The notes below the pieces were generated by a model that saw nothing but the letters and a program-made list of their open reading frames with translations, searched no databases and had not been told where the DNA came from. A program made the position numbers and the translations under genes. DNA of 64,000 nucleotides from Sulfurifustis variabilis. GTDB lineage: Bacteria; Pseudomonadota; Gammaproteobacteria; Acidiferrobacterales; Sulfurifustaceae. The stretch spans positions 1,116,001-1,180,000 of the forward strand of contig NZ_AP014936.1 in the NCBI RefSeq assembly GCF_002355415.1, given 5' to 3'. Positions 1 to 64,000 of this stretch are shown one piece after another; within the stretch, counting starts at the first letter, position 1; each line of letters starts with the position of its first letter.

Positions 1-955
1 TGCCCGCTGAGGTGTCCATGGGCGAACGATAAGCGGCGTAAAGGGTCTTGAAAGTACCCAAGCCGGTACCGATTATCGGCGCTCCCTCGTTAACGAATAT
101 CTTCCAGGTCCCCTCCCACAACAATAAGCGTTCACGCACGGAGGCATCCGCCTGAATGTAGGCGGCCGGTTGGGAAGGTATGCCCGACTGCGGCTCCGGG
201 GACCGTATTGCCGGCGACCAACCCACGGCAAGGTAGGCAAAGGCCGCAAGCGCAAGGAAGCGAATTATGCGCGGTCGCGCTCCGGCTATACCGCGGGCCG
301 CCCATGCGGCGAGCGGCAACGTGAGCGCAAGCGCCAAAAGCGCCCCGCGCGACTGCGACATGAAGAGCGCCGCGATCAGAAGCAGGGCGATGCCGAGCAC
401 GACCTTCGGGCTGAAACCTCGCGGCGTCTCGCCGCGAAAATACTGATAGGTCAGTGGCAGGAGAAGCATGTTGAGCAGGGCGCCGAACGCGTTCGGATCG
501 TTGAACGGACCGTGCGCGCGCTCGTGGAAATAGACGTAATCGACGGCCGCCCACACGGCGAGGAAGGCGCCAGCCACCACCAAGGCCCGCCAAAGCTTTC
601 GCCAGGAAGCGTCGCTGTCTCCCTGCAGCGGCCACGCGAGAAACGACACCGGCAGCGCCGCCAGCGTTAGCGCGTGCAGCCAGGAGATGTGTGGATAGAT
701 GCTCCACGCGGGCGAGATCAGGAGCCAAGCCAGATAAGCGATGGCGAGAAGAGAAATCGGCTGAAACCCGGTCCATCCGGACCAGCGGACCGCGGCGACC
801 AGCCAGGCTGCAAGCAGCGCGGCAGTGAGCGAGAAGACGTGCAGGTTATGGGCGGGCCCGAGGTAGAAGGCCGAGGCAACGATGCTGAGGAACAGGAGCC
901 AGACGGAGACCGGTGGAACGCTCCCGTGCTGCGGAGATTGCTGAGCGTCCGACAA
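1..955 (-). CDS. O-antigen-ligase-like membrane protein, probable pilin glycosyltransferase (C-terminus cut by window edge)
   Basis: Translating the minus strand by hand gives an open frame that runs off the left edge. It is a polytopic membrane protein with at least six hydrophobic stretches. It carries hallmarks of the Wzy_C/O-antigen ligase family: FNDPNAFG in a loop, SQSRGALLAL, and ERLLLWEGTWKIF followed by PIIGTGLGTF. Proteins of this family attach a lipid-carried glycan to a protein or lipid A in the periplasm. The gene lies directly downstream of pilA on the same strand, behind the pilA terminator. Members in this position (TfpO/TfpW, PglL) usually glycosylate pilin, so that is the likely role by context. 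No ATG is available at the N-terminus; a TTG at 955 after a weak GAAG is my best start, giving MSDAQQSPQ before the first membrane helix. The family call is solid, the substrate is inference. Confidence 0.78.
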   Translation of the reverse strand, partial: MSDAQQSPQHGSVPPVSVWLLFLSIVASAFYLGPAHNLHVFSLTAALLAAWLVAAVRWSGWTGFQPISLLAIAYLAWLLISPAWSIYPHISWLHALTLAALPVSFLAWPLQGDSDASWRKLWRALVVAGAFLAVWAAVDYVYFHERAHGPFNDPNAFGALLNMLLLPLTYQYFRGETPRGFSPKVVLGIALLLIAALFMSQSRGALLALALTLPLAAWAARGIAGARPRIIRFLALAAFAYLAVGWSPAIRSPEPQSGIPSQPAAYIQADASVRERLLLWEGTWKIFVNEGAPIIGTGLGTFKTLYAAYRSPMDTSAG

Positions 956-994
956 GGCGAGCTTCAGTTGTTGTTTGCGGGTTCCAGAAAAAAG

Positions 995-1020
995 AAAAGC
1001 CAGCGAAATCGCTGGCTTTT
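995..1020 (-). terminator. Rho-independent terminator of pilA
   Basis: A perfect 12-bp inverted repeat (995-1006 with 1009-1020) with a two-base centre lies 18 bp after the pilA stop. On the minus strand it is followed by CTTTTTT. It separates pilA from the ligase-like gene. Confidence 0.85.
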
Positions 1021-1038
1021 CCCAAGCTCCGTGACAGG

Positions 1039-1503
1039 TTACGGGAGACTGGCGTCGGTCGTCCGGCAATTGCTCGGAATGAACTTCACATCCGTGCCGG
1101 AAATAGTAGTCACGCAGGTCCAGCGAATACTGTTGTCGGTGTCAACTTCACCCTGCAGGCCGACCTTCTCGCTGTTCAGCACGCCGTTGATGTTCTGCAT
1201 CGTGGCACTGATGCGCACCAGGCTGGCGCTGGAATCGAACGAGTACCCCATCGCGCTGATGTAGTTCGCGTTCGGTGCCGTGTTGATGCCGGCTTCATCG
1301 GCATCCGCGGGCGGGTTGGGGTTGCTGGCAACGAACTCCGCAACCGAAGCCTTGGCGCCGTCGAGGTACGCGAGCGGCTCAGACACCTTGGAACGCGCGA
1401 TGTACTCCTGATAAGCGGGCAGCGCGATCGCGGCGAGAATGCCGACGATGGCCACCACGATCATCAGTTCGATGAGGGTGAAACCCTTTTGGACTGTTCT
1501 CAT
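1039..1503 (-). CDS. pilA: Type IV major pilin PilA
   Basis: This 154-residue prepilin forms the shaft of the type IV pilus after cleavage and N-methylation by PilD. The leader MRTVQKG ends in the required Gly; mature position 1 is Phe and position 5 is Glu (FTLIELM). The long hydrophobic helix [20 protein letters not shown] follows. Two cysteines near the C-terminus (WTC and SNC) would close the D-region disulfide loop. An upstream in-frame ATG at 1563 exists, but 1503 is chosen because GGAGGC sits just before it and because it gives a normal seven-residue leader. A candidate sigma-54 promoter about 150 bp upstream and the neighbouring pilSR genes fit the classical PilR-RpoN control of pilA. 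Confidence 0.95.
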
Positions 1504-1652
1504 GTTGCCTCCAGTTTTAACCTCGTTGAACGAGGGCGTCCCGGAAATAACCGGCCCACTCACTGTGGTACCGTTCTTGGTTGAGCATTTGGCCCTTGGC
1601 GAGTCCCTTCCGGGCCGATGCTTTCCGGAACATCCTCCACTTGGTTTTACTT

Positions 1653-1668
1653 AGCAGCGCCCGTCCCG
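1653..1668 (-). promoter_or_regulatory. Candidate sigma-54 promoter of pilA
   Basis: On the minus strand, CGGGACGGGCGCTGCT aligns with the RpoN consensus TGGCACG-N4-TTGCW. The invariant GG (1667-1666) and GC (1655-1654) are spaced by exactly 10 bp. It departs from consensus at the first T, at the C after GG and at one T of TTGC. Transcription would start near 1643, giving a leader of about 140 nt before pilA. PilR-dependent sigma-54 promoters in front of pilA are established in Pseudomonas. The rest of the 1504-1896 gap holds only the two hairpins listed separately and no convincing gene. Confidence 0.5.
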
Positions 1669-1693
1669 ATGTCAACGCGGGTCCGGGTGCGGC

Positions 1694-1717
1694 CGCCGAT
1701 ACGCGAACGTATCGGCG
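1694..1717. repeat. Perfect 10-bp inverted repeat upstream of the pilA promoter
   Basis: CGCCGATACG and its exact reverse complement are separated by CGAA. There is no T-tract on either side, so a terminator is unlikely. It lies about 30-50 bp upstream of the candidate -24 element, so an operator or structured element is possible. The function is unknown. Confidence 0.5.
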
Positions 1718-1858
1718 TAAAATCATGCAGGGAATATGCCACCGGATTGGTGCGTGGCTGGGGGCGGGCACTACGTTGATCGCCCGATTCGTTGTGCTCG
1801 TCGCGATTTCGGGGTTCGGAACCGGCCCCGCAGAGTCGGACGGAACGGGAGGTGCCGA

Positions 1859-1882
1859 TTTTCGTCAATTTACTGACGAAAA
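1859..1882 (-). terminator. Hairpin just after pilR
   Basis: A perfect 9-bp inverted repeat (TTTTCGTCA and TGACGAAAA, six-base loop) lies 14 bp past the pilR stop. It may end the pilS-pilR transcript, but there is only a weak U-run after the stem, so the call is tentative. Confidence 0.4.
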
Positions 1883-1896
1883 GCGGCTCACGGCCG

Positions 1897-3270
1897 TCAG
1901 GTGATGCCCAGTTTCTCGAGCTTGTAGCGCAGCGCCCGAAAGCTGATCCCCAGCAGCTTGGCCGCCGCGGTCTTGTTCTGGCTGGTGCGCGCCAGGGCGC
2001 TCTCGATGGCGACCCGCTCGATCCGCTCGAGGTAGTCGTCGAGGGATTCCTCGCCGGACAGGAGGTTCTCGGTCTCGCGCTCTTCCTGGGAGGCGACAGG
2101 GAGCTGCAGGTCCTCCGGCGTGATTTCGCTGCCGTTACACAGCGTGAGGGCGCGTTCGAGCACGTTTTCGAGCTCGCGCACGTTGCCCGGGAAGCCGTAA
2201 CGCGTGAGTACGCCCTGGGCATCGGGCGTGAGCGCAGGCGGTTTCAGACCCATGTTGCCCGCCAGCCGGCCGCAGAGCTGGTCGGCCAGCAGCGGGATGT
2301 CCTCGGCGCGCTCCCGAAGGGGAGGAATGTGCAGCTGAATCACGTTCAGCCGGTAATAAAGATCCTGCCGAAACCGGCCCTGCCGGACCAGCTCGTTCAG
2401 GTCCTTGTGGGTCGCGCAGACGACGCGCACGTCGACCTTGATCTCCGTCTGGGAGCCGACCGGCCGGATGGACTTCTCCTGGATCGCGCGCAGGAGCTTC
2501 ACCTGCATCGTGAGCGGCAGGTCGCCGACCTCGTCGAGGAACAGCGTGCCCGCGTCCGCGGCCTTGAACAGCCCCTCCTTGTCCTGCACGGCGCCCGTGA
2601 AGCTGCCTTTCTTGTGCCCGAAGAACTCGCTTTCCATGAGCTGTTCCGGGATCGCGCCGCAATTGACGGGCACGAACGGTTTGTCGCTGCGCGGGCCGAG
2701 CTCGTGAATCAGGCGCGCGGCAAGCTCCTTGCCGGTCCCGGATTCCCCGCTGATGTAGACCGGTGCCTGTCCCCGCGCGAGGCGCTCGATCATTCCCCGC
2801 ACCTTCTGCATCGCCTCGGACTCGCCGAGCAGCCGACGCGTGGCCGGTGACGCCGTCGCGGCCTGGCCGGCGACGGCCGCCGTGAGGGTGGGCGACTGCG
2901 CGACCCGGAGGGCGGACCGGACGATGTTGCGCAGGTCGTTGAGGTCGAGGGGCTTGGAGACGAAGTCGAAGGCGCCCGCCTTGAGCGCGGCGACCGCCGT
3001 TTCCATGTTGCCGTACGCGGTGATGACGGCGACGGGGAGATAGGGGTATTTGTCCTGGAGGAAGCGGACCAGCTCGATGCCGTTTCCGTCGGGCAGGCGC
3101 ATGTCGGTCAGGCACAGGTCGAACTTGAATTCATCCAGGAGGTACTTCGCCTCCTCGATGTTCGAGGCAGTACGGGTCTCCAAATTCATGCGGCCGAGGG
3201 TCAGCTCCAGGACCTCCCGGATGTCGGGCTCGTCGTCGACGACGAGCACCTGATGCTTGGGCTTGCTCAT
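1897..3270 (-). CDS. pilR: Sigma-54-dependent response regulator PilR
   Basis: This 457-residue NtrC-family activator receives phosphate from PilS and switches on pilA with RpoN. The receiver domain (about 1-120) has Asp12/Asp13, the phospho-acceptor Asp56 (LTDMRLP) and Lys106. The AAA+ domain (about 150-390) has Walker A GESGTGKE near 175 and the sigma-54-contacting loop GSFTGA, a common variant of GAFTGA. The C-terminus carries a Fis-type helix-turn-helix (NKTAAAKLLGISFRALRYKL). The start overlaps the pilS stop as ATGA, so the pair is translationally coupled. The length is normal for PilR. Confidence 0.95.
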   Translation of the reverse strand: MSKPKHQVLVVDDEPDIREVLELTLGRMNLETRTASNIEEAKYLLDEFKFDLCLTDMRLPDGNGIELVRFLQDKYPYLPVAVITAYGNMETAVAALKAGAFDFVSKPLDLNDLRNIVRSALRVAQSPTLTAAVAGQAATASPATRRLLGESEAMQKVRGMIERLARGQAPVYISGESGTGKELAARLIHELGPRSDKPFVPVNCGAIPEQLMESEFFGHKKGSFTGAVQDKEGLFKAADAGTLFLDEVGDLPLTMQVKLLRAIQEKSIRPVGSQTEIKVDVRVVCATHKDLNELVRQGRFRQDLYYRLNVIQLHIPPLRERAEDIPLLADQLCGRLAGNMGLKPPALTPDAQGVLTRYGFPGNVRELENVLERALTLCNGSEITPEDLQLPVASQEERETENLLSGEESLDDYLERIERVAIESALARTSQNKTAAAKLLGISFRALRYKLEKLGIT

Positions 3271-4934
3271 GCGTTAGTGTTGTTCGGTGTATCGTCCGCC
3301 CGGACCATCGTGATCCGGAAGCGGCTTCCCACGCCGCCTTCGCCAGGGAAATAATCGAGCGAGGCGCCGTTGCCCTCGCACAGCTCTCTAGCAATATATA
3401 GGCCAAGCCCGGTCCCTTTGGGGCTCGTCGTGAAGAACGGATCGAATATGTTGTCGGCGATCGCCGCCGGCACGCCCGTTCCCCAGTCCACGACCTCCAG
3501 GAAAGGGCGGCCCTCCGGATCCCGGCCCGTCATCAGCTTGATCAGCGGCGTCCCCGTGAACGGAGGGCTGTGACGGAGAGCGTTCTGCGAAAGGTTCGTG
3601 ACCACCTGCGACAATTGGTCCGGATCGAACAGAATCTCGACGTTCGGTCCCACCTGGCTGAACACCTCCGTGGGAATCCGGACGGTCTCGCAGTAGGCGG
3701 CGATGAACTCGCGGACCCAGCTCTCGAGATCGAGCCGCATCGCGTTGATGCGGTCACGGCGGCTGAGCTGCGTGACGTTCTCGACGATCACGTTCATCCG
3801 GCGACCCTGCTCTTCGATGATCTTGGTGAGGCGGCGCTGTTCGCTGCTTTCCGATACGGTTTCGCCGAGCAGCTGTGCCGCGTTCGTGATGGCGCCGAGC
3901 GGATTGCGGATCTCGTGAGCGATGCTGGCGGTGAGGCGCGCGAGCGCCGCCATCTTGAGCTGCTGGGCCTGCTGCTTGAGCGCCGCCATGTCCTCGAGGA
4001 AGATCAGTGCGCCCGTTTCTTTGCCGTTGCCGAGCGGCACAAAGCGGGGCAGTAGCGTGTAGCCCGCCCGGGTGACCAGCGGTTTGCGTCCGCCCTGCAC
4101 GGGGGTGTTGCTGACCCACTGAAACAGCTGGATGGCCAGGTCGGGGGAAACCTCGCTCAGGGAGACCCGGCGGTCGGGCAACGCGCGCAGCCCGAGAAAC
4201 CGCTGCGCCGCCTGGTTGAGGAAGCGCAGGTCTCCGGCATGGTCGCAGGCGAGTACGCCGGACTGCATCCGCTGGATGATGATCTCGTTGATCTGCGCGA
4301 GGCTGGCCAGATCCACCCCGCGCCGCTCCGCGAGCGCTTCGGTGGCGCGCAGGCGCGCGGCGAGCGTGTAACCCAGAAAGGCAGTGGCGAACAGGCCCAC
4401 GCCCAGGATGCCAACCTGCGGGTAGCCTTCGACGTGGTTGGGATTGATCACGCCCTCGGTCAACAGCTCCCACGAGTGTTCGAGGATCGCCGCCACCGTG
4501 GCGAGCGCCGCGTAGAAGATGCTGACGCGCTTGCCGAGTATGAGGCTGCTGCCGGCGATGGCGACGATGAGAAGCAGCCCGAGCCCGCTCGATAGCCCGC
4601 CGCTCGCGTGCATCAAGAGCGTGAGCAGGGCGACGTCGGCGAAGGCGAGCACGCTCACCTGGCTTTCGAAATCCAGCCGACGAGAGCGGATCGTCTGCAT
4701 GGCGACGAGCGCGAGCACGAAGTAGGCGACGCTCGCTAGCTGAAAAAGCACCGGCGAGTTCTCGCCGAATGGCGGGAGCGTGCGGACGGTAAGGCTGACG
4801 CCGAGGGCCGCCGCGGCGAGGGCAAGGCGGTAGAGGTTGAAAAAGCCCAGTATCTTCCAGTTCTGGACCGCGGCGATGGGCACGGCCGCGGGGCTCAACC
4901 CGAACGAGGAGAGCGTCCTTTGAAGCGCCGGCAT
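3267..4934 (-). CDS. pilS: Pilus sensor histidine kinase PilS
   Basis: This 555-residue inner-membrane kinase has about six N-terminal membrane segments (roughly residues 30-190), a PAS-like domain with LACDHAGDLRFLN (about 220-330), a dimerisation and phospho-acceptor helix SIAHEIRNPLGAITN with the histidine near 340, and an HATPase domain with NALRHS, DWGTGVP and GTGLGLYIA. In Pseudomonas PilS monitors pilin in the membrane and controls PilR; the same role is likely here. It overlaps pilR by 4 bp. Its membrane-embedded N-terminus is typical of PilS and unlike ordinary two-helix sensor kinases. Confidence 0.93.
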   Translation of the reverse strand: MPALQRTLSSFGLSPAAVPIAAVQNWKILGFFNLYRLALAAAALGVSLTVRTLPPFGENSPVLFQLASVAYFVLALVAMQTIRSRRLDFESQVSVLAFADVALLTLLMHASGGLSSGLGLLLIVAIAGSSLILGKRVSIFYAALATVAAILEHSWELLTEGVINPNHVEGYPQVGILGVGLFATAFLGYTLAARLRATEALAERRGVDLASLAQINEIIIQRMQSGVLACDHAGDLRFLNQAAQRFLGLRALPDRRVSLSEVSPDLAIQLFQWVSNTPVQGGRKPLVTRAGYTLLPRFVPLGNGKETGALIFLEDMAALKQQAQQLKMAALARLTASIAHEIRNPLGAITNAAQLLGETVSESSEQRRLTKIIEEQGRRMNVIVENVTQLSRRDRINAMRLDLESWVREFIAAYCETVRIPTEVFSQVGPNVEILFDPDQLSQVVTNLSQNALRHSPPFTGTPLIKLMTGRDPEGRPFLEVVDWGTGVPAAIADNIFDPFFTTSPKGTGLGLYIARELCEGNGASLDYFPGEGGVGSRFRITMVRADDTPNNTNA

Positions 4935-4986
4935 GCTACTCGATTAGCACAGATTATTAGGTTAGGCAAAAGGCGCTCGCCGAACG

Positions 4987-5220
4987 TCAGCGGTGGGCCG
5001 CTCGATAGTGTTCCTCGGAGCAGTAGGCCGCACCCTCGCGCACAATCGCCTCGTGCTCAGGGACGTGCAAGCCGCAGTGGGCGCAGGGAAGCATGCGGGG
5101 GACGGCGGGACGGTGCGGTCGCTCGGTCAGGCCGCGGTAACGGGCAATGACCGAACGGACGAGGCGGATCGCCAGCCAGATGAGGATGGCGATGACGATG
5201 ATGCGGACGAGTTGCCCCAT
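4987..5220 (-). CDS. PP0621-family small membrane-anchored zinc-binding-type protein
   Basis: This 77-residue protein has one N-terminal membrane helix (LVRIIVIAILIWLAIRLV), a basic linker, and a cysteine cluster MLPCAHCGLHVP followed by AYCSEEHY. The CxxC...C pattern suggests metal binding. Genes of the PP0621 family are often found next to pilS, as here, but I know of no established function. It is probably co-oriented with pilSR, with a 52-bp gap to the pilS start. Confidence 0.75.
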   Translation of the reverse strand: MGQLVRIIVIAILIWLAIRLVRSVIARYRGLTERPHRPAVPRMLPCAHCGLHVPEHEAIVREGAAYCSEEHYRAAHR

Positions 5221-5340
5221 CGGCCCGTTCGATCAGGACGCCGGCGGACAGTCAGGCGCCCGCCGGCAGCCGCACACACCCGAAAGTCGGGTCCGCGGGC
5301 TTCGGCATCGAGCGGTTCTGGACAGGGACGGCATGCGCGC

Positions 5341-5417
5341 TGGTCGGGGTGAGAGGATTTGAACCTCCGGCCCCTTGCTCCCGAAGCAAGTGCTCTACCA
5401 GGCTGAGCTACACCCCG
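5341..5417 (-). tRNA. tRNA-Pro (CGG anticodon)
   Basis: On the minus strand the 77-nt sequence folds as a complete cloverleaf. The acceptor CGGGGTG pairs with CACCCCG, the anticodon loop is TTCGGGA (CGG), the T-loop is GGTTCAAATCC and the CCA end is encoded. The 5' end lies only 4 nt after the ispB stop codon and there is no terminator between them, so it is probably cut from an ispB read-through transcript. Confidence 0.97.
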
Positions 5418-5421
5418 AGGG

Positions 5422-6390
5422 TCAGTGATTGCGGTGAACGGAGAAAAACGTGAGGTCGAGGAGCGCCTGCTTGAAAGGTGACTCGGGAAGCGAAGCCACC
5501 GCCTGCTTCGCCAGCGCCGCCTCCGCCTCGGCCGTGCGCGCAGTGTATGCGATGGACCCGGTCGATTCAATGGCGTCCATGACCCGTTCGAAGAGGCCTA
5601 CGTCGCCCCGCCGAATGGCGTCGCGAATGAGCTCGCGCTGGCCGGCGCTGCCGGTGCGCAGCGCGTGAATGAGGGGAAGAGTCGGCTTACCCTCGGAAAG
5701 GTCGTCGCCGACGTTCTTCCCGAGCGCGGGGTTGTTGCGAGCGTAATCGAGGGCGTCGTCGACGAGCTGGAAGGCCGTGCCGAGGTGCATGCCGAAGCGG
5801 CCCATGGCGTCCTCGATCTCGGGCCCCTTTCCGCTGACGACGGCGGCGAGCCGTCCGGCCGCCTCGAACAGCTTCGCGGTCTTGCTCCGAATGACCTCGA
5901 TGTACCGCTCCTCCGTGGTCTCGGGGTCGTGGCAGTTGAGCAGCTGGAGTACTTCGCCGCGCGCGATCGTGTTGGTGGTATGCGCGAGTATCTCCATCAC
6001 CCGCATGTTGTCGACGTCGACCATCATCTCGAAGGCGCGCGAATACAGAAAATCGCCCACCAGTACGCTGGCCTCATTGCCCCAGATCGTGTTGGCCGTC
6101 GATTGCCCGCGGCGCATCTCCGAGGCGTCGACCACGTCGTCGTGCAGGAGGGTGGCGGTGTGGATGAACTCGATAATCGCGGCGAGCAGGACGTGATGTG
6201 GCCCCCCGTAGCCGAGGGAGCGCGCGCCGAGGAGGACCAGCATCGGGCGCAGGCGCTTGCCGCCGCTACCGACGATATACGCGGCGAGCTGGTTGATCAG
6301 GGCGACGTCGGACTGCAGCCGGCGGGAGATTTCCCGGTTGACGGCCTCAAGGTCGTCGCGGACGAGGGCCTTGATGGCGTCGAAATCCAT
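5422..6390 (-). CDS. ispB: Octaprenyl/polyprenyl diphosphate synthase IspB
   Basis: This 322-residue long-chain trans-prenyl transferase makes the isoprenoid side chain of ubiquinone. It has the first aspartate-rich motif LLHDDVVDASE, the second one LVDDALDYARN, and GGKRLRPMLVLL for the homoallylic substrate. An in-frame ATG at 6471 would add 27 residues, but it lies upstream of the candidate promoter, so the start at 6390 (MDFDAIKALV) is chosen and gives the usual family length. The gene is divergent from rplU, a very common arrangement in Gammaproteobacteria. Confidence 0.95.
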   Translation of the reverse strand: MDFDAIKALVRDDLEAVNREISRRLQSDVALINQLAAYIVGSGGKRLRPMLVLLGARSLGYGGPHHVLLAAIIEFIHTATLLHDDVVDASEMRRGQSTANTIWGNEASVLVGDFLYSRAFEMMVDVDNMRVMEILAHTTNTIARGEVLQLLNCHDPETTEERYIEVIRSKTAKLFEAAGRLAAVVSGKGPEIEDAMGRFGMHLGTAFQLVDDALDYARNNPALGKNVGDDLSEGKPTLPLIHALRTGSAGQRELIRDAIRRGDVGLFERVMDAIESTGSIAYTARTAEAEAALAKQAVASLPESPFKQALLDLTFFSVHRNH

Positions 6391-6421
6391 GCGGCTCGGG
6401 CGGGCGGAAATGAGGCCGGGG

Positions 6422-6450
6422 ATGCTAGGTAGGGTGCCCGGGGCTGTCAA
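6422..6450 (-). promoter_or_regulatory. Sigma-70 promoter of ispB
   Basis: On the minus strand a perfect -35 TTGACA (6450-6445) is followed after exactly 17 bp by TAGCAT (6427-6422). Transcription would start near 6415, 25 nt before the chosen ispB start. Its -35 box lies 8 bp from that of the divergent rplU promoter. Confidence 0.75.
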
Positions 6451-6458
6451 GCGATCAA

Positions 6459-6487
6459 TTGACCGTCCCACCGCTCGCCGCTAGAAT
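6459..6487 (+). promoter_or_regulatory. Sigma-70 promoter of rplU-rpmA
   Basis: TTGACC (6459-6464), a 17-bp spacer and TAGAAT (6482-6487). The start site would be near 6494, with a leader of about 55 nt to rplU. Confidence 0.75.
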
Positions 6488-6549
6488 TGCGGGCCTTTTA
6501 CGCACCCGGTCGGGCCATGCGCGGCCGGTCTTTCCAGGAGAAGGTCATC

Positions 6550-6897
6550 ATGTACGCGGTCATCGAGAGCGGCGGCAAGCAGTACCGGGTCGCCCCGGGC
6601 GACGTCATTCGAGTCGAGCGCCTGGCGGTCCCGGCGGGCGAGTCCCTCGACCTCGACCGCGTGCTCCTCGTCGCGGACGGGGAGCAGACGCGGGTGGGCA
6701 GCCCGGTGGTCGACGGCGTCACCGTCACGGCAAAGGTGCGGGCGCATGGCCGCGGCGAGAAGGTCCGGATCTTCAAGTTCCGCCGCCGGAAGAACTCGCG
6801 CCGGCAGGCCGGACATCGGCAGGACTACACCGAGCTCGAGATCACGCAGGTCGCCGGCGTCTCCGCCAGGGCGGACGAAGCGGCCGCGACGGCCTGA
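6550..6897 (+). CDS. rplU: 50S ribosomal protein L21
   Basis: This 115-residue protein is a 23S rRNA-binding component of the large subunit. The start MYAVIESGGKQYRV and the region KFRRRKNSRRQAGHRQ are diagnostic of L21. A strong AGGAGAAGG precedes the ATG at 6550; the earlier ATG at 6487 overlaps the promoter and is rejected. It is followed by rpmA after 18 bp, with which it is surely co-transcribed. The Ala-rich tail is slightly longer than in E. coli. Confidence 0.97.
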   Translation: MYAVIESGGKQYRVAPGDVIRVERLAVPAGESLDLDRVLLVADGEQTRVGSPVVDGVTVTAKVRAHGRGEKVRIFKFRRRKNSRRQAGHRQDYTELEITQVAGVSARADEAAATA

Positions 6898-6915
6898 GAC
6901 ACAGGAGAAACTCAC

Positions 6916-9396
<2,481 letters not shown>

Positions 9397-9486
9397 GAAA
9401 GGGCTACCTGAGGAAGGGGTGCGGCGCAGGGAAAGGGAAAATCGGCCGTCCCCCCTTGGCGGGCGCGAGCACCCGAAGCCGAACGG

Positions 9487-9753
9487 TCAGGCGCCGATGC
9501 GCCGGATCCGCTCGTTCAAGCGACTCTTGTAGCGGGCCGCCGCGTTCTTGTGCACCAGTCCCTTGCCGGCCAGCCGGTCGATCATGGAGCTCGCGGACCG
9601 GAAGGCGGTCGCGGCCCCGTCCTTGTCTTTGGCCTCGATGGCCTTGAGCACCTTCTTCACCTGAGTGCGCATGAGCGAACGCCGGGCGGTGTTGTGGGCG
9701 CGATGCTTTTCGGCCTGGCGGGCGCGCTTCTTCGCTTGTGCGGTATTGGCCAA
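9487..9753 (-). CDS. rpsT: 30S ribosomal protein S20 (UUG start)
   Basis: This 88-residue primary rRNA-binding protein of the small subunit reads MANTAQAKKRARQAEKHRAHN and ends RIRRIGA. The correct start is TTG at 9753, which gives the normal S20 N-terminus; the ATG at 9786 would add an unrelated 11 residues and coincides with the promoter. E. coli rpsT also uses UUG, and this weak start is part of its autogenous control, so the same control is plausible here. Confidence 0.95.
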   Translation of the reverse strand: MANTAQAKKRARQAEKHRAHNTARRSLMRTQVKKVLKAIEAKDKDGAATAFRSASSMIDRLAGKGLVHKNAAARYKSRLNERIRRIGA

Positions 9754-9785
9754 GGGTCTGTCTCGGTCGGCTGTAAAGGCGCGCA

Positions 9786-9814
9786 ACTATGCGGATTTCG
9801 TCCATTCTTGTCAA
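9786..9814 (-). promoter_or_regulatory. Sigma-70 promoter of rpsT
   Basis: On the minus strand a perfect TTGACA (9814-9809) is followed after 17 bp by CATAGT (9791-9786). The predicted start is near 9779, giving a leader of about 26 nt to the UUG codon. Confidence 0.65.
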
Positions 9815-9873
9815 TCCCGCGGATTGCCCCCGTGGATAACGTATGATCCGCTTCTCCGACCATAATCCGTTCC

Positions 9874-11421
9874 GTGAGCCGTAGACTCCTGAAGTCCACC
9901 GCGCTGACCGGCGCCATGACGCTGGTGTCCCGCGTCAGCGGGCTGATCCGCGACATGGTCTTCGCCAGCCTGATCGGTGCGGGCGCCACGGTTGCGGCGG
10001 ACGCCTTCTATGTGGCCTTTCGCATCCCCAATTTTCTGAGACGCATATTCGGGGAGGGCGCGCTGTCGCAAGCCTTCGTGCCGGTCTTTGCGGAGTACCG
10101 CACTCGGGCGACGCCGGCCGAAACCCGGCTTTTTCTCGATCACGTGACCGGGGTGCTGGCCGTCACGCTCTTCGTCGTCACGCTGATCGGCGTAGTCGCC
10201 GCACCCATCCTCGTCACCGTCCTCGCCCCCGGGTTTCTGGTCGATACCCAGAAATTCGAGCTGACGGTCGCGATGCTGCGGATCGTCTTCCCCTATCTCC
10301 TGTTTATATCGCTCGTGGCTCTGGCGGCCGGAGTACTGAACGCCCACGGCCGCTTCGGCGCCGCGGCGTTCACGCCCGTACTGCTGAACCTCAGCCTGAT
10401 CGGGGCGGCGTTGTGGCTGGCGCCGCGGCTCGACGAGCCGGTGGTGGGCCTCGCCTGGGGCGTGTTCATCGCCGGCGTCGTGCAACTCGCTTTTCAGCTG
10501 CCGTTTCTGATGCGAATCGGGATGCTGCCCCGCCCGCGCCTGGGGTTTCGCGATGCCGGGGTGGTGCGGGTCGTTCGCCTCATGGCGCCGGCGATCTTCG
10601 GAGTCTCGGTTGCACAGGTTAACCTCCTCGTGAACATGGTTCTCGCGTCGTTCCTGGTGACCGGCAGCGTCTCCTGGCTCTACTACTCCGATCGACTGAT
10701 GGAATTTCCGCTGGGGGTGTTCGGGATCGCGCTGGCCACCGTCATCCTGCCCAGCCTGTCGCACAAGCATGTCAACGCTTCCCACGAGGAATTCTCGCAC
10801 CTGCTCGACTGGGCGCTGCGGTGGGTGTTTATTATAGGAGTGCCGGCGACCGCAGCGCTGATGGTGCTGGCGGGGCCGATGCTGGCGACGCTCTTTTATT
10901 TCGGCAAGTTCACGGCGGGCGACGTCGAGATGAGCGCGCAGGCGCTCGTCGCCTTCTCGCTCGGGCTACTCGGGTTCATCCTGGTCAAGGTACTCGCCCC
11001 GGGGTTTTACGCGCGCCAGGACACGAAAACGCCCATGCGGGTTGGGGTCATCGCCCTGGTCGCCAACATCGCGCTGAGCATCGTCCTGGTGTTCCCGCTC
11101 GCGCACGTCGGGCTCGCCCTCGCCATTTCACTCGCGGCGTTCGTGAATGCGGGCCTCCTCTTTCGTCTCCTGCGGCGAGCCGACGTTTACCGAGCGCTCC
11201 CGGGATGGACGTCGTTTCTCCTCCGCATCGCGCTCGCGACCGCGATCATGGCCGGCGTTTTGCTATGGGGCGCCGGCGCTCTTGACACCTGGCTCTCGGC
11301 GCCACCGCTCGCCCGGGTCGTGCGGCTCGCATTCTGGATTACGGTCGGGCTGCTGGTGTATGGTGCAGCGCTACTGATAGGCGGCGTGCGACCCGCGCAT
11401 CTCAAGCTGAAACAGGTCTGA
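9874..11421 (+). CDS. murJ: Lipid II flippase MurJ
   Basis: This 515-residue MOP-superfamily membrane protein flips lipid II across the inner membrane for peptidoglycan synthesis. It has about 14 hydrophobic segments. MurJ-type motifs include the N-terminal SRVSGLIRDMVFA, AFYVAFRIPNFLRRIFGEGALSQAFVP (several basic residues needed for flipping) and YYSDRLMEFPLGVFGIA. Translation starts with GTG at 9874. The murJ-ribF-ileS-lspA gene order, with rpsT divergent, is typical of Gammaproteobacteria. Confidence 0.95.
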   Translation: MSRRLLKSTALTGAMTLVSRVSGLIRDMVFASLIGAGATVAADAFYVAFRIPNFLRRIFGEGALSQAFVPVFAEYRTRATPAETRLFLDHVTGVLAVTLFVVTLIGVVAAPILVTVLAPGFLVDTQKFELTVAMLRIVFPYLLFISLVALAAGVLNAHGRFGAAAFTPVLLNLSLIGAALWLAPRLDEPVVGLAWGVFIAGVVQLAFQLPFLMRIGMLPRPRLGFRDAGVVRVVRLMAPAIFGVSVAQVNLLVNMVLASFLVTGSVSWLYYSDRLMEFPLGVFGIALATVILPSLSHKHVNASHEEFSHLLDWALRWVFIIGVPATAALMVLAGPMLATLFYFGKFTAGDVEMSAQALVAFSLGLLGFILVKVLAPGFYARQDTKTPMRVGVIALVANIALSIVLVFPLAHVGLALAISLAAFVNAGLLFRLLRRADVYRALPGWTSFLLRIALATAIMAGVLLWGAGALDTWLSAPPLARVVRLAFWITVGLLVYGAALLIGGVRPAHLKLKQV

Positions 11422-11428
11422 TCCCGCC

Positions 11429-11842
11429 ATGCCCGATCCTCTGCTCCATCAGATCAACGCCTGCGGGGATCCGCGCGTCTTCACGCTCGCGGAAGCGGAA
11501 GCGATCTTCCCGCTCGTGCGACGCGTTACCCAACAGGCGTACCAGGAGCTCGAGCCCGTGAGGCGCGCGCTGGAAGCGATGCTGCCGACGAACCCGGTCA
11601 TCCAGGACATCGAGCGCCAGTACGAGACGATCGTGAAGCGCTGGGTCGGCAAGATGGAGCGGCTCGGGCTGGTGGTCAAAGGGCTCTGGCTCGTCGACTT
11701 CGACACCGGCGACGGCTACCTCTGCTGGAAGTTTCCGGAACTGCGGATCGGTTACTACCACAGCTATCACGAAGGCTATTCCGGTCGCGTGCCGCTTCGA
11801 CAGGTCGTCGAGGAGCTCGACCCGGACTGGGCCCACGCCTGA
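11429..11842 (+). CDS. DUF2203-family protein inserted between murJ and ribF
   Basis: This 137-residue soluble protein begins with [17 protein letters not shown] and ends with a stretch typical of DUF2203: [35 protein letters not shown]. It is predicted to be mostly helical with a compact C-terminal beta part. No function is established for the family. It starts 7 bp after murJ and is followed by a terminator, so it is co-transcribed with murJ. Confidence 0.75.
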
Positions 11843-11888
11843 GCCGCCGCTAGACCTCCACCCGTCCGGGCGGGTAACCTTCCGGTTC

Positions 11889-11911
11889 CGGCGCCCTACG
11901 GCGCCGTTTTT
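11889..11911 (+). terminator. Rho-independent terminator before ribF
   Basis: CGGCGCC (11889-11895), loop CTAC, GGCGCCG (11900-11906) and TTTTT. It ends the murJ-DUF2203 transcript, or attenuates read-through into ribF, whose start is 20 bp further on. Confidence 0.85.
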
Positions 11912-11931
11912 ATCTCATTCAGATCAAGAAG

Positions 11932-12894
11932 ATGGAGCTCATTCGCGGGCTGCACAACCTACGTCCCCGGCATCGCGGCTGTGTCGCGACGATCGGCAAT
12001 TTCGATGGCGTGCACCTCGGCCACCAGGCGGTGATCGGTCAGCTGGCGGAGCGGGCAGCCGAGCTTCGGCTCCCCGCGCTGGTCATGCTGTTCGAGCCCC
12101 AGCCGCAGGAATACTTCCGTCCGGATCAGGCGCCGGCGCGGCTGATGAGGCTGCGCGAAAAGCTGATGGCGCTTCGGCGCTACGCAGTCGACCGCGTGCT
12201 ATGCATTCGCTTCGACGCCCGCTTTGCTGCCCTGGAAGCCGAAGCCTTCATCGAGCACGTGCTCGCCCGGGATCTTGGAGTGCGTTACCTGGTGGTGGGC
12301 GACGATTTCCGGTTCGGCGCAAAGCGGCGCGGCGATTTCGCGATGCTGAAGCGAGCCGGGGAGCGTCATGGTTTCCAGGTCGTCAACATGCACAGCTTCA
12401 GCGTCGATGGCGAGCGGGTGTCGAGCACGCGTATCCGCTCGGCGTTGGCCGCCGCGGACCTGGAAACCGCGGAAAAGCTGCTCGGGCGCCGTTACCGGAT
12501 GAGCGGGCGGGTGGCGCACGGGAGAAAACTCGGCCGCGCGCTCGGCATACCGACGGCGAACATCCACCTGCACCGGCACGGCTCGCCACTGAGCGGGATC
12601 TTCGTGGTGGAAATGTACGGGCTCGTGGGCGAACCGCTGCCCGGCGTAGCCAACATCGGGACGCGCCCGACCGTGGACGGGACCGAGGTCATCCTCGAAG
12701 TGCACCTGCTCGACTTCGATCGCGAATTCTACGGAGCGCACGTGTCCGTGGAGTTCCTGCGAAAGCTGCGCGACGAAAAGCGATTCGATTCGCTCGAAGC
12801 GATGCGCGCCGAAATCCTCAACGATATCGGCCGCGCCCGCCTTTATTTCGGTGGCCCCGATACACCCCAGCCGCGTGCCGCCCGCCATTCCTGA
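11932..12894 (+). CDS. ribF: Bifunctional riboflavin kinase / FAD synthetase
   Basis: This 320-residue enzyme converts riboflavin to FMN and FMN to FAD. The N-terminal adenylyltransferase domain has [13 protein letters not shown] and VVGDDFRFG, ending in SSTRIRSAL. The C-terminal kinase domain has [15 protein letters not shown] (the PTAN motif) and [13 protein letters not shown]. The length is normal. It is placed 8 bp before ileS as in many Gammaproteobacteria. Confidence 0.96.
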
Positions 12895-12902
12895 GACTGA
12901 CC

Positions 12903-15725
12903 GTGAGTAACAACGACTACAAGCATACGCTGAACCTTCCGCGCACTGATTTCCCCATGAAGGCCAATCTCGCCGCGCGTGAACCGGAGATTCTCAGGCG
13001 CTGGCAGACGACCGGTCTCGCCGCGCGCCTGCGCGAGACCGGCGAGGGTCGTCCGAAGTACGTGTTGCACGACGGACCGCCGTACGCCAACGGCGATATC
13101 CACATCGGCCACGCCGTCAACAAGATCCTCAAGGACATCATCGTCAAGTCGAGGACCCTCGCGGGGTTCGACGCGCCGTTCGTTCCCGGATGGGATTGCC
13201 ACGGGCTGCCCATCGAGCTCGCGGTCGAGAAGAAGATCGGGAAGGCCGGACGGCAGGTGGAGCCGGCCGCGTTCCGCAAGGCATGCCGCGCGTATGCCAC
13301 CGAGCAGGTCGCACGCCAGCGCGCTGACTTCGAGCGCCTCGGAGTCGTCGGCGACTGGGAGCGGCCGTATCTCACCATGGACTACCGTTTCGAGGCCGAT
13401 ATCATCCGCGCGCTCGGGCGCATCGTCGGGAACGGCCACGTGTACCGGGGCTACAAGCCGGTTCACTGGTGCTGCGACTGCGGCTCGGCCCTGGCGGAGG
13501 CGGAGGTGGAGTACGCCGATCGCACCTCTCCGGCGATCGACGTGCGCTTCACGGTCGTCGACGACGCGCAATTCATCGCACGCTGCGAGACGACGTCCGA
13601 GCACGCCGGCAAGGGAGCGATCCAGGTAGTGATCTGGACCACCACGCCCTGGACGCTGCCTGCCAACCAGGCGGTCGCGCTCCACCCCGACCTCGACTAC
13701 GTGCTCGTGCAGTACGCCGGCCAACAGGGTACCGAACGCGTTCTGCTCGCCGACGCGCTCCTCAAGGATGCCATGCTGCGCTACGGCGTGAGCGAGTATC
13801 GCGTGGTCGCACGTTGTCCCGGTCGCGCCCTGGAAGGCCTCCGGTTGCGGCATCCTTTTTATGCCCGCGAAGTACCGATCATCCTTGCCGAGCATGTTAC
13901 GACCGAGAGCGGTACGGGCGCGGTCCACACCGCGCCCGGCCACGGTCTCGAGGACTATGTGGTCGGCGTGAAGTACGACTTGCCGATCGACAATCCGGTC
14001 GGTCCGGATGGCAAGTTCATCCCGCAGACCGAGATGTTCGCCGGGGAGCACGTGTTCAAGGCGAACGAGCACGTGATCGAGGCGCTCAAGGCACGCGGAA
14101 AGCTGCTGCACTCCGCCGCGGTGTCGCACAGCTACCCGCACTGTTGGCGCCACAAGACGCCCATCATCTTTCGCGCCACGTCGCAGTGGTTCATCTCGAT
14201 GGAGCGCCTGCGCTCCTCGGCGCTCGCCGAGATCGCATCGACGAAGTGGGTGCCGTCCTGGGGTCAGGCACGGATCGAAGGCATGGTGCAGAACCGCCCC
14301 GACTGGTGTATTTCACGCCAGCGCGCCTGGGGCGTACCGATCGCGCTGTTCGTACACAGGCAGACCGGCGAGCTCCACCCGCAGAGCGACCGCCTGATCG
14401 AGGAGGTCGCAGTCCGGGTCGAGGAGGGCGGTGTCGACGCCTGGTTCGGTCTCGACGCGGCGGAGCTGCTGGGTCCGGACGCCGCGCAGTATGAAAAGGT
14501 AAGCGATATCCTCGACGTGTGGTTCGATTCCGGCGTGACCCATGCGTGTGTCCTCGACCGGCGGCCCGAGCTGAAGCGACCGGCCGACCTCTATCTCGAG
14601 GGATCCGACCAGCACCGGGGCTGGTTCCAGTCCTCGCTCCTGACCTCGGTGGCGATGGTCGGCAAGGCCCCTTACACCGGCGTGCTTACGCACGGTTTTA
14701 CCGTGGACGCGAAAGGGCGAAAGATGTCGAAATCGCTCGGAAACGTAGTCGCACCCCAGAAGGTCATCCAGACGCTCGGTGCGGACGTGCTGCGGCTCTG
14801 GGTGGCCGCCACGGATTACCGTGCCGAGATGAACATCTCCGATGAGATCCTGACCCGCACCGCCGATTCTTACCGGCGCATCCGGAACACGGCGCGCTAT
14901 CTGCTCGGGAGCCTCGACGGGTTCTCGCCGGACCAGGCGCTCCCGGTCGAAGATCTGCTTCCACTCGATCGCTGGGCCCTCTCGCGCGCGCACGAGCTCC
15001 AGGGGCAGATCCTCGCCGCCTACGACGAGTTCAGCTTCCATGTCATCTACCAGCGGCTGCACCAGTTCTGCTCGATCGACATGGGCAGCTTCTACCTCGA
15101 CGTGCTCAAGGACCGCATGTACACGATGCGGACCGAGAGCCGGGGACGGCGCTCCGGCCAGACGGTCATGTACCACCTCCTCGAGGCGCTGGCGCGCTGG
15201 CTGGCACCCATCCTGAGCTTCACTGCCGACGAGATCTGGTCCTATATGCCCGGCCGGCGGGGCGACTCGGTTTTTCTCGAGACCTGGCATGCGCTTCCGG
15301 CGCTTGGGCGGGATGAATCGCTCACGCCGGAGTTCTGGAGCACCGTCCTGCGCGTGCGCCAGGCGGTGAGCAAGGAGTTCGAGAAGCTGCGCGTGGCCGG
15401 CGGCATCGGTTCCCCCCTCGATGCCGAAGTCGATCTTTACTGCGCGGATGAGCTGCTCGCGCCACTGCGCGTTCCGGGCGACGAGCTCCGGTTCGTCTTC
15501 ATCAGCTCCTATGCCCGCGTGCACCCGCTTGCCGGGCGCACCGAGCGGGCCGTGGAAACGGAGATGCCCGGACTGTACGTCGAGGTGGCCCCGTCCGCGC
15601 ATCCAAAATGCATTCGTTGCTGGCATCACCGGGAAGACGTAGGCGCGCACCCGGAGCACCCGCTGATCTGCGGGCGATGCGTGGAAAACGTCGCCGGCGC
15701 GGGCGAGAATCGCGTGTTCGCCTGA
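12903..15725 (+). CDS. ileS: Isoleucyl-tRNA synthetase
   Basis: This 940-residue class I synthetase charges tRNA-Ile. The HIGH motif is HIGH within [11 protein letters not shown] (near residue 66), the KMSKS loop is [10 protein letters not shown] (near 607), and the editing (CP1) domain contains [10 protein letters not shown]. The C-terminal zinc site is CIRC...CGRC (about 902-930), as in the E. coli-type enzyme. The start is GTG at 12903, giving [20 protein letters not shown], the usual N-terminus; longer upstream frames overlap ribF. The stop overlaps the lspA start (TGATG). Confidence 0.97.
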
Positions 15726-16204
15726 TGCTGCGCTACTTCTGGATCGCCGTTGCCGTCGTCGTCGCGGATCAACTGACCAAGCTCGCGGCGGTCAAGTACC
15801 TGACGCGCCACGCCGAGGTGGCCGTCACACCGTTCCTGAACCTGACGCTCGTCTACAACCCGGGAGCGGCGTTCGGCTTCCTGAGCGATGCCGGCGGCTG
15901 GCAGAACCGGTTTTTCATCGGCGTCGCCCTGGCCGCTTGCGCGGTGATCGTGTACATGATCCGTCGCCTGGGCCCACGCGATCGACTGGTGGCCGTCGCC
16001 TTCATGCTGATACTCGGTGGAGCCGTCGGAAACCTGATCGACCGGCTGGTGTACGGCTACGTCATCGACTTCGTCGATGTCTACTACGGCACGTGGCACT
16101 GGCCCGCTTTCAACGTGGCCGACTCGGCGATCACGGTGGGCGCCGTACTGCTCGTGATCGACGCGCTCGCGATCGGGACGCGAAAACGTCGTGCCGCGTC
16201 CTGA
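15725..16204 (+). CDS. lspA: Lipoprotein signal peptidase LspA
   Basis: This 159-residue inner-membrane aspartyl protease (signal peptidase II) has four membrane helices. It removes the signal peptide of prolipoproteins after lipidation. Conserved blocks are ADQLTK, VYNPGAAFG, the first catalytic Asp in GGAVGNLIDRL and the second in FNVADSAI. The ATG overlaps the ileS stop by one base. Probable clients in this window are the lipoprotein at 42.1 kb and the RND adaptor at 47.9 kb. Confidence 0.96.
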   Translation: MLRYFWIAVAVVVADQLTKLAAVKYLTRHAEVAVTPFLNLTLVYNPGAAFGFLSDAGGWQNRFFIGVALAACAVIVYMIRRLGPRDRLVAVAFMLILGGAVGNLIDRLVYGYVIDFVDVYYGTWHWPAFNVADSAITVGAVLLVIDALAIGTRKRRAAS

Positions 16205-16652
16205 CAATCGTTTGATCGAACCGGGCTGCAAGGTCACGCTGCACTACACCCTCAGCCTCGCGACCGGCAAGACCGCGGACACGACGCGGGGGGGCGAACC
16301 GGCGGTACTGGTGGTGGGGGCGGGCGATCTGCACGCCGCGTTCGAGGGGCGCCTGCTGGGGCTTGGCCCGGGGGAGAGTCGCCGATTCGAGATCCCGTGC
16401 ATGGAGGCATTCGGCCCGAGCGAAACGGGCAACGTTCACGCGCTTCCGCGGGCGGAGTTTCCGCCGGAGATGAAAATCGAGCCCGGTCTGGTAATCGGCT
16501 TCGAGCTGCCGTCAGGGGAAGAGGTGCCCGGGACCGTCGTAGCGGTTTCCGAGCACGAGGTGCGAATCGATTTCAATCACCCGCTGGCCGGGCACGACCT
16601 CGTTTTCGAGGTCGAAGTCCTGTCCGTCGAACCGCCTTCCCGGCCGGCATAG
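16191..16652 (+). CDS. fkpB: FKBP-type peptidyl-prolyl isomerase FkpB (SlpA)
   Basis: This 153-residue protein is of the SlyD/FkpB class, with a split FKBP domain (VTLHYTLSLATGKTADTT and DLVFEVEVLSV) carrying an insert-in-flap domain (about 75-125: EAFGPSETGNVHALPRAEFP, DFNHPLAG). It should catalyse proline isomerisation and act as a chaperone in the cytoplasm. It has no histidine-rich metal tail, so it is FkpB rather than SlyD. The GTG start at 16191 overlaps the lspA end by 14 bp. The lspA-fkpB-ispH order is well conserved. Confidence 0.92.
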   Translation: MPRPDNRLIEPGCKVTLHYTLSLATGKTADTTRGGEPAVLVVGAGDLHAAFEGRLLGLGPGESRRFEIPCMEAFGPSETGNVHALPRAEFPPEMKIEPGLVIGFELPSGEEVPGTVVAVSEHEVRIDFNHPLAGHDLVFEVEVLSVEPPSRPA

Positions 16653-16676
16653 AGGAAGCCGTGTATCATTGACGCC

Positions 16677-17603
16677 ATGGACATCTACCTCGCCAATCCG
16701 CGCGGATTCTGCGCGGGCGTCGATCGCGCCATCGAGATCGTCGAACGCGCGCTCGACCTGTTCGGCGCGCCGATCTACGTGCGGCACGAGGTCGTGCACA
16801 ACCGGTTTGTCGTCGAGGGGTTGCGGGCCAAGGGCGCCGCGTTCGTGGATGAGCTGGAAGACGTTCCGGACGGGGCGACCGTCATTTTCAGCGCGCACGG
16901 CGTGTCGCGGGCGGTCCGCGAGGAGGCGGCGCGGCGCGGCCTCAATGTTTTCGACGCGACCTGTCCGCTGGTCACCAAGGTCCACATGGAGGTGGTCCGT
17001 CTGCACAAGCGGGGAACCGAGCTCGTCCTGATCGGCCACGCGGGACACCCCGAGGTGGAAGGCACGATGGGACAGGTCCCGCACGGGATTCATCTCGTCG
17101 AATCGCCCGAGGACGTTGCCCGGCTCGAGATACGTGACCCACGCAACCTGGCGTACGCCACGCAGACCACGCTTTCCGTCGACGATACCGCGCGCATCGT
17201 CGACGCCCTCAGGCGACGCTTTCCCGAGGTCCAGGCGCCGAAGCGCGACGACATCTGCTACGCGACCCAGAACCGACAGGACGCGGTCAAGCGTCTGGCG
17301 GACCTGTGCGAGGTCGTCCTCGTGGTCGGTTCCTACAACAGCTCGAATTCCAATCGCCTTCGCGAGGTCGCGGAAGCGAGGGGCGCAAAGGCCTACATGA
17401 TCGACGGCCCGGAGGATCTCAGGGCCGAATGGTTCGAAGGAGTAGGTCGCGTGGGCATTACCGCCGGCGCGTCCGCACCCGAACAGCTGGTGCAGGAGGT
17501 GCTCGGCCGACTGACCGGATGGGGAGGGAAGCTGGTGGGCGAGCAGGACGGCAAGGAAGAGGCGATTGCCTTCCCCCTGCCCCGCCCGTTGCGCGCCGGC
17601 TGA
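16677..17603 (+). CDS. ispH: 4-hydroxy-3-methylbut-2-enyl diphosphate reductase IspH
   Basis: This 308-residue iron-sulfur enzyme makes the last step of the MEP isoprenoid pathway, giving IPP and DMAPP. The three cluster cysteines are visible: [13 protein letters not shown] near residue 12, [13 protein letters not shown] near 99 and [13 protein letters not shown] near 196. The His in RHEVVHN and the SAHGVS block also match. Its product feeds IspB, encoded 10 kb upstream. It converges on pilE with 17 bp between the stops. Confidence 0.97.
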
Positions 17604-17620
17604 GCTTTAGGAACGATCCC

Positions 17621-18097
17621 TCAGCGGTCGGTCCACTTGCAGCACCAGGAGTTGTCGTTATTTTTGTCCCATTGCTTTCGACCGGTGGCGTCGATCCTGA
17701 GCTTGCCGTTGTCCGCGAGGGATCCCAGCGGCGTCGCCGTCGCTATGAAGCTGCAGGAAAGGGCAGCGCAGGTACCCGCGATATTCCCCGACGCGAGCGT
17801 GAGTGTGTAGTGGCTCTCCGGGGAACTCGTCCCATATTCGTAGTTGAGCCCGCCGTCGTCGCAGTTCCGGTCGTCCGTCAGACTTCCCGAGTAGGTTCCG
17901 CATGCGGAGAGAAACTGTTCCTGGAGACCCGCGATGCGCGTCAGGGCGATTTGCGCATCCGATCGGCGCGTTCGAGCCGTGTACTGCTGGTAACTGGGAT
18001 AAGCGATCGCCGCGAGGATGCCGACGACGACCACCACGACCATGAGTTCGATAAGCGTGACGCCCCGGTCGGGCCGTTTGTTGCTGTTCTTAGGCAT
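17621..18097 (-). CDS. pilE: Minor pilin PilE
   Basis: This 158-residue prepilin has leader [12 protein letters not shown] followed by [24 protein letters not shown]. The mature N-terminal residue would be Val instead of the usual Phe, while Glu5 is kept. The globular part has several cysteines (SACG, NCDDGG, WCC) that can form disulfides. It ends the fimT-pilVWXY1-pilE operon, 6 bp after pilY1. In Pseudomonas PilE links the minor-pilin tip complex to the PilA shaft. Confidence 0.9.
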
Positions 18098-18103
18098 GAC
18101 GCG

Positions 18104-21100
18104 TTATTCCTCGTACCAGAAAGTCTTGAAACGTGGCAGCTTGCTGTTGATTTCCGGCCGCGCTGCGCCACCGCTCGTGCCCACCAGACTCGAGACGCCG
18201 TCCTCGCGAATGACGATCACCGTTTCCGACGGGATGCCGCCGCCGAGCTCGATGGTGCGGTCGAGGGTGCCGTCCTTGTCGAAGTCGACGGCCGCTGTTG
18301 CGTTGAGAAAGTTGAAGGCGTGCAGCTTCGCCAGGCCTTCCGACGCGGAACACGTACGCTCAGCGGTCAGGTCGTTCGCCGGGACATACGTCGTGACGTA
18401 GAGCACGCCGTCAAAGATGACCGGCTTTGCTAGCCCTTTCTCGCCGACCCACGGCCAGGTAGAGGGAGCGCCGGTCGGTGCCGATGCGCCGGATTCCTTG
18501 AGTTCGACGTACCACCCGTCGGATTCCTTGATCGCTTGCAATGCCGCCGCATAGTCGGTGCCGTTCGGGTCCTGGAGGACATTGCTCGTCGCGTCGTACA
18601 GGTCCGCCTCCGTCAGGGGCGTGGGAAGCGTGGAACCCGAGACCGCATACGTGTCGATCTTGCGATCGCGGAACGCGTAGATGCGGTTGCGCACCGGGTC
18701 CCCGCCGGCCGTCAGTTTGTCGAGTGGGTCCTCGCGATCGCCGGTCGCAATGGCGACCAGGTCATACTTGGACTCGGCCGCGTTCTCGACGTACTGGTTG
18801 TCCGTCACCTGCGCGACGTCCGGGGGATAGAAGAATTTGCGGCGGTTGTAGTCGTCGATGGTGGCGCAATTCGGACGATCGGTGGCGGGGTTGTTCCCTG
18901 TGCAACCGACATCGGCGAACACGAAACCCTTGCTGTTCCCGTTGCTGTTGGTCTTCAGCGTCGGGCCGAGATCGATGCGCCAAAGCTGGCCTCCGGTATC
19001 GCCGACGTAAATCCGGTCCACCTCTCCGTCCCGGTTCGAGTCCATCAGAGCGAGGTCGGACGGGATGCCGAACTTCATGTTGGAGAGCGTCAGCGTCGGG
19101 CTGTTGCCGGCCGAGTCCGGTCCATCGCTCGCCCACCAGAGCCGTTCGCCCGTCTCGGGATCGACGACGTAGATGGCGTTGCCGATCTTGTTGGCCGCGG
19201 TTGCCGCAGCCTGAACCGGCATGACGTCGTCCTCGGACGGGTCGTAGCCGCCGCCGAAGATCAGCACCGTCTTCGCGGAGCTGTCGTCCGCGGTTTCGCA
19301 GCCGGCTCCGCTGCAGCCGAAGCGGATGCGGGCAACGGCCGGTTTCGACCACGTCTGGCCGAGCCTGCGGTAAGCCGTGTCGCCGGACGGCCCCCCGCGG
19401 ATCACCCACATCAGCTTGGGTGAGATGCCGCTGGTATAGGCCGGATCGTCCAGCGCGGCGGTAGGCGTCACATCGAAGGCATAGATGTTGTTTCCTCCCC
19501 GGCGCATGCCGATGTACATGTACACATGATCGTTGTTATCCGGCTCGATGATGCCGTTGTTGTTGTTGTCCTGGATCCAGAAGGTCGGGGTACCGTCCAT
19601 GCCGTAGAGGTGCGTGCCGACGCTGTCTTGCGCGTTCTCAAATTGCTTGTTCAGCAGCTCACTCGGTACGAAGGCCCATTCTTCCGCGCCGTTGTAGTCG
19701 TTGACGATCCGCACCACGCCGTCGTTCGACGCGTAGAACAGCTTGATGACCGGATCGCTGCTGGTGCCGCCGTACGTGATGGCGACCGGCCGGCTGTGCA
19801 GCGGGTCGCCGTGCCGCCAGCGCTCGTCGGTGGTCGAACCGTCCTGGTCCTTGTCGTAGACGTCGTAACCGAGCATCCACTTGAGCACCAGCTCGACCTG
19901 GGCGGTATCGGTCGCGTTAGTCGTCGCGGAATCGGCGCTCGTATCCGTAAGACCGAGAATCGTCGGATCGTTGATCGCGGCCGTGTAGACGCTGTTTGTG
20001 CCGGACACCTCGATCCGCGTGAGCGTCGCGGGGCTCGAGGCGGATAGGCCGGAGTAGCTGCCACGATAGGTGTACAGCTTCCGCGCGGCGGGGGCCGGGA
20101 TCTGGCCTCCCGCGCCGCCCTTGGTCACGTCGCCGCCGTCCGCCGCCGCGGTCCAGTAGCTGGTCGCCGAATCCTTGATGCGCTGGGTCACCGGGTCGAT
20201 TGCGGGGGTACCGTTCTTGTCGATGATCTCCCCGAAGGAGCACGTGGTATTGGTCTTGTCCGCGCAGAGCTTGAACTTCTTGACGTTGCCGTCCCAGCAC
20301 TTGGTGCCGGAAGGTTTGAAGAGCGCGAAATAGACCTCGTCGCGGTTGAACAGCTTGTTGAAGGCGTTGACGGAAAGCGCCGGCGCGGCGAACGAGCTGT
20401 TGGTCGTCTGGATGTCGATCAGCGCGGCCTGCAGCGCACCGCTCAGCTCGCTGGCATTGGTGGCAGACCGATACTCGCCGTCGCTGCTGCTGGCCGTGTC
20501 CTGTAGCAGCTGCTGGCCGTCGGCATCCTTCTTCTGGTCGTCGTCCAGGGCACCCGGCTTCAGGTCGAAGCCGATCGTGTAGGTGATCGCACGCTGGTTG
20601 TTCTCGAGAATGTCGTCGTCGATGAGGTCCTGGGTGTACATCCAGCGGGCCAGTTCGTCCAGCTTGCTCGAATAACCGTAGGTATAACCGTCGTCGAACG
20701 TGCCGATGTTCGTCAGCAGGTCGATTTCATCGTCGGCGTTTGTATCGTTCGTGACCCACGGATTCCCGTCGGTGACCAGGATGATATAAGCCTGCTGGCA
20801 AGTGTAGCGGAACGGCGAAACGTACTTTCCATCGGCGCCTTTCGCGGTCGCATCGGGAGGCGGGGTGGGTGCAGTGGAGGCCGCATAGCCGTACTTCGGC
20901 GTGTCACCGGAGAGGTACAGCTTGGCTTCGTACATCGTCTCGGCCAGCGGCGTGCCGACGTATGGGGAATTACAGTTCGAAGGTTCCGACGGGCTGCCAT
21001 CGCAGGCCGGTCCATACGCATTGGGGTTGACGTCGTCGATCATGGCCTTGATCGCCGCCTTGCGCGTCATCGAGGTGGCGTTGTACGTGACAGTGTCATT

Positions 21101-21916
21101 CTGTTTCCCGATCGCCATCGCGACGTACCCGCCGTCGGGCGTGGGATTGTTCCCGTGGAACAGCATCAGCCCGAAGTTGACACCCGGGTTGGAGTCGATG
21201 ATCTGCTTGGTGACCCGCTTCGCGACGCTTAGGCGGCTTTCGGTCACGGTGACGGACTGGCTACGATAGTTTAGGTAGTTGCCAGTAAAGAACGTGTATT
21301 GTGCCCATGTCGCCAACCTCTTGCCGTTAGCAGTCTGGTTTGTATAGCCGTTGCTTTTATTCTCAAGCCACTTTGAACCCGTGTCTTCGGCATCGGCCAC
21401 GGCGTTGTCATGATCCTGTTTGCAGTCCACGACGCCCGTCGGATCCGGCGTCAAGGCGCTCCAGTTTTTAGTCCAACTTTGAGCGCTCATGGCCGCATAA
21501 AAAGTTGCGGTACCCTGTCCGTTACGATCGGTGGTCTTGTCGACGTGCCAGGGCAGGCCGGAACTCTCGCAGCGGTTATTGTCCGGTGGGATCCATTGGT
21601 CGGGATAGCTTGTCGCAGAAGTCGGCTCCGATTGATTGTTGTCCTCGTCTATCCAGTAAAGCCGGTCAGCCACAAAGGCGTCGCCGGGGTCGCCCGCGTA
21701 TGCGTAAACCGTGTTTGGATCGTACGCTGGCGCCGTCGTCACATTGTTGCCCGCCATGCTCGACGAATTGTCGAAGATGATGAGCACGTTCGGCGCGTCG
21801 TCGCGCGACACTCCCGGCGGCTCGAGATAGATGTCGGTATCGAGGGAAAGGCCGACGCTCGAGTAGCCGAGCGCGGCGCCGATGAACAAGGCAAGCAGAG
21901 TGCGTTTATTGGCCAT
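18104..21916 (-). CDS. pilY1: Type IV pilus tip adhesin PilY1
   Basis: This 1270-residue exported protein has signal peptide MANKRTLLALFIGAALG. An N-terminal vWA-like region has the MIDAS sequence DNSSSM near residue 54. The C-terminal half is a PilY1 beta-propeller (EWAFVPSELL, GMDGTPTFW, YVGDTGGQLWRIDL). Four acidic loops resemble calcium sites: DKDQDG near 686, DNNNNG near 782, DSNRDGEVD near 959 and DFDKDGTLD near 1212; the third is where the regulatory calcium site of Pseudomonas PilY1 lies. It should cap the pilus, promote extension and bind surfaces. It follows pilX by 11 bp. The region from 21.2 to 21.7 kb is richer in AT than its neighbours. Confidence 0.92.
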   Translation of the reverse strand: MANKRTLLALFIGAALGYSSVGLSLDTDIYLEPPGVSRDDAPNVLIIFDNSSSMAGNNVTTAPAYDPNTVYAYAGDPGDAFVADRLYWIDEDNNQSEPTSATSYPDQWIPPDNNRCESSGLPWHVDKTTDRNGQGTATFYAAMSAQSWTKNWSALTPDPTGVVDCKQDHDNAVADAEDTGSKWLENKSNGYTNQTANGKRLATWAQYTFFTGNYLNYRSQSVTVTESRLSVAKRVTKQIIDSNPGVNFGLMLFHGNNPTPDGGYVAMAIGKQNDTVTYNATSMTRKAAIKAMIDDVNPNAYGPACDGSPSEPSNCNSPYVGTPLAETMYEAKLYLSGDTPKYGYAASTAPTPPPDATAKGADGKYVSPFRYTCQQAYIILVTDGNPWVTNDTNADDEIDLLTNIGTFDDGYTYGYSSKLDELARWMYTQDLIDDDILENNQRAITYTIGFDLKPGALDDDQKKDADGQQLLQDTASSSDGEYRSATNASELSGALQAALIDIQTTNSSFAAPALSVNAFNKLFNRDEVYFALFKPSGTKCWDGNVKKFKLCADKTNTTCSFGEIIDKNGTPAIDPVTQRIKDSATSYWTAAADGGDVTKGGAGGQIPAPAARKLYTYRGSYSGLSASSPATLTRIEVSGTNSVYTAAINDPTILGLTDTSADSATTNATDTAQVELVLKWMLGYDVYDKDQDGSTTDERWRHGDPLHSRPVAITYGGTSSDPVIKLFYASNDGVVRIVNDYNGAEEWAFVPSELLNKQFENAQDSVGTHLYGMDGTPTFWIQDNNNNGIIEPDNNDHVYMYIGMRRGGNNIYAFDVTPTAALDDPAYTSGISPKLMWVIRGGPSGDTAYRRLGQTWSKPAVARIRFGCSGAGCETADDSSAKTVLIFGGGYDPSEDDVMPVQAAATAANKIGNAIYVVDPETGERLWWASDGPDSAGNSPTLTLSNMKFGIPSDLALMDSNRDGEVDRIYVGDTGGQLWRIDLGPTLKTNSNGNSKGFVFADVGCTGNNPATDRPNCATIDDYNRRKFFYPPDVAQVTDNQYVENAAESKYDLVAIATGDREDPLDKLTAGGDPVRNRIYAFRDRKIDTYAVSGSTLPTPLTEADLYDATSNVLQDPNGTDYAAALQAIKESDGWYVELKESGASAPTGAPSTWPWVGEKGLAKPVIFDGVLYVTTYVPANDLTAERTCSASEGLAKLHAFNFLNATAAVDFDKDGTLDRTIELGGGIPSETVIVIREDGVSSLVGTSGGAARPEINSKLPRFKTFWYEE

Positions 21917-21927
21917 GGTGGTGACCC

Positions 21928-22437
21928 TTATTCGGACTTGTTCACGATCTGGCTGACCCCTTGGTGCAGGGCTGTCTTGGCGCTGGTCGCGGCGACCTCG
22001 CCCGTGCTCTTCTGGTCGAAGTTCGCGGAATCGAAGTTGATCGCGCTGTAGCCGGATCCCCGCTTGGGTGGGGAAAAGGCGAGAAACTCCGTCGTTACGG
22101 TTGCCTTGGCTTTGTAGGTGCCGGATCCGAAGTCAAAGTCGTTCGTGACGGGGTTGTAAAGATCGAAACTGCCGGCGGTATTCATCGCTCTGCTGAGCCC
22201 GGATTCCGCCGCCTCGAAGGCCCGGTGCGTGTCTTGCGTGTTGCGCGCCATGACGGCCTGCAGCGAGCCCGTATCCATCGCCGAGATCCCCAGTATGGTG
22301 AGCACGAGCAGGATGACGAGGGCCATCACGAGCGCCGTGCCGCACTGTCGACCGACAGGGGGGCGAGCGGCTCTGCCGCGATGCCTCGGCGGCGAGGCAG
22401 CCGCGACGGTAAGGTGGATAGACTCGCGATTATTCAT
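21928..22437 (-). CDS. pilX: Minor pilin PilX
   Basis: This 169-residue protein has the PilX N-terminal signature, with QCG before TALVMALVILLVLTILGISA. The segment before the helix is 33 residues, unusually long and arginine-rich, but there is no later ATG and the start forms ATGA with the pilW stop, so the start is well supported. Glu5 of classical pilins is absent, as usual in PilX. It takes part in the tip complex with PilV, PilW, FimT/FimU and PilY1. Confidence 0.88.
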   Translation of the reverse strand: MNNRESIHLTVAAASPPRHRGRAARPPVGRQCGTALVMALVILLVLTILGISAMDTGSLQAVMARNTQDTHRAFEAAESGLSRAMNTAGSFDLYNPVTNDFDFGSGTYKAKATVTTEFLAFSPPKRGSGYSAINFDSANFDQKSTGEVAATSAKTALHQGVSQIVNKSE

Positions 22438-23555
22438 TGCAGGTTCCGTAGAACCACCGTGGTTCGAAATACTCGGCGCTGGTAGTTATCGTTCTTCGGC
22501 CCATCGTCATAATTCGGGTCGTATTCGCCATCGCCGTCCACGTCATATCCGGGTGTCGTATCTATGAACGGCCTATATTCTTTGCTTCCGCTGTCGGTGT
22601 GCGCGAGGCTTCGTGCGACCAATCCGATCCTGGCGCTGACCACGTTGCTCCAGTTTGTGACCTCGTTGGCTTTGCGATAAACATCGGGTACCCGATCGCC
22701 GTTCACAGTGTCCTCGCCATACAGCAGCTGGAGGTCTTCGATGCCTTCGACGAGCTCGTACTCCTTGGTCTTGACTTCGTCTCCCTCGGTAATCAGCGTA
22801 ATCCGGTGAAGCGCAGGCTGGCCGGATACCTCGCTCTCCTTTACGTAATAGAGCGCGTAGTAGTACTTTGCGATTTTCGCGTCATCTTCGAAAATCTTGC
22901 CGAGATTCTTCGTGGAGTTGCCCGGCACTTTGCTGTCGCCGTCAGAACCGGTGTTGTGCACGACCGTGCCGGTGACAGCGTCCCCCATGTTCCCGGGGCC
23001 CGTGATCTGAAAGAGGGCGCCGGCGCTGCAGTCGTTCACGAAAACAATTTCACCGACCTTGAGGCCCGAGCCGCTGGTATGAAGCGCCGCCGAGGTCGTC
23101 GGCATGAACGGTTCATCGACATCGACTTCCGTGTTGGGGTCGAGGTAACGGATGGCGATTGCATCCGTGCCCGCAAGCATATCGGTGGGCGGAGGGACGG
23201 CCGGGGAAGCCAGCGGATACCAATTGCTCCTGTCATCGGAGCCCTGTATCGGGTTGCTGACGTCGAAGGCTTCGCCACCAGACGAGCCGTTCAGCGTGTT
23301 CGTGACGCTGGTGATTTCATCGGCGCATCCGTAGTAGCCCGCCATGCGCAGGTCTCGCATGATCGTCTGCATGGCGTGTCGGGCGTTTTCCTGGAGACGC
23401 GCCATTCCGTCCTGCATCACGTAGCTTCGTTTGCTGTCCAGTAACAGCGTCGACACCGCGGCAAGAATGAGCAGGCCGATGGTCATCGCGACCATCAGTT
23501 CAACCAGATTCACGCCGTGCATGTTGCGCAGCGGTGTCCGCATGGTCGTCCTCAT
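22434..23555 (-). CDS. pilW: Minor pilin PilW
   Basis: This 373-residue prepilin has its processing site in NMHG followed by VNLVELMVAMTIGLLIL. A large globular domain contains GYYGCADE and many surface loops, matching the size of PilW proteins. The ATG at 23555 overlaps the pilV stop as ATGA; the longer frame from 23603 would overlap pilV and is not needed. Its stop also overlaps the pilX start, so pilV, pilW and pilX are translationally chained. Confidence 0.9.
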   Translation of the reverse strand: MRTTMRTPLRNMHGVNLVELMVAMTIGLLILAAVSTLLLDSKRSYVMQDGMARLQENARHAMQTIMRDLRMAGYYGCADEITSVTNTLNGSSGGEAFDVSNPIQGSDDRSNWYPLASPAVPPPTDMLAGTDAIAIRYLDPNTEVDVDEPFMPTTSAALHTSGSGLKVGEIVFVNDCSAGALFQITGPGNMGDAVTGTVVHNTGSDGDSKVPGNSTKNLGKIFEDDAKIAKYYYALYYVKESEVSGQPALHRITLITEGDEVKTKEYELVEGIEDLQLLYGEDTVNGDRVPDVYRKANEVTNWSNVVSARIGLVARSLAHTDSGSKEYRPFIDTTPGYDVDGDGEYDPNYDDGPKNDNYQRRVFRTTVVLRNLQ

Positions 23556-24025
23556 AGCTCGACCACCCATTCCTGCTGTACCGCGAAATCGCGCTCCATC
23601 CACCGCATCACAATCGTGTACTGATTACCGTCTTTGGTGACCGTCGAACGCTCATTACCCTGCGGCAGGATGCGCGCCTGGTCCTGGTACCACTTGCCGA
23701 CGTCGTAAGTAGCCATTGTGTTGCTGTCGCAGACCACCGCATCGCACTTGCAGGTGCTGGCTGCGCAGGAGTCGTATGCGCCTTTCTTGCTGTTGATCGC
23801 GGTTTCATCCGGAATGTGGTAATAGCTTGCCGCCTTGGGGTTGGCGCGGATGCGGTCGATCAGTTCATACGCGAGCATCGAGGCCTGGGTGCGCAAGTAA
23901 CCGTCGGTGTTCAGCTGCATCGCTTGAACCTGCAACAGCGCGAGACCCAGGAGCCCGAGCGAAAGCACCAGCAGGGCGATGAGCACCTCGACCAACGTAA
24001 ATCCGGAAAATCGGCTATTCCGCAT
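23552..24025 (-). CDS. pilV: Minor pilin PilV
   Basis: This 157-residue prepilin has leader MRNSRFSG followed by FTLVEVLIALLVLSLGLLGLALLQ, the extended Leu-rich helix typical of PilV. Cysteines CAASTCKCDAVVC cluster in the globular domain near residues 85-98, likely in disulfides. It lies 8 bp after fimT and overlaps pilW by 4 bp. Confidence 0.9.
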   Translation of the reverse strand: MRNSRFSGFTLVEVLIALLVLSLGLLGLALLQVQAMQLNTDGYLRTQASMLAYELIDRIRANPKAASYYHIPDETAINSKKGAYDSCAASTCKCDAVVCDSNTMATYDVGKWYQDQARILPQGNERSTVTKDGNQYTIVMRWMERDFAVQQEWVVEL

Positions 24026-24033
24026 GGGTGTTT

Positions 24034-24600
24034 CTAACAGTCGATGTTCGCGAGCGTGTGGCGGCCGAACTCGTTGACCGTGACCTTGCGGCCCCGGCCG
24101 AGCTTCGTGTTACAGAAGGAGTACTCGATGGCGTCGTCTGTATCGGTGGCCCTTAGCGCGGGTACGGCCCCCTGCCGGTCGTAGAGGGAGAGATTGATGC
24201 CACCCCCCGTCGACAGAACGGAGCTGGCGGCCATGGAACCGGGTAGGCTTTCTCTCGCGCGGACGACCTCGTCGGTTCCTGCCGTCCAGGCCGAGTTGCC
24301 GTCTTTGTCTACGAATACGAGCCAACCGCGCTCCCAGGTGGAGGCGGAACACGTTGACGCGTCGGTCGAGGTGCAAACCCCGACCCTTAAGCCGCGCTTC
24401 ACCGCCTCGGTGCGGGCCACGCTGAGATCCGAGATAAGGTTGTTTGTCGCCGACGTGAGCCGATTGCTTTCTACAAACCTGTTAATCGCCGGCAAACCAA
24501 CACCAAGCAGAACCCCGATAACCACCAGGGTGGCCATAAGCTCGACGAGGTTAAACCCGGCCATAGACCTGCAAAAATGCCGAAAACCGACCGACGGCAT
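24034..24600 (-). CDS. fimT: Minor pilin FimT/FimU-type, first gene of the minor-pilin operon
   Basis: This GspH/FimT-domain prepilin has processing site SMAG followed by FNLVELMATLVVIGVLLGVG and a globular domain with VARTEAVKRGLRVGVC and a C-terminal NEFGRHTLANIDC. Three starts are possible: 24711 (leader of 52, unlikely), 24600 (MPSVGFRHFCRSMAG, leader 15) and 24564 (MAG only, with AGGT upstream). I prefer 24600 because the leader length is normal, but its ribosome site is poor. It is the operon leader and probably works in the pilus tip priming complex. FimT also binds DNA during uptake in some species; that role is not shown here. Confidence 0.83.
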   Translation of the reverse strand: MPSVGFRHFCRSMAGFNLVELMATLVVIGVLLGVGLPAINRFVESNRLTSATNNLISDLSVARTEAVKRGLRVGVCTSTDASTCSASTWERGWLVFVDKDGNSAWTAGTDEVVRARESLPGSMAASSVLSTGGGINLSLYDRQGAVPALRATDTDDAIEYSFCNTKLGRGRKVTVNEFGRHTLANIDC

Positions 24601-24620
24601 AAAAGCGGGGACGAACGGAT

Positions 24621-24673
24621 ATTTATCCTGCAGATAAATGCAGACGAACGGTTCCTTTTGGCAGACAAAAGGA
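24621..24673. repeat. Two adjacent inverted repeats upstream of fimT
   Basis: ATTTATC (24621-24627) pairs with GATAAAT (24633-24639) around a five-base loop. TCCTTTTG (24653-24660) pairs with CAAAAGGA (24666-24673), also around five bases. The 9-mer GACGAACGG occurs twice around the first one (24610 and 24643). They lie in the fimT leader or in its extended frame. The gap from 24712 to 24960 otherwise holds the FNR box and the -10 box listed separately. Confidence 0.55.
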
Positions 24674-24865
24674 GCCTTCGAGTACCTGCGTAACTTTCTC
24701 TCTAAAGCCATTTAGCGGTTGGGCTGCTGGATTTGTTTCTGTCTACTGAAGAGTCTAATTCGGAGTACCCCGACTTCAATTGCCGCTTTACGTCAGTTTC
24801 ACGAGAATTGCCCCGTTGCTGGAGCACGAGCGGGGGAGAAACGCTGACGAGTACGTTCGTTAGAA

Positions 24866-24879
24866 TTGATGCAAATCAA
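24866..24879. promoter_or_regulatory. FNR/ANR-type binding site upstream of the fur-like gene
   Basis: TTGAT-GCAA-ATCAA is a perfect match to the FNR consensus TTGAT-N4-ATCAA. It lies between the divergent fimT and fur-like genes. Measured against the -10 box at 24947-24952, its centre is near -86 relative to the fur-like start site, too far for class II activation; it could be a class I site, a repressing site, or serve a promoter I cannot see. Confidence 0.6.
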
Positions 24880-24946
24880 GGCGCTTCGTGCCTGGGGCTG
24901 GCAATTTTTCGCCTACCCGAGGGTGGCGCCTCAAATCGTCTCGTTT

Positions 24947-24952
24947 TATACT
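24947..24952 (+). promoter_or_regulatory. -10 box of the fur-like gene
   Basis: TATACT lies only 8 bp before the ATG pair at 24961/24964, so the transcript would be leaderless or nearly so. No Shine-Dalgarno sequence precedes these ATGs and no good -35 box is visible. Confidence 0.35.
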
Positions 24953-24960
24953 TATTCCAA

Positions 24961-25398
24961 ATGATGCACGCACACGCGACCGAGCACGGCAAAAGACTTT
25001 CTCAACCCGAGATCGTCGCCCTGCTTCGTGGTCGGGGTATCAATCCGACCACGCAGCGGATTCAGATCGTCAGGGTTCTCTTCGAGCGCGGGACGCACCT
25101 GTCGGCCGAGGACGTCTTCAGGGCGGTCAACGCCGAGTCGCACCACGTGTCAAAGGCGACCGTCTATAACACGCTCGGGCTCCTCGCCGAGAAGGGCGTG
25201 GTCCGGGAGGTGATCGCGGACCCGACGCGTATCTTCTACGATCCCAATACGGCGCCGCATCACCATCTCTACGACGAGGGAACCGGACAGCTGACGGACA
25301 TCGACGCCGGCGAAGTGCAGGTGAGTGGCCTCCCCGAGTTACCCGAGGGCGCCATGCTTCAGGGCGTCGACGTGATCGTCCGCTTCCGCGCCAAGTAG
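24961..25398 (+). CDS. Fur-family transcriptional regulator (Irr/PerR-like, no cysteines)
   Basis: This 145-residue protein has the Fur winged helix (GINPTTQRIQIVRVLFE, HHVSKATVYNTLGLLAEKGVV) and the C-terminal dimerisation domain. The metal region reads APHHHLYDEGTGQLTDID and contains neither the CxxC structural zinc site nor any other cysteine. That histidine cluster recalls Irr- or PerR-type members more than canonical Fur, so haem, iron or peroxide sensing is possible; this is inference. The ATG at 24961 is used; a longer frame from 24733 overlaps the promoter region. It is divergent from the minor-pilin operon and lies near an FNR-type box. Confidence 0.85.
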   Translation: MMHAHATEHGKRLSQPEIVALLRGRGINPTTQRIQIVRVLFERGTHLSAEDVFRAVNAESHHVSKATVYNTLGLLAEKGVVREVIADPTRIFYDPNTAPHHHLYDEGTGQLTDIDAGEVQVSGLPELPEGAMLQGVDVIVRFRAK

Positions 25399-25443
25399 TC
25401 GCCTGTTTCGCCGTCATTCTGTTCAGGCCGGCCGCCGCGCCGC

Positions 25444-25472
25444 TTGGTTGCGGCCCCCCTTCGCCGTATACT
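25444..25472 (+). promoter_or_regulatory. Promoter of tRNA-Thr
   Basis: TTGGTT (25444-25449), a 17-bp spacer and TATACT (25467-25472), followed by a GC-rich discriminator typical of stable-RNA promoters. The tRNA begins 20 bp downstream. Confidence 0.6.
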
Positions 25473-25491
25473 GCCCGCCTTTCCGCTGCCC

Positions 25492-25568
<77 letters not shown>

Positions 25569-25763
25569 ACCGCTCCGTCATCACCCCATTTCCCTTCTGC
25601 CGAGGTAAATCGGCCCCTGTCCTGCCGAGCGATCGCCGCCCGTCGCGTGACGTGGCGGACTTTCCGCGGCACCGCACCCGGGAACAATAACCCCGCCTTC
25701 TCAGATTTTTTTGGCGCGTTTCCATGAGCTAGCCTTGGTCCCCCAAGACAAGGAGACGGCGAG

Positions 25764-25964
25764 ATGGCGATCGTCAAGGTCATCGAGGTGTTGGCTCAGT
25801 CGGACAAGAGCTGGGAAGACGCGGCCCATAGCGCGCTCCAGGAGGCGTCTAAAACGGTGCGAAACATCAAATCGATTTACGTCAAGGAGTTGCAGGCGAA
25901 GGTGGAGAACAACCGCATTTCCGAATATCGCGTCAATGCGAAGATTTCATTCGTAGTGGAGTGA
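25764..25964 (+). CDS. Dodecin (flavin-binding storage protein)
   Basis: This 66-residue protein has the whole dodecin fold: MAIVKVIEVLAQSDKSWEDA, the single helix, and RNIKSIYVKELQAKVENN leading to the final strands. Dodecins assemble as hollow dodecamers that bind FMN, riboflavin or CoA-like ligands and buffer free flavin. AAGGAGACG provides a good ribosome site. It stands alone between tRNA-Thr and the zinc-ribbon gene, in a stress-type neighbourhood. Confidence 0.92.
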   Translation: MAIVKVIEVLAQSDKSWEDAAHSALQEASKTVRNIKSIYVKELQAKVENNRISEYRVNAKISFVVE

Positions 25965-26060
25965 CCCGCTGGCCGGGGGCGGAACGGCCCGCGCGGACGG
26001 CACCAGGCGCCCACGCGCGGAGCATCCGGGCGGAGTGATTCGATCTCTCGCGGAGGAAGC

Positions 26061-26741
26061 ATGACAGAGAGGAAGACCACGGCGGCATGGCGCTCGCCGG
26101 CGGGCGAGGACGCAGTGGACGAGCGGCGTCGCATGATCGCCGAGGCAGCCTACTTCCGCGCGGCCGCGCGCGGTTTTCGGGGCGGGGACCCGGTGCAGGA
26201 CTGGCTGGCTGCCGAGGCCGAGATCGACCAGGCGCTGCCGCCGCCCGAGCGGCAGACCGAGGAGCGGGCGATTTACGAACAGCTGCGGGAGGAGATCGAA
26301 CGCCGTTTCGCCGAGATGCGCGGCGCGGTGAACGCCGACGGCGTGCGCGCCGCGGTCGACCGCGCCGTCGTTCAGCTCAAGGAGATGGGTGGCTATACCG
26401 CCGACGCAATCAACAAGGTCGCCGATACCGTGAAAAAGGATCTCGCCAGCGCCGCGGTCAAGATGGGTCCGGAATGGCAGAGGTTTTCGGCAAAGTCGGC
26501 GGATTCCTTCGCCGTGTGGCGTGACCGGGGCCGTGGCTTTCTGGCCGGCGCGGCGACGGCGGTGGGCGAATGGCTTCAACAGGCCGGGCGCCGATTCGAG
26601 CAGCAGTCCTACCGGGCCGGTGAAATGACGGCAAGCGGGAGCTTCGAATGCACGGCGTGCGGGGAAAAGCTGAGCCTCGCACAACCCGGGCATCTGCCGC
26701 CGTGCCCGAATTGCCGAAACCTGGAATTTCGTCGTTTGTAG
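26061..26741 (+). CDS. DUF2934 / zinc-ribbon (DUF1451-type) protein
   Basis: In this 226-residue protein, residues about 17-60 resemble DUF2934 (RRRMIAEAAYFRAAARGFRGGDPVQDWLAAEAEID), the middle is an amphipathic helix-rich region rich in Ala and charged residues, and the C-terminus is a zinc ribbon FECTACGEKLSL...PPCPNCRNLEFRR of the DUF1451 type. Four cysteines form two CxxC knuckles. No function is established; DUF1451 proteins are cytosolic and of unknown role. AGGAAGC precedes the ATG. It converges on the R3H-ATPase gene. Confidence 0.8.
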   Translation: MTERKTTAAWRSPAGEDAVDERRRMIAEAAYFRAAARGFRGGDPVQDWLAAEAEIDQALPPPERQTEERAIYEQLREEIERRFAEMRGAVNADGVRAAVDRAVVQLKEMGGYTADAINKVADTVKKDLASAAVKMGPEWQRFSAKSADSFAVWRDRGRGFLAGAATAVGEWLQQAGRRFEQQSYRAGEMTASGSFECTACGEKLSLAQPGHLPPCPNCRNLEFRRL

Positions 26742-26790
26742 GGCTCGCCGGGGCCCCTGCACGGGAGTCATCCCCGGCCGAGTTCGGGGA

Positions 26791-28326
26791 TCAGTGGCGT
26801 CTCGGGTGGATGACCAGATGCTTCAGCGGTTCGCGCCCGGCCGCTTCCGCGTCGAGATGGTAGCGGACGATCATGCGGTGCTGCATGCGGCGTATCATCG
26901 GCCGGCGGGGCGCAAGCGCGACTTCCACGCCTTCGTTCAGTACTCGCTGTATCGCGTGCTCGACCTCGCGAACGGCGTCTTTCACCTCTTCGTCGTCGAA
27001 GCCCTGCATGACGTTGAAGACGTTTTGGAGCACACGGCGCAGCTGTGCCGTGGTGTTGCTCTTCACGACGTGCAGGGGCAGTCCGGTGGCATCGACCAGG
27101 CGCGTGAGTCGGGCATCTTCCGCGCGCGATCGCAGGGCCACTATGAGATCTGAGTCCTCCGGGCGTCGTGCGGCCCGGGCATTGACCCGCAGGTCGCGTA
27201 TCACGCGCTCGAGCAGGTCGCGACTGAGCGCGTAGGGATAGACGCGTACCGTCTTTTCGTGGGAGGGCGGGAGACGTTCGGCAACGCCGGCTTCCTCGGA
27301 GGGCCGGCGTTCGTCGGCGATCTCGCGCGCGCGTACGGTCGTTCCCCGTGTGCGGCGCTCGCCGCCCGGGTCCATGCCTTCCAGCAGCCGGTCGACCGCG
27401 AGCGCGGTGTCGCGATGGACGACGACCTCGTCGCGCTCGACGATTTCAACCACGATATCGAAGGTCGGCGGCGCGCGGCGCTCGGTGACGGTCTTGGGCG
27501 AACCGCGGCGGCGCGCCTCGTCGTCCGACAGCGTGACCACGTGCACGCCGCCGACCAGGTCGGAGAGCGTCGGGTTCATGACGAGGTTTTCGAGCGTGTT
27601 GCCGTGCGCCGTTCCGATCAGCTGCACGCCGCGTTCGGCAATCGTGCGTGCCGCCGCCGCTTCCGCCTCGGTGCCGATCTCGTCCACGACGATCACCTCG
27701 GGCATGTGGTTTTCCACCGCCTCGATCATCACCGCGTGCTGGCGCTCGGGATGGGGGACCTGCATGCGGCGGGCTTCTCCGATGGCGGGATGGGGGATGT
27801 CACCGTCGCCTGCGACCTCGTTCGAAGTGTCGATCACGATGACGCGCCGGCTCAGATCGTCGGCGAGTACGCGCGCCGCTTCGCGCAGCTTGGTCGTCTT
27901 GCCGATTCCCGGCCGGCCGAGGATGAGGAGGTTACGCCCGCTTTCGAGCAGGTCGCGCAGGATGTCGATCGTGCCGTGGACCGCCCGTCCGACACGCAGT
28001 GTCAGCCCGACGATCTGACCCTTCCGGTTTCGGAGGGCCGCAATCCGGTGCAGGGTTCGGGCGATCCCGGCCCGATTGTCCTCGGTGAACTCGCCGATAC
28101 GGTCGATGACGTGGGCGAGGTCCTCCGGCCGGACGGCGCGCTGCGAGAGCGCCCTGGTGCGCCCGTCGATCCGCGCGGCAGCGGGCCGCCCGAGGTCCAT
28201 GACGATCTCGGTGAGTGCGGTGCGGTCCGTATCGGTCAGGCTCCGGCGCAGGGAATCGGGCAGTACGGCCAGGAGGAGATCCAGCTCGTCGCTGCCCGGA
28301 GCAGATTGGGCGAGGGCGTCCGCCAT
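26791..28326 (-). CDS. AAA ATPase with C-terminal R3H nucleic-acid-binding domain (Ycf45/SpoIIIAA-like)
   Basis: In this protein of about 511 residues the ATPase core has Walker A GRPGIGKTT, Walker B EVIVVDEIGTEAE and VQLIGTAHGNTLENL, the arrangement of the Ycf45/SpoIIIAA-like family. A central region (about 270-420) is variable, with VYPYALSRDLLERVI typical of the family. The C-terminal R3H-like stretch (about 430-511) suggests single-stranded nucleic acid binding. Its role in bacteria is not established. An ATG at 28356 would add 10 residues; neither has a clear ribosome site, so the start is uncertain. It follows the BCAM0308-like gene on the same strand by about 60 bp. Confidence 0.85.
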   Translation of the reverse strand: MADALAQSAPGSDELDLLLAVLPDSLRRSLTDTDRTALTEIVMDLGRPAAARIDGRTRALSQRAVRPEDLAHVIDRIGEFTEDNRAGIARTLHRIAALRNRKGQIVGLTLRVGRAVHGTIDILRDLLESGRNLLILGRPGIGKTTKLREAARVLADDLSRRVIVIDTSNEVAGDGDIPHPAIGEARRMQVPHPERQHAVMIEAVENHMPEVIVVDEIGTEAEAAAARTIAERGVQLIGTAHGNTLENLVMNPTLSDLVGGVHVVTLSDDEARRRGSPKTVTERRAPPTFDIVVEIVERDEVVVHRDTALAVDRLLEGMDPGGERRTRGTTVRAREIADERRPSEEAGVAERLPPSHEKTVRVYPYALSRDLLERVIRDLRVNARAARRPEDSDLIVALRSRAEDARLTRLVDATGLPLHVVKSNTTAQLRRVLQNVFNVMQGFDDEEVKDAVREVEHAIQRVLNEGVEVALAPRRPMIRRMQHRMIVRYHLDAEAAGREPLKHLVIHPRRH

Positions 28327-28384
28327 GCCGTCAATCATACACGGGGCGCTCGGCATCCCGTTGCCCGGTGTACTGGCAAACGCT

Positions 28385-28882
28385 TCAACGCCGCCAGTTC
28401 ACTCTCAGGATGTTCGACTCATCCGTATAGCGATAGTCGAGCTCTCCCTTGTAGGCATGGTGCACGGCGGTACCGATGGAGCGCGCCGTTCCCATGGTCG
28501 TGGTAGTAATAAGCACGCCGTCGTCGTGGTCCTCCAGCCCGATGATGCGCCGAAGCGGATGCAGTCCTTTCTCGCGTGCCTCCACGTTGTGGGCGAGATG
28601 CAGGATCTCGTCGCGGTGCGAAGCGAAAAAAGGTCCGTTCAGGGCGAGAAATCCGGCCGGGCAGCGGTCGTGCATGCGCTGGCACGCGGGGCAGACGAGA
28701 GGCTGCGCATCCTGCGAAGGCGGTGACCACTGCCATCTCCCCTTGTGGTAAACGGCGCGGCACTCCGGGCATACGGCCGGTTCTCGGGGCTTGCCGCGCA
28801 TCTTGTAGGTGTCGTGCTCATACTCGCGCAGCAGCCTGTCGCGTCGCCGGTGGTTCGGACCGTTCGCGCTCTTCGTGCCCAT
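28385..28882 (-). CDS. BCAM0308-like zinc-binding protein
   Basis: This 165-residue basic protein has two CxxC knuckles (AVCPEC and LVCPAC, about residues 37-67), a central HRDEILHLAHNVEAREKG and a C-terminal GVLITTTTMGTARSIGTAVHHAYKGEL. This matches the BCAM0308 family, which somewhat resembles the zinc-ribbon part of NMD3. The type member comes from the low-oxygen-activated locus of Burkholderia cenocepacia. An FNR-type box centred 41.5 bp upstream of the start site implied by a GATACT -10 fits activation under low oxygen. The molecular function is unknown. Confidence 0.8.
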   Translation of the reverse strand: MGTKSANGPNHRRRDRLLREYEHDTYKMRGKPREPAVCPECRAVYHKGRWQWSPPSQDAQPLVCPACQRMHDRCPAGFLALNGPFFASHRDEILHLAHNVEAREKGLHPLRRIIGLEDHDDGVLITTTTMGTARSIGTAVHHAYKGELDYRYTDESNILRVNWRR

Positions 28883-28910
28883 CGTTCGCGCCTCCGTTCT
28901 GCCTGGATTC

Positions 28911-28952
28911 AGTATCCTGACCGTTCCGTGTACCGGCTTTGATTCACGTCAA
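28911..28952 (-). promoter_or_regulatory. Class II FNR-type promoter of the BCAM0308-like gene
   Basis: The palindrome TTGAT-TCAC-GTCAA occupies 28939-28952. On the minus strand a -10 box GATACT lies at 28916-28911. Placing the start site near 28904 puts the palindrome at -41.5, the classical class II FNR position. The box overlaps the last codons of the upstream metallo-beta-lactamase gene. Confidence 0.65.
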
Positions 28953-29948
28953 AGCGCCGATCGCGGCGGACTCTTCCACCTCGCTTCGCAATTGCGCCTC
29001 GCGGTCGCGGTACTTGGGTGAGAAATGAAACGGCACCGTCCGTTTCGCGCGCGCCTCGCGCGCAAGCCAGCCGGCCTGACGTGTCGTCAAGTGGTGTTTC
29101 CGCGTCGCGTGCGCGACGTCCTCGTGGAGAAAGGGCGACTCCACGTAGAGCCAATCGGCGTCCCGCGCAAGCGACACGATACGTCGTACGTTGGCCGTGC
29201 TGAAGTCGCAGTCGACGATGTACGCGATCTTCTGTCCGGGGACCACCCGGACCAGGTGTTCCCGCAGCATCCCCAGGGGGAGATCGCGCGCGGTTGCGCC
29301 GGGCACGCGGACGAGAGTCTCATCGGGGAGGCCGGCGAGCACCGCCCGCTTGAGCGCGTGCAGCCACGGTCCCATAGGAAGGCCCATTTCCTGCAGCCGA
29401 TTCTTCCAGACGTTGACGTGGGCCTTCTCTTCCAGGGCGAAGGCGAGAACCGAGGTGCCGTGCTCGAGGAAGACTGTCCGAACGCGAAGGGCCGGTTCGT
29501 CGAACAATACGCCGTCCACGAGCTTGAATGGTCGCTCGTTCGCGTGCCGGAACGCGGAAGAGGACGAGAACTCGCGGACGAAGGCGTTACCGTCGGGATG
29601 CACCTCCAGGACCTCGAAAACGAGCTGCGCCTCGTAGCGGTGCACCAGGTTCCACGTGTACGCGGCCAGCTTGTGTCCGACCTGGGCCGCGAAACCCGGC
29701 GGGCCGTAGAGGCGCAGCCGCTTGCCGCGGCCGAGGTGAAGCCGAAGGAGGTAATCGAAGCCGATGAAGTGGTCCATGTGCGCGTGGGAGACGAAGACGT
29801 CCGTCACCCGCAGCACACGGCGCGTGCTCAGCCCGCCGAGGTCGCCGAGATCGAAGAGCAGGGCGCGCCGCTCGAACATGAACTCCACGTACAGTCCGGG
29901 ATCGCCGAAAGCGTCGTTGACCAGCTGAGGGTGGAACAGCGGCCGCAT
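28944..29948 (-). CDS. Metallo-beta-lactamase-fold hydrolase, RNase Z-like
   Basis: In this 334-residue protein metal ligands are visible in VSHAHMDHFIGFDYLLR (HxHxDH) and later in IAYIVDCDF and the final PFHFSPKY. The opening PQLVNDAFGDPGLYVEF and the layout resemble RNase Z/ElaC-like enzymes, but the flexible tRNA-binding arm is not evident, so the substrate is open. The ATG at 29948 has GAGGAG upstream; a longer frame from 30203 has no support. It is probably in one transcript with the three small genes upstream. Confidence 0.8.
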   Translation of the reverse strand: MRPLFHPQLVNDAFGDPGLYVEFMFERRALLFDLGDLGGLSTRRVLRVTDVFVSHAHMDHFIGFDYLLRLHLGRGKRLRLYGPPGFAAQVGHKLAAYTWNLVHRYEAQLVFEVLEVHPDGNAFVREFSSSSAFRHANERPFKLVDGVLFDEPALRVRTVFLEHGTSVLAFALEEKAHVNVWKNRLQEMGLPMGPWLHALKRAVLAGLPDETLVRVPGATARDLPLGMLREHLVRVVPGQKIAYIVDCDFSTANVRRIVSLARDADWLYVESPFLHEDVAHATRKHHLTTRQAGWLAREARAKRTVPFHFSPKYRDREAQLRSEVEESAAIGALT

Positions 29949-30034
29949 GCCCGTCGATTCTGCTCCTCGACTCTCACCCGCCGCCGTGACAAGGCGGCGT
30001 GATCCGCCGTCCGATCTTCGTTGCCGGCGCGGCC

Positions 30035-30322
30035 TTATTCCTGTTTCCCGCGCGCGCAACCGTGTAGGGCGGTCCGCCATTCGCTCAACGTCCGGTCTCG
30101 CGTCGGTCCCTCCGTCGCGCTTTGCAGCAACCGGTCGACATCGATCGGAAGCGACAGCGACTGCCACCCGCCCGAGACCTGGCAGTCGATCCGGACCTGC
30201 CATGGTGCCCCGTCCGACCTCGGCTCCACCTCGAACAGGTACGCGGACAGACCCAGCTGCTCCAGGAGCCCGGCTACCGCCTCCTTGGTCTGGGCAAGAT
30301 CGCGTGTCGTGATCTGCGCCAC
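30035..30322 (-). CDS. Hypothetical 95-residue protein
   Basis: I do not recognise this protein. It starts with GTG at 30322, 2 bp after the stop of the preceding gene, which indicates translational coupling. It is soluble and contains EQLGLSAYLFEVEPRSDG, PWQVRIDCQVSGGWQSLSLP and a C-terminal TLSEWRTALHGCARG. The pattern of alternating strands and a final helix suggests a small alpha/beta fold. Coding is supported by its tight spacing in the operon. Confidence 0.6.
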   Translation of the reverse strand: MAQITTRDLAQTKEAVAGLLEQLGLSAYLFEVEPRSDGAPWQVRIDCQVSGGWQSLSLPIDVDRLLQSATEGPTRDRTLSEWRTALHGCARGKQE

Positions 30323-30324
30323 GG

Positions 30325-30648
30325 TCAGCCGCCTTCGGGCTCTTCCTCGCTGTTCCGGCGACCCCGTTCCTCGAGCGGTTCTTCCCAGTCGCGCTCGTTC
30401 ATGTCGGTTTCCGTGTAACCGAGGTCGTCCACCTCGACGTCGTCCATCGGGCCCGTCCAGTCCTCGGGCGCTTCGATCGCCTCGACTTCCAGCTCGGCCC
30501 ACTGGTCGAAATCGATTTCCTCGATGTCGCCGTCGAAGTGCTGGATGTCGATCGTCCCCGCGTCGCGGTCGGCGGCCAGCACCTGAAACCGGTGTCCCTT
30601 GTCCCGATGCTGATACCACTGCGACTCGATCGGTTCCGCTTCTGCCAT
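30325..30648 (-). CDS. DUF6763-like acidic protein
   Basis: In this 107-residue, strongly acidic protein the N-terminal half reads ESQWYQHRDKGHRFQVLAADRD, then TIDIQHFDGDIEEIDFDQWAEL, a beta-rich pattern typical of DUF6763. The C-terminal third is a low-complexity acidic tail. The function is unknown. It lies between two small genes of the same operon. Confidence 0.7.
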   Translation of the reverse strand: MAEAEPIESQWYQHRDKGHRFQVLAADRDAGTIDIQHFDGDIEEIDFDQWAELEVEAIEAPEDWTGPMDDVEVDDLGYTETDMNERDWEEPLEERGRRNSEEEPEGG

Positions 30649-30675
30649 TTGTGCCTCCCGGGCGCGCGGCCCGGC

Positions 30676-30912
30676 TCAAGGGCGCGTTTCTCCCTTGCTG
30701 ACCCAGACGCCGCGCATGCACCGCAGCACCTCGTCGCCGCAACGGACGTACTGCCCGACCGGATAGCGCACGTCGTTGAAGTAACAGGCGCCCTGCTCGA
30801 GCTCGTCGTCGAGAGAGGGCACCTCTTCGGCTTCTTCCCGTTCGACAATGGGAGAGGTGTGCAATTCCGGGTCGGGCGCACCCACCTGCGGAACACTGCT
30901 CGGCGCATTCAT
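30676..30912 (-). CDS. Small DUF1496-like cysteine protein
   Basis: This 78-residue protein has an acidic N-terminal half and a C-terminal module CYFNDVRYPVGQYVRCGDEV then LRCMRGVWV, with three cysteines, similar to DUF1496. No signal peptide is seen, so it is probably cytosolic here. It is the first gene of the minus-strand run 30912-28944 and starts divergently from the YbaK-like gene, sharing the FNR-box region. Confidence 0.65.
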   Translation of the reverse strand: MNAPSSVPQVGAPDPELHTSPIVEREEAEEVPSLDDELEQGACYFNDVRYPVGQYVRCGDEVLRCMRGVWVSKGETRP

Positions 30913-31017
30913 GGCGGTATCCCCTGTGAAAGTGTTTCTACTTCCGTGACCGCTCGGCTGTCCCGTCCAACCTGCCACGACCGGGACGCGCGCGCAAGCG
31001 CGAACGAGCGGCGGTGT

Positions 31018-31058
31018 TTGATCTGAATCAAAACGCGCGGGCGCCGTCGAATTAGAGT
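31018..31058 (+). promoter_or_regulatory. Class II FNR-type promoter of the YbaK-like gene
   Basis: A perfect TTGAT-CTGA-ATCAA (31018-31031) is followed by the -10 box TAGAGT (31053-31058). A start site near 31066 puts the palindrome at -41.5. AGGAGAG and the ATG of the YbaK-like gene follow. The 170-bp gap 30913-31083 is otherwise empty; this site could also serve the divergent operon. Confidence 0.7.
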
Positions 31059-31083
31059 GCCCGAGGATGTCAGGAGAGCCGCC

Positions 31084-31554
31084 ATGACCATCGCGAAGAC
31101 CGTCGAGAACTACCTGCAGCAGAACCGGGTCGCCTATGACGTCGTTCCCCACCCGCACACGAGCTCCACGCGCGGCACGGTGCAGACCGCGCATGTCCCG
31201 GCCGACCGCGTCGCCAAGGCCGTGGTGCTGCACGATGCCGGCGGGGGTGGTTACGTGATGGCGGTCGTTCCCGGCAGCCGGCACGTAAGCGTCAAGACGC
31301 TTTCGAAGAAGCTGGGCCGGGAGCTCAACCTTGCCGGCGAGGACAGCCTCGTGCCCGTCTTCAAGGACTGCGCGGTCGGCGCGATCCCGCCGCTGGGGCC
31401 GGCGTACGGCATGGAAACCATCGTCGACGACAGCCTGGTCGGGGTGCCGGAGATCTATTTCGAGGCCGGCGACCACGAGGAGCTGATCCGCGTGAAGGGC
31501 GAGCAGTTCCTTTCGCTCCTGCGCGAGGCGCGGCACGGGCAGTTCACGCACTGA
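31084..31554 (+). CDS. YbaK/EbsC-family aminoacyl-tRNA deacylase-like protein
   Basis: This 156-residue protein belongs to the INS/YbaK superfamily, which hydrolyses mischarged tRNA in trans. It has VENYLQQNRVAYDVVPHPHT, VAKAVVLHDAGGGGYVMAVVPG with the catalytic-type Lys, and GAIPPLGPAYGMETIVDDSL. The substrate cannot be told from sequence. The Shine-Dalgarno AGGAGAG is good. Its class II FNR-type promoter suggests induction at low oxygen; members with this arrangement are sometimes annotated as stress proteins. Confidence 0.82.
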   Translation: MTIAKTVENYLQQNRVAYDVVPHPHTSSTRGTVQTAHVPADRVAKAVVLHDAGGGGYVMAVVPGSRHVSVKTLSKKLGRELNLAGEDSLVPVFKDCAVGAIPPLGPAYGMETIVDDSLVGVPEIYFEAGDHEELIRVKGEQFLSLLREARHGQFTH

Positions 31555-31613
31555 AGCGTCCCGGCGGCACCTGCGCATGAGGCTGTGCTAACCTCCGTCA
31601 GGGAGGAGAGCCG

Positions 31614-32168
31614 GTGGTCATGCGCGTAGATCCCGTTTCAGGCCTGGTCGAGGGCGTGCGCTTCGTGCCCTCGCCGAACTGCGACGCCCGGCCGGCGGGC
31701 GGCCGGCCGGAGGTGCTGATCGTCCACGCCATCAGCCTTCCGCCCGGAGAGTTCGGAGGCCCGGGGATCGAGCGGTTGTTCTGCAACGCGCTGGATCCTG
31801 CCGCGCATCCTTATTATGCGGAGATCCGCGGCCTCGAGGTTTCGGCGCATCTGCTCGTCCGGCGCGACGGCGGCGTCGCCCAGTTCGTCCCGTTGCACCT
31901 GCGCGCGTGGCACGCCGGGCAGTCGTGCTGCGAGGGCCGGAACCGCGTCAACGACTTCTCCATCGGCATCGAGCTGGAGGGCGCGGACGACGTTCCGTTC
32001 GAGCCCCGTCAATACGACATCCTTGGCGATTTGGCACGCGCCATCATGCGCGCTTATCCCGCCATCACGCCTGCGCGCATCTACGGACACGCGGACATCG
32101 CGCCGGGACGCAAGACCGATCCCGGTCCGCACTTCGAATGGACGCGGCTGCGCACGATGCTCGCCTGA
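31614..32168 (+). CDS. ampD: 1,6-anhydro-N-acetylmuramyl-L-alanine amidase AmpD
   Basis: This cytosolic zinc amidase of about 184 residues cleaves anhydromuropeptides during peptidoglycan recycling. Zinc ligands appear in VLIVHAISLPP, the second His in RAWHAGQS and the third ligand in the final ARKTDPGPHFEW-like block (GRKTDPGPHFEWTRL). NDFSIGIELEG is the signature before the acidic residue. GTG at 31614 and ATG at 31620 are both possible behind GGGAGGAGAG. It is followed by the AmpE-like gene, as in many Gammaproteobacteria. Confidence 0.94.
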   Translation: MVMRVDPVSGLVEGVRFVPSPNCDARPAGGRPEVLIVHAISLPPGEFGGPGIERLFCNALDPAAHPYYAEIRGLEVSAHLLVRRDGGVAQFVPLHLRAWHAGQSCCEGRNRVNDFSIGIELEGADDVPFEPRQYDILGDLARAIMRAYPAITPARIYGHADIAPGRKTDPGPHFEWTRLRTMLA

Positions 32169-32232
32169 GCTTGCCCCTCACCGGGCGCGCCGGTAAATTG
32201 ATCGCGCCCGATTCCCGACATAAAAGCGTCCC

Positions 32233-33165
32233 ATGGGTGAAATATTGATCAGTATCCTGCTCGCAGTGGCCCTCGACCGGTTCTTGCCGGACCGGCACGG
32301 CTTCAAGCCGTTCGCCTGGTACCGCGACTGGGCGGAGTCCATCGAGCAGCGCTTCAACGGCGGGAGCCGGCTGCACGGCGTCGGCGCGGTGCTGCTCGCG
32401 ACCGTTCCCATCCTGCTCGGCGTCCTGCTTGCGCGCTACATCCTCGGGCAGTTGAGCGGGGTGCTGCGTCTCGCTTTCGATATCTTCGTGCTCTATCTCT
32501 GCCTCGATCTCTTCCGGCTGGGGCACGTTGCCCGGTCGGTCTCGGAGGCGCTCGAGGCCGGTGAGCTGCGCGAGGCCGACAATCAGTACAAGGAGTTGAC
32601 CGGCAAGAGCGCGCCCGACCTGACGGAGGTGAGCATCGCGCACGCGACCGTGGAGGCTGTGCTCAAGCAGGGCAGTTCGCTCGTCATCTCTCCGATCTTC
32701 TGGTTCATCCTGCTCGGTCCGGTCGGCGCGGTGCTGCAGCGACTCGCGAGTATTCTCGATATGCTCTGGGGCCATCGGTACGAGCGGTTCGTCGAGTTCG
32801 GCTGGGCGGCCGCCCGGCTGGACGACGTGATGCAATGGGTGCCCGCGCGCATCACCGCGCTCTCGTACGGCATCATGGGCAGCTTCGAGGATGCACTGCG
32901 CTGCTGGCGGCGGCAGATGGGCGTGTGGTCGGACATCAACAGCGGTCCGCTGCTGGCCTCCGGCTTCGGCGCGATGCACATGCAGAACTGCGAGGCGGTC
33001 TCGGAGGTGGGCGAATACGAGGAGCGGGCCGCGACACTGAGCGTCATCCCCGACGCGTCGCATATCCGCGGCGTGGTTGCCCTCGTCTGGCGCGTGCTTC
33101 TCTTCTGGCTCGTGGTCGGCATCCTCATGACGGGAGCGCACCTCTTCGGCCTTTTCGCCGGCTGA
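32233..33165 (+). CDS. AmpE / CobD(CbiB)-superfamily membrane protein
   Basis: This 310-residue inner-membrane protein has about four to five helices. Its position after ampD points to AmpE, a regulatory-type membrane protein. Yet the central block [20 protein letters not shown], then [20 protein letters not shown], resembles CobD/CbiB adenosylcobinamide-phosphate synthases more closely than E. coli AmpE does, and cobU starts 24 bp downstream. Either an AmpE-like role or the missing CbiB step of B12 assembly is possible. I favour the broad name CobD/CbiB family protein. Confidence 0.78.
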
Positions 33166-33189
33166 ACGCTGGCCTGCGGCGTTCGTTTC

Positions 33190-33711
33190 ATGAAGGAGCT
33201 CATCCTCGGGGGCGCTCGCTCCGGCAAGAGCGGTCTGGCCGAGCGACGGGCCCGCGAGAGCGGGCTTGCCGTCGTGTATGTCGCAACCGCCGAGGCGCGC
33301 GATGCGGAAATGGCCGATCGCATCCGCCGGCACCGGGACCGGCGGTCGACGGATTGGCGGCTCATCGAGGAGCCGATCGCGCTGGGCAGCAGCCTTCGCA
33401 CGCATGCCGGACCCGACCGATGCGTGATCGTCGACTGCCTGACGCTCTGGTTGTCGAACGTCCTGCACGCGCGCGACGATGCGAATCTCTACACGCGCGA
33501 GCGCGCCGACTTCCTGGACGCCGTCGAAAGCGTGCCCGGTCACCTGCTGCTCGTCAGCAACGAGACGGGAATGGGCATCGTGCCCCTCGGCGAGCTCAGC
33601 CGCCGCTATTGCGACGAAGCGGGGCGATTGCATCAGGAGCTCGCCCGGGTCTGCGATCGCGTGACGCTCGTGGTCGCCGGGCTGCCGGTCACGCTCAAGG
33701 GCGCGGCGTGA
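33190..33711 (+). CDS. cobU: Adenosylcobinamide kinase / guanylyltransferase CobU
   Basis: This 173-residue bifunctional enzyme phosphorylates adenosylcobinamide and transfers GMP to it. The P-loop is [15 protein letters not shown], followed by [17 protein letters not shown] with a guanylylation-type His in RHRDRR, and [12 protein letters not shown] and [10 protein letters not shown]. It overlaps cobT by GTGA, the first of a chain of coupled cob genes (Salmonella nomenclature). Confidence 0.95.
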
Positions 33712-34772
33712 GCGCGCAACGCTGGCGCGACCCCGTACGCGTGCCGGATGTCGCCTGCGCCCGCGCCGCCCGGGCCCGTCAGGCGCGGCTCACCAAGCCA
33801 CCCGGTTCGTTGGGTCGTCTCGAGGAGGTCGTCTGCCGGCTCGCGGCGCTGCAGGCGAGCGAGCGTCCGCGCGTCGACGCGGTGCGCATCGTGGTCTTTG
33901 CCGCGGACCACGGCGTGGCGGCGCAAGGCGTGTCGGCGTTTCCCCAAGCAGTCACGGCCGAGATGGTGCGCAATTTTGCGCGTGGCGGCGCGGCGATCAA
34001 CGTGCTCGCGCGCTCGCTCGGCGCCTCGCTCGAGGTCGTGAACCTGGGTACCGTGCACGAAACCGGCCGGCTTCCGGGCGTCATCGATCGGCCGATCGGT
34101 TCCGGGACCGCTGACCTGGCGCGGGAGCCGGCGATGGCCGAGGCGCAGTTGCTGGAAGCGCTCGCCGCCGGCGGCGAGGCGGCGGAGCGCGCCGGTCGAG
34201 CGGAAGTGGATCTTCTGATCGGCGGAGACATGGGCATCGGCAATACCACCGCCGCCTCGGCGGTCGCGTCCGCGCTGCTGTCGGTCCCACCGCGGTACCT
34301 GGCCGGACCGGGCACCGGGCTCGACGCCGCCGGGGTACGGCGCAAGGCCGCCGTCATCGAGCACGCCCTCGCCCTGCACGGCAGCGCGCTCGCCGAACCG
34401 CTCGAGGTGTTGCGCCGCCTGGGAGGGTTCGAGATTGCGGCGCTCGTGGGTCTCTACCTGCGCGGCGCGCAGCTCGGGATACCGCTGCTCGTGGACGGCT
34501 TCATTGCGACGACCGCGGCGCTCGTGGCCGTGCGCGTCAACGCGTCCGCGCGGGAATGGTTCATCTATGCGCATCGTTCCGCCGAGCCGGGACACCGGAT
34601 GGTGCTGGAAACGCTGCAGGCCGAACCTTTGTTGAGCCTGGGCATGCGGTTGGGCGAGGCGAGCGGCGCCGCCGTCGCCGTTCCCCTGCTGCGACTGGCC
34701 TGCGCGCTGCACGAAGAGATGGCGACCTTCGAGGAAGCGGGCGTCTCCGCCGGACCGGAGCCGCAACCGTGA
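33708..34772 (+). CDS. cobT: Nicotinate-nucleotide-dimethylbenzimidazole phosphoribosyltransferase CobT
   Basis: This 354-residue enzyme activates the lower-ligand base DMB to alpha-ribazole phosphate. It has [43 protein letters not shown] and [11 protein letters not shown]; the catalytic-type Glu lies near the end of the conserved core. The GTG at 33708 overlaps the cobU stop; the longer upstream frame overlaps the AmpE-like gene. It overlaps cobC by GTGA. Confidence 0.95.
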
Positions 34773-35380
34773 GCGGCGCCGCTCCCACCCTGGTCGATCT
34801 CCTGCGCCACGGCGAGCCCGTCGGCGGCAAGAAGTACCGCGGACAGCTCGATGATCCCCTGAGCGAGCTCGGCTGGCAGGAGATGCGCGAAGCCGTGGGC
34901 AGCGACTGCCCGTGGGACGTCATCGTGACATCCCCGCTCGCGCGTTGCGCCGCCTTCGCGCGGGAACTGTCGTTGTCCCACGGACGCCCGCTCGTGCTCG
35001 AGCCGCGGCTGAAGGAGATCGGCTTCGGCGCCTGGGAGGGGCGAACGGCCGCGGAGCTGCTGAGCGAAGACCCGGAACGCCTGACCCGTTTCTGGTCGGA
35101 TCCGGTGCGGCACAGGCCGCCCGGGGCCGAACCGCTCCCGGCGTTTCGGGACCGGGTCGTGCTGGCGTGGGACGAAATTATCTCCCGTCACTCGGGCAAA
35201 CGCGTGCTCGTCGTCTGCCACGCCGGCGTGATACGCATGCTCGTGCGGCACGTGCTCGACATGCCGCTCGAGCGCCTCTTTCGGCTCCACGTGCCGTCCG
35301 CGAGTCTCTCGCGCGTGATCGTGGAGCGGAACGGGACGGGGGTTCTGCCGCGCCTGCTTTTTCACGCCGGCCGGCTCTGA
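34769..35380 (+). CDS. cobC: Alpha-ribazole phosphatase CobC (histidine phosphatase)
   Basis: This 203-residue phosphoglycerate-mutase-type phosphatase begins [26 protein letters not shown] with the catalytic RHG, a second catalytic His in [11 protein letters not shown], and [13 protein letters not shown] around the acidic residue. In the Salmonella pathway it removes the phosphate from alpha-ribazole phosphate or adenosylcobalamin phosphate. The cobUTCS context supports this over a generic phosphatase. The GTG start overlaps cobT and the stop overlaps cobS. Confidence 0.9.
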
Positions 35381-36117
35381 TGCGCGCCTTCTGGCTCGCG
35401 CTGCAGTTCCTCACGCGCCTGCCGGTCCCCGTTCAGCCCCCGCCGGGTCCGGACGAACTCGGGCGCTCCGTGGTCCATTATCCGCTCGTCGGCCTGCTGC
35501 TCGGCGCGCTGCTCGCGGGGTCGTCCGCGCTGCTTCCCGATCGTGATCCGATTCTCGTGGCCGCGCTCCTGCTGGCCGTCTGGGCGCTGCTCACGGGCGG
35601 CCTGCATCTGGACGGTCTCGCCGACAGCATCGACGCCTGGGTCGGAAGCCACGGCGATCGCGAAAGGGCGCTCGCCATCATGAAGGATCCGCGCAGCGGG
35701 CCGGCGGCGGTGGCAGGCGTGACGGTCGTACTTCTGCTCAAGTTTGCCGCGCTGTCCGTATTGCTGCGCACCGAGGCGTGGCCGGCGCTCGTGATCGCCC
35801 CGTTGCTCGGCCGCAGCGCGCTCGTGCTCATTCTCCTCTCGACGCCGTACGTGCGCCCGCAGGGCTTGGGTGCCGGCCAAGCGGCCGGGCTGCCCGCGGC
35901 GCCGGCCCGCTTGGTGCTGATCGGCGTCGCCGGGCTCGTGGCGTGGGGCGGCGGCCTTCCCGGTGCCGCGGCGCTCGCGGCGGCCGTCGTCGTGGTTTAT
36001 CTGCTGCGGCGGATGATGCTGGCGCGCCTGGGCGGCACGACAGGCGACACGCTCGGTGCGAGTTGCGAGCTCGTGGAGACGGCGGTGCTGGTCGTCATGG
36101 CGCTGATCGCCGGCTGA
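35380..36117 (+). CDS. cobS: Adenosylcobinamide-GDP ribazoletransferase CobS
   Basis: This 245-residue membrane enzyme joins adenosylcobinamide-GDP and alpha-ribazole, completing the nucleotide loop. It has [12 protein letters not shown] at the N-terminus, [15 protein letters not shown] with the acidic metal site, [11 protein letters not shown] and GRSALVLI, in about six to seven membrane segments. The ATG overlaps the cobC stop. Its 3' end overlaps the convergent cobQ gene by 23 bp. Confidence 0.95.
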
Positions 36118-37579
36118 GCGGGCGCGAAGGGACCAGGGTCTGGAGCCAGTCGGCGTCGAGGTGAGTGGCGACGGCGTCCGCGATGCGCTCGATGCCGGTC
36201 TCGCGGATCGCCGCGTAGTCGATCGATGTGGCCTGCTTCATGCCGGCCCACGCGAGAAGCGCGCACAGCGCCTCGGGCGACTCGAAGAGGCCGTGCACGT
36301 AGGTGCCGAGTATCTGGCCGTCCTCCGACAGCGCGCCGTCGGATCGGCCCTCCACGTGCAGCGCCGGACGCGCGAGCGCGCGTCCGCGCGAGACGCCCAT
36401 GTGAATCTCGTAGCCGGTCACGCTCGCTTCCGCGAACGCCAGGCGGCCGCGCACGCGCGCAAGCCGTTTTTCCTCCTGCAGCGCGGTCTCGAGGTCGAGC
36501 CAGCCGAAACCGCGGCTCGACCCCGGCGCGTCTTCGAGTCCCTTCGGATCGTAAATCGCCATGCCGAGCATCTGAAAGCCCCCGCAAATGCCGATGAGCT
36601 TGCCGCCGTAGCGCAGGTGCCGGGCGAGCGCGGGCTCCCAGCCCTGGTCGCGCAGCCACGCGAGATCGGCGCGCGTGTTCTTGGTGCCCGGCAGGATCAC
36701 GAGGTCCGCCGGCGGCACGGGCTGGTCCGGCCCCACGAACCGGAGATCGACCTCCGGGTGCAGGCGCAACGGATCGAGGTCCGTGTGGTTGCTGATGCGC
36801 GGGAGCGCGGGCACGACGATGCGCAGTCGAGCCCCCTCCTTTCCGCGGTCCCGGCCGCCGGGCAGGGCATCCTCGGCCTCGAGGTGCAATCCGTGCAGGT
36901 ACGGGAGTACGCCGAGTACGCGCTTTCCGGTATCGGCCTCCAGCCAGTCGAGGCCCGGTTCCAGCAACCCGAGGTCGCCGCGGAAGCGATTGATGACGAA
37001 CCCGCCGATGCGGTCGCGTTCCGAACCCGACAGCAGCGCCAGCGTGCCCTTGATGTGGGCGAACACGCCGCCGCGGTCGATGTCCGCGACGAGGATCACC
37101 GGACAGTCGACGGCCTCGGCAAAACCCATGTTGGCGATGTCGTGCGCGCGCAGGTTGATCTCGGCGGGGCTGCCCGCGCCTTCGACCACGATCACCTCGT
37201 AAGTGGCGCAAAGCCGGCGGTAGCTCGCGAGCACCGCCTCGCGCAGCATCGGCTTGCGCGCATGGTAGCAAGGGGCATCGAGCGTCTCGGCGACGCGGCC
37301 GTGCACGATCACCTGCGCGCTGCAGTCGCTCGACGGCTTGAGCAGCACGGGGTTCATGTCGGTGTGCGCCGCAACACCCGCGGCCTGCGCCTGCACCGCC
37401 TGCGCGCGGCCGATCTCGCCTCCGTCGACGGTCACGGCGCTGTTCAGCGCCATGTTCTGCGGCTTGAACGGCGCTACCCTTACGCCGCGCCGGGCGAGCC
37501 AGCGACACAGGCCGGTGACGAGCGTGCTCTTGCCCGCGTCGGAGGTAGTGCCCTGCACCATGAGGGTGAGCGGCTTCAC
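36095..37579 (-). CDS. cobQ: Cobyric acid synthase CobQ
   Basis: In this protein of about 494 residues the N-terminal dethiobiotin-synthetase-like ATPase domain has [32 protein letters not shown] and [13 protein letters not shown]. The C-terminal triad-type glutamine amidotransferase domain has [12 protein letters not shown] with the nucleophile Cys. It amidates four carboxyls of adenosylcobyrinic diamide. GTG at 37579 ([10 protein letters not shown]) is the likely start; the ATG at 37627 adds 16 residues not seen in the family. It converges on cobS and is divergent from btuF. Confidence 0.93.
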
Positions 37580-37656
37580 GGTGCGAGAGGGGAACGAAGC
37601 GCCATCCGGTGGCGGCCTCCCGTACAATAGGCCGCCATGTCCGGGCGAAACGGCCG

Positions 37657-38520
37657 ATGTTGAATACCTTCGCAGCGAGCCTCAGCGCGCTGCTGCTCGC
37701 CGCCCAGGTGCAGGTTGCCGACGATCTCGGCAACCCGGTCGTGCTCCCGGAACCCGCCCGCCGCGTGGTGAGCCTCGCGCCTCACGTCACGGAGACCCTG
37801 TACGCCGCCGGGGCCGCGCCGTATGTCGTCGGCGCGGTGAGCCACAGCGACTACCCGGAGGCGGCGAGGCGCCTCCCCCGCGTCGGCAGCTACAACGCGC
37901 TGGACGTGGAGGGGATCCTCGCGCTCGAGCCCGACCTCGTGGTCGCCTGGGCGAGCGGCAATCCGGCCCACCAGATCGAGCGATTGCGCGAGCTCGGCCT
38001 TGCGTTGTACGTCTCCGAGCCGCGGCGGATGGAGGACGTCGCATCGGGCATCGAGCGACTGGGACGGCTCGTCGGCAGTGCCGAGGCACCCGGCGCGGCA
38101 AAACGGTTCCGAGAACGCCAGGCGGCCCTCGCGCGACGTTTCGCGGACTCGGAACCCGTGCGGGTGTTCTACCAGATCTGGCACCGACCGCTCATGACGG
38201 TGAATGACGCGCACCTGATCAGCGACGTGATCCGTTTGTGCGGTGGACGCAACGTGTTCGCGACTCTGCCGCTTCTTGCGCCCGCGATCGACACCGAGGC
38301 CGTACTCGCCGCAGACCCGGACGTGATCGTCGCGAGCGGGATCGACGAGGCGCGACCCGACTGGCTCGACGAGTGGAAGACCTGGCCGAGCCTCCGTGCG
38401 GTTCGCAACCGGCATCTCCATCACATTCCGCCCGACCTCATTCAGCGGCACAGCCCCCGCATCCTCGAGGGCGCCGAGCGCATGTGCCGCATACTCGACG
38501 CCGTGCGCCGCGCTCGCTGA
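37657..38520 (+). CDS. btuF: Periplasmic cobalamin-binding protein BtuF-like
   Basis: This 287-residue protein has signal peptide [17 protein letters not shown] and a class III periplasmic binding fold: [62 protein letters not shown] and [15 protein letters not shown]. The AP..TE opening and the gene context (cob, btuB, btuCD) support vitamin B12 or cobinamide binding over iron-siderophore binding. The ATG at 37609 would precede a normal signal peptide by 16 residues and is not preferred. btuC and btuD are about 6-8 kb away. Confidence 0.88.
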
Positions 38521-38559
38521 TCCCGTCATCGATGGTCGGAGCTGCCTCGGGCTCTGCGT

Positions 38560-39135
38560 TCAGGAGCTCCGGTCGCCGGGCGGGCTGGTGGTCTTGCCGG
38601 GCTGCCAGAGCACGTCCGGCTCGCCCGCGAGGGCGTTGAGATGCCGGGCGAGGACGAACAGCAAATCCGAAAGCCGGTTGAGGTATCGGATCGAGACATC
38701 GGAAACGTTTTCGGTCCTCGCGAGCGTGACCACACGACGCTCGGCCCGGCGGCAGACCGTGCAGGCCAGGTGCGCGAGGCTTGCCGCGCGCGTGCCGCCG
38801 CGCAGGATGAACTCCTTGAGTGGCCTGAGGTTTGCGTTCATCGCGTCGAGCTCGCGTTCGAGGTCGCTCACGCGCCCGCCGTCGATCAGCGCGCGCCCGG
38901 GGACGCAGAGCTCGCTGCCGAGGTCGAAAAGATCGTGCTGGATGTCGGTGAGAAGCGCGCGGGTCGGCTCCGGCAATTCCTCGCAGAGCAGAAGCCCCAG
39001 TACGCTGTTCAGCTCGTCTACCGCGCCGTAGGCCTCGACGCGCGGGTGGTCTTTGGGTACGCGCGTCCCGTCCCCCAGCCCGGTCGTGCCCCGGTCGCCG
39101 GTGCGCGTATAGATCTTCGAAAGACGATGGCCCAT
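38560..39135 (-). CDS. pduO: ATP:cob(I)alamin adenosyltransferase, PduO type
   Basis: This 191-residue enzyme has the ATP-binding start KIYTRTGDRGTTGLGDGTRVPKD, VEAYGAVDELNSVLG, FILRGGTRAASLAHLA and CRRAERRVV with RYLNRLSDLLFVLAR. It transfers the adenosyl group to cob(I)alamin. The start immediately follows the tonB stop, so it is the last gene of btuB-tonB-pduO and falls under the cobalamin riboswitch. Confidence 0.93.
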   Translation of the reverse strand: MGHRLSKIYTRTGDRGTTGLGDGTRVPKDHPRVEAYGAVDELNSVLGLLLCEELPEPTRALLTDIQHDLFDLGSELCVPGRALIDGGRVSDLERELDAMNANLRPLKEFILRGGTRAASLAHLACTVCRRAERRVVTLARTENVSDVSIRYLNRLSDLLFVLARHLNALAGEPDVLWQPGKTTSPPGDRSS

Positions 39136-39786
39136 TCAGCGCACCCCCACCAGGCGGTAGATCACGGGAAGCTCGATGTCGAGCGGGTGACCCTGCAGCC
39201 AGGCGACCGCCTGGGGCAGGCGTTCGACGCGTTCGAGCGAGTGTAGCGCCGCCGAGTCGAGCGCCGCAAAACCCGAGCTGCGTGCAAGCCGTACCGCCTC
39301 GAGCCGGCCGTCGGCTTCCAGCCGGAAGGCGAGCCACACCGTTCCTTCCCAGCCGCGCAGGCGCGCGAGATAGGGGTAGTCGAAATGCCGGGCGAGGTCC
39401 GCTTCCACGCGAGCGCTTATCCACGCGCGGGGAAGCGGCTCCGGCGCGGCGTCTACCTCGGTGGCGGCGACCTGTTCGTCCGCGGTTGCGCCGCCGGCCA
39501 GTGGCTCGGTCGGTCTCGTCTCGGTCTCCGTCCGCGCGCGCTCGTCCGGCGAGGGGTCCGTTCGGGGGACACGCGCCTTGCGCCGTTCGGGGGCTCGTCG
39601 TGCAGTGCGAAGTGGTGACGCCTGGGGTGCGGCGGACTGCGCGACGGCGAGCTGTACGGTGAGGACGCCCTCATGCGGCCGGAACAATACCGGTCGGGCA
39701 GGGGAGTGAAGGCCGGCCAGCAAAACGACGTGCGCGACGGCGGAAGCGAGCGCAAAGCGCGCGATCGAAGCACCGTGGCAGGACAT
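39136..39786 (-). CDS. TonB-like energy-transducing protein of the btuB operon
   Basis: This 216-residue protein has an N-terminal membrane anchor (FALASAVAHVVLLAGL), a charged Pro/Arg/Glu-rich periplasmic linker (about 45-120) and a C-terminal TonB domain (about 125-216: YPYLARLRGWEGTVWLAFRLEADGRLEAVRLARSSGF). It should couple the ExbBD proton-motive-force motor to BtuB. It lies 3 bp after btuB and directly abuts pduO, so it is a dedicated TonB. exbB and exbD are not in the window. Confidence 0.88.
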   Translation of the reverse strand: MSCHGASIARFALASAVAHVVLLAGLHSPARPVLFRPHEGVLTVQLAVAQSAAPQASPLRTARRAPERRKARVPRTDPSPDERARTETETRPTEPLAGGATADEQVAATEVDAAPEPLPRAWISARVEADLARHFDYPYLARLRGWEGTVWLAFRLEADGRLEAVRLARSSGFAALDSAALHSLERVERLPQAVAWLQGHPLDIELPVIYRLVGVR

Positions 39787-39789
39787 CGC

Positions 39790-41613
39790 CTATTCCCCGC
39801 CGTAGGCCAGGCTCACGAAAACGCTGCGCCCGGCCGAGTTGAACGTGTTCGCCGTCTGGTATGCCTTGTCGAGAAGATTCTCGACACGCGCCCGCACGCT
39901 CCAGCGCGGCGCGACCGGGTAGCTGGCGCGAAGGTCGACGCGCCCATAGCCGCCCACGCGTATCGTGTTCTCCGCGTCGTCGAAGCGATGACTCTGGGCG
40001 AGGACGCTCATCCCGATCGCGGCGCCGCCCAGGCGACCGTCGAGATCGAGCCGCGCCGTCTGCCGGGCCCGCCGGGGCAGCACGTTGTCGGTGGCGACAT
40101 CCCGCGGATCGAGGAAGCTCAGGTGAAGCGCGCTGCGCCAGCCGGCGAGCTCGGTCGCGATCTCGGTCTCGAGACCCCGGATACGGGCGCGGTCGACGTT
40201 CTCCGGCGAGCACAGGTCGGTGACCGGATCGCAGACGGTGGCGATCAGCTCGTCGACGTCGGTCTGGAAGACACGCACGTCCCATCGCCCCCAGGACGCC
40301 GTGCCGCGCAGCCCGATCTCCCCGGTCTGCGATTCCTCCGGCCGGAGATCGGGGTTGCCGAAGCCGGGGAAGTAGAGCTCGTTGAAGGTGGGCGCCTTGT
40401 AGGCCGTGCCGAAGGCGGCGATGGCGCGTACGCGGGGCGTGAACGCGGAGCCCCAGGCGAGATTCCCCGTCGTGTGCCGGCCGAACTGCTCGTTGTCGTC
40501 GCGCCGCAGGCTCAACAGGGCGTCGTGGCGGCCGAAACGCGCCTGGTGCTGGGCGAACCACCCGATGTTGTCCCGCTCGGTCACGGCGAAGTCTTCGGTG
40601 CTCTCGACGCGGTCGTCGAGGTAATCGGCGCCGAGCGTGAGCAGCTGATCCCTGGCGATCGTCAGGTCGTTCTGCAGGGCGAGGGTATCGCGTCGCGTGT
40701 CGAACGTGGAGAAGAACGTGCCGTTCGAGAAGTTGTCGCTCTCGTCGCGGCTTTGGCCCGCCTGCAGCCTGACGTTCCATGACGTCGACGGTGCGAACTC
40801 GGCCCGTGCGCCGAATGCCTGTTGCACGAACTCGTCCCGGTTCGAAAAGTCGTCGTACTCGTTTTCCCCCTGCGCGCGCAGCAGGTGGGCTTCGACCTCC
40901 GCTCCGCTCGCAAAACGGTGTCCGGCACGCAGGGTCAGGGAGGTGTTCCGGTAGCCGTCGTCATCGGGCTCGTCGATGCCGAAGGGTCCCGGGGTCGGCT
41001 CGCGTGCATCGAAGCCGTCGGTCCGGAAATCCGCGATCGCGACGCTGTAGCGCGTCGCTCCGCCTCCGCCGGTGGTTCCGGCCGACACGTCGCGGGTGCC
41101 GTACGTGCCGTAGCCGGCGGCGGCATAGGCGCGCGTCGGGCCGCCCCCGCGGCGGGTGAAGATCTGGACGACGCCGCCGATGGCGTCCGAGCCGTACAGG
41201 CTGGAGCGCGGTCCGCGCACGATCTCGATGCGTTCGATCTGTGCCGGGAGAAGGTGCTGCCATGCGACGCTGCCGAGCGTCGCGGAGCCGAGCCGCACGC
41301 CGTCCACCAGCACGAGTACGTGCGAGGACTCGGTGCCGCGCAGGTGCATGCTCGTCGTCTTGCCGTAACCGCCGCTTTCCGACATCTCGATCCCGGCGAT
41401 CCCGCGCAGCAGCTCGGCCATGCTCTTGGCCTGCGTACGTTCGATGTCCTCGCGGGTAATCACGGTGACGGCGGCGAGCGAGGCGTCGGCGGTCACCGCC
41501 GTACGGGTGGCCGTGACCACGACGGGATCGGCGGGCGGGACATCGGGTTGCGCGCAAAGGGGGCCGGCGAGGGCGCCGAGGGCCACGCCGAACGGCAGCA
41601 GACTGGGTTTCAT
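39790..41613 (-). CDS. btuB: TonB-dependent vitamin B12 receptor BtuB
   Basis: This 607-residue protein has signal peptide MKPSLLPFGVALGALAGPLCA and TonB-box-like PVVVTATRTAV, a plug domain (about 45-150, with GIAGIEMSESGGYGKTTSMH and DGVRLGSATLGSVAW, then VRGPRSSLYGSDAIGGVVQI) and a 22-strand barrel ending in an aromatic-poor GRSVFVSLAYGGE. RGPRSSLYGSDAIGG is typical of BtuB. The ATG at 41613 is preceded by GGAGAAG, which is tied up in a hairpin (see regulatory entries). It is controlled by the upstream cobalamin riboswitch. Confidence 0.95.
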   Translation of the reverse strand: MKPSLLPFGVALGALAGPLCAQPDVPPADPVVVTATRTAVTADASLAAVTVITREDIERTQAKSMAELLRGIAGIEMSESGGYGKTTSMHLRGTESSHVLVLVDGVRLGSATLGSVAWQHLLPAQIERIEIVRGPRSSLYGSDAIGGVVQIFTRRGGGPTRAYAAAGYGTYGTRDVSAGTTGGGGATRYSVAIADFRTDGFDAREPTPGPFGIDEPDDDGYRNTSLTLRAGHRFASGAEVEAHLLRAQGENEYDDFSNRDEFVQQAFGARAEFAPSTSWNVRLQAGQSRDESDNFSNGTFFSTFDTRRDTLALQNDLTIARDQLLTLGADYLDDRVESTEDFAVTERDNIGWFAQHQARFGRHDALLSLRRDDNEQFGRHTTGNLAWGSAFTPRVRAIAAFGTAYKAPTFNELYFPGFGNPDLRPEESQTGEIGLRGTASWGRWDVRVFQTDVDELIATVCDPVTDLCSPENVDRARIRGLETEIATELAGWRSALHLSFLDPRDVATDNVLPRRARQTARLDLDGRLGGAAIGMSVLAQSHRFDDAENTIRVGGYGRVDLRASYPVAPRWSVRARVENLLDKAYQTANTFNSAGRSVFVSLAYGGE

Positions 41614-41617
41614 TGTT

Positions 41618-41668
41618 CTTCTCCGCACACTGCGCGCACCCGCGCAGATCCAGGCTCGAGTGTGCGGA
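41618..41668 (-). promoter_or_regulatory. Hairpin that sequesters the btuB ribosome-binding site
   Basis: On the minus strand AGTGTGCGGA (41631-41622) is perfectly complementary to TCCGCACACT (41668-41659). The first arm includes the GGA of the btuB Shine-Dalgarno GGAGAAG (41624-41618), 4 nt before the ATG. This is a likely translational expression platform of the riboswitch. Confidence 0.6.
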
Positions 41669-41722
41669 AGGAGGGGGACGCTCGCTGAGCCGTCGTGTCG
41701 CCCGCCGCAACACTCACCGAAG

Positions 41723-41918
41723 TCTCAGGCCGGTCTCCGGGCTCGCGAGCGGGCTTGCGCCGGCGGATCGCCTTCCCGCGGAGCTCTGTGCTCGCGCAGT
41801 GGCGGAGTGATCCGCTGTGACTCGCTTACCGTTGCGGGGGCAGCGCCGGCATTGCGAAGGATCGCGCACCGGCTTCCCGTTTCATTCCGCGGAACGAGAG
41901 TCCGCGGAACACCTGAGA
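41723..41918 (-). promoter_or_regulatory. Cobalamin (adenosylcobalamin) riboswitch
   Basis: Read on the minus strand, the leader contains the conserved cobalamin-riboswitch core: GGGAAGCCGGTG, then CCGGCGCTGCCCCCGCAACG, GTAAGCG, the B12-box GCCACTG (41803-41797), GGGAAGGCG and GAGCCCGGAGACCGGCC. The closing P1 stem pairs 41918-41912 (TCTCAGG) with 41729-41723 (CCTGAGA). It lies about 110 nt upstream of btuB and about 10 nt after the predicted start site. Confidence 0.95.
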
Positions 41919-41935
41919 GCTGTGTAAGCGCCCGA

Positions 41936-41965
41936 ACTATAGGAGCGGCCCGCGGCGGGTGTCAA
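41936..41965 (-). promoter_or_regulatory. Sigma-70 promoter of the btuB-tonB-pduO operon
   Basis: On the minus strand TTGACA (41965-41960), an 18-bp spacer and TATAGT (41941-41936). The predicted start is near 41929, just ahead of the riboswitch. Confidence 0.75.
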
Positions 41966-41975
41966 CGGGAATCGC

Positions 41976-42014
41976 AAAAAGAAAAAAGCCGGTCCGGCTT
42001 TCGCCGAACCGGCT
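41976..42014 (-). terminator. Rho-independent terminator of the small lipoprotein gene
   Basis: On the minus strand AGCCGGT (42014-42008) pairs with ACCGGCT (41993-41987), with an inner GC stem, followed by TTTTTTCTTTTT. It separates the lipoprotein gene from the btuB promoter. Confidence 0.9.
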
Positions 42015-42034
42015 CGAATGAAACAACGGCTTTG

Positions 42035-42232
42035 TTACTTCTTCTCGGGTTCCGCGGGCGCCGCCGGTGCTGCGGAGCCGGAGGGCTGCTGCGCGGTGTC
42101 GCCGGCCGGGGCCGCGGGCGCCGCCGGAGCGGCGGGCGCCGCCGTCGTTGCAGGGGTCTGTTCTTTCTTGTCGCAGGCGCCGAGCGCCGTCACCGCGGCG
42201 AGCGCGGCTATCAGGAGCGCGTACTTCTTCAT
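42035..42232 (-). CDS. Small Ala/Pro-rich lipoprotein
   Basis: This 65-residue protein has a lipoprotein signal peptide MKKYALLIAALAAVTALGAC, with Cys20 as the lipidation site. The mature part begins DKKEQTP and is then almost pure Ala, Pro and Thr with a basic end (EPEKK). It has no recognisable domain; such short proteins are often membrane-anchored spacers of unknown role. AAGGAAAA precedes the ATG and a strong terminator follows, both supporting a real gene. It follows the GGDEF-EAL gene but probably has its own promoter. Confidence 0.75.
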   Translation of the reverse strand: MKKYALLIAALAAVTALGACDKKEQTPATTAAPAAPAAPAAPAGDTAQQPSGSAAPAAPAEPEKK

Positions 42233-42388
42233 GCTTTGATTTTCCTTATTGAAACGCCAAAAAACGCGAATGGACTTCAGCCCGTTGAGCGCAACCGATG
42301 CTCAACCGGGCGCGTATTTTTCACAAGCGCCGGACGAATGCAACGGCACAGAAGCGAATACGGAGGAGATTGCGACGAACGCGGGTAA

Positions 42389-44776
42389 TCAGCTGGCGAG
42401 CCGCGGCGCGCCGAACAGCAGGCCCTGCGCGTTGCGGATACCCATCTCGCGCAGCGCCTTCTGCGTGGCCTCGTTTTCCACGCTCTCGGCGATGGTCTGC
42501 ATGCCGAACGACTGCGCGAGTTCGTGGATGTGCATGACGATCTTGCGATCGGACTCGTTCTCGAGCATGCCGCGCACGAACGAGCCTTCGATCTTGAGGT
42601 AGTCCGGGCGGAACTGATTGAGGAAGTTGTACGTCGAGTAGCCGCTGCCGAAGTCGTCGAGCGCGAGTTTGCAGCCGAAGGAGCGCAGTGTCTGGATGTC
42701 CTCGCGCAGCGTGTCACTGATCGGAATCGCCTCGCGTTCGGTGATCTCGATGGTGATCAGGCGACCGGAGGCGCACGCGGGCTGCAGCAGGGCGGCGAGC
42801 TCCGTGACGAACGCGCGGTCGTTGAACGAGGACAGATCCACGTTCAGGAACAGCGCCTGATTGACGGGCGTGTGCGCGAGCGCGGTGCGGATGATGTGCA
42901 GGTCCACGTCGCGCGTGAGCCCCAGCTCCTCCGCGACGGCGATGAAGTCCTTCGCCTGGATGACCGAGCCGTTGATCCGCATGCGCGCGAGCACTTCGTA
43001 GGCGACCGGCTTGCCGCTGCTCATGTTGCAGATCGGCTGGAAGGCCGGATGGATGTTGCCTTGCTCGAGCGCGTTGCGCAGCTGGAAGCCCTGGCTGAAG
43101 ATCGACATCATCGCCTGGCTCACGTCGGGCGACAGCACCTCGATGCGGTTCCGCCCGCGCCGCTTGCTGTGGTACAGCGCGACGTCCGCGGCGCTCACCA
43201 GGTCCTGCGCGTTCTGCCCGTGGGTCGGCGCCTCGGCGACGCCGATCGAAGACTGCAGCTGCATGCTCCCGACCGGCAGCGGCACCCGCGTCTGGCTGAT
43301 GCTCGCGTGCAACTTCTGCGCGATCCGGGTGGCGTTGTCGAGGTTCGTGTTCTTGAGCACCATCGCGAACTCGTCGCCGGCGAGGCGCGCGATGTAGTCG
43401 TTGCGCCGCACGAGCGCGCGCAGGAGCTGCGCCGTGGTGCGCAGCACCTCGTCGCCGAACGGGTGGCCGTAGGTGTCGTTGATGAACTTGAAACCGTCCA
43501 GGTCGATGAGCAGCAGGCAGACGGGACGGTTCTTGGCGAGGTGATCCGAGAGGATGACCTCGAGCTGCGTGTCGAAGTGCCGACGGTTGTACAGGCCCGT
43601 GAGCGGGTCGGTCACCGACATGTGGTAGAGCTCGTCCTGGTAACGCGAGAGCAGGCGGTTCAGCTCCACGCTCTTCGTGATGTCCCCGAAGGTGCCGATG
43701 ATTCCCGTGAAATTGCCGCTCGAGTCGAACTGCGCGTCGGCGTCGAGCGAGACCCAGAGCCGTTTGCCGCTCGCCGAACGCAGCGACAGCTCGCGGTTCT
43801 TCTCGTGCATCTCCGCGAGGCGCGCCGGCAGGAAGTCGCGTGCCGCGTCCTCCTCGGCCAGGTAATCGCTGAAGGGCGTGCCGAGCGCGTCCTCGATGCG
43901 AAAGCCCGTGACCGACTCCCATGCCGGATTGAGGAATACGAGGCGGCCCTCGTTGTCGAGCTCGAACAGGATCTCGTGCATCCCGTCGATCAGCTTGCGC
44001 AGCTGGGTCTCGTTGTGCTCGAGAAGCTCGCGCGCCTCGGACAGGCTGCTGATGTAATGGCGCAGCGCCGCCGATCCGTCGCTGAACGCCTGGTTGAGCT
44101 CCTGGATCTCGCGGCTGCTCGACGCAATGAGCTGCACCTTCGGCTTCCAGTTGCCGCGCGAGAACTCGCGGGCCCATTGCGTGAGCGGTTTGAGCGGCGC
44201 CGTGAAGCGGGCGAGCGCGACGTACGCGAGCGCGAAAGTCAGGAGCAGGAGGCCGATGCTCGCCGCGCCCCCGCGCAGCGCGATCGCCCGCGCGACCGTG
44301 TCGAGCGGCCCGTCGGCAAGCGCGATCTCGATGCGAACCGGTTCGCCGGACGGCGAAACGGCCGACGCCCGCAGATGGCGGGGAAGGCTGGATTCGCCGG
44401 CGAGAAGTCGCGTGTACCAGGCCGCGGAGGCGGGCGGGCCGACGTACTCGTAGAGCTTTCCGCCCGCGCCGTCGACGATGCGTATGGCGTTGACGGCCGG
44501 GTCGTCCGCCAGTCGGTTCACGTACCCGTCGAGCCCGTACAGCCGCTCGGCCGGCATGCCGGCCGCGACCGCGGCGACGACGGCGTCGAGCGTGTGCTCG
44601 CCCACGCGCGCCTGGGCGGCCAGCTCGGTCTTCAGCGCGTCCCGTGTGAGTGCGCCCGTCACGAGCACGGAGCCGAGCAGGACGAGACCGGAGAAAACGA
44701 ACGTGAGGCGCGCGCGCAGCGTGCCGGGGAAGCGAAACCGCCAGGTCATGCCGCCCAAGCGTTCGGCCAGCTGCAT
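42389..44776 (-). CDS. Membrane PAS-GGDEF-EAL cyclic-di-GMP signalling protein
   Basis: This protein of about 795 residues has two membrane helices flanking a periplasmic domain (about 20-205), HAMP, a PAS domain (about 270-385), GGDEF (about 400-560) and EAL (about 570-795). The GGDEF signature is AGDEF with an intact inhibitory RxxD site (RRND) five residues before it, so cyclase activity is possible. EAL metal residues are kept: EVLAR, NVDLSSFN, EITERE, DDFGSGYS, YLKIEGSFV, AESVE. It could make and degrade c-di-GMP. Alternative starts are 44869, which coincides with the promoter, and 44749; 44776 is a compromise. Confidence 0.88.
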   Translation of the reverse strand: MQLAERLGGMTWRFRFPGTLRARLTFVFSGLVLLGSVLVTGALTRDALKTELAAQARVGEHTLDAVVAAVAAGMPAERLYGLDGYVNRLADDPAVNAIRIVDGAGGKLYEYVGPPASAAWYTRLLAGESSLPRHLRASAVSPSGEPVRIEIALADGPLDTVARAIALRGGAASIGLLLLTFALAYVALARFTAPLKPLTQWAREFSRGNWKPKVQLIASSSREIQELNQAFSDGSAALRHYISSLSEARELLEHNETQLRKLIDGMHEILFELDNEGRLVFLNPAWESVTGFRIEDALGTPFSDYLAEEDAARDFLPARLAEMHEKNRELSLRSASGKRLWVSLDADAQFDSSGNFTGIIGTFGDITKSVELNRLLSRYQDELYHMSVTDPLTGLYNRRHFDTQLEVILSDHLAKNRPVCLLLIDLDGFKFINDTYGHPFGDEVLRTTAQLLRALVRRNDYIARLAGDEFAMVLKNTNLDNATRIAQKLHASISQTRVPLPVGSMQLQSSIGVAEAPTHGQNAQDLVSAADVALYHSKRRGRNRIEVLSPDVSQAMMSIFSQGFQLRNALEQGNIHPAFQPICNMSSGKPVAYEVLARMRINGSVIQAKDFIAVAEELGLTRDVDLHIIRTALAHTPVNQALFLNVDLSSFNDRAFVTELAALLQPACASGRLITIEITEREAIPISDTLREDIQTLRSFGCKLALDDFGSGYSTYNFLNQFRPDYLKIEGSFVRGMLENESDRKIVMHIHELAQSFGMQTIAESVENEATQKALREMGIRNAQGLLFGAPRLAS

Positions 44777-44859
44777 ATCGGGTACGTGTGTCGGGGAGGG
44801 CAGTCGGACCGCAAGATGCTGTCCACCGGTTTGTTTTGGCCCTGTCCTTATGGCGCGAA

Positions 44860-44868
44860 AGTATAGCA
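44860..44868 (-). promoter_or_regulatory. Extended -10 promoter of the GGDEF-EAL gene
   Basis: TGC-TATACT on the minus strand (44868-44860) is an extended -10 element. It overlaps the most upstream in-frame ATG, which argues for a downstream start. Confidence 0.45.
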
Positions 44869-44898
44869 TGGGCGCGTCGCCGGCCTAGGCGATCTCGG

Positions 44899-45666
44899 TC
44901 ATCTCGCGAAGTAAAAGCGCCGTCCGTCGGCAACCATCCGCTCGAACGGGCAACCGTAGACCCGCTCCAGCAGCGCCGGATCGAACAGCTCCGCGGCCGG
45001 CCCGGATCGATGGGCGCTGTCGGCAAAGAGCAACAGCGCATGGCTCGCGATGCGGGCCGCCGCGGTCACGTCGTGCAGGACGAAGACGTTCGCGTGCGAC
45101 GGACGGTTCGATCGGTCGGCGAGCAGGCGCAGGATCTCGCCCTGGTGGCGCAGGTCGAGATGGTTCGTCGGCTCGTCCAGGAGGCAGATCGGCGGGTCCT
45201 GGGCGAGCAGCGCAGCAATCTCGGCGCGGCGGCGTTCGCCGCCCGACAGCGTGGCGATCGATCGCTCGGCGAGGGCGTCGAGGCCCACCGCCGCGAGCGC
45301 GCGCTCGGCGGCCGCGCGGTCCTCCGCGCCCTCGAAGGCAAAGCGCGCGAGGTGCGGGTGCCGGCCGGTGAGGGCCAGTTCCAGCACCGTGGCCGGGAAA
45401 CCGGCGTCGTAGTCCTGGAACAGTACGCCCAGGCGCCGCGCCCGCTCGCGCGGCGGGCATTGCGCGATCGGTGCACCGTCGAGCAGGACCTCTCCGCCCT
45501 CGGGCCGGCGCAGCCCGGCGAGCGCGTGAAGCAGCGTCGTCTTCCCGCTTCCGTTTGCGCCGAGAATCGCCCAGTTCTCGCCCTCCCCGATCGCGATATC
45601 GAGATCGCGGCAGAGCACTCTGTCGCCGACGGCGACCGTGAGCGCGCGCGCCTCAAGGCGTGCCAT
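44899..45666 (-). CDS. btuD: Cobalamin ABC importer ATPase BtuD-like
   Basis: This 255-residue ABC ATPase has Walker A LGANGSGKTT, the Q-loop in LGVLFQDYDAG, signature LSGGERRRAEIA, Walker B ICLLDEPTNHLDL and the switch His in VFVLHDVTAAA. It belongs to the FecE/BtuD class of importers. It follows btuC with a 14-bp overlap. The B12 assignment rests on the neighbouring btuB, btuF and cob genes; a siderophore substrate cannot be excluded by sequence alone. Confidence 0.88.
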   Translation of the reverse strand: MARLEARALTVAVGDRVLCRDLDIAIGEGENWAILGANGSGKTTLLHALAGLRRPEGGEVLLDGAPIAQCPPRERARRLGVLFQDYDAGFPATVLELALTGRHPHLARFAFEGAEDRAAAERALAAVGLDALAERSIATLSGGERRRAEIAALLAQDPPICLLDEPTNHLDLRHQGEILRLLADRSNRPSHANVFVLHDVTAAARIASHALLLFADSAHRSGPAAELFDPALLERVYGCPFERMVADGRRFYFAR

Positions 45667-46651
45667 GGGTCCGATGGCCGGGGTCCGTGGCCCGGGCGAG
45701 CAGATAGAGAAACGCCGGGACCCCGATAAGGGCCGTGAGCACCCCGACCGGAAGCTGCACGGGCGCGAGCACCGTGCGCGCGAGCGCGTCCGCGATCACC
45801 AGCAGGGCGCCCCCGAGGAGGACGGTGTTCGGCAGCAGCCAGCGATGGTCGGTGAGTCCCAGCAGGCGCAGCAGATGGGGCACGACGAGGCCGACGAAGC
45901 CGATGCTGCCGGCGAGGGTGACCGCGACGGCGCTGAGAAGCGAAGCGAGAAAATAGACCAGCACCCGCAGGTGCGCCGGGCGCTCGCCCAGTGCCGCCGC
46001 GACCCGTTCGCCCCGCGCGAGCAGGTTGAGCGGCCGAGCGTACAGCATGGCCAGCGCCAGGCCCGACACCAGCACGACGAGCCCGGCCGCCGGTTCGCGC
46101 GCATAGCCCAGATCGCCGAGCAGCCAGAACACCATGCCCTGCACCTGCATCGCCGGGGAAATCGCCAGCAGCAGGCTGACGCAGGCGCCCCAGCCCGCCG
46201 CGAGCACCACGCCCGTCAGCAGCAGCCGGCTCTGGGTCCAGGCGCCGCCCGCGCGGGCGAGCCCGAAGACGAGCAGCATCGAGGCGATCGCGCCGGCGAA
46301 GGCGGCGCCGCCGACCAGCACGCCCGCGGCGCCGAGCGCGATGGCGAGCAGGGCGCCCACCGCCGCCCCGCCCGAGATGCCGAGCACGTACGGGTCCGCC
46401 AGCGGATTGCGCAGCAGCACCTGCAGGAGCGCGCCGGCCAGTCCGAGCATGCCGCCGACCGCGAGCGCCGCGAGCGCGCGCGGCAGCCGCAGCTCCAGGA
46501 CCACCGTTCGTGCGACGCCGGGCGCGTCCGAGGCGAGCGCGGTCCACAGCTGATCGAGCGAAAGGGAGACGCTGCCGGCGGCGAGGGCGATCAGTATGGA
46601 CAGCGGCGCCGCGGCGAGCAGCAGGAGCGTGATCGCGAGCGGGCGACGCAT
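45653..46651 (-). CDS. btuC: Cobalamin ABC importer permease BtuC-like
   Basis: This 332-residue FecCD-family permease has about ten membrane segments. It has LRLPRALAALAVGGMLGLAGALLQ, RNPLADPYVLGISGGAAVGA, FWLLGDLGYA and GSIGFVGLVVPHLLRL, all typical. The ATG at 46651 overlaps the stop of the HAD gene by one base (TGATG), and it overlaps btuD by 14 bp; the three genes form one operon. Confidence 0.9.
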   Translation of the reverse strand: MRRPLAITLLLLAAAPLSILIALAAGSVSLSLDQLWTALASDAPGVARTVVLELRLPRALAALAVGGMLGLAGALLQVLLRNPLADPYVLGISGGAAVGALLAIALGAAGVLVGGAAFAGAIASMLLVFGLARAGGAWTQSRLLLTGVVLAAGWGACVSLLLAISPAMQVQGMVFWLLGDLGYAREPAAGLVVLVSGLALAMLYARPLNLLARGERVAAALGERPAHLRVLVYFLASLLSAVAVTLAGSIGFVGLVVPHLLRLLGLTDHRWLLPNTVLLGGALLVIADALARTVLAPVQLPVGVLTALIGVPAFLYLLARATDPGHRTHGTP

Positions 46652-47304
46652 CACCGCAGGCTGATGATCGGCCAGCCGCGCCGCTCCGCCTCGCGCCGCA
46701 GGATCTCGTCGGGGTCCACGGCGACCGGGTGCGCGACGAGCTGGAGCAGAGGCAGATCGTTGTGCGAATCGCTGTAGCCCCAGCTGCCCTCGAGCGTTTC
46801 CCGGTGCACCGCGAGCCACTCGCGCAGCCGCTCCACCTTGCCCTCGCGGTAGCACGGGGTGCCGGCGACGCGACCGGTGTAGCGCCCGTCGCGCTCTTCC
46901 GGGTCGGTCGCGAGGAGATGCTCGATTCCGAACTCGCGTGCGATCGGCGCCGTGACGAAGCGGTTCGTGGACGTCACGATGAGCAGCCGGTCGCCCCGAG
47001 CGCGATGGCGCTCGACCAGCGCGCGCGCGGACGCGGTGATCATCGGGAGGATGCGCGCGGCCATGAACTCGCGGTGCAGGGCGTCGAGCTCGGCGCGCTC
47101 GCGGCCGGCGAGCGGGGCGAGCGCGAAGGCGAGGTACTCGCGGATATCGAGCTGCCCGGCCTGGTACTGCGCGAAGTAGCGGTCGTTGGCCCGGCGATGG
47201 GCGTCGGGGTCGACCCATCCGCGCGAAGCCAGGAACTCGCCCCACGCGTGGTCGCTGTCGCCGGCGAGCAGCGTGTGATCGAGGTCGAAGATCGCGAGGC
47301 TCAA
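46651..47304 (-). CDS. HAD-superfamily IB phosphatase (SerB-like)
   Basis: This 217-residue protein has the catalytic motif I LAIFDLDHTLLAGDSD, motif II RLLIVTSTNRF, a Lys in REGKVERLRE and motif IV GYSDSHNDLPLL. It is a subclass IB phosphatase close to SerB and CicA-like members; a substrate cannot be assigned. It is divergent from rppH, as in Pseudomonas, and coupled to btuC downstream, so it may be expressed with B12 import without acting in it. Confidence 0.85.
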   Translation of the reverse strand: MSLAIFDLDHTLLAGDSDHAWGEFLASRGWVDPDAHRRANDRYFAQYQAGQLDIREYLAFALAPLAGRERAELDALHREFMAARILPMITASARALVERHRARGDRLLIVTSTNRFVTAPIAREFGIEHLLATDPEERDGRYTGRVAGTPCYREGKVERLREWLAVHRETLEGSWGYSDSHNDLPLLQLVAHPVAVDPDEILRREAERRGWPIISLR

Positions 47305-47413
47305 GCGCGCGCGTGCGTCCCGGCCGGGACGCCGTTGCCGGTCCGGGGCCTTCGTGAAAAAATGACGCTATTATTAGGTATCATGCGAGCGGCAGGCCGA
47401 CGGCGAGATCGCA

Positions 47414-47890
47414 ATGATAGACGAACACGGTTACCGGCCCAACGTTGGCATCATCCTCTGTAACCGAGACTGCCAGGTCTTCTGGGCGCGCCGTTGCGGG
47501 CGCGATGGCTGGCAGTTCCCGCAGGGCGGCATCAAGTCGCGGGAGACCGCCGAGCAGGCCCTCTACCGGGAGCTGTACGAGGAGGTCGGCCTCGAGACGC
47601 ACCACGTGGAGGTGCTCGGCCGCACGCGCGACTGGCTGCACTACGACATTCCCTCCGAGTTTCGCCGTCGCAATCCGAACAGCCCATTTCGCGGCCAGAA
47701 GCAGTTGTGGTTCCTGCTGCGGCTCGTCGGCAGCGATCGGGACGTGCGTCTCGACTGCTGCGACAAGCCGGAGTTCGACTCGTGGCGGTGGATCGAGTAC
47801 TGGGGTCCGCTGCAGCAGATCATCGCGTTCAAGCGGGACGTTTACCGGATGGCGTTGACCGAGCTCGAGCCGCTGCTCGGCAGAAGCTGA
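47414..47890 (+). CDS. rppH: RNA pyrophosphohydrolase RppH
   Basis: This 158-residue Nudix hydrolase removes pyrophosphate from the 5' end of mRNA and starts RNase E-dependent decay. It has [38 protein letters not shown] and the Nudix box ending RELYEEVGL, plus WLHYDIP and GQKQLWFLL, all characteristic of RppH. An AT-rich block at 47360-47384 in the divergent gap probably holds its promoter. Confidence 0.95.
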
Positions 47891-47939
47891 GGCCGGTGCT
47901 CCGAACTCGTGCGGCGAGCGCCGCTCTAACCGGGGGCGC

Positions 47940-49094
47940 ATGAGCCGGTTCCCTTCTCTTTCGAACCTTGGCGCGGGCTGCGGCCGGACCGCCGCGGTGG
48001 CGCTCGTCCTCGTCCTGGCCGGCTGCTCTTCGGAATCGAGCAGTCACGCGAAGCCCCCGGGCCCCAAGCCGCCGAATCACCTCGTCGAGCTCGCCTCGGT
48101 GAGTCGCGAGCTGCTCCAGTACACCGCCGACCGCGAGGGTACGCTGCGCGCCCTGCGCGAGGTGAAGGTGTACAACCAGGAGGAAGGCAGCGTGCTCGAG
48201 GTGCGGGTTCGCGAGGGCGACGCGGTCGCGAAGGATCAGGTGCTGGCGCGCCTGGACGACCGGCTCCTGCGTGCCGAGCTCGACAAGGCCATCGCGACGC
48301 TGCGCCAGGCGGAGGTGGACCTCGAGCGCCTCGAGCGGCTCTACGGCCGGCGGCTGGTCGCCGAGGAGGCGGTGACGCGGGCGCAAACCAATCTCGAGGT
48401 GGCGCGCGCCAGCGAACGGGTGCTGCGCACGCGGGTGTCGTACATGACCATCACCGCTCCCTTCGCGGGGCGCGTGGCGGCGCGGCTCGTCGAACCCGGC
48501 GACGTGGCGCCCAAGCACACGCATCTGCTGACGGTGGTCGATCCATCCGTGCTCGTCACCGACGTGCAGGTGTCCGAGCTCGTGCTGCCGCGTCTCCGGA
48601 GAGGCGACCGTGCGGGCGTGCGCATCGACGCGCTCGGACTGGACGTCTACCGGGGCGAGGTGTTGCGCATCTACCCCACGGTCGACCCGGTCACCCGGCG
48701 CGGCCGGATCGAGGTGGCGCTGAAGCCCGTGCCGCCCGGCGCGCGTCCCGGCCAGTTCTGCCGGGTGACGCTCTACGCCGCCGGGCGCGAGCACCTCGTC
48801 ATCCCGTACGCGGCCCTGCGGCGGGACGCCAAAGGCGAGCACGTCTTTCTGTACGAGCCGGCGAACGGGGCGCCGGGCGGCCACGTGAAGCGGGTCGATG
48901 TGCGAAGCGGCCTGCGTCTCGCCGAGCGCGTCGAGATCCGCGAGGGACTCGCCCCCGGCCAGAAGGTCGTGGCCAGGGGATTCATAGGCCTGTCCGACGG
49001 TCAGAAGGTGCAGCCCGTATCATCGGAGCCGGGTACGCCATCATCGGAGCCGGGTACGCCCACGCCTGCGGAAGCGAAGGCAGCCGATGCGTAG
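47940..49094 (+). CDS. RND efflux periplasmic adaptor (lipoprotein)
   Basis: This 384-residue membrane fusion protein has an N-terminal signal with lipobox VLAGC, so it is anchored in the inner membrane. Barrel-sandwich halves are EGSVLEVRVREGDAVAKDQVLARLD and YMTITAPFAGRVAARLVEPGDVAPK, with an alpha hairpin (about 100-155) between them. The C-terminus has a duplicated SSEPGTP (see repeat). It overlaps the RND permease gene by 8 bp. The pump substrate is unknown, and no outer-membrane factor gene is in the window. Confidence 0.9.
   Translation: MSRFPSLSNLGAGCGRTAAVALVLVLAGCSSESSSHAKPPGPKPPNHLVELASVSRELLQYTADREGTLRALREVKVYNQEEGSVLEVRVREGDAVAKDQVLARLDDRLLRAELDKAIATLRQAEVDLERLERLYGRRLVAEEAVTRAQTNLEVARASERVLRTRVSYMTITAPFAGRVAARLVEPGDVAPKHTHLLTVVDPSVLVTDVQVSELVLPRLRRGDRAGVRIDALGLDVYRGEVLRIYPTVDPVTRRGRIEVALKPVPPGARPGQFCRVTLYAAGREHLVIPYAALRRDAKGEHVFLYEPANGAPGGHVKRVDVRSGLRLAERVEIREGLAPGQKVVARGFIGLSDGQKVQPVSSEPGTPSSEPGTPTPAEAKAADA
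49020..49061 (+). repeat. 21-bp tandem duplication at the adaptor C-terminus
   Basis: Two copies (49020-49040 and 49041-49061) differ only in the last base. They encode SSEPGTP twice in frame, so the repeat only lengthens the disordered tail. Confidence 0.9.
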
Positions 49095-52000
49095 GGGCGG
49101 GCTCGCAGCCTGGTCCATCCGCCATCCGGTCTCGACCCTGATGCTCACCCTGACCGCGGTGGTCCTCGGGATCTTCGCGCTCGGGCGGCTCTCGATCGAT
49201 CTCCTCCCGCACATCATCTACCCCCAGGTCCGCGTCCGCGTCATCGACCCGGGCGTCGCGGCCACCATCATGGAGGACCGCATCACCCGGCAGCTCGAGG
49301 AGCAGCTCGCGATCACCGAGGATGCCGTCGGCATCGAGTCGACGACGTCCGAGGGGCAGTCCTACGTCCTGCTCGATTTCGACTACGGCAAGGACATCGA
49401 TCTGGCGCTGCGCGACGCCTCGACGCGGCTCGACCGCGCGAAGCGTTTTCTCCCGACGACGATCGACCCGCCGATGATCTGGAAGTCGGATCCGTCCCAG
49501 ATCCCGGTCATGGAGTTTCTCGTCACCTCGACGCTCATGGACCTCGTGGAGCTGCGCACGTGGACCGACGACCACTTCGCCAAGCAGTTCCTGAACCTGC
49601 CCGGCGTGGCCGCGGCCGAGGTCGGCGGCGGGCTCGTGCGCGAGATCCAGATCCTGCCCGATCAGCGGCGGCTCGCGGGCCTCGGTCTTTCGGTGAACGA
49701 CGTCATCAACGCCGTCCGCCGCGGAAACGAGGACGCGCCGGGCGGCCGCCTGCGGATGGGTGGGCAGGAGTACGCAAGCCGCACCGCCGGCCGGCTCACG
49801 AACGTCGCCGCGATCGCCGCGCTGCCCGTGCGGCTGCCGAGCGGCGAGAGCATCCCGCTCGCCGAGATCGCCTCGGTTTCGGACAGCCACGAGGAGGAAC
49901 GCATCCGCGCGCGCTTCAACGGCACGCCGGGCATCAAGCTCGCGGTCCAGAAACAGCCGAACGCGAACACCGTCGAGGTGACCGAGCACGTGAAGGCGCG
50001 GCTGGCGTGGCTGCGCGCCAACGACGTGATCCCGAAGGGCGTGCAGCTGCACCAGATCTCGGACCAGTCGATCTACATCCGCCAGTCGCTGTCGAACGCC
50101 ACGCAGGCGGCGGCCAGCGGCGCGATCCTCGCGATGGTCGTCGTGTACCTGTTCCTCGGCAGCATCCGGGGCACCCTCATCATCGGCACCGCGATCCCGA
50201 TCTCGATCATCGTGACGTTCGTCATCATGGCGCTCGGCGATCTCACGCTGAACATCATGACCCTCGGCGGGCTCGCGCTCGGCATCGGCATGCTCGTGGA
50301 CAACACGATCATCATGCTGGAGAACATCGCGCGTCACCGGAGCGCCGCGGCGCGCGCGAGCCCCGGACCGGATCCCGGCGGGGACGCTCTGGCCGTGCCG
50401 GTGGCCGCCGCCGCCGAGGTGACGAGCCCGATCATCGCCTCGACCTCGACCAGCCTCGCGGCGGTCGTGCCGTTCCTCTTCATCTCCGGACTGATCGGGC
50501 TGCTGTTCCGCGAGCTGATCTTCACCATTTCCGCGGCGATCCTCGCGTCGCTCCTGGTCGCGGTGACGCTCGTCCCCGCGCTCGCGGCGCGCATGAGCGG
50601 AGAGGCGCGCGGCCGGGCGCACGACCGGGTGGCGCGGATCATGGATCGTCTGCAGCAGCGCTACGCGAGCGGGGTGTCGCGCCTGCTTGCGCGCTCCGGC
50701 CTCGTCATCGCGACGGCGTTCCTGCTGCTCGCCGTCGTCGGCCTGCCGACGTTTTTCACGAGCAAGCAGGACTTCCTGCCCACGATGGACGACGGCCGCA
50801 TCAACGTCAGCGTCACGACCGATCCGGGCGTGTCGCTCGACGCGATGGACGCCGCCGTGCGTACGCTCGAACGCCTCGCGCACGAGCAGGGCAGCGTCGA
50901 GAGCGTGTACACGCTCGTCGGCGGCGCGATCTTCGGCCGTACCGAGCGCGAGACGCCGAACCGGAGCTCCCTGAACGTGCAGCTCGTGCCGCTCGACGCC
51001 CGCGACGTGAGCGGCGAGCAGTGGGTGAAGGACTACCAGCGCGCGGTCGAGCAGGCACGGCTGGCGGGATTGAAGGTGCGCGCACGCACGGCGGGCATCC
51101 GCGGCATCCGCACCTCGCGCGCCGAGGAGGACATCAGCCTGCGCGTGCAGGGGCCGGACCTCGATCGCCTGGCGGCGATCGGCGAGAACCTCGTGCGCCG
51201 GCTGCAGGGGCTGCCCGGCGTGCGCAACCTGCGTCACTCGCTCGAGGAGTCGCGCCAGGAGTTCGCCATCGAGATCGACCGCGCGCGGGCCGCCGAGCTC
51301 GGCATCGACGTGGCCGATGTCGGGCGCGCGCTGCGCGTCGCGCTCGACGGGGTGATCATCGGCGACTACCTCGAGGGCGAGCGGGCGTACGACATCCGCG
51401 TGCGCCTGCCGCAGACGGAGATCGACAACCCGGAGGCCCTCGGCCGGATACTCCTCTTCGGCGAACTGCGCGACCGGCCGGCGGTGTACCTGCGCGACGT
51501 CGCGCGAGTCGGTATCGTGCAGGCGCCCGCCGAGATCATGCGCGACCGCCAGGCGCGGATCGTCGAGATATCGGCCGCGCTCACCAAGGAGCTGCCGCTC
51601 GGCGAGGTGGTCAAGGCGATGCACGAACGGCTCGAAGGCTACGAGCTGCCGTCCGGCTACCGCATGTACTCGGGCGGCGCCGAGGAGGCGCTGGCCAAGG
51701 GGCGCCGGCTGACGGGAACGCTGCTCGGCCTCGCCCTGTTCCTCGTGTTCGTGGTGATGGCCGTGCAATACGAGTCGCTGCGCAACCCGACCGTCATCAT
51801 GCTGAGCGTGCCGTTCGCGCTGATCGGCGTCTCGGCAGCGCTCTGGCTGACCGGGCTGCCGCTTTCCATGCCGGTCTGGCTCGGCCTCATCATGCTCGCC
51901 GGCATCGTGGTGAACAACGCGATCGTGCTGGTCGAGTACATCGAGCTGCGCCGCGCGATGGGCGAGCCGGTCAAGGAGGCGATCGTGAACGCCGCGCGCC

Positions 52001-52239
52001 TGCGGCTGCGCCCCATACTCATGACCACGCTCACCACCGTCATCGGCATGGCGCCGCTGGCGCTGGGGCTGGGCGAAGGCGCCGAGATGCTCCAGCCCTT
52101 GGCGGTGACGGTGGTCGCGGGCCTCGCGTTCTCGCTGCTCGTGAGCCTCGTGCTCGTGCCCGCCATGTACCTCGCCCTGCGCGGGCGCGGCCCGGTCACC
52201 GCAACCCTGGAACAAAGCGGGGAAGCGGTGCGTCTATAA
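49087..52239 (+). CDS. RND efflux permease
   Basis: This 1050-residue inner-membrane proton antiporter of the AcrB/HAE superfamily has twelve helices and two large periplasmic loops. It has the family start RHPVSTLMLTLTAVVLGIFALGRL, LPGVAAAEVGGG, and helix-4 GIGMLVDNTIIMLENIARH. The second acidic residue of the usual VDD pair is Asn (LVDN), a variant common in this subfamily. Helix 10-11 motifs include NNAIVLVEYIELR. It shares the operon with its adaptor; soxYZ follows after 56 bp with its own -10 box. Confidence 0.92.
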   Translation: MRRGGLAAWSIRHPVSTLMLTLTAVVLGIFALGRLSIDLLPHIIYPQVRVRVIDPGVAATIMEDRITRQLEEQLAITEDAVGIESTTSEGQSYVLLDFDYGKDIDLALRDASTRLDRAKRFLPTTIDPPMIWKSDPSQIPVMEFLVTSTLMDLVELRTWTDDHFAKQFLNLPGVAAAEVGGGLVREIQILPDQRRLAGLGLSVNDVINAVRRGNEDAPGGRLRMGGQEYASRTAGRLTNVAAIAALPVRLPSGESIPLAEIASVSDSHEEERIRARFNGTPGIKLAVQKQPNANTVEVTEHVKARLAWLRANDVIPKGVQLHQISDQSIYIRQSLSNATQAAASGAILAMVVVYLFLGSIRGTLIIGTAIPISIIVTFVIMALGDLTLNIMTLGGLALGIGMLVDNTIIMLENIARHRSAAARASPGPDPGGDALAVPVAAAAEVTSPIIASTSTSLAAVVPFLFISGLIGLLFRELIFTISAAILASLLVAVTLVPALAARMSGEARGRAHDRVARIMDRLQQRYASGVSRLLARSGLVIATAFLLLAVVGLPTFFTSKQDFLPTMDDGRINVSVTTDPGVSLDAMDAAVRTLERLAHEQGSVESVYTLVGGAIFGRTERETPNRSSLNVQLVPLDARDVSGEQWVKDYQRAVEQARLAGLKVRARTAGIRGIRTSRAEEDISLRVQGPDLDRLAAIGENLVRRLQGLPGVRNLRHSLEESRQEFAIEIDRARAAELGIDVADVGRALRVALDGVIIGDYLEGERAYDIRVRLPQTEIDNPEALGRILLFGELRDRPAVYLRDVARVGIVQAPAEIMRDRQARIVEISAALTKELPLGEVVKAMHERLEGYELPSGYRMYSGGAEEALAKGRRLTGTLLGLALFLVFVVMAVQYESLRNPTVIMLSVPFALIGVSAALWLTGLPLSMPVWLGLIMLAGIVVNNAIVLVEYIELRRAMGEPVKEAIVNAARLRLRPILMTTLTTVIGMAPLALGLGEGAEMLQPLAVTVVAGLAFSLLVSLVLVPAMYLALRGRGPVTATLEQSGEAVRL

Positions 52240-52241
52240 CG

Positions 52242-52247
52242 TATAAT
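52242..52247 (+). promoter_or_regulatory. -10 box upstream of soxY
   Basis: A perfect TATAAT lies 48 bp before the soxY start, immediately after the RND stop codon. No good -35 box is visible at 16-18 bp, so an activator may be required. Confidence 0.4.
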
Positions 52248-52295
52248 CCGGCCGGCCCCGCGGCCGCACTTTTAAATACATTCCAGGAGAAGCAC

Positions 52296-52769
52296 GTGAC
52301 CGAGATCCATCGCAGAACCTTCCTGAAGGGCACGCTCGCCTCGGCGGCCCTCGGCGTGGCGGCCGCGGCCGGGCTGCTGCGGCCGGCCCGGGCGCTGGCG
52401 GCCGACTGGCCGACCGGCGCGTTCGAGGCGAAGAGCATCGAAGGCGCCCTGAAGAACCTGTACGGCGGCGCCCAGACGGCCGGCGCCGGTGCGATCAAGA
52501 TCAAGGCGCCGATCCAGGCGGAGAACGGCGCGGTGGTGCCGATCTCGGTGTCGGCCGGCATGCCGAACGTCGAGGCGATCAGCATCTACGTGGAGAAGAA
52601 CGAGCGCCCGCTCATCGCGAACACCGAGATCACGGGCGCGGGCGGCTACTTCTCCGCGCGCATGAAGATGGCGCAGAGCTCGGACGTGCAGGTCGTGGTG
52701 AAGTCGGGCGGCAAGCTCTACAGCGCCAAGCAGAACATCAAGGTCACCGTCGGCGGTTGCGGCGGCTGA
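52296..52769 (+). CDS. soxY: Sulfur carrier protein SoxY
   Basis: This 157-residue periplasmic protein has a Tat signal peptide HRRTFLKGTLASAALGVAAA. The mature domain is an immunoglobulin-like beta-sandwich and the C-terminus ends VGGCGG, the swinging arm whose cysteine carries sulfur intermediates during thiosulfate oxidation. Translation starts with GTG at 52296 behind CCAGGAGAAG. It pairs with soxZ 22 bp downstream. Other sox genes (XA, B, CD) are not in the window. Confidence 0.95.
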   Translation: MTEIHRRTFLKGTLASAALGVAAAAGLLRPARALAADWPTGAFEAKSIEGALKNLYGGAQTAGAGAIKIKAPIQAENGAVVPISVSAGMPNVEAISIYVEKNERPLIANTEITGAGGYFSARMKMAQSSDVQVVVKSGGKLYSAKQNIKVTVGGCGG

Positions 52770-52791
52770 CCCGGACGAGAGGAAACGAACG

Positions 52792-53109
52792 ATGGCAAGA
52801 AGCATGAAGGTACGCACCCGCTCGGGCGACGGCGGCGTGGAGGTGCTCGTCCTCATCAGCCACCCGATGGAAACGGGCCAGCGGGTGGACAAGCAGACGA
52901 AGCAGAAGATTCCGGCCCACTTCATCCAGAAGGTCGTGCTCGAGCACAACGGGAAAGCGGTGGCCACCGCCAACCTGGGGCCCGGCGTCTCGGAGGACCC
53001 GCTCCTCGGCTTCCAGCTTGCCGGCGGGAAGAACGGCGACAAGATCCGGATCTCGTGGACCGACAACAAGGGCGAATCGGGTTCGACCGAGGCGAGCGTC
53101 AACGCCTGA
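52792..53109 (+). CDS. soxZ: Sulfur carrier complex protein SoxZ
   Basis: This 105-residue protein binds SoxY as a heterodimer. It has VLVLISHPMETGQRVDKQTKQKIPAHFIQKV and RISWTDNKGESGSTEA, both typical of SoxZ. There is no signal peptide, as expected, because it is exported with SoxY by the Tat route. A strong terminator follows. Confidence 0.95.
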   Translation: MARSMKVRTRSGDGGVEVLVLISHPMETGQRVDKQTKQKIPAHFIQKVVLEHNGKAVATANLGPGVSEDPLLGFQLAGGKNGDKIRISWTDNKGESGSTEASVNA

Positions 53110-53129
53110 TCGACGGTTCCTGCGACGCG

Positions 53130-53157
53130 ACGGCCCCGTTCGGGGCCGTTTTTGTTT
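53130..53157 (+). terminator. Rho-independent terminator after soxYZ
   Basis: ACGGCCCC (53130-53137), loop GTTC, GGGGCCGT (53142-53149) and TTTT, then GTTT. It lies 20 bp after soxZ. Confidence 0.9.
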
Positions 53158-53176
53158 CGGGCGGGACGACCGGAAC

Positions 53177-55144
53177 TTACTGGAAGCTCTTGCGCACGAT
53201 ACCCGCCGCCAGCAGGGCCGCGCCGTAGGCGGCGTGTTCGGATCGCGGTTTCTGCAGCCGGACGCCGAGCAGGCGTTCCCGTATGCGCGTCCAGGCGCGG
53301 TTGCGGCTGCCGCTGCCCGTCGTCCAGATGGCCGATACCTTCGGCGCTCCGAGCTCGGCCAGAAGCCGGTAACCCTGGGCCTCGATGCGCGCGATGCCTT
53401 CCAGGATGCCCTGAAAGAACATCACGCTGTCGCCGGGCAGCGGCTCGAGGCGCGGCTCCTTCTCGGGGTCGGCGAGGGGGAAGCGTTCGCCGATATCCGG
53501 CAGCGGGTAGTACTCGAGGTCCGTGGGCTGATCGGGGGTGAGGAGCGGCGTCATCTCGGTCATCTGCTCCTCGCTGAAGTACTGCCTGAGCACGCCGCCG
53601 CCCGAGTTGGAGGCGCCCCCCGCGAGGAAGTGCCGCCCGAGTCGATGGCTGTACACGCCGTGCGGCGGCGAGAAGACGGGCCGCTCCGAGAGGAGCTTGA
53701 GGACGAGCGTGGTCCCGAGCGAGGTGACGCCGTGCCCCGGCGCGCTGGCGCCGGCGGCGAGGAACGAGGCCACGCCGTCGCTCGTGCCGGCCGCGATCTC
53801 GGTATCGGCCGGGAGCCCCAGTTCCCCGGCCACCTCCCCGGACAGCGTGCCGATCACGTCGCCCGGCGCGTGCACGTCGGGCAGCCAGGCCCCCCGGACT
53901 TCGAGCCCGGCAAACCACTCGGGCCAGGCAAGCCGCTCCACGTCGTAGCCGAGCTTGAGGCAGTTGTTGTAGTCGCTGTGTCCATAGGTCCCGGCCAGGC
54001 GGCCGGCAAGCCAGTCGGCCTGATGCAGCGCGTGCGCCGCGCGCGCGGCCGACTTCGTTCCCTGCAGCCAAAGCAGCTTCGCCAGGCTCCCGGTCGCGCC
54101 GTGCGCGGCCGATTTCGGGTCGGCGACGCCCGCGATGCGTTCCGCCTGGGCTTGCGCGCGCGCGTCGTTGTACATGAGCCCGGGCGTCACCGGGTTTCCC
54201 TGCTTGTCGCACAGGAGCAGCGTCGCGGATGTGCCCGCGATGGCCAGCCGCCGCACGCGCCGGGCGTCGATCTGTCCCGCGACGTTCTTCAGGCAGGCGT
54301 GCATCGCGGCCCACCACTGCATCGGGTCCTGCGTGACCTCGGCGCCGTTCCGGGTCGAGGGCGGGAGGGGCGCCTCCGCCTGTGCCAGGACCGCGCCGGC
54401 GGCGTCGATCGCGACCGCGCGACAGCCGCTGGTGCCGATGTCGATCCCGATGTACGCGTCGCGTGTGGGCCCCGGCGCGGGCTTCGGCGGCGCCGGCGGC
54501 GCAGTCGGTTTCGCGGCGCCCCGTGCGGCCGCCTCGGCCACCGGCTGGCGCTTGCGCCGCAGCATGCGGAAGCGCTCCGAACGGGTGGAGGCCGGGGCCT
54601 CGTCCGGGATCCCGTCGTCAGCCGGCGCTCTCGGCGCTTCCGGCATCGACTGCGCCTTCTTCGCCGCGCCCGACGTCGTTCCCGACGGCCGGGTCTGTGC
54701 CGCCTGCGGAGGCTCCCCGCGTCCGGTCGGCACCGCCTGCACTTCGCGCGGGAGATCGTCCGGCGGGGGCGGCGGCTCCCGCCAACCGGGGCGGCGATAC
54801 TCGGCCGTCACCGTGGTGTACACGCCCCCGCGCACGTTGAACAGCGCCCGCAGGCGCATGTAGCGCGGCTGGGTCGCGGCGACGAGGTCGTTCAGGACGG
54901 CGTTCGTCACCTTTTCGTGGAAGTGCCCCTCGTCCCGGAAACTCCAGATGTAGAGCTTGAGCGACTTCAGCTCCACGCAAAGCCGGTCGGGCACGTACTC
55001 GAGCAGGAGCGTGGCGAAGTCCGGTTGACCGGTCTTCGGGCACAGACAGGTGAACTCGGGCGCCTCGATCTCGATGATATAATCCCGGTCCGGCTGGGGG
55101 TTCGGGAAGGTCTCGAGGGTCTTCGAAGGAGTGGTGGGCGGCAT
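53177..55144 (-). CDS. Fusion of QueF (preQ0 nitrile reductase) and FGGY carbohydrate kinase
   Basis: This is one uninterrupted 655-residue frame. Residues 1-118 are a complete unimodular QueF domain: [20 protein letters not shown] carries the catalytic Cys35 and Asp42, followed by [18 protein letters not shown] with His76/Glu77 and [12 protein letters not shown]. QueF reduces preQ0 to preQ1 in queuosine synthesis. Residues about 119-228 are a Pro/Ala-rich, partly basic linker. Residues about 229-655 are an FGGY kinase: [52 protein letters not shown] with the catalytic Asp near 456, and [11 protein letters not shown]. It resembles xylulo- or ribulokinase-type enzymes; the substrate is unknown. 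The linker is in frame with normal codon use, so I see no sign of a sequencing error joining two genes. Confidence 0.9.
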
Positions 55145-55219
55145 CCCGGCGTAGGAAACAGAAGTAACCTTCTATAAAATTGTACCATTCCAGGCGCGGC
55201 GAAACGCGAAAAACTCCTG

Positions 55220-58200
55220 ATGCGGCTTAAAACCATTCGGCTCTCCGGCTTTAAGTCCTTCGTCGATCCCACCACCATCCCCATCACCGGCAACCTGATC
55301 GGCATCGTCGGCCCCAACGGCTGCGGCAAGTCGAACATCATCGATGCCGTGCGCTGGGTCATGGGCGAGATGTCCGCCAAGCACCTGCGCGGGGATTCGA
55401 TGGCGGACGTCATCTTCAACGGCTCGAACGCGCGCAAGCCGGTGGGCAAGGCGATGGTCGAGCTGGTGTTCGACAACTCGGACGGGAGCGCGGGCGGTCA
55501 GTACGCGCAGTACACCGAGATCGCGATCAAGCGCGAGGCCGGTCGCGACGGTCAGTCGGATTACTTCCTCAACAAGACGCGCTGCCGCCGCAAGGACATC
55601 ACCGATCTCTTCCTCGGCACGGGCCTCGGCCCGCGCGCGTACTCCATCATCGAGCAGGGCATGGTCACGCGCATCATCGAGGCCAAGCCCGAAGACCTGC
55701 GCGGTTTTATCGAGGAGGCGGCCGGCATCTCCCGCTACAAGGAGCGCCGGCGGGAAACCGAGAACCGCATCAAGCACACGCAGGAGAACCTCGCGCGCGT
55801 CGAGGACATCCGCAAGGAGCTCGAGACGCAGCTCTCGCGCCTCAACAAGCAGTCGCGCGCGGCGACGCGCTACAAGGAGCTCAAGCAGGAAGAACGGCTC
55901 GTCCGCGCGCAGCTCCTCGCGCTGAAGTACCGCGAGCTCGACGGGAAGCTCGCGGCGCAGGACGCCGTCATCCGCGAGCACGAGACCGCGCTCGAGGCCG
56001 CGCTCGCGGCGCAGCGCGAGGTCGAGGCGCGCATCGAGCAGCTGCGCGCCGAGCATGCCGAAGCGCTCGACAGGCAGAACACGGTACAGGCCGAGTACTA
56101 CACGGTCGGCAACGAGGTGTCGCGCATCGAGCAGGCGATCGAGCACCTTCGCGAGACGCGCGAGGCGCTGAAGCGCGAGCAGGACCAGCTGAACCGCACC
56201 TGGGCGGAGGCCGAGGCGCATCTCGGCGCCGACCAGGCGAGATTGCAGGAGGCGGAGCAGCGCCTGGCGGACATCGCACCCGATCTCGAAAGGCACCGGA
56301 GCGGGCGCGAGGCCGCGGCGGCGCGGTTGCGCGACGCGGAGGCTGCGATGCAGGCGTGGCAGGAGGCGTGGGAGTCCGCCAGCCAGGCGGCCGCGGAGCC
56401 GACCAAGGCGCGCGAGGTGCAGACGGCCCGCATCCAGGGGCTCGAGTCGCACGTCGCCCAGCTGCGCGATCGCGAGGCCCGGCTCGCGGAAGAACTCGCG
56501 ACCGTCGAGGCGGAGCTTCGCGACGCGGGTCTCGACGCCGTTCGCGACGAGGCGCGCGCCATCGACGAGGCGTGCGCCTCGCTCGAAGCCGCGATCCAGG
56601 AGGCCGGCGAGCGCCTGCAGACCGCGCGCGCCGAGCGCGAGGCGACGACCCAGCGCCTCGAGCAGCTGCGCGGGGCCGTGCAGTCGAACGAGGCCCGGCT
56701 CGCGGGACTCCAGGAGCTGCAGGCCGCGGCGGAGGCGCGCCACGACGCCGGCATCGTCGAGTGGCTGACCCGCGTCGGACTCGCCGACTCGCCGCGGCTC
56801 GCGAGCCGCATCCAGGTCGAATCCGGCTGGGAGACGGCGGTGGAGCGGGTGCTGGGCAGCCGGCTGGCCGCGGTGTGCGCGGAGCGATTCGGCGAAGCGA
56901 CAGCGGGCCTCGACGAGCTGAAGCCCGCGCGCCTGACCGTCGTCGATCTCACGGCCGGCCGCTCGCACGACGCCGTCACCGGCACGCTGATCCACAAGGT
57001 GAAGTCCGATCTCGACCTGGCACCCCTGCTCGCCGGCGTCCACACGGCGGACACGCTGGAGGAGGCCCTGTCGTGGCGGAACGAGCTCAAGGGCCAGGAG
57101 TCGATCATCACGCGCGACGGCGCCTGGGTCGGGCGCAACTGGCTGGACGTCGAGTACGCGGCGGGCAGCGAGCGCGGGTGGCTCGCGCGGGAGCGCGAGA
57201 TCGAAGGCCTGCGTGCCGCGAGCGCCGAGCTCGCGCGGGAAATCGAATCGGCTGCCGCGCAGCTCGCCGGGCAGTCGGACGCGCTCGCCGGCCTAGAGCG
57301 CCGGCGCGAGGAGCTCGCGCGCGAGCTCAACGAGCGACAGCGCGCCCGCGCCGAGCTGCGCGAGCGGCTCGGTCATCGCGAGGCCCGGCTGAACCAGCTC
57401 GAGGGAAGGCGCGCGCAGATCGGCACGGAGCAGCAGGAGATCGCGGCGCAGCGCGCGCGCGACGAGTCCGAGATCGCGGCGGCGACCGAGCGGCTTCGCC
57501 AGGCCGAGGCCGACAGCGGCACGCACGAGGCGCAGCGCGCGGAGCTGTCCGGCCGGCGCGCCGCGGTGCAGGAGGCCCTGGCCGCCGCGCGCGCAGCGGA
57601 AGCGACCGCCCGCGAGCGGGAGCACGAGCTCGAGATCGAGCGGCGCACGCTCGAGACGGCGCGCGAGTCGGTGCGCGCCAGCATCGCGCGGCTCGACGGC
57701 CAGCTCGCCGGGCTGCACCAGCGGCGCGACGAGCTCGCCGCGATGCTTTCCTCGGAGACGCAGGAGAACGATCTGCGGGCACAGCTCAACGAGCAGCTGG
57801 AAAAGCGCCTCGAGGTCGAGGAGCGGCTGGGCGCGGCGCGCAAGGCGACGGGCGAGGCGGATGCGCGCCTGCGCGAGCTCGAGCAGCAGCGTCACAGGGA
57901 CGAGCAGCAGGTCCAGGAAATCCGTGGGGGGCTGGAGTCCGAACGCGTGGTGCGCCAGGAGCTGGTGGTGCGGCGCGACACGTTCGCGGAGCAGTTGCGC
58001 GAAATGGACGCCGAGCCGGCGCAGGTGCTCGCGGAGATGCCCCAGGAGGCGACCGAGACGGGCTGGGCGGAGCGCCTGGACCAGATCCTCGCGCGCATCG
58101 AGCGGCTCGGGCCGATCAACCTCGTCGCCATCGAGGAGTTCCAGGAGCTGTCCGAGCGCAAGGGCTACCTCGACAAGCAGTCCGAAGACCTGTCGCAGGC

Positions 58201-58720
58201 GCTCGCCACGCTCGACGAGGCGATCCGCAAGATGGACCGCGAGACGCGCACGCGCTTCAAGGAGACCTTCGACAAGGTCAACGAGAACTTCCAGCACTTC
58301 TTCCCGAAGCTCTTCGGCGGCGGCAGCGCGTATCTCGAGCTCACGGACAACGATCTGCTCGAGACGGGCGTCACGGTCATGGCGCGCCCGCCGGGCAAGC
58401 GCAACAGCACCATTCACCTGCTGTCCGGCGGCGAGAAGGCGCTGTCGGCGGTGGCGCTCATCTTCTCGATCTTCGAGCTCAACCCGGCGCCGTTCTGCCT
58501 GCTCGACGAGGTCGACGCGCCTCTCGACGATGCGAACGTCGAGCGCTACGGCGAGACGCTCAAGGCGATGTCGGAGCGCACGCAGCTCGTGTACATCACC
58601 CACAACAAGATCAGCATGGAGATGGCGGAGCTTCTCGTCGGCGTCACCATGTCGGAGCCGGGCGTGTCGCGCCTGGTCGCCGTCGACGTCGAAGAGGCCA
58701 TGCAGATGGTCGCGCAGTAG
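55220..58720 (+). CDS. smc: Chromosome segregation protein SMC
   Basis: This 1166-residue SMC ATPase has Walker A GPNGCGKSN at 31-39, a long coiled coil rich in Glu, Arg and Ala, a hinge near residues 515-660, a second coil, then signature LLSGGEKAL near 1068 and Walker B FCLLDEVDAPLDDAN near 1092. It organises and compacts chromosomes, normally with ScpA/ScpB; those genes are not here. Many Gammaproteobacteria with zipA and ligA next to smc show this same order. It starts divergently from the QueF fusion, 75 bp away. Confidence 0.96.
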   Translation: MRLKTIRLSGFKSFVDPTTIPITGNLIGIVGPNGCGKSNIIDAVRWVMGEMSAKHLRGDSMADVIFNGSNARKPVGKAMVELVFDNSDGSAGGQYAQYTEIAIKREAGRDGQSDYFLNKTRCRRKDITDLFLGTGLGPRAYSIIEQGMVTRIIEAKPEDLRGFIEEAAGISRYKERRRETENRIKHTQENLARVEDIRKELETQLSRLNKQSRAATRYKELKQEERLVRAQLLALKYRELDGKLAAQDAVIREHETALEAALAAQREVEARIEQLRAEHAEALDRQNTVQAEYYTVGNEVSRIEQAIEHLRETREALKREQDQLNRTWAEAEAHLGADQARLQEAEQRLADIAPDLERHRSGREAAAARLRDAEAAMQAWQEAWESASQAAAEPTKAREVQTARIQGLESHVAQLRDREARLAEELATVEAELRDAGLDAVRDEARAIDEACASLEAAIQEAGERLQTARAEREATTQRLEQLRGAVQSNEARLAGLQELQAAAEARHDAGIVEWLTRVGLADSPRLASRIQVESGWETAVERVLGSRLAAVCAERFGEATAGLDELKPARLTVVDLTAGRSHDAVTGTLIHKVKSDLDLAPLLAGVHTADTLEEALSWRNELKGQESIITRDGAWVGRNWLDVEYAAGSERGWLAREREIEGLRAASAELAREIESAAAQLAGQSDALAGLERRREELARELNERQRARAELRERLGHREARLNQLEGRRAQIGTEQQEIAAQRARDESEIAAATERLRQAEADSGTHEAQRAELSGRRAAVQEALAAARAAEATAREREHELEIERRTLETARESVRASIARLDGQLAGLHQRRDELAAMLSSETQENDLRAQLNEQLEKRLEVEERLGAARKATGEADARLRELEQQRHRDEQQVQEIRGGLESERVVRQELVVRRDTFAEQLREMDAEPAQVLAEMPQEATETGWAERLDQILARIERLGPINLVAIEEFQELSERKGYLDKQSEDLSQALATLDEAIRKMDRETRTRFKETFDKVNENFQHFFPKLFGGGSAYLELTDNDLLETGVTVMARPPGKRNSTIHLLSGGEKALSAVALIFSIFELNPAPFCLLDEVDAPLDDANVERYGETLKAMSERTQLVYITHNKISMEMAELLVGVTMSEPGVSRLVAVDVEEAMQMVAQ

Positions 58721-58772
58721 ATGGCGAGGTGTTCACGGTGACGATGAAACTCAGTACCCATCCCGGGCTTCC

Positions 58773-58808
58773 CCCTCTCCCCTTGCCCTCTCCAGCGAGG
58801 GGAGAGAG
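58773..58808. repeat. GC-rich inverted repeat between smc and zipA
   Basis: CCCTCTCCCC (58773-58782) pairs perfectly with GGGGAGAGGG (58799-58808) around a 16-base loop. It has the look of the short dispersed intergenic palindromes common in GC-rich Proteobacteria and lacks a T-run. Confidence 0.6.
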
Positions 58809-58841
58809 GGAGTCGGATCGCACGCGCGATAGTTCATAACG

Positions 58842-60074
58842 ATGGATCTGCAGCTCGCACTGCTGCTCATCGGATCCATCATCGTCGCGATCGTCGCGAT
58901 CACCGCCGTCGACAGGGGCCGCATCGCCCGGTCGCTGCGCGGGGGGATTTCCTTCAGGAGCCGGCCGGCCGCGGTGATCAGCCCGGCCAGGCGCGAGCCG
59001 GTCGTGCGGCCCGATCCCGCCGTCCCGGCGCCGCCCGTGGATGCCGAGCGGCGGTTTCTGAAAACCGAGCCGTCGCTGCCGCTCGAGATCGCCCCCGAGC
59101 TCGAGCCCGAGCAGGACCCGCTGTTCGAGGAGCTGGAGAGCATCGAGCGGATTGCCAACCGGCCTTTGAACCTCAATCCCGGGTTCGATCCCCCGGGAAC
59201 CGGTCCCGAGGCGGCCGTGCCCGGCCGGCAGACGGTTCCGGACGAGAGCGTGGATTTCGTGCTGCACCTCCCCGGGCCCGGCCCCGTCTCGCGCCGCACT
59301 GCGCTCGGCATCTACAAACAGAACGAGTACAAGCTCGAGTACCCGCGGGAGATTTTCGGGCAGCGCTACCAGACGAGCTTCTGGTCGACGCTCTCGCACG
59401 ATTCGGACGCCACCAACTACAGCGATCTCAAGCTCTCCATCCAGCTCGTCGACAACGTGCACGGACCGATCGGCGAGAGCGAGCTCAACACCTTCGTGCA
59501 GGTCGGCCTCAAGCTCGCCGACGCCCTGCACCGTCCCGCGAAGTTCTCGCTTCCGTTCGAGCAGGCGCTCGAGCGGGCCAAGGCGCTCGCGAAGTTCTGC
59601 GACGAGTACGACGTGATCGCGGGAGTGAACGTCGCGTCCGACCCGGACAGCCCGTTCAAGGGCCACGCGGTCGTCGCCGCCATGCAGCGCGCGGGGCTGG
59701 AGCTCGGCGCCATGAACATCTACCACAAGCGTGCGGACGGTCGGCTCCTCTACAGCCTCTCGAACCTCTACAAACCCGGCAACTTCAACCCGGCCGAATG
59801 GGAGACGTTCCGGACCTCCGGGCTCGCGCTCTTCATGAGCGTGCCGTGCGTGGAGGACCCCGCCGTGGTGTTCGCGAAGATGGTGGAATCCGCCGCCGCG
59901 ATCGCCGGCTTTCTCGGCGGCCGCCTGCTGGACCAGGACAACCGTGCGTTGACCGAAAAAGGCATCGCCGCCATTCGCGCGCAGATCCAGGGCATCGAGG
60001 GTCGGATGCGCGCCTTCGGGGTGCCTCCGGGCGGCGAGTCCGCGCTCCGTCTCTTCGGCGCGGGACTGAACTGA
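58842..60074 (+). CDS. zipA: Cell-division protein ZipA
   Basis: This 410-residue protein has an N-terminal membrane anchor (LQLALLLIGSIIVAIVAITAVD) facing a cytoplasmic Pro/Glu-rich linker (about 40-150) and a C-terminal FtsZ-binding domain (about 195-395, with SDLKLSIQLVDNVHGPIGESELNTF and WETFRTSGLALFMSVPC). ZipA tethers FtsZ filaments to the membrane. Its place between smc and ligA is the usual one in Gammaproteobacteria and supports the taxon call. The sequence is divergent, so the identification rests on topology, the C-terminal domain and the neighbours. Confidence 0.88.
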   Translation: MDLQLALLLIGSIIVAIVAITAVDRGRIARSLRGGISFRSRPAAVISPARREPVVRPDPAVPAPPVDAERRFLKTEPSLPLEIAPELEPEQDPLFEELESIERIANRPLNLNPGFDPPGTGPEAAVPGRQTVPDESVDFVLHLPGPGPVSRRTALGIYKQNEYKLEYPREIFGQRYQTSFWSTLSHDSDATNYSDLKLSIQLVDNVHGPIGESELNTFVQVGLKLADALHRPAKFSLPFEQALERAKALAKFCDEYDVIAGVNVASDPDSPFKGHAVVAAMQRAGLELGAMNIYHKRADGRLLYSLSNLYKPGNFNPAEWETFRTSGLALFMSVPCVEDPAVVFAKMVESAAAIAGFLGGRLLDQDNRALTEKGIAAIRAQIQGIEGRMRAFGVPPGGESALRLFGAGLN

Positions 60075-60165
60075 CGAGGCCATGTCGAATTCTTGATGCT
60101 GAACGTCGAGTTCAGGAGGCGCGCCGCGCGCGCACCTCAATTACCTGCATCCTGAGCTTCCCTGA

Positions 60166-62187
<2,022 letters not shown>

Positions 62188-62367
62188 CGAGCGGCGGGAC
62201 GGCGCTTCCGGGCGGGGCCGGCCGGGGTCGACCGGCGGCGATCGGTCTCCCCATCCTTTCCAGGGACGTGCGGTAGGGCGCGGCGGACGGTCTGCGAGCG
62301 CTGCCGGGAAGCGGCTCGCTAAGCTTCGCGGCGGCATCCCCCAGAACACCTCTAAAAGCAGCCTTCG

Positions 62368-64000
62368 ATGATCGTCTATCACCTGTGCCGCGCGCGCGAC
62401 GTTCCCCGGCTCCTGATGGAGGGCCTCGTCCGCAGCGAGGGGCGGCATTTCGTGTTCGACCGCTGGCAGGACGCCCAGCTTCTCCTCGGTGCCGTGCAGC
62501 GCGACTCGCTCGCCGGGCGCGAGGCGCGCGAGCACGTCGCGCTCGTGCTCGAGATCGACGAGGACATGACGGCGTTCGCGCCGGTGCCCACCCGCAAGCT
62601 CCCGGCCGGAATGCGGCCCGAGGACATCCGCGATCTCCAGGCGCGCTCGCGCTTCTTCGAGGTCGACGTCAACGCCAAGCGCATCATCGACGTCAAGGAT
62701 GCGCTCGGCGACTCGATCCTCGGCAGGTTCCGCCGCCAGGATCGCGGCCGCGCGCCGATCTGGCGGTTCCTGGGCTACGCGAAACCCTATTGGCCGTTCG
62801 TGGCCGCCGCGACCTTCGCGGGATTGGCGAAGTTCCTCCTGCCGCTCGCGTTCCCCTGGATGCTCAAGGTCCTGCTCGACGACGTGGTGCTCCAGGAGGG
62901 CGTGGATGCGGCCGCGCGGGAGCGGAAGATCATCCAGCTCATCGTCGCCATCCTCGCCGCCAACGTGGTGTGGATGATCGCGACGTACTACCGCAGCGTG
63001 CTCGCCGCGATCGCCGGGCACCGGATGATCCGCGACCTGCGCGTCGCGCTCTTCAGCCACGTGCAGCGGCTGTCGCACGCGTTTTTCGCGCGCCACCAGA
63101 CCGGCGCGATCGTGTCGCGGCTCGTGAGCGACATCAGCCTGGCGCAGAACTTCGTGGGTTCGGCGCTCACGAACGTGTGGATGGACATCGTGCTGCTGAT
63201 CGCGCTCGTCGTGATCCTGACGGTGATCCACCCGATGATGACGCTCGTCTCGCTGGTGCTGATGCCGGTGTACGTGTACGCGCTGCACGCGCTCGGCCCG
63301 CGCATACGCCTGAGCAGCAAGGAGGTGCAGCAGCGCCTCGAGGTGCTCTCGGGCGGGCTGCAGGAGAAGGTCGCGGGCGTCACGATCGTGAAGGGGTTCG
63401 CGCGCGAAGGGCAGGAGACGCAGATCTTCGCGAGCCACGCGAACAAGCTGCTCAACAAGATCCTGTACTCGGCGCGCTTCACGGCCTGGAACGAGGTGGT
63501 GGTGGGCTTCGTCGTGCACTCGGCGCCCGTCCTGGTCGTCTGGTACGGCGTGCACCAGATCCTCGGCGGCCGGCTCACGGTCGGGGAGCTGACCCAGTTC
63601 CTGCTCTACCTCGGCATGTTCTACTTTCCGCTGCAGCGCCTCTCCGATCTTTCCGTGGTGCTCGCCAACTCGCTCGCCGCGATCGACCGCATCTTCGAGT
63701 ACTTCGATACCCAGCCGCACGTGAGCGAGCGTCCCGACGCCGCGCGGCTCGACGAGTGCCAGGGGCGCATCGAGTTCGTCGACGTGGTCTTCGGGTACGA
63801 TTCGAGCGCCGCGACCCTGAAGGACATCCGCCTGTCGATCGCGCCGGGCCAGACGGTCGCGGTGGTGGGGCCGAGCGGCGCCGGCAAGTCGACGCTCGCG
63901 AACCTCGTGCCGCGGTTCTACGACCCGACCGAAGGCCGGATCCTGCTCGACGGCCGCGACCTGCGCGAGCTGGAGCTCGCGTCCCTGCGCCGGCACATCG
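62368..64000 (+). CDS. ABC exporter with unidentified N-terminal domain (C-terminus cut by window edge)
   Basis: An open frame of 544 residues runs off the right edge. Residues about 130-430 are an ABC exporter membrane domain (type I fold: six helices, HVQRLSHAFFARHQTGAIVSRLVSD and the coupling-helix motif). The nucleotide-binding domain has IEFVDVVFGYDSSAATLKDI and Walker A GPSGAGKST near 501; the rest is missing. It resembles MsbA-like multidrug or lipid exporters. Residues 1-128 form an extra cytoplasmic domain starting MIVYHLCRARDVPRLLMEGL, with alternating strands and helices, that I cannot assign. No clear ribosome site precedes the ATG at 62368, so a later start is not excluded. The 180-bp gap after ligA holds no gene I can see. 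Confidence 0.85.
   Translation, partial: MIVYHLCRARDVPRLLMEGLVRSEGRHFVFDRWQDAQLLLGAVQRDSLAGREAREHVALVLEIDEDMTAFAPVPTRKLPAGMRPEDIRDLQARSRFFEVDVNAKRIIDVKDALGDSILGRFRRQDRGRAPIWRFLGYAKPYWPFVAAATFAGLAKFLLPLAFPWMLKVLLDDVVLQEGVDAAARERKIIQLIVAILAANVVWMIATYYRSVLAAIAGHRMIRDLRVALFSHVQRLSHAFFARHQTGAIVSRLVSDISLAQNFVGSALTNVWMDIVLLIALVVILTVIHPMMTLVSLVLMPVYVYALHALGPRIRLSSKEVQQRLEVLSGGLQEKVAGVTIVKGFAREGQETQIFASHANKLLNKILYSARFTAWNEVVVGFVVHSAPVLVVWYGVHQILGGRLTVGELTQFLLYLGMFYFPLQRLSDLSVVLANSLAAIDRIFEYFDTQPHVSERPDAARLDECQGRIEFVDVVFGYDSSAATLKDIRLSIAPGQTVAVVGPSGAGKSTLANLVPRFYDPTEGRILLDGRDLRELELASLRRHI

Follow-up and report, generated by a model that had tools for sequence, protein, structure and literature searches.

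A single open reading frame of Sulfurifustis variabilis encodes a predicted preQ0 reductase of the type II QueF family joined to a kinase of the FGGY family. This arrangement is best explained by the capture of a Calvin-cycle accessory kinase beside queF, followed by one fusion. The product probably carries two enzymes that work independently of each other, and its kinase would feed D-ribulose, or a pentulose close to it, back into the Calvin cycle. What is new here is the QueF-FGGY fusion, the association of the kinase with RuBisCO and a conserved RFxMLxR motif in the linker between the two domains. In the literature searched, from which most subscription journals are absent, there was no report of such a fusion or of a link between the kinase and RuBisCO, and no paper that names both 'QueF' and 'FGGY'. 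S. variabilis skN76 is described as a sulfur oxidiser that grows autotrophically and has two sets of RuBisCO genes (PMC5024460). Its genome is complete and consists of one contig of 3,958,814 bases, of which a stretch of 64,000 nucleotides, referred to here as the window, was analysed. The features of the window that are relevant to the fused gene are given in Table 1.

Table 1. The fused gene, its parts and other features of the window (positions within the window)
Feature	Position	Strand	Basis or remark
Fused QueF-FGGY gene	53177..55144	-	single open frame; 655 codons, 655 aa
QueF type II domain, residues 1-120 (predicted preQ0 reductase)	54785..55144	-	TIGR03139; Cys35, Asp42, His76, Glu77
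Pro/Ala-rich disordered linker, residues 121-229	54458..54784	-	pLDDT and low identity
Linker motif RFRMLRR, residues 191-197	54554..54574	-	conserved among fused linkers
FGGY kinase domain, SePSK/AtXK-1-like, residues 230-655	53177..54457	-	Asp235, Asp456; profile, sequence and Foldseek matches
smc, divergent neighbour	55220..58720	+	TIGR02168, 1099.9 bits
zipA-like gene, downstream of smc	58842..60074	+	TIGR02205, 108.7 bits, under the cut-off of 119.65
SoxZ (thiosulfate oxidation)	52792-53109	+	119.2 bits; the fused gene runs towards it
RND efflux adaptor and permease pair	47940-52239	+	
Cobalamin riboswitch	41711-41931	-	105.5 bits; the window's only riboswitch at gathering score

The original prediction placed QueF and an FGGY kinase in one frame of 655 residues, and this frame is indeed open throughout. 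Its N-terminal part matches the NCBIfam model of QueF-II (TIGR03139) with 172.9 bits, where 86.9 are required; residues 8-118 cover positions 4-114 of the 115 in the model. The Pfam QueF model is matched with 108.7 bits. The nearest solved structures of this domain are single-unit QueF chains, for instance 4f8b, at about 122 bits. Catalytic completeness had also been claimed for it and is confirmed, as Cys35, Asp42, His76 and Glu77 are invariant in 28 of the 28 readable fused proteins. The motif [11 protein letters not shown] is near-invariant in the QueF part of the same proteins; this motif and the catalytic Cys, Asp and His-Glu presumably have the roles assigned to them in QueF. In effect, the protein shares with type II QueF a full-length domain, a score far above the curated cut-off and the same catalytic residues, and differs from it by the addition of a C-terminal linker and kinase. 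The fused gene is the sole PF14489 match in the genome, where homologues of TGT and QueC are also found, which makes a queuosine pathway plausible. At gathering score, the window contains two tRNAs and, as its only riboswitch, one of the cobalamin class; no preQ1 riboswitch was detected.

The C-terminal part matches Pfam FGGY_N (95.9 bits, residues 231-462) and FGGY_C (52.0 bits, residues 473-647), both above cut-off. By sequence, AtXK-1 and SePSK are the solved structures closest to it, at about 326 bits, and a Foldseek search with the predicted model returned SePSK (5htn) first, with a TM-score of 0.90 on the target and 41% identity. Asp456 aligns with Asp221 of SePSK and is kept in 27 of the 28 readable fused proteins. 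Thus, the earlier description of a complete FGGY kinase with a catalytic Asp near this position stands, while the P-loop-like start that it proposed for the domain does not, since in FGGY kinases ATP is bound in the actin-like domain (PMC4880283). The name xylulokinase was considered as well and not adopted: the domain has the FGGY fold, and XylB (TIGR01312) is its best NCBIfam kinase model, but the score of 156.4 bits is far below the cut-off of 380.25, so that the protein is not an equivalog of XylB.

In the AlphaFold2 model, made from 55 aligned rows, the mean pLDDT is 86.1 and two confident domains are separated by a region (residues 136-214) where pLDDT falls under 50. The linker consists of 23% Pro and 17% Ala, and its mean pairwise identity among fused proteins is 30%, where QueF reaches 77% and the kinase 63%. 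A long, disordered, Pro/Ala-rich linker agrees with what had been proposed. By contrast, the sequence [12 protein letters not shown], which had been singled out in its middle, is not what relatives conserve; they conserve RFRMLRR instead.

The fusion is real and old. In the order, Acidiferrobacterales, 53 of the 57 genomes have a match, and 46 were examined in detail, the others being five without a good relative and six more of family f2. Counting genomes with the same QueF-FGGY order, which had been suggested as a check, gives 29 of these 46, the genome of the window included. By family, the fusion occurs in 15 of 16 genomes of f1, 7 of 7 of f7, 4 of 4 of f5, 1 of 1 of f3, 2 of 5 of f6, 0 of 11 of f2 and 0 of 2 of f4. 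In a FastTree phylogeny of 54 rows (42 of the order, four of its 46 being left out, and 12 of the class), all 29 fused proteins are found in one clade with a support of 0.81. The unfused protein of one genome, G009, is nested inside this clade, the two nearest sisters of the clade are unfused, and sequences of the class intermix with the unfused ones of the order. This tree fits one origin of the fusion and one later split, or an assembly fault, in G009. No fusion was observed among 80 loci of the class; in a separate set of named loci, 8 of 80 are fused, and these are the eight best-scoring.

Both domains are under purifying selection. In seven pairs, dN/dS was 0.04-0.17 for QueF and 0.05-0.23 for the kinase, well below 1, and 0.25-0.65 for the linker. 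A frameshift in the linker, which would have undone the original prediction, is excluded by these values and by the fact that 28 other genomes of the order are fused as well. The other finding named beforehand as damaging, that relatives encode the domains as separate neighbouring genes, does hold outside the fused clade. Nevertheless, the nearest relatives are fused, and the fusion stands. Nothing other than the rarity of the architecture speaks for an error of sequencing, assembly or stop-codon reading, and with a complete genome in a single contig, the identical fusion in 28 further genomes and selection acting on both domains, that explanation is already refuted.

The presence of the kinase follows RuBisCO, not queuosine, and is independent of QueF. 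Among 369 genomes of the class, RuBisCO was found in 129 of the 141 with the kinase and in 46 of the 228 without it. When one genome is taken per family (157 families), which is the sole way in which kinship was handled, the counts are 56 of 59 and 18 of 98, respectively. These figures rest on PF00016 matches, with all forms of RuBisCO counted together and seven weak matches (E worse than 1e-50) dropped; the sets with kinase, RuBisCO, cysZ or queF only were assigned by hand from search tables, and kinase fragments below E 4.5e-62 were left uncounted. Six further matches are middling (E 4e-55 to 4e-76) and may be RuBisCO-like proteins or pieces; without them, the counts become 125 of 141 against 44 of 228 for genomes, while for families they are 54 of 59 with the kinase and 18 of 98 without it. 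As a control, cysZ shows a weak link, with RuBisCO in 53 of 85 families with cysZ and 21 of 72 without. Within the 85 families that bear cysZ, RuBisCO is present in 45 of 48 with the kinase and 8 of 37 without, and within families that have QueF-II, in 54 of 56 and 15 of 44; the QueF-II group without the kinase comes from a set that was defined by E-value and confirmed in part, as described below.

Exceptions exist on both sides. RuBisCO was not found in 12 genomes that have the kinase. Four of them are less than 90% complete, in two (G212 and G322) the start motif of the kinase is degraded, and one (G407) has a kinase of the sugar-operon type; the remaining five are near-complete and have no evident excuse. 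Among the 46 RuBisCO genomes without the kinase, one, G091, has the start of a kinase at a contig end. In G212 and G322 (loci L117 and L120), a relative of the kinase lies beside smc and cysZ, and neither RuBisCO nor QueF was detected. Catalytic residues of the start motif have been lost in these two relatives (at L120, the start region alone is seen), which are possibly decaying or repurposed.

These distributions bear on the suggestion that the tether reflects linked substrates, the kinase acting on a queuosine-type nucleoside or on a sugar released by salvage and the fusion coupling consecutive steps. Such a reading would draw on the strong adjacency of queF and the kinase across the class, on their fusion in one clade and on the gene for GluQRS, which is found at 17 of 80 loci. 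A queuosine-salvage kinase would be expected to track the queuosine pathway, and it does not, as QueF occurs without the kinase, while the kinase tracks RuBisCO. Furthermore, the kinase persists without an adjacent type II queF in two autotrophs, G109 and G351, where it lies beside smc, a long type I-like QueF is encoded elsewhere and RuBisCO is present. The best structural match of the domain is, in addition, a D-ribulose kinase, and 25 of 29 queF-only loci keep queF near smc with no kinase. TGT was found in 12 of 12 genomes tested and thus does not discriminate. Taken with this evidence, a role of the kinase in queuosine metabolism is highly improbable, and the suggestion of linked substrates is not supported.

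The surroundings of the genes point to the other possibility raised originally, namely, that the kinase was simply captured. At 80 loci of the class, picked in a non-random way from the 141 kinase genomes and often truncated where a contig ends, the kinase is a gene of its own; in 70 of them, queF is found upstream of it on the same strand. The distance from match to match is up to 100 bp in 56 of the 80 and up to 450 bp in 14; one pair is far apart, and nine stretches contain no queF. Between the queF stop and the kinase start, the median gap is 18 nt (67 loci measured). Near the kinase, according to labels given by eye and partly checked (one example each of cysZ, cbbY and gluQ was verified), smc is found at 69 of the 80 loci, cysZ at 46, cbbY at 32 and gluQ, the gene for GluQRS, at 17; with at least 150 bits required, these numbers are 68, 46, 31 and 15. 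In the smc cluster, which has 145 members, smc and the kinase are always on opposite strands. The cbbY homologue that was checked matches CbbY 4uar with 194.5 bits. CbbY, which we take to be a xylulose-1,5-bisphosphate phosphatase and a Calvin-cycle accessory, is a different enzyme from the kinase and merely its neighbour. A cluster labelled by eye as SoxZ-like also occurs in the neighbourhood analysis, at 10 loci that include the one in the window.

The same slot can be observed without the kinase. Thirty QueF-only genomes, 15 with and 15 without RuBisCO, were chosen by hand from a set defined by E-value, in which a few may hold pieces of the kinase; 29 of the 30 gave a locus and were thereby confirmed. 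At 25 of these 29 loci, smc is within a flank of 1.5 kb of queF, and at 10, cysZ is downstream of queF. As queF keeps its position next to smc even where there is no kinase, and as the surroundings recur, the kinase can be regarded as an optional gene of a conserved smc-queF-(kinase)-cysZ slot. Its presence there tracks RuBisCO, and simple capture is thus the favoured of the two possibilities originally raised.

The substrate of the kinase is suggested by its closest characterized relatives. In the structure paper on SePSK (Synpcc7942_2462) and AtXK-1 (At2g21370), SePSK has D-ribulose kinase activity and prefers D-ribulose among five compounds tested, AtXK-1 gave little response to D-ribulose, and the physiological role of both is termed unknown (PMC4880283). 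These cyanobacterial and chloroplast proteins, which are D-ribulose-kinase-like, provide the best sequence and fold match to the kinase of the window. Among the equivalents of SePSK ligand residues, Asp8, Asp221 and a Ser near position 72 are kept in the fused kinases. The window kinase differs from both proteins in its fusion to QueF and in a Gly at the equivalent of Ser222, a residue that is a ligand of D-ribulose in SePSK (PMC4880283). This Gly is seen in 27 of 28 readable fused kinases, while Ser is kept in 65 of 68 readable kinases of the class. Gly at this position is found in Bradyrhizobium-type kinases too, so the substrate of the fused clade may have shifted.

Consequently, a kinase that serves autotrophy by acting on something else, such as another pentulose, a tetrulose or 5-deoxyribulose, possibly to give a 1-phosphate for an aldolase, was also weighed. 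Apart from the change of Ser222 to Gly, the genes around Alphaproteobacterial relatives agree with it: in Bradyrhizobium and on rhizobial plasmids, the kinase belongs to sugar operons in which its neighbours include class II aldolase and HAD genes, and members of the family therefore need not all produce ribulose 5-phosphate. For instance, sugar operons at three rhizobial loci (L218, L219 and L203) combine a relative of the kinase with genes for a class II aldolase and a HAD protein (TIGR01459), and the two of these loci that are plasmid-borne have rhamnose genes nearby. However, the sole aldolase cluster among the 25 neighbour clusters listed comprises seven loci, six of the Bradyrhizobium type and that of G407, and holds no RuBisCO-bearing gammaproteobacterial locus; the preference of SePSK among the five compounds (PMC4880283) is also for D-ribulose. 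A different substrate is hence rather unlikely. Given the Gly, the aldolase operons, the weak response of AtXK-1 and the kinase genomes that lack RuBisCO, D-ribulose is nonetheless put forward only as a presumed substrate.

The linker has one property that simple tethering does not account for, and this counts against the preferred reading of two independent enzymes. Of 28 readable fused linkers, 22 contain RFxMLxR, and shuffling the linkers in 2000 rounds never produced it; it was absent from the separate-gene loci scanned, and one chance match was seen outside the linker at a fused locus (L141). Its retention in a linker of such low overall identity could mean that the linker is the selected part, and that the motif docks the chain to a partner, so that the fusion would serve location rather than chemistry. 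In that case, the linker might act as a scaffold that holds the kinase and QueF on a partner from the Calvin cycle or translation, perhaps RuBisCO, and, in autotrophs mostly devoid of detected CsoS2, ribulose would be re-phosphorylated at the site where it is lost. In some fused members, the motif is partly repeated. By contrast, it is missing in three members of f5, in G005 and in G050, and G003 has RLRML in its place. On comparison by eye, the motif also does not fit the RuBisCO-binding motif reported for CsoS2, RxxxxxRRxxxxxxGK (PMC10614612). Moreover, only 3 of the 29 fused genomes gave a CsoS2 match, while 10 of the 17 unfused ones did. For these reasons, docking of a CsoS2-like kind to RuBisCO was not adopted, and docking in general is considered unlikely. 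Across the order, CsoS2 is found in 20 of the 57 genomes, namely, 16 of f2, one of f4 and three of f7, and only the three of f7 are fused.

An internal start that would yield a separate kinase was considered as well. A GGAG precedes the ATG of RFRML in the window, but, as judged by eye from its DNA and from a protein alignment of relatives, it appears to derive from Ser-Glu codons, and most relatives have SDRF; this candidate was rejected.

Two independent enzymes on one chain thus remain the probable reading, and the following course of events may be proposed. Two neighbouring genes that worked independently would have been joined a single time, in an ancestor inside Acidiferrobacterales, when queF lost its stop codon and a disordered linker was acquired, giving a bifunctional protein in which both domains are presumably active. 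Judging from its family and its complete active site, the N-terminal QueF would convert preQ0 to preQ1 for tRNA queuosine. The C-terminal kinase would act on D-ribulose or a pentulose close to it, and its product would most likely be D-ribulose 5-phosphate. In this way, ribulose that is lost when phosphatases strip ribulose phosphates would be brought back into the Calvin-Benson-Bassham cycle. No shared substrate would be required.

Fused proteins are commonly expected to share a pathway. In the present fusion, the two enzymes most likely belong to unrelated pathways and came together through the proximity of their genes, and it is therefore a caution for this rule. The most useful result is the association of the kinase with RuBisCO. 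As the kinase tracks CO2 fixation and not the tRNA pathway, it probably recycles a sugar of the Calvin cycle, and the strength of this link across gammaproteobacterial families suggests a testable role for SePSK and AtXK-1, namely, the salvage of ribulose for the Calvin cycle.
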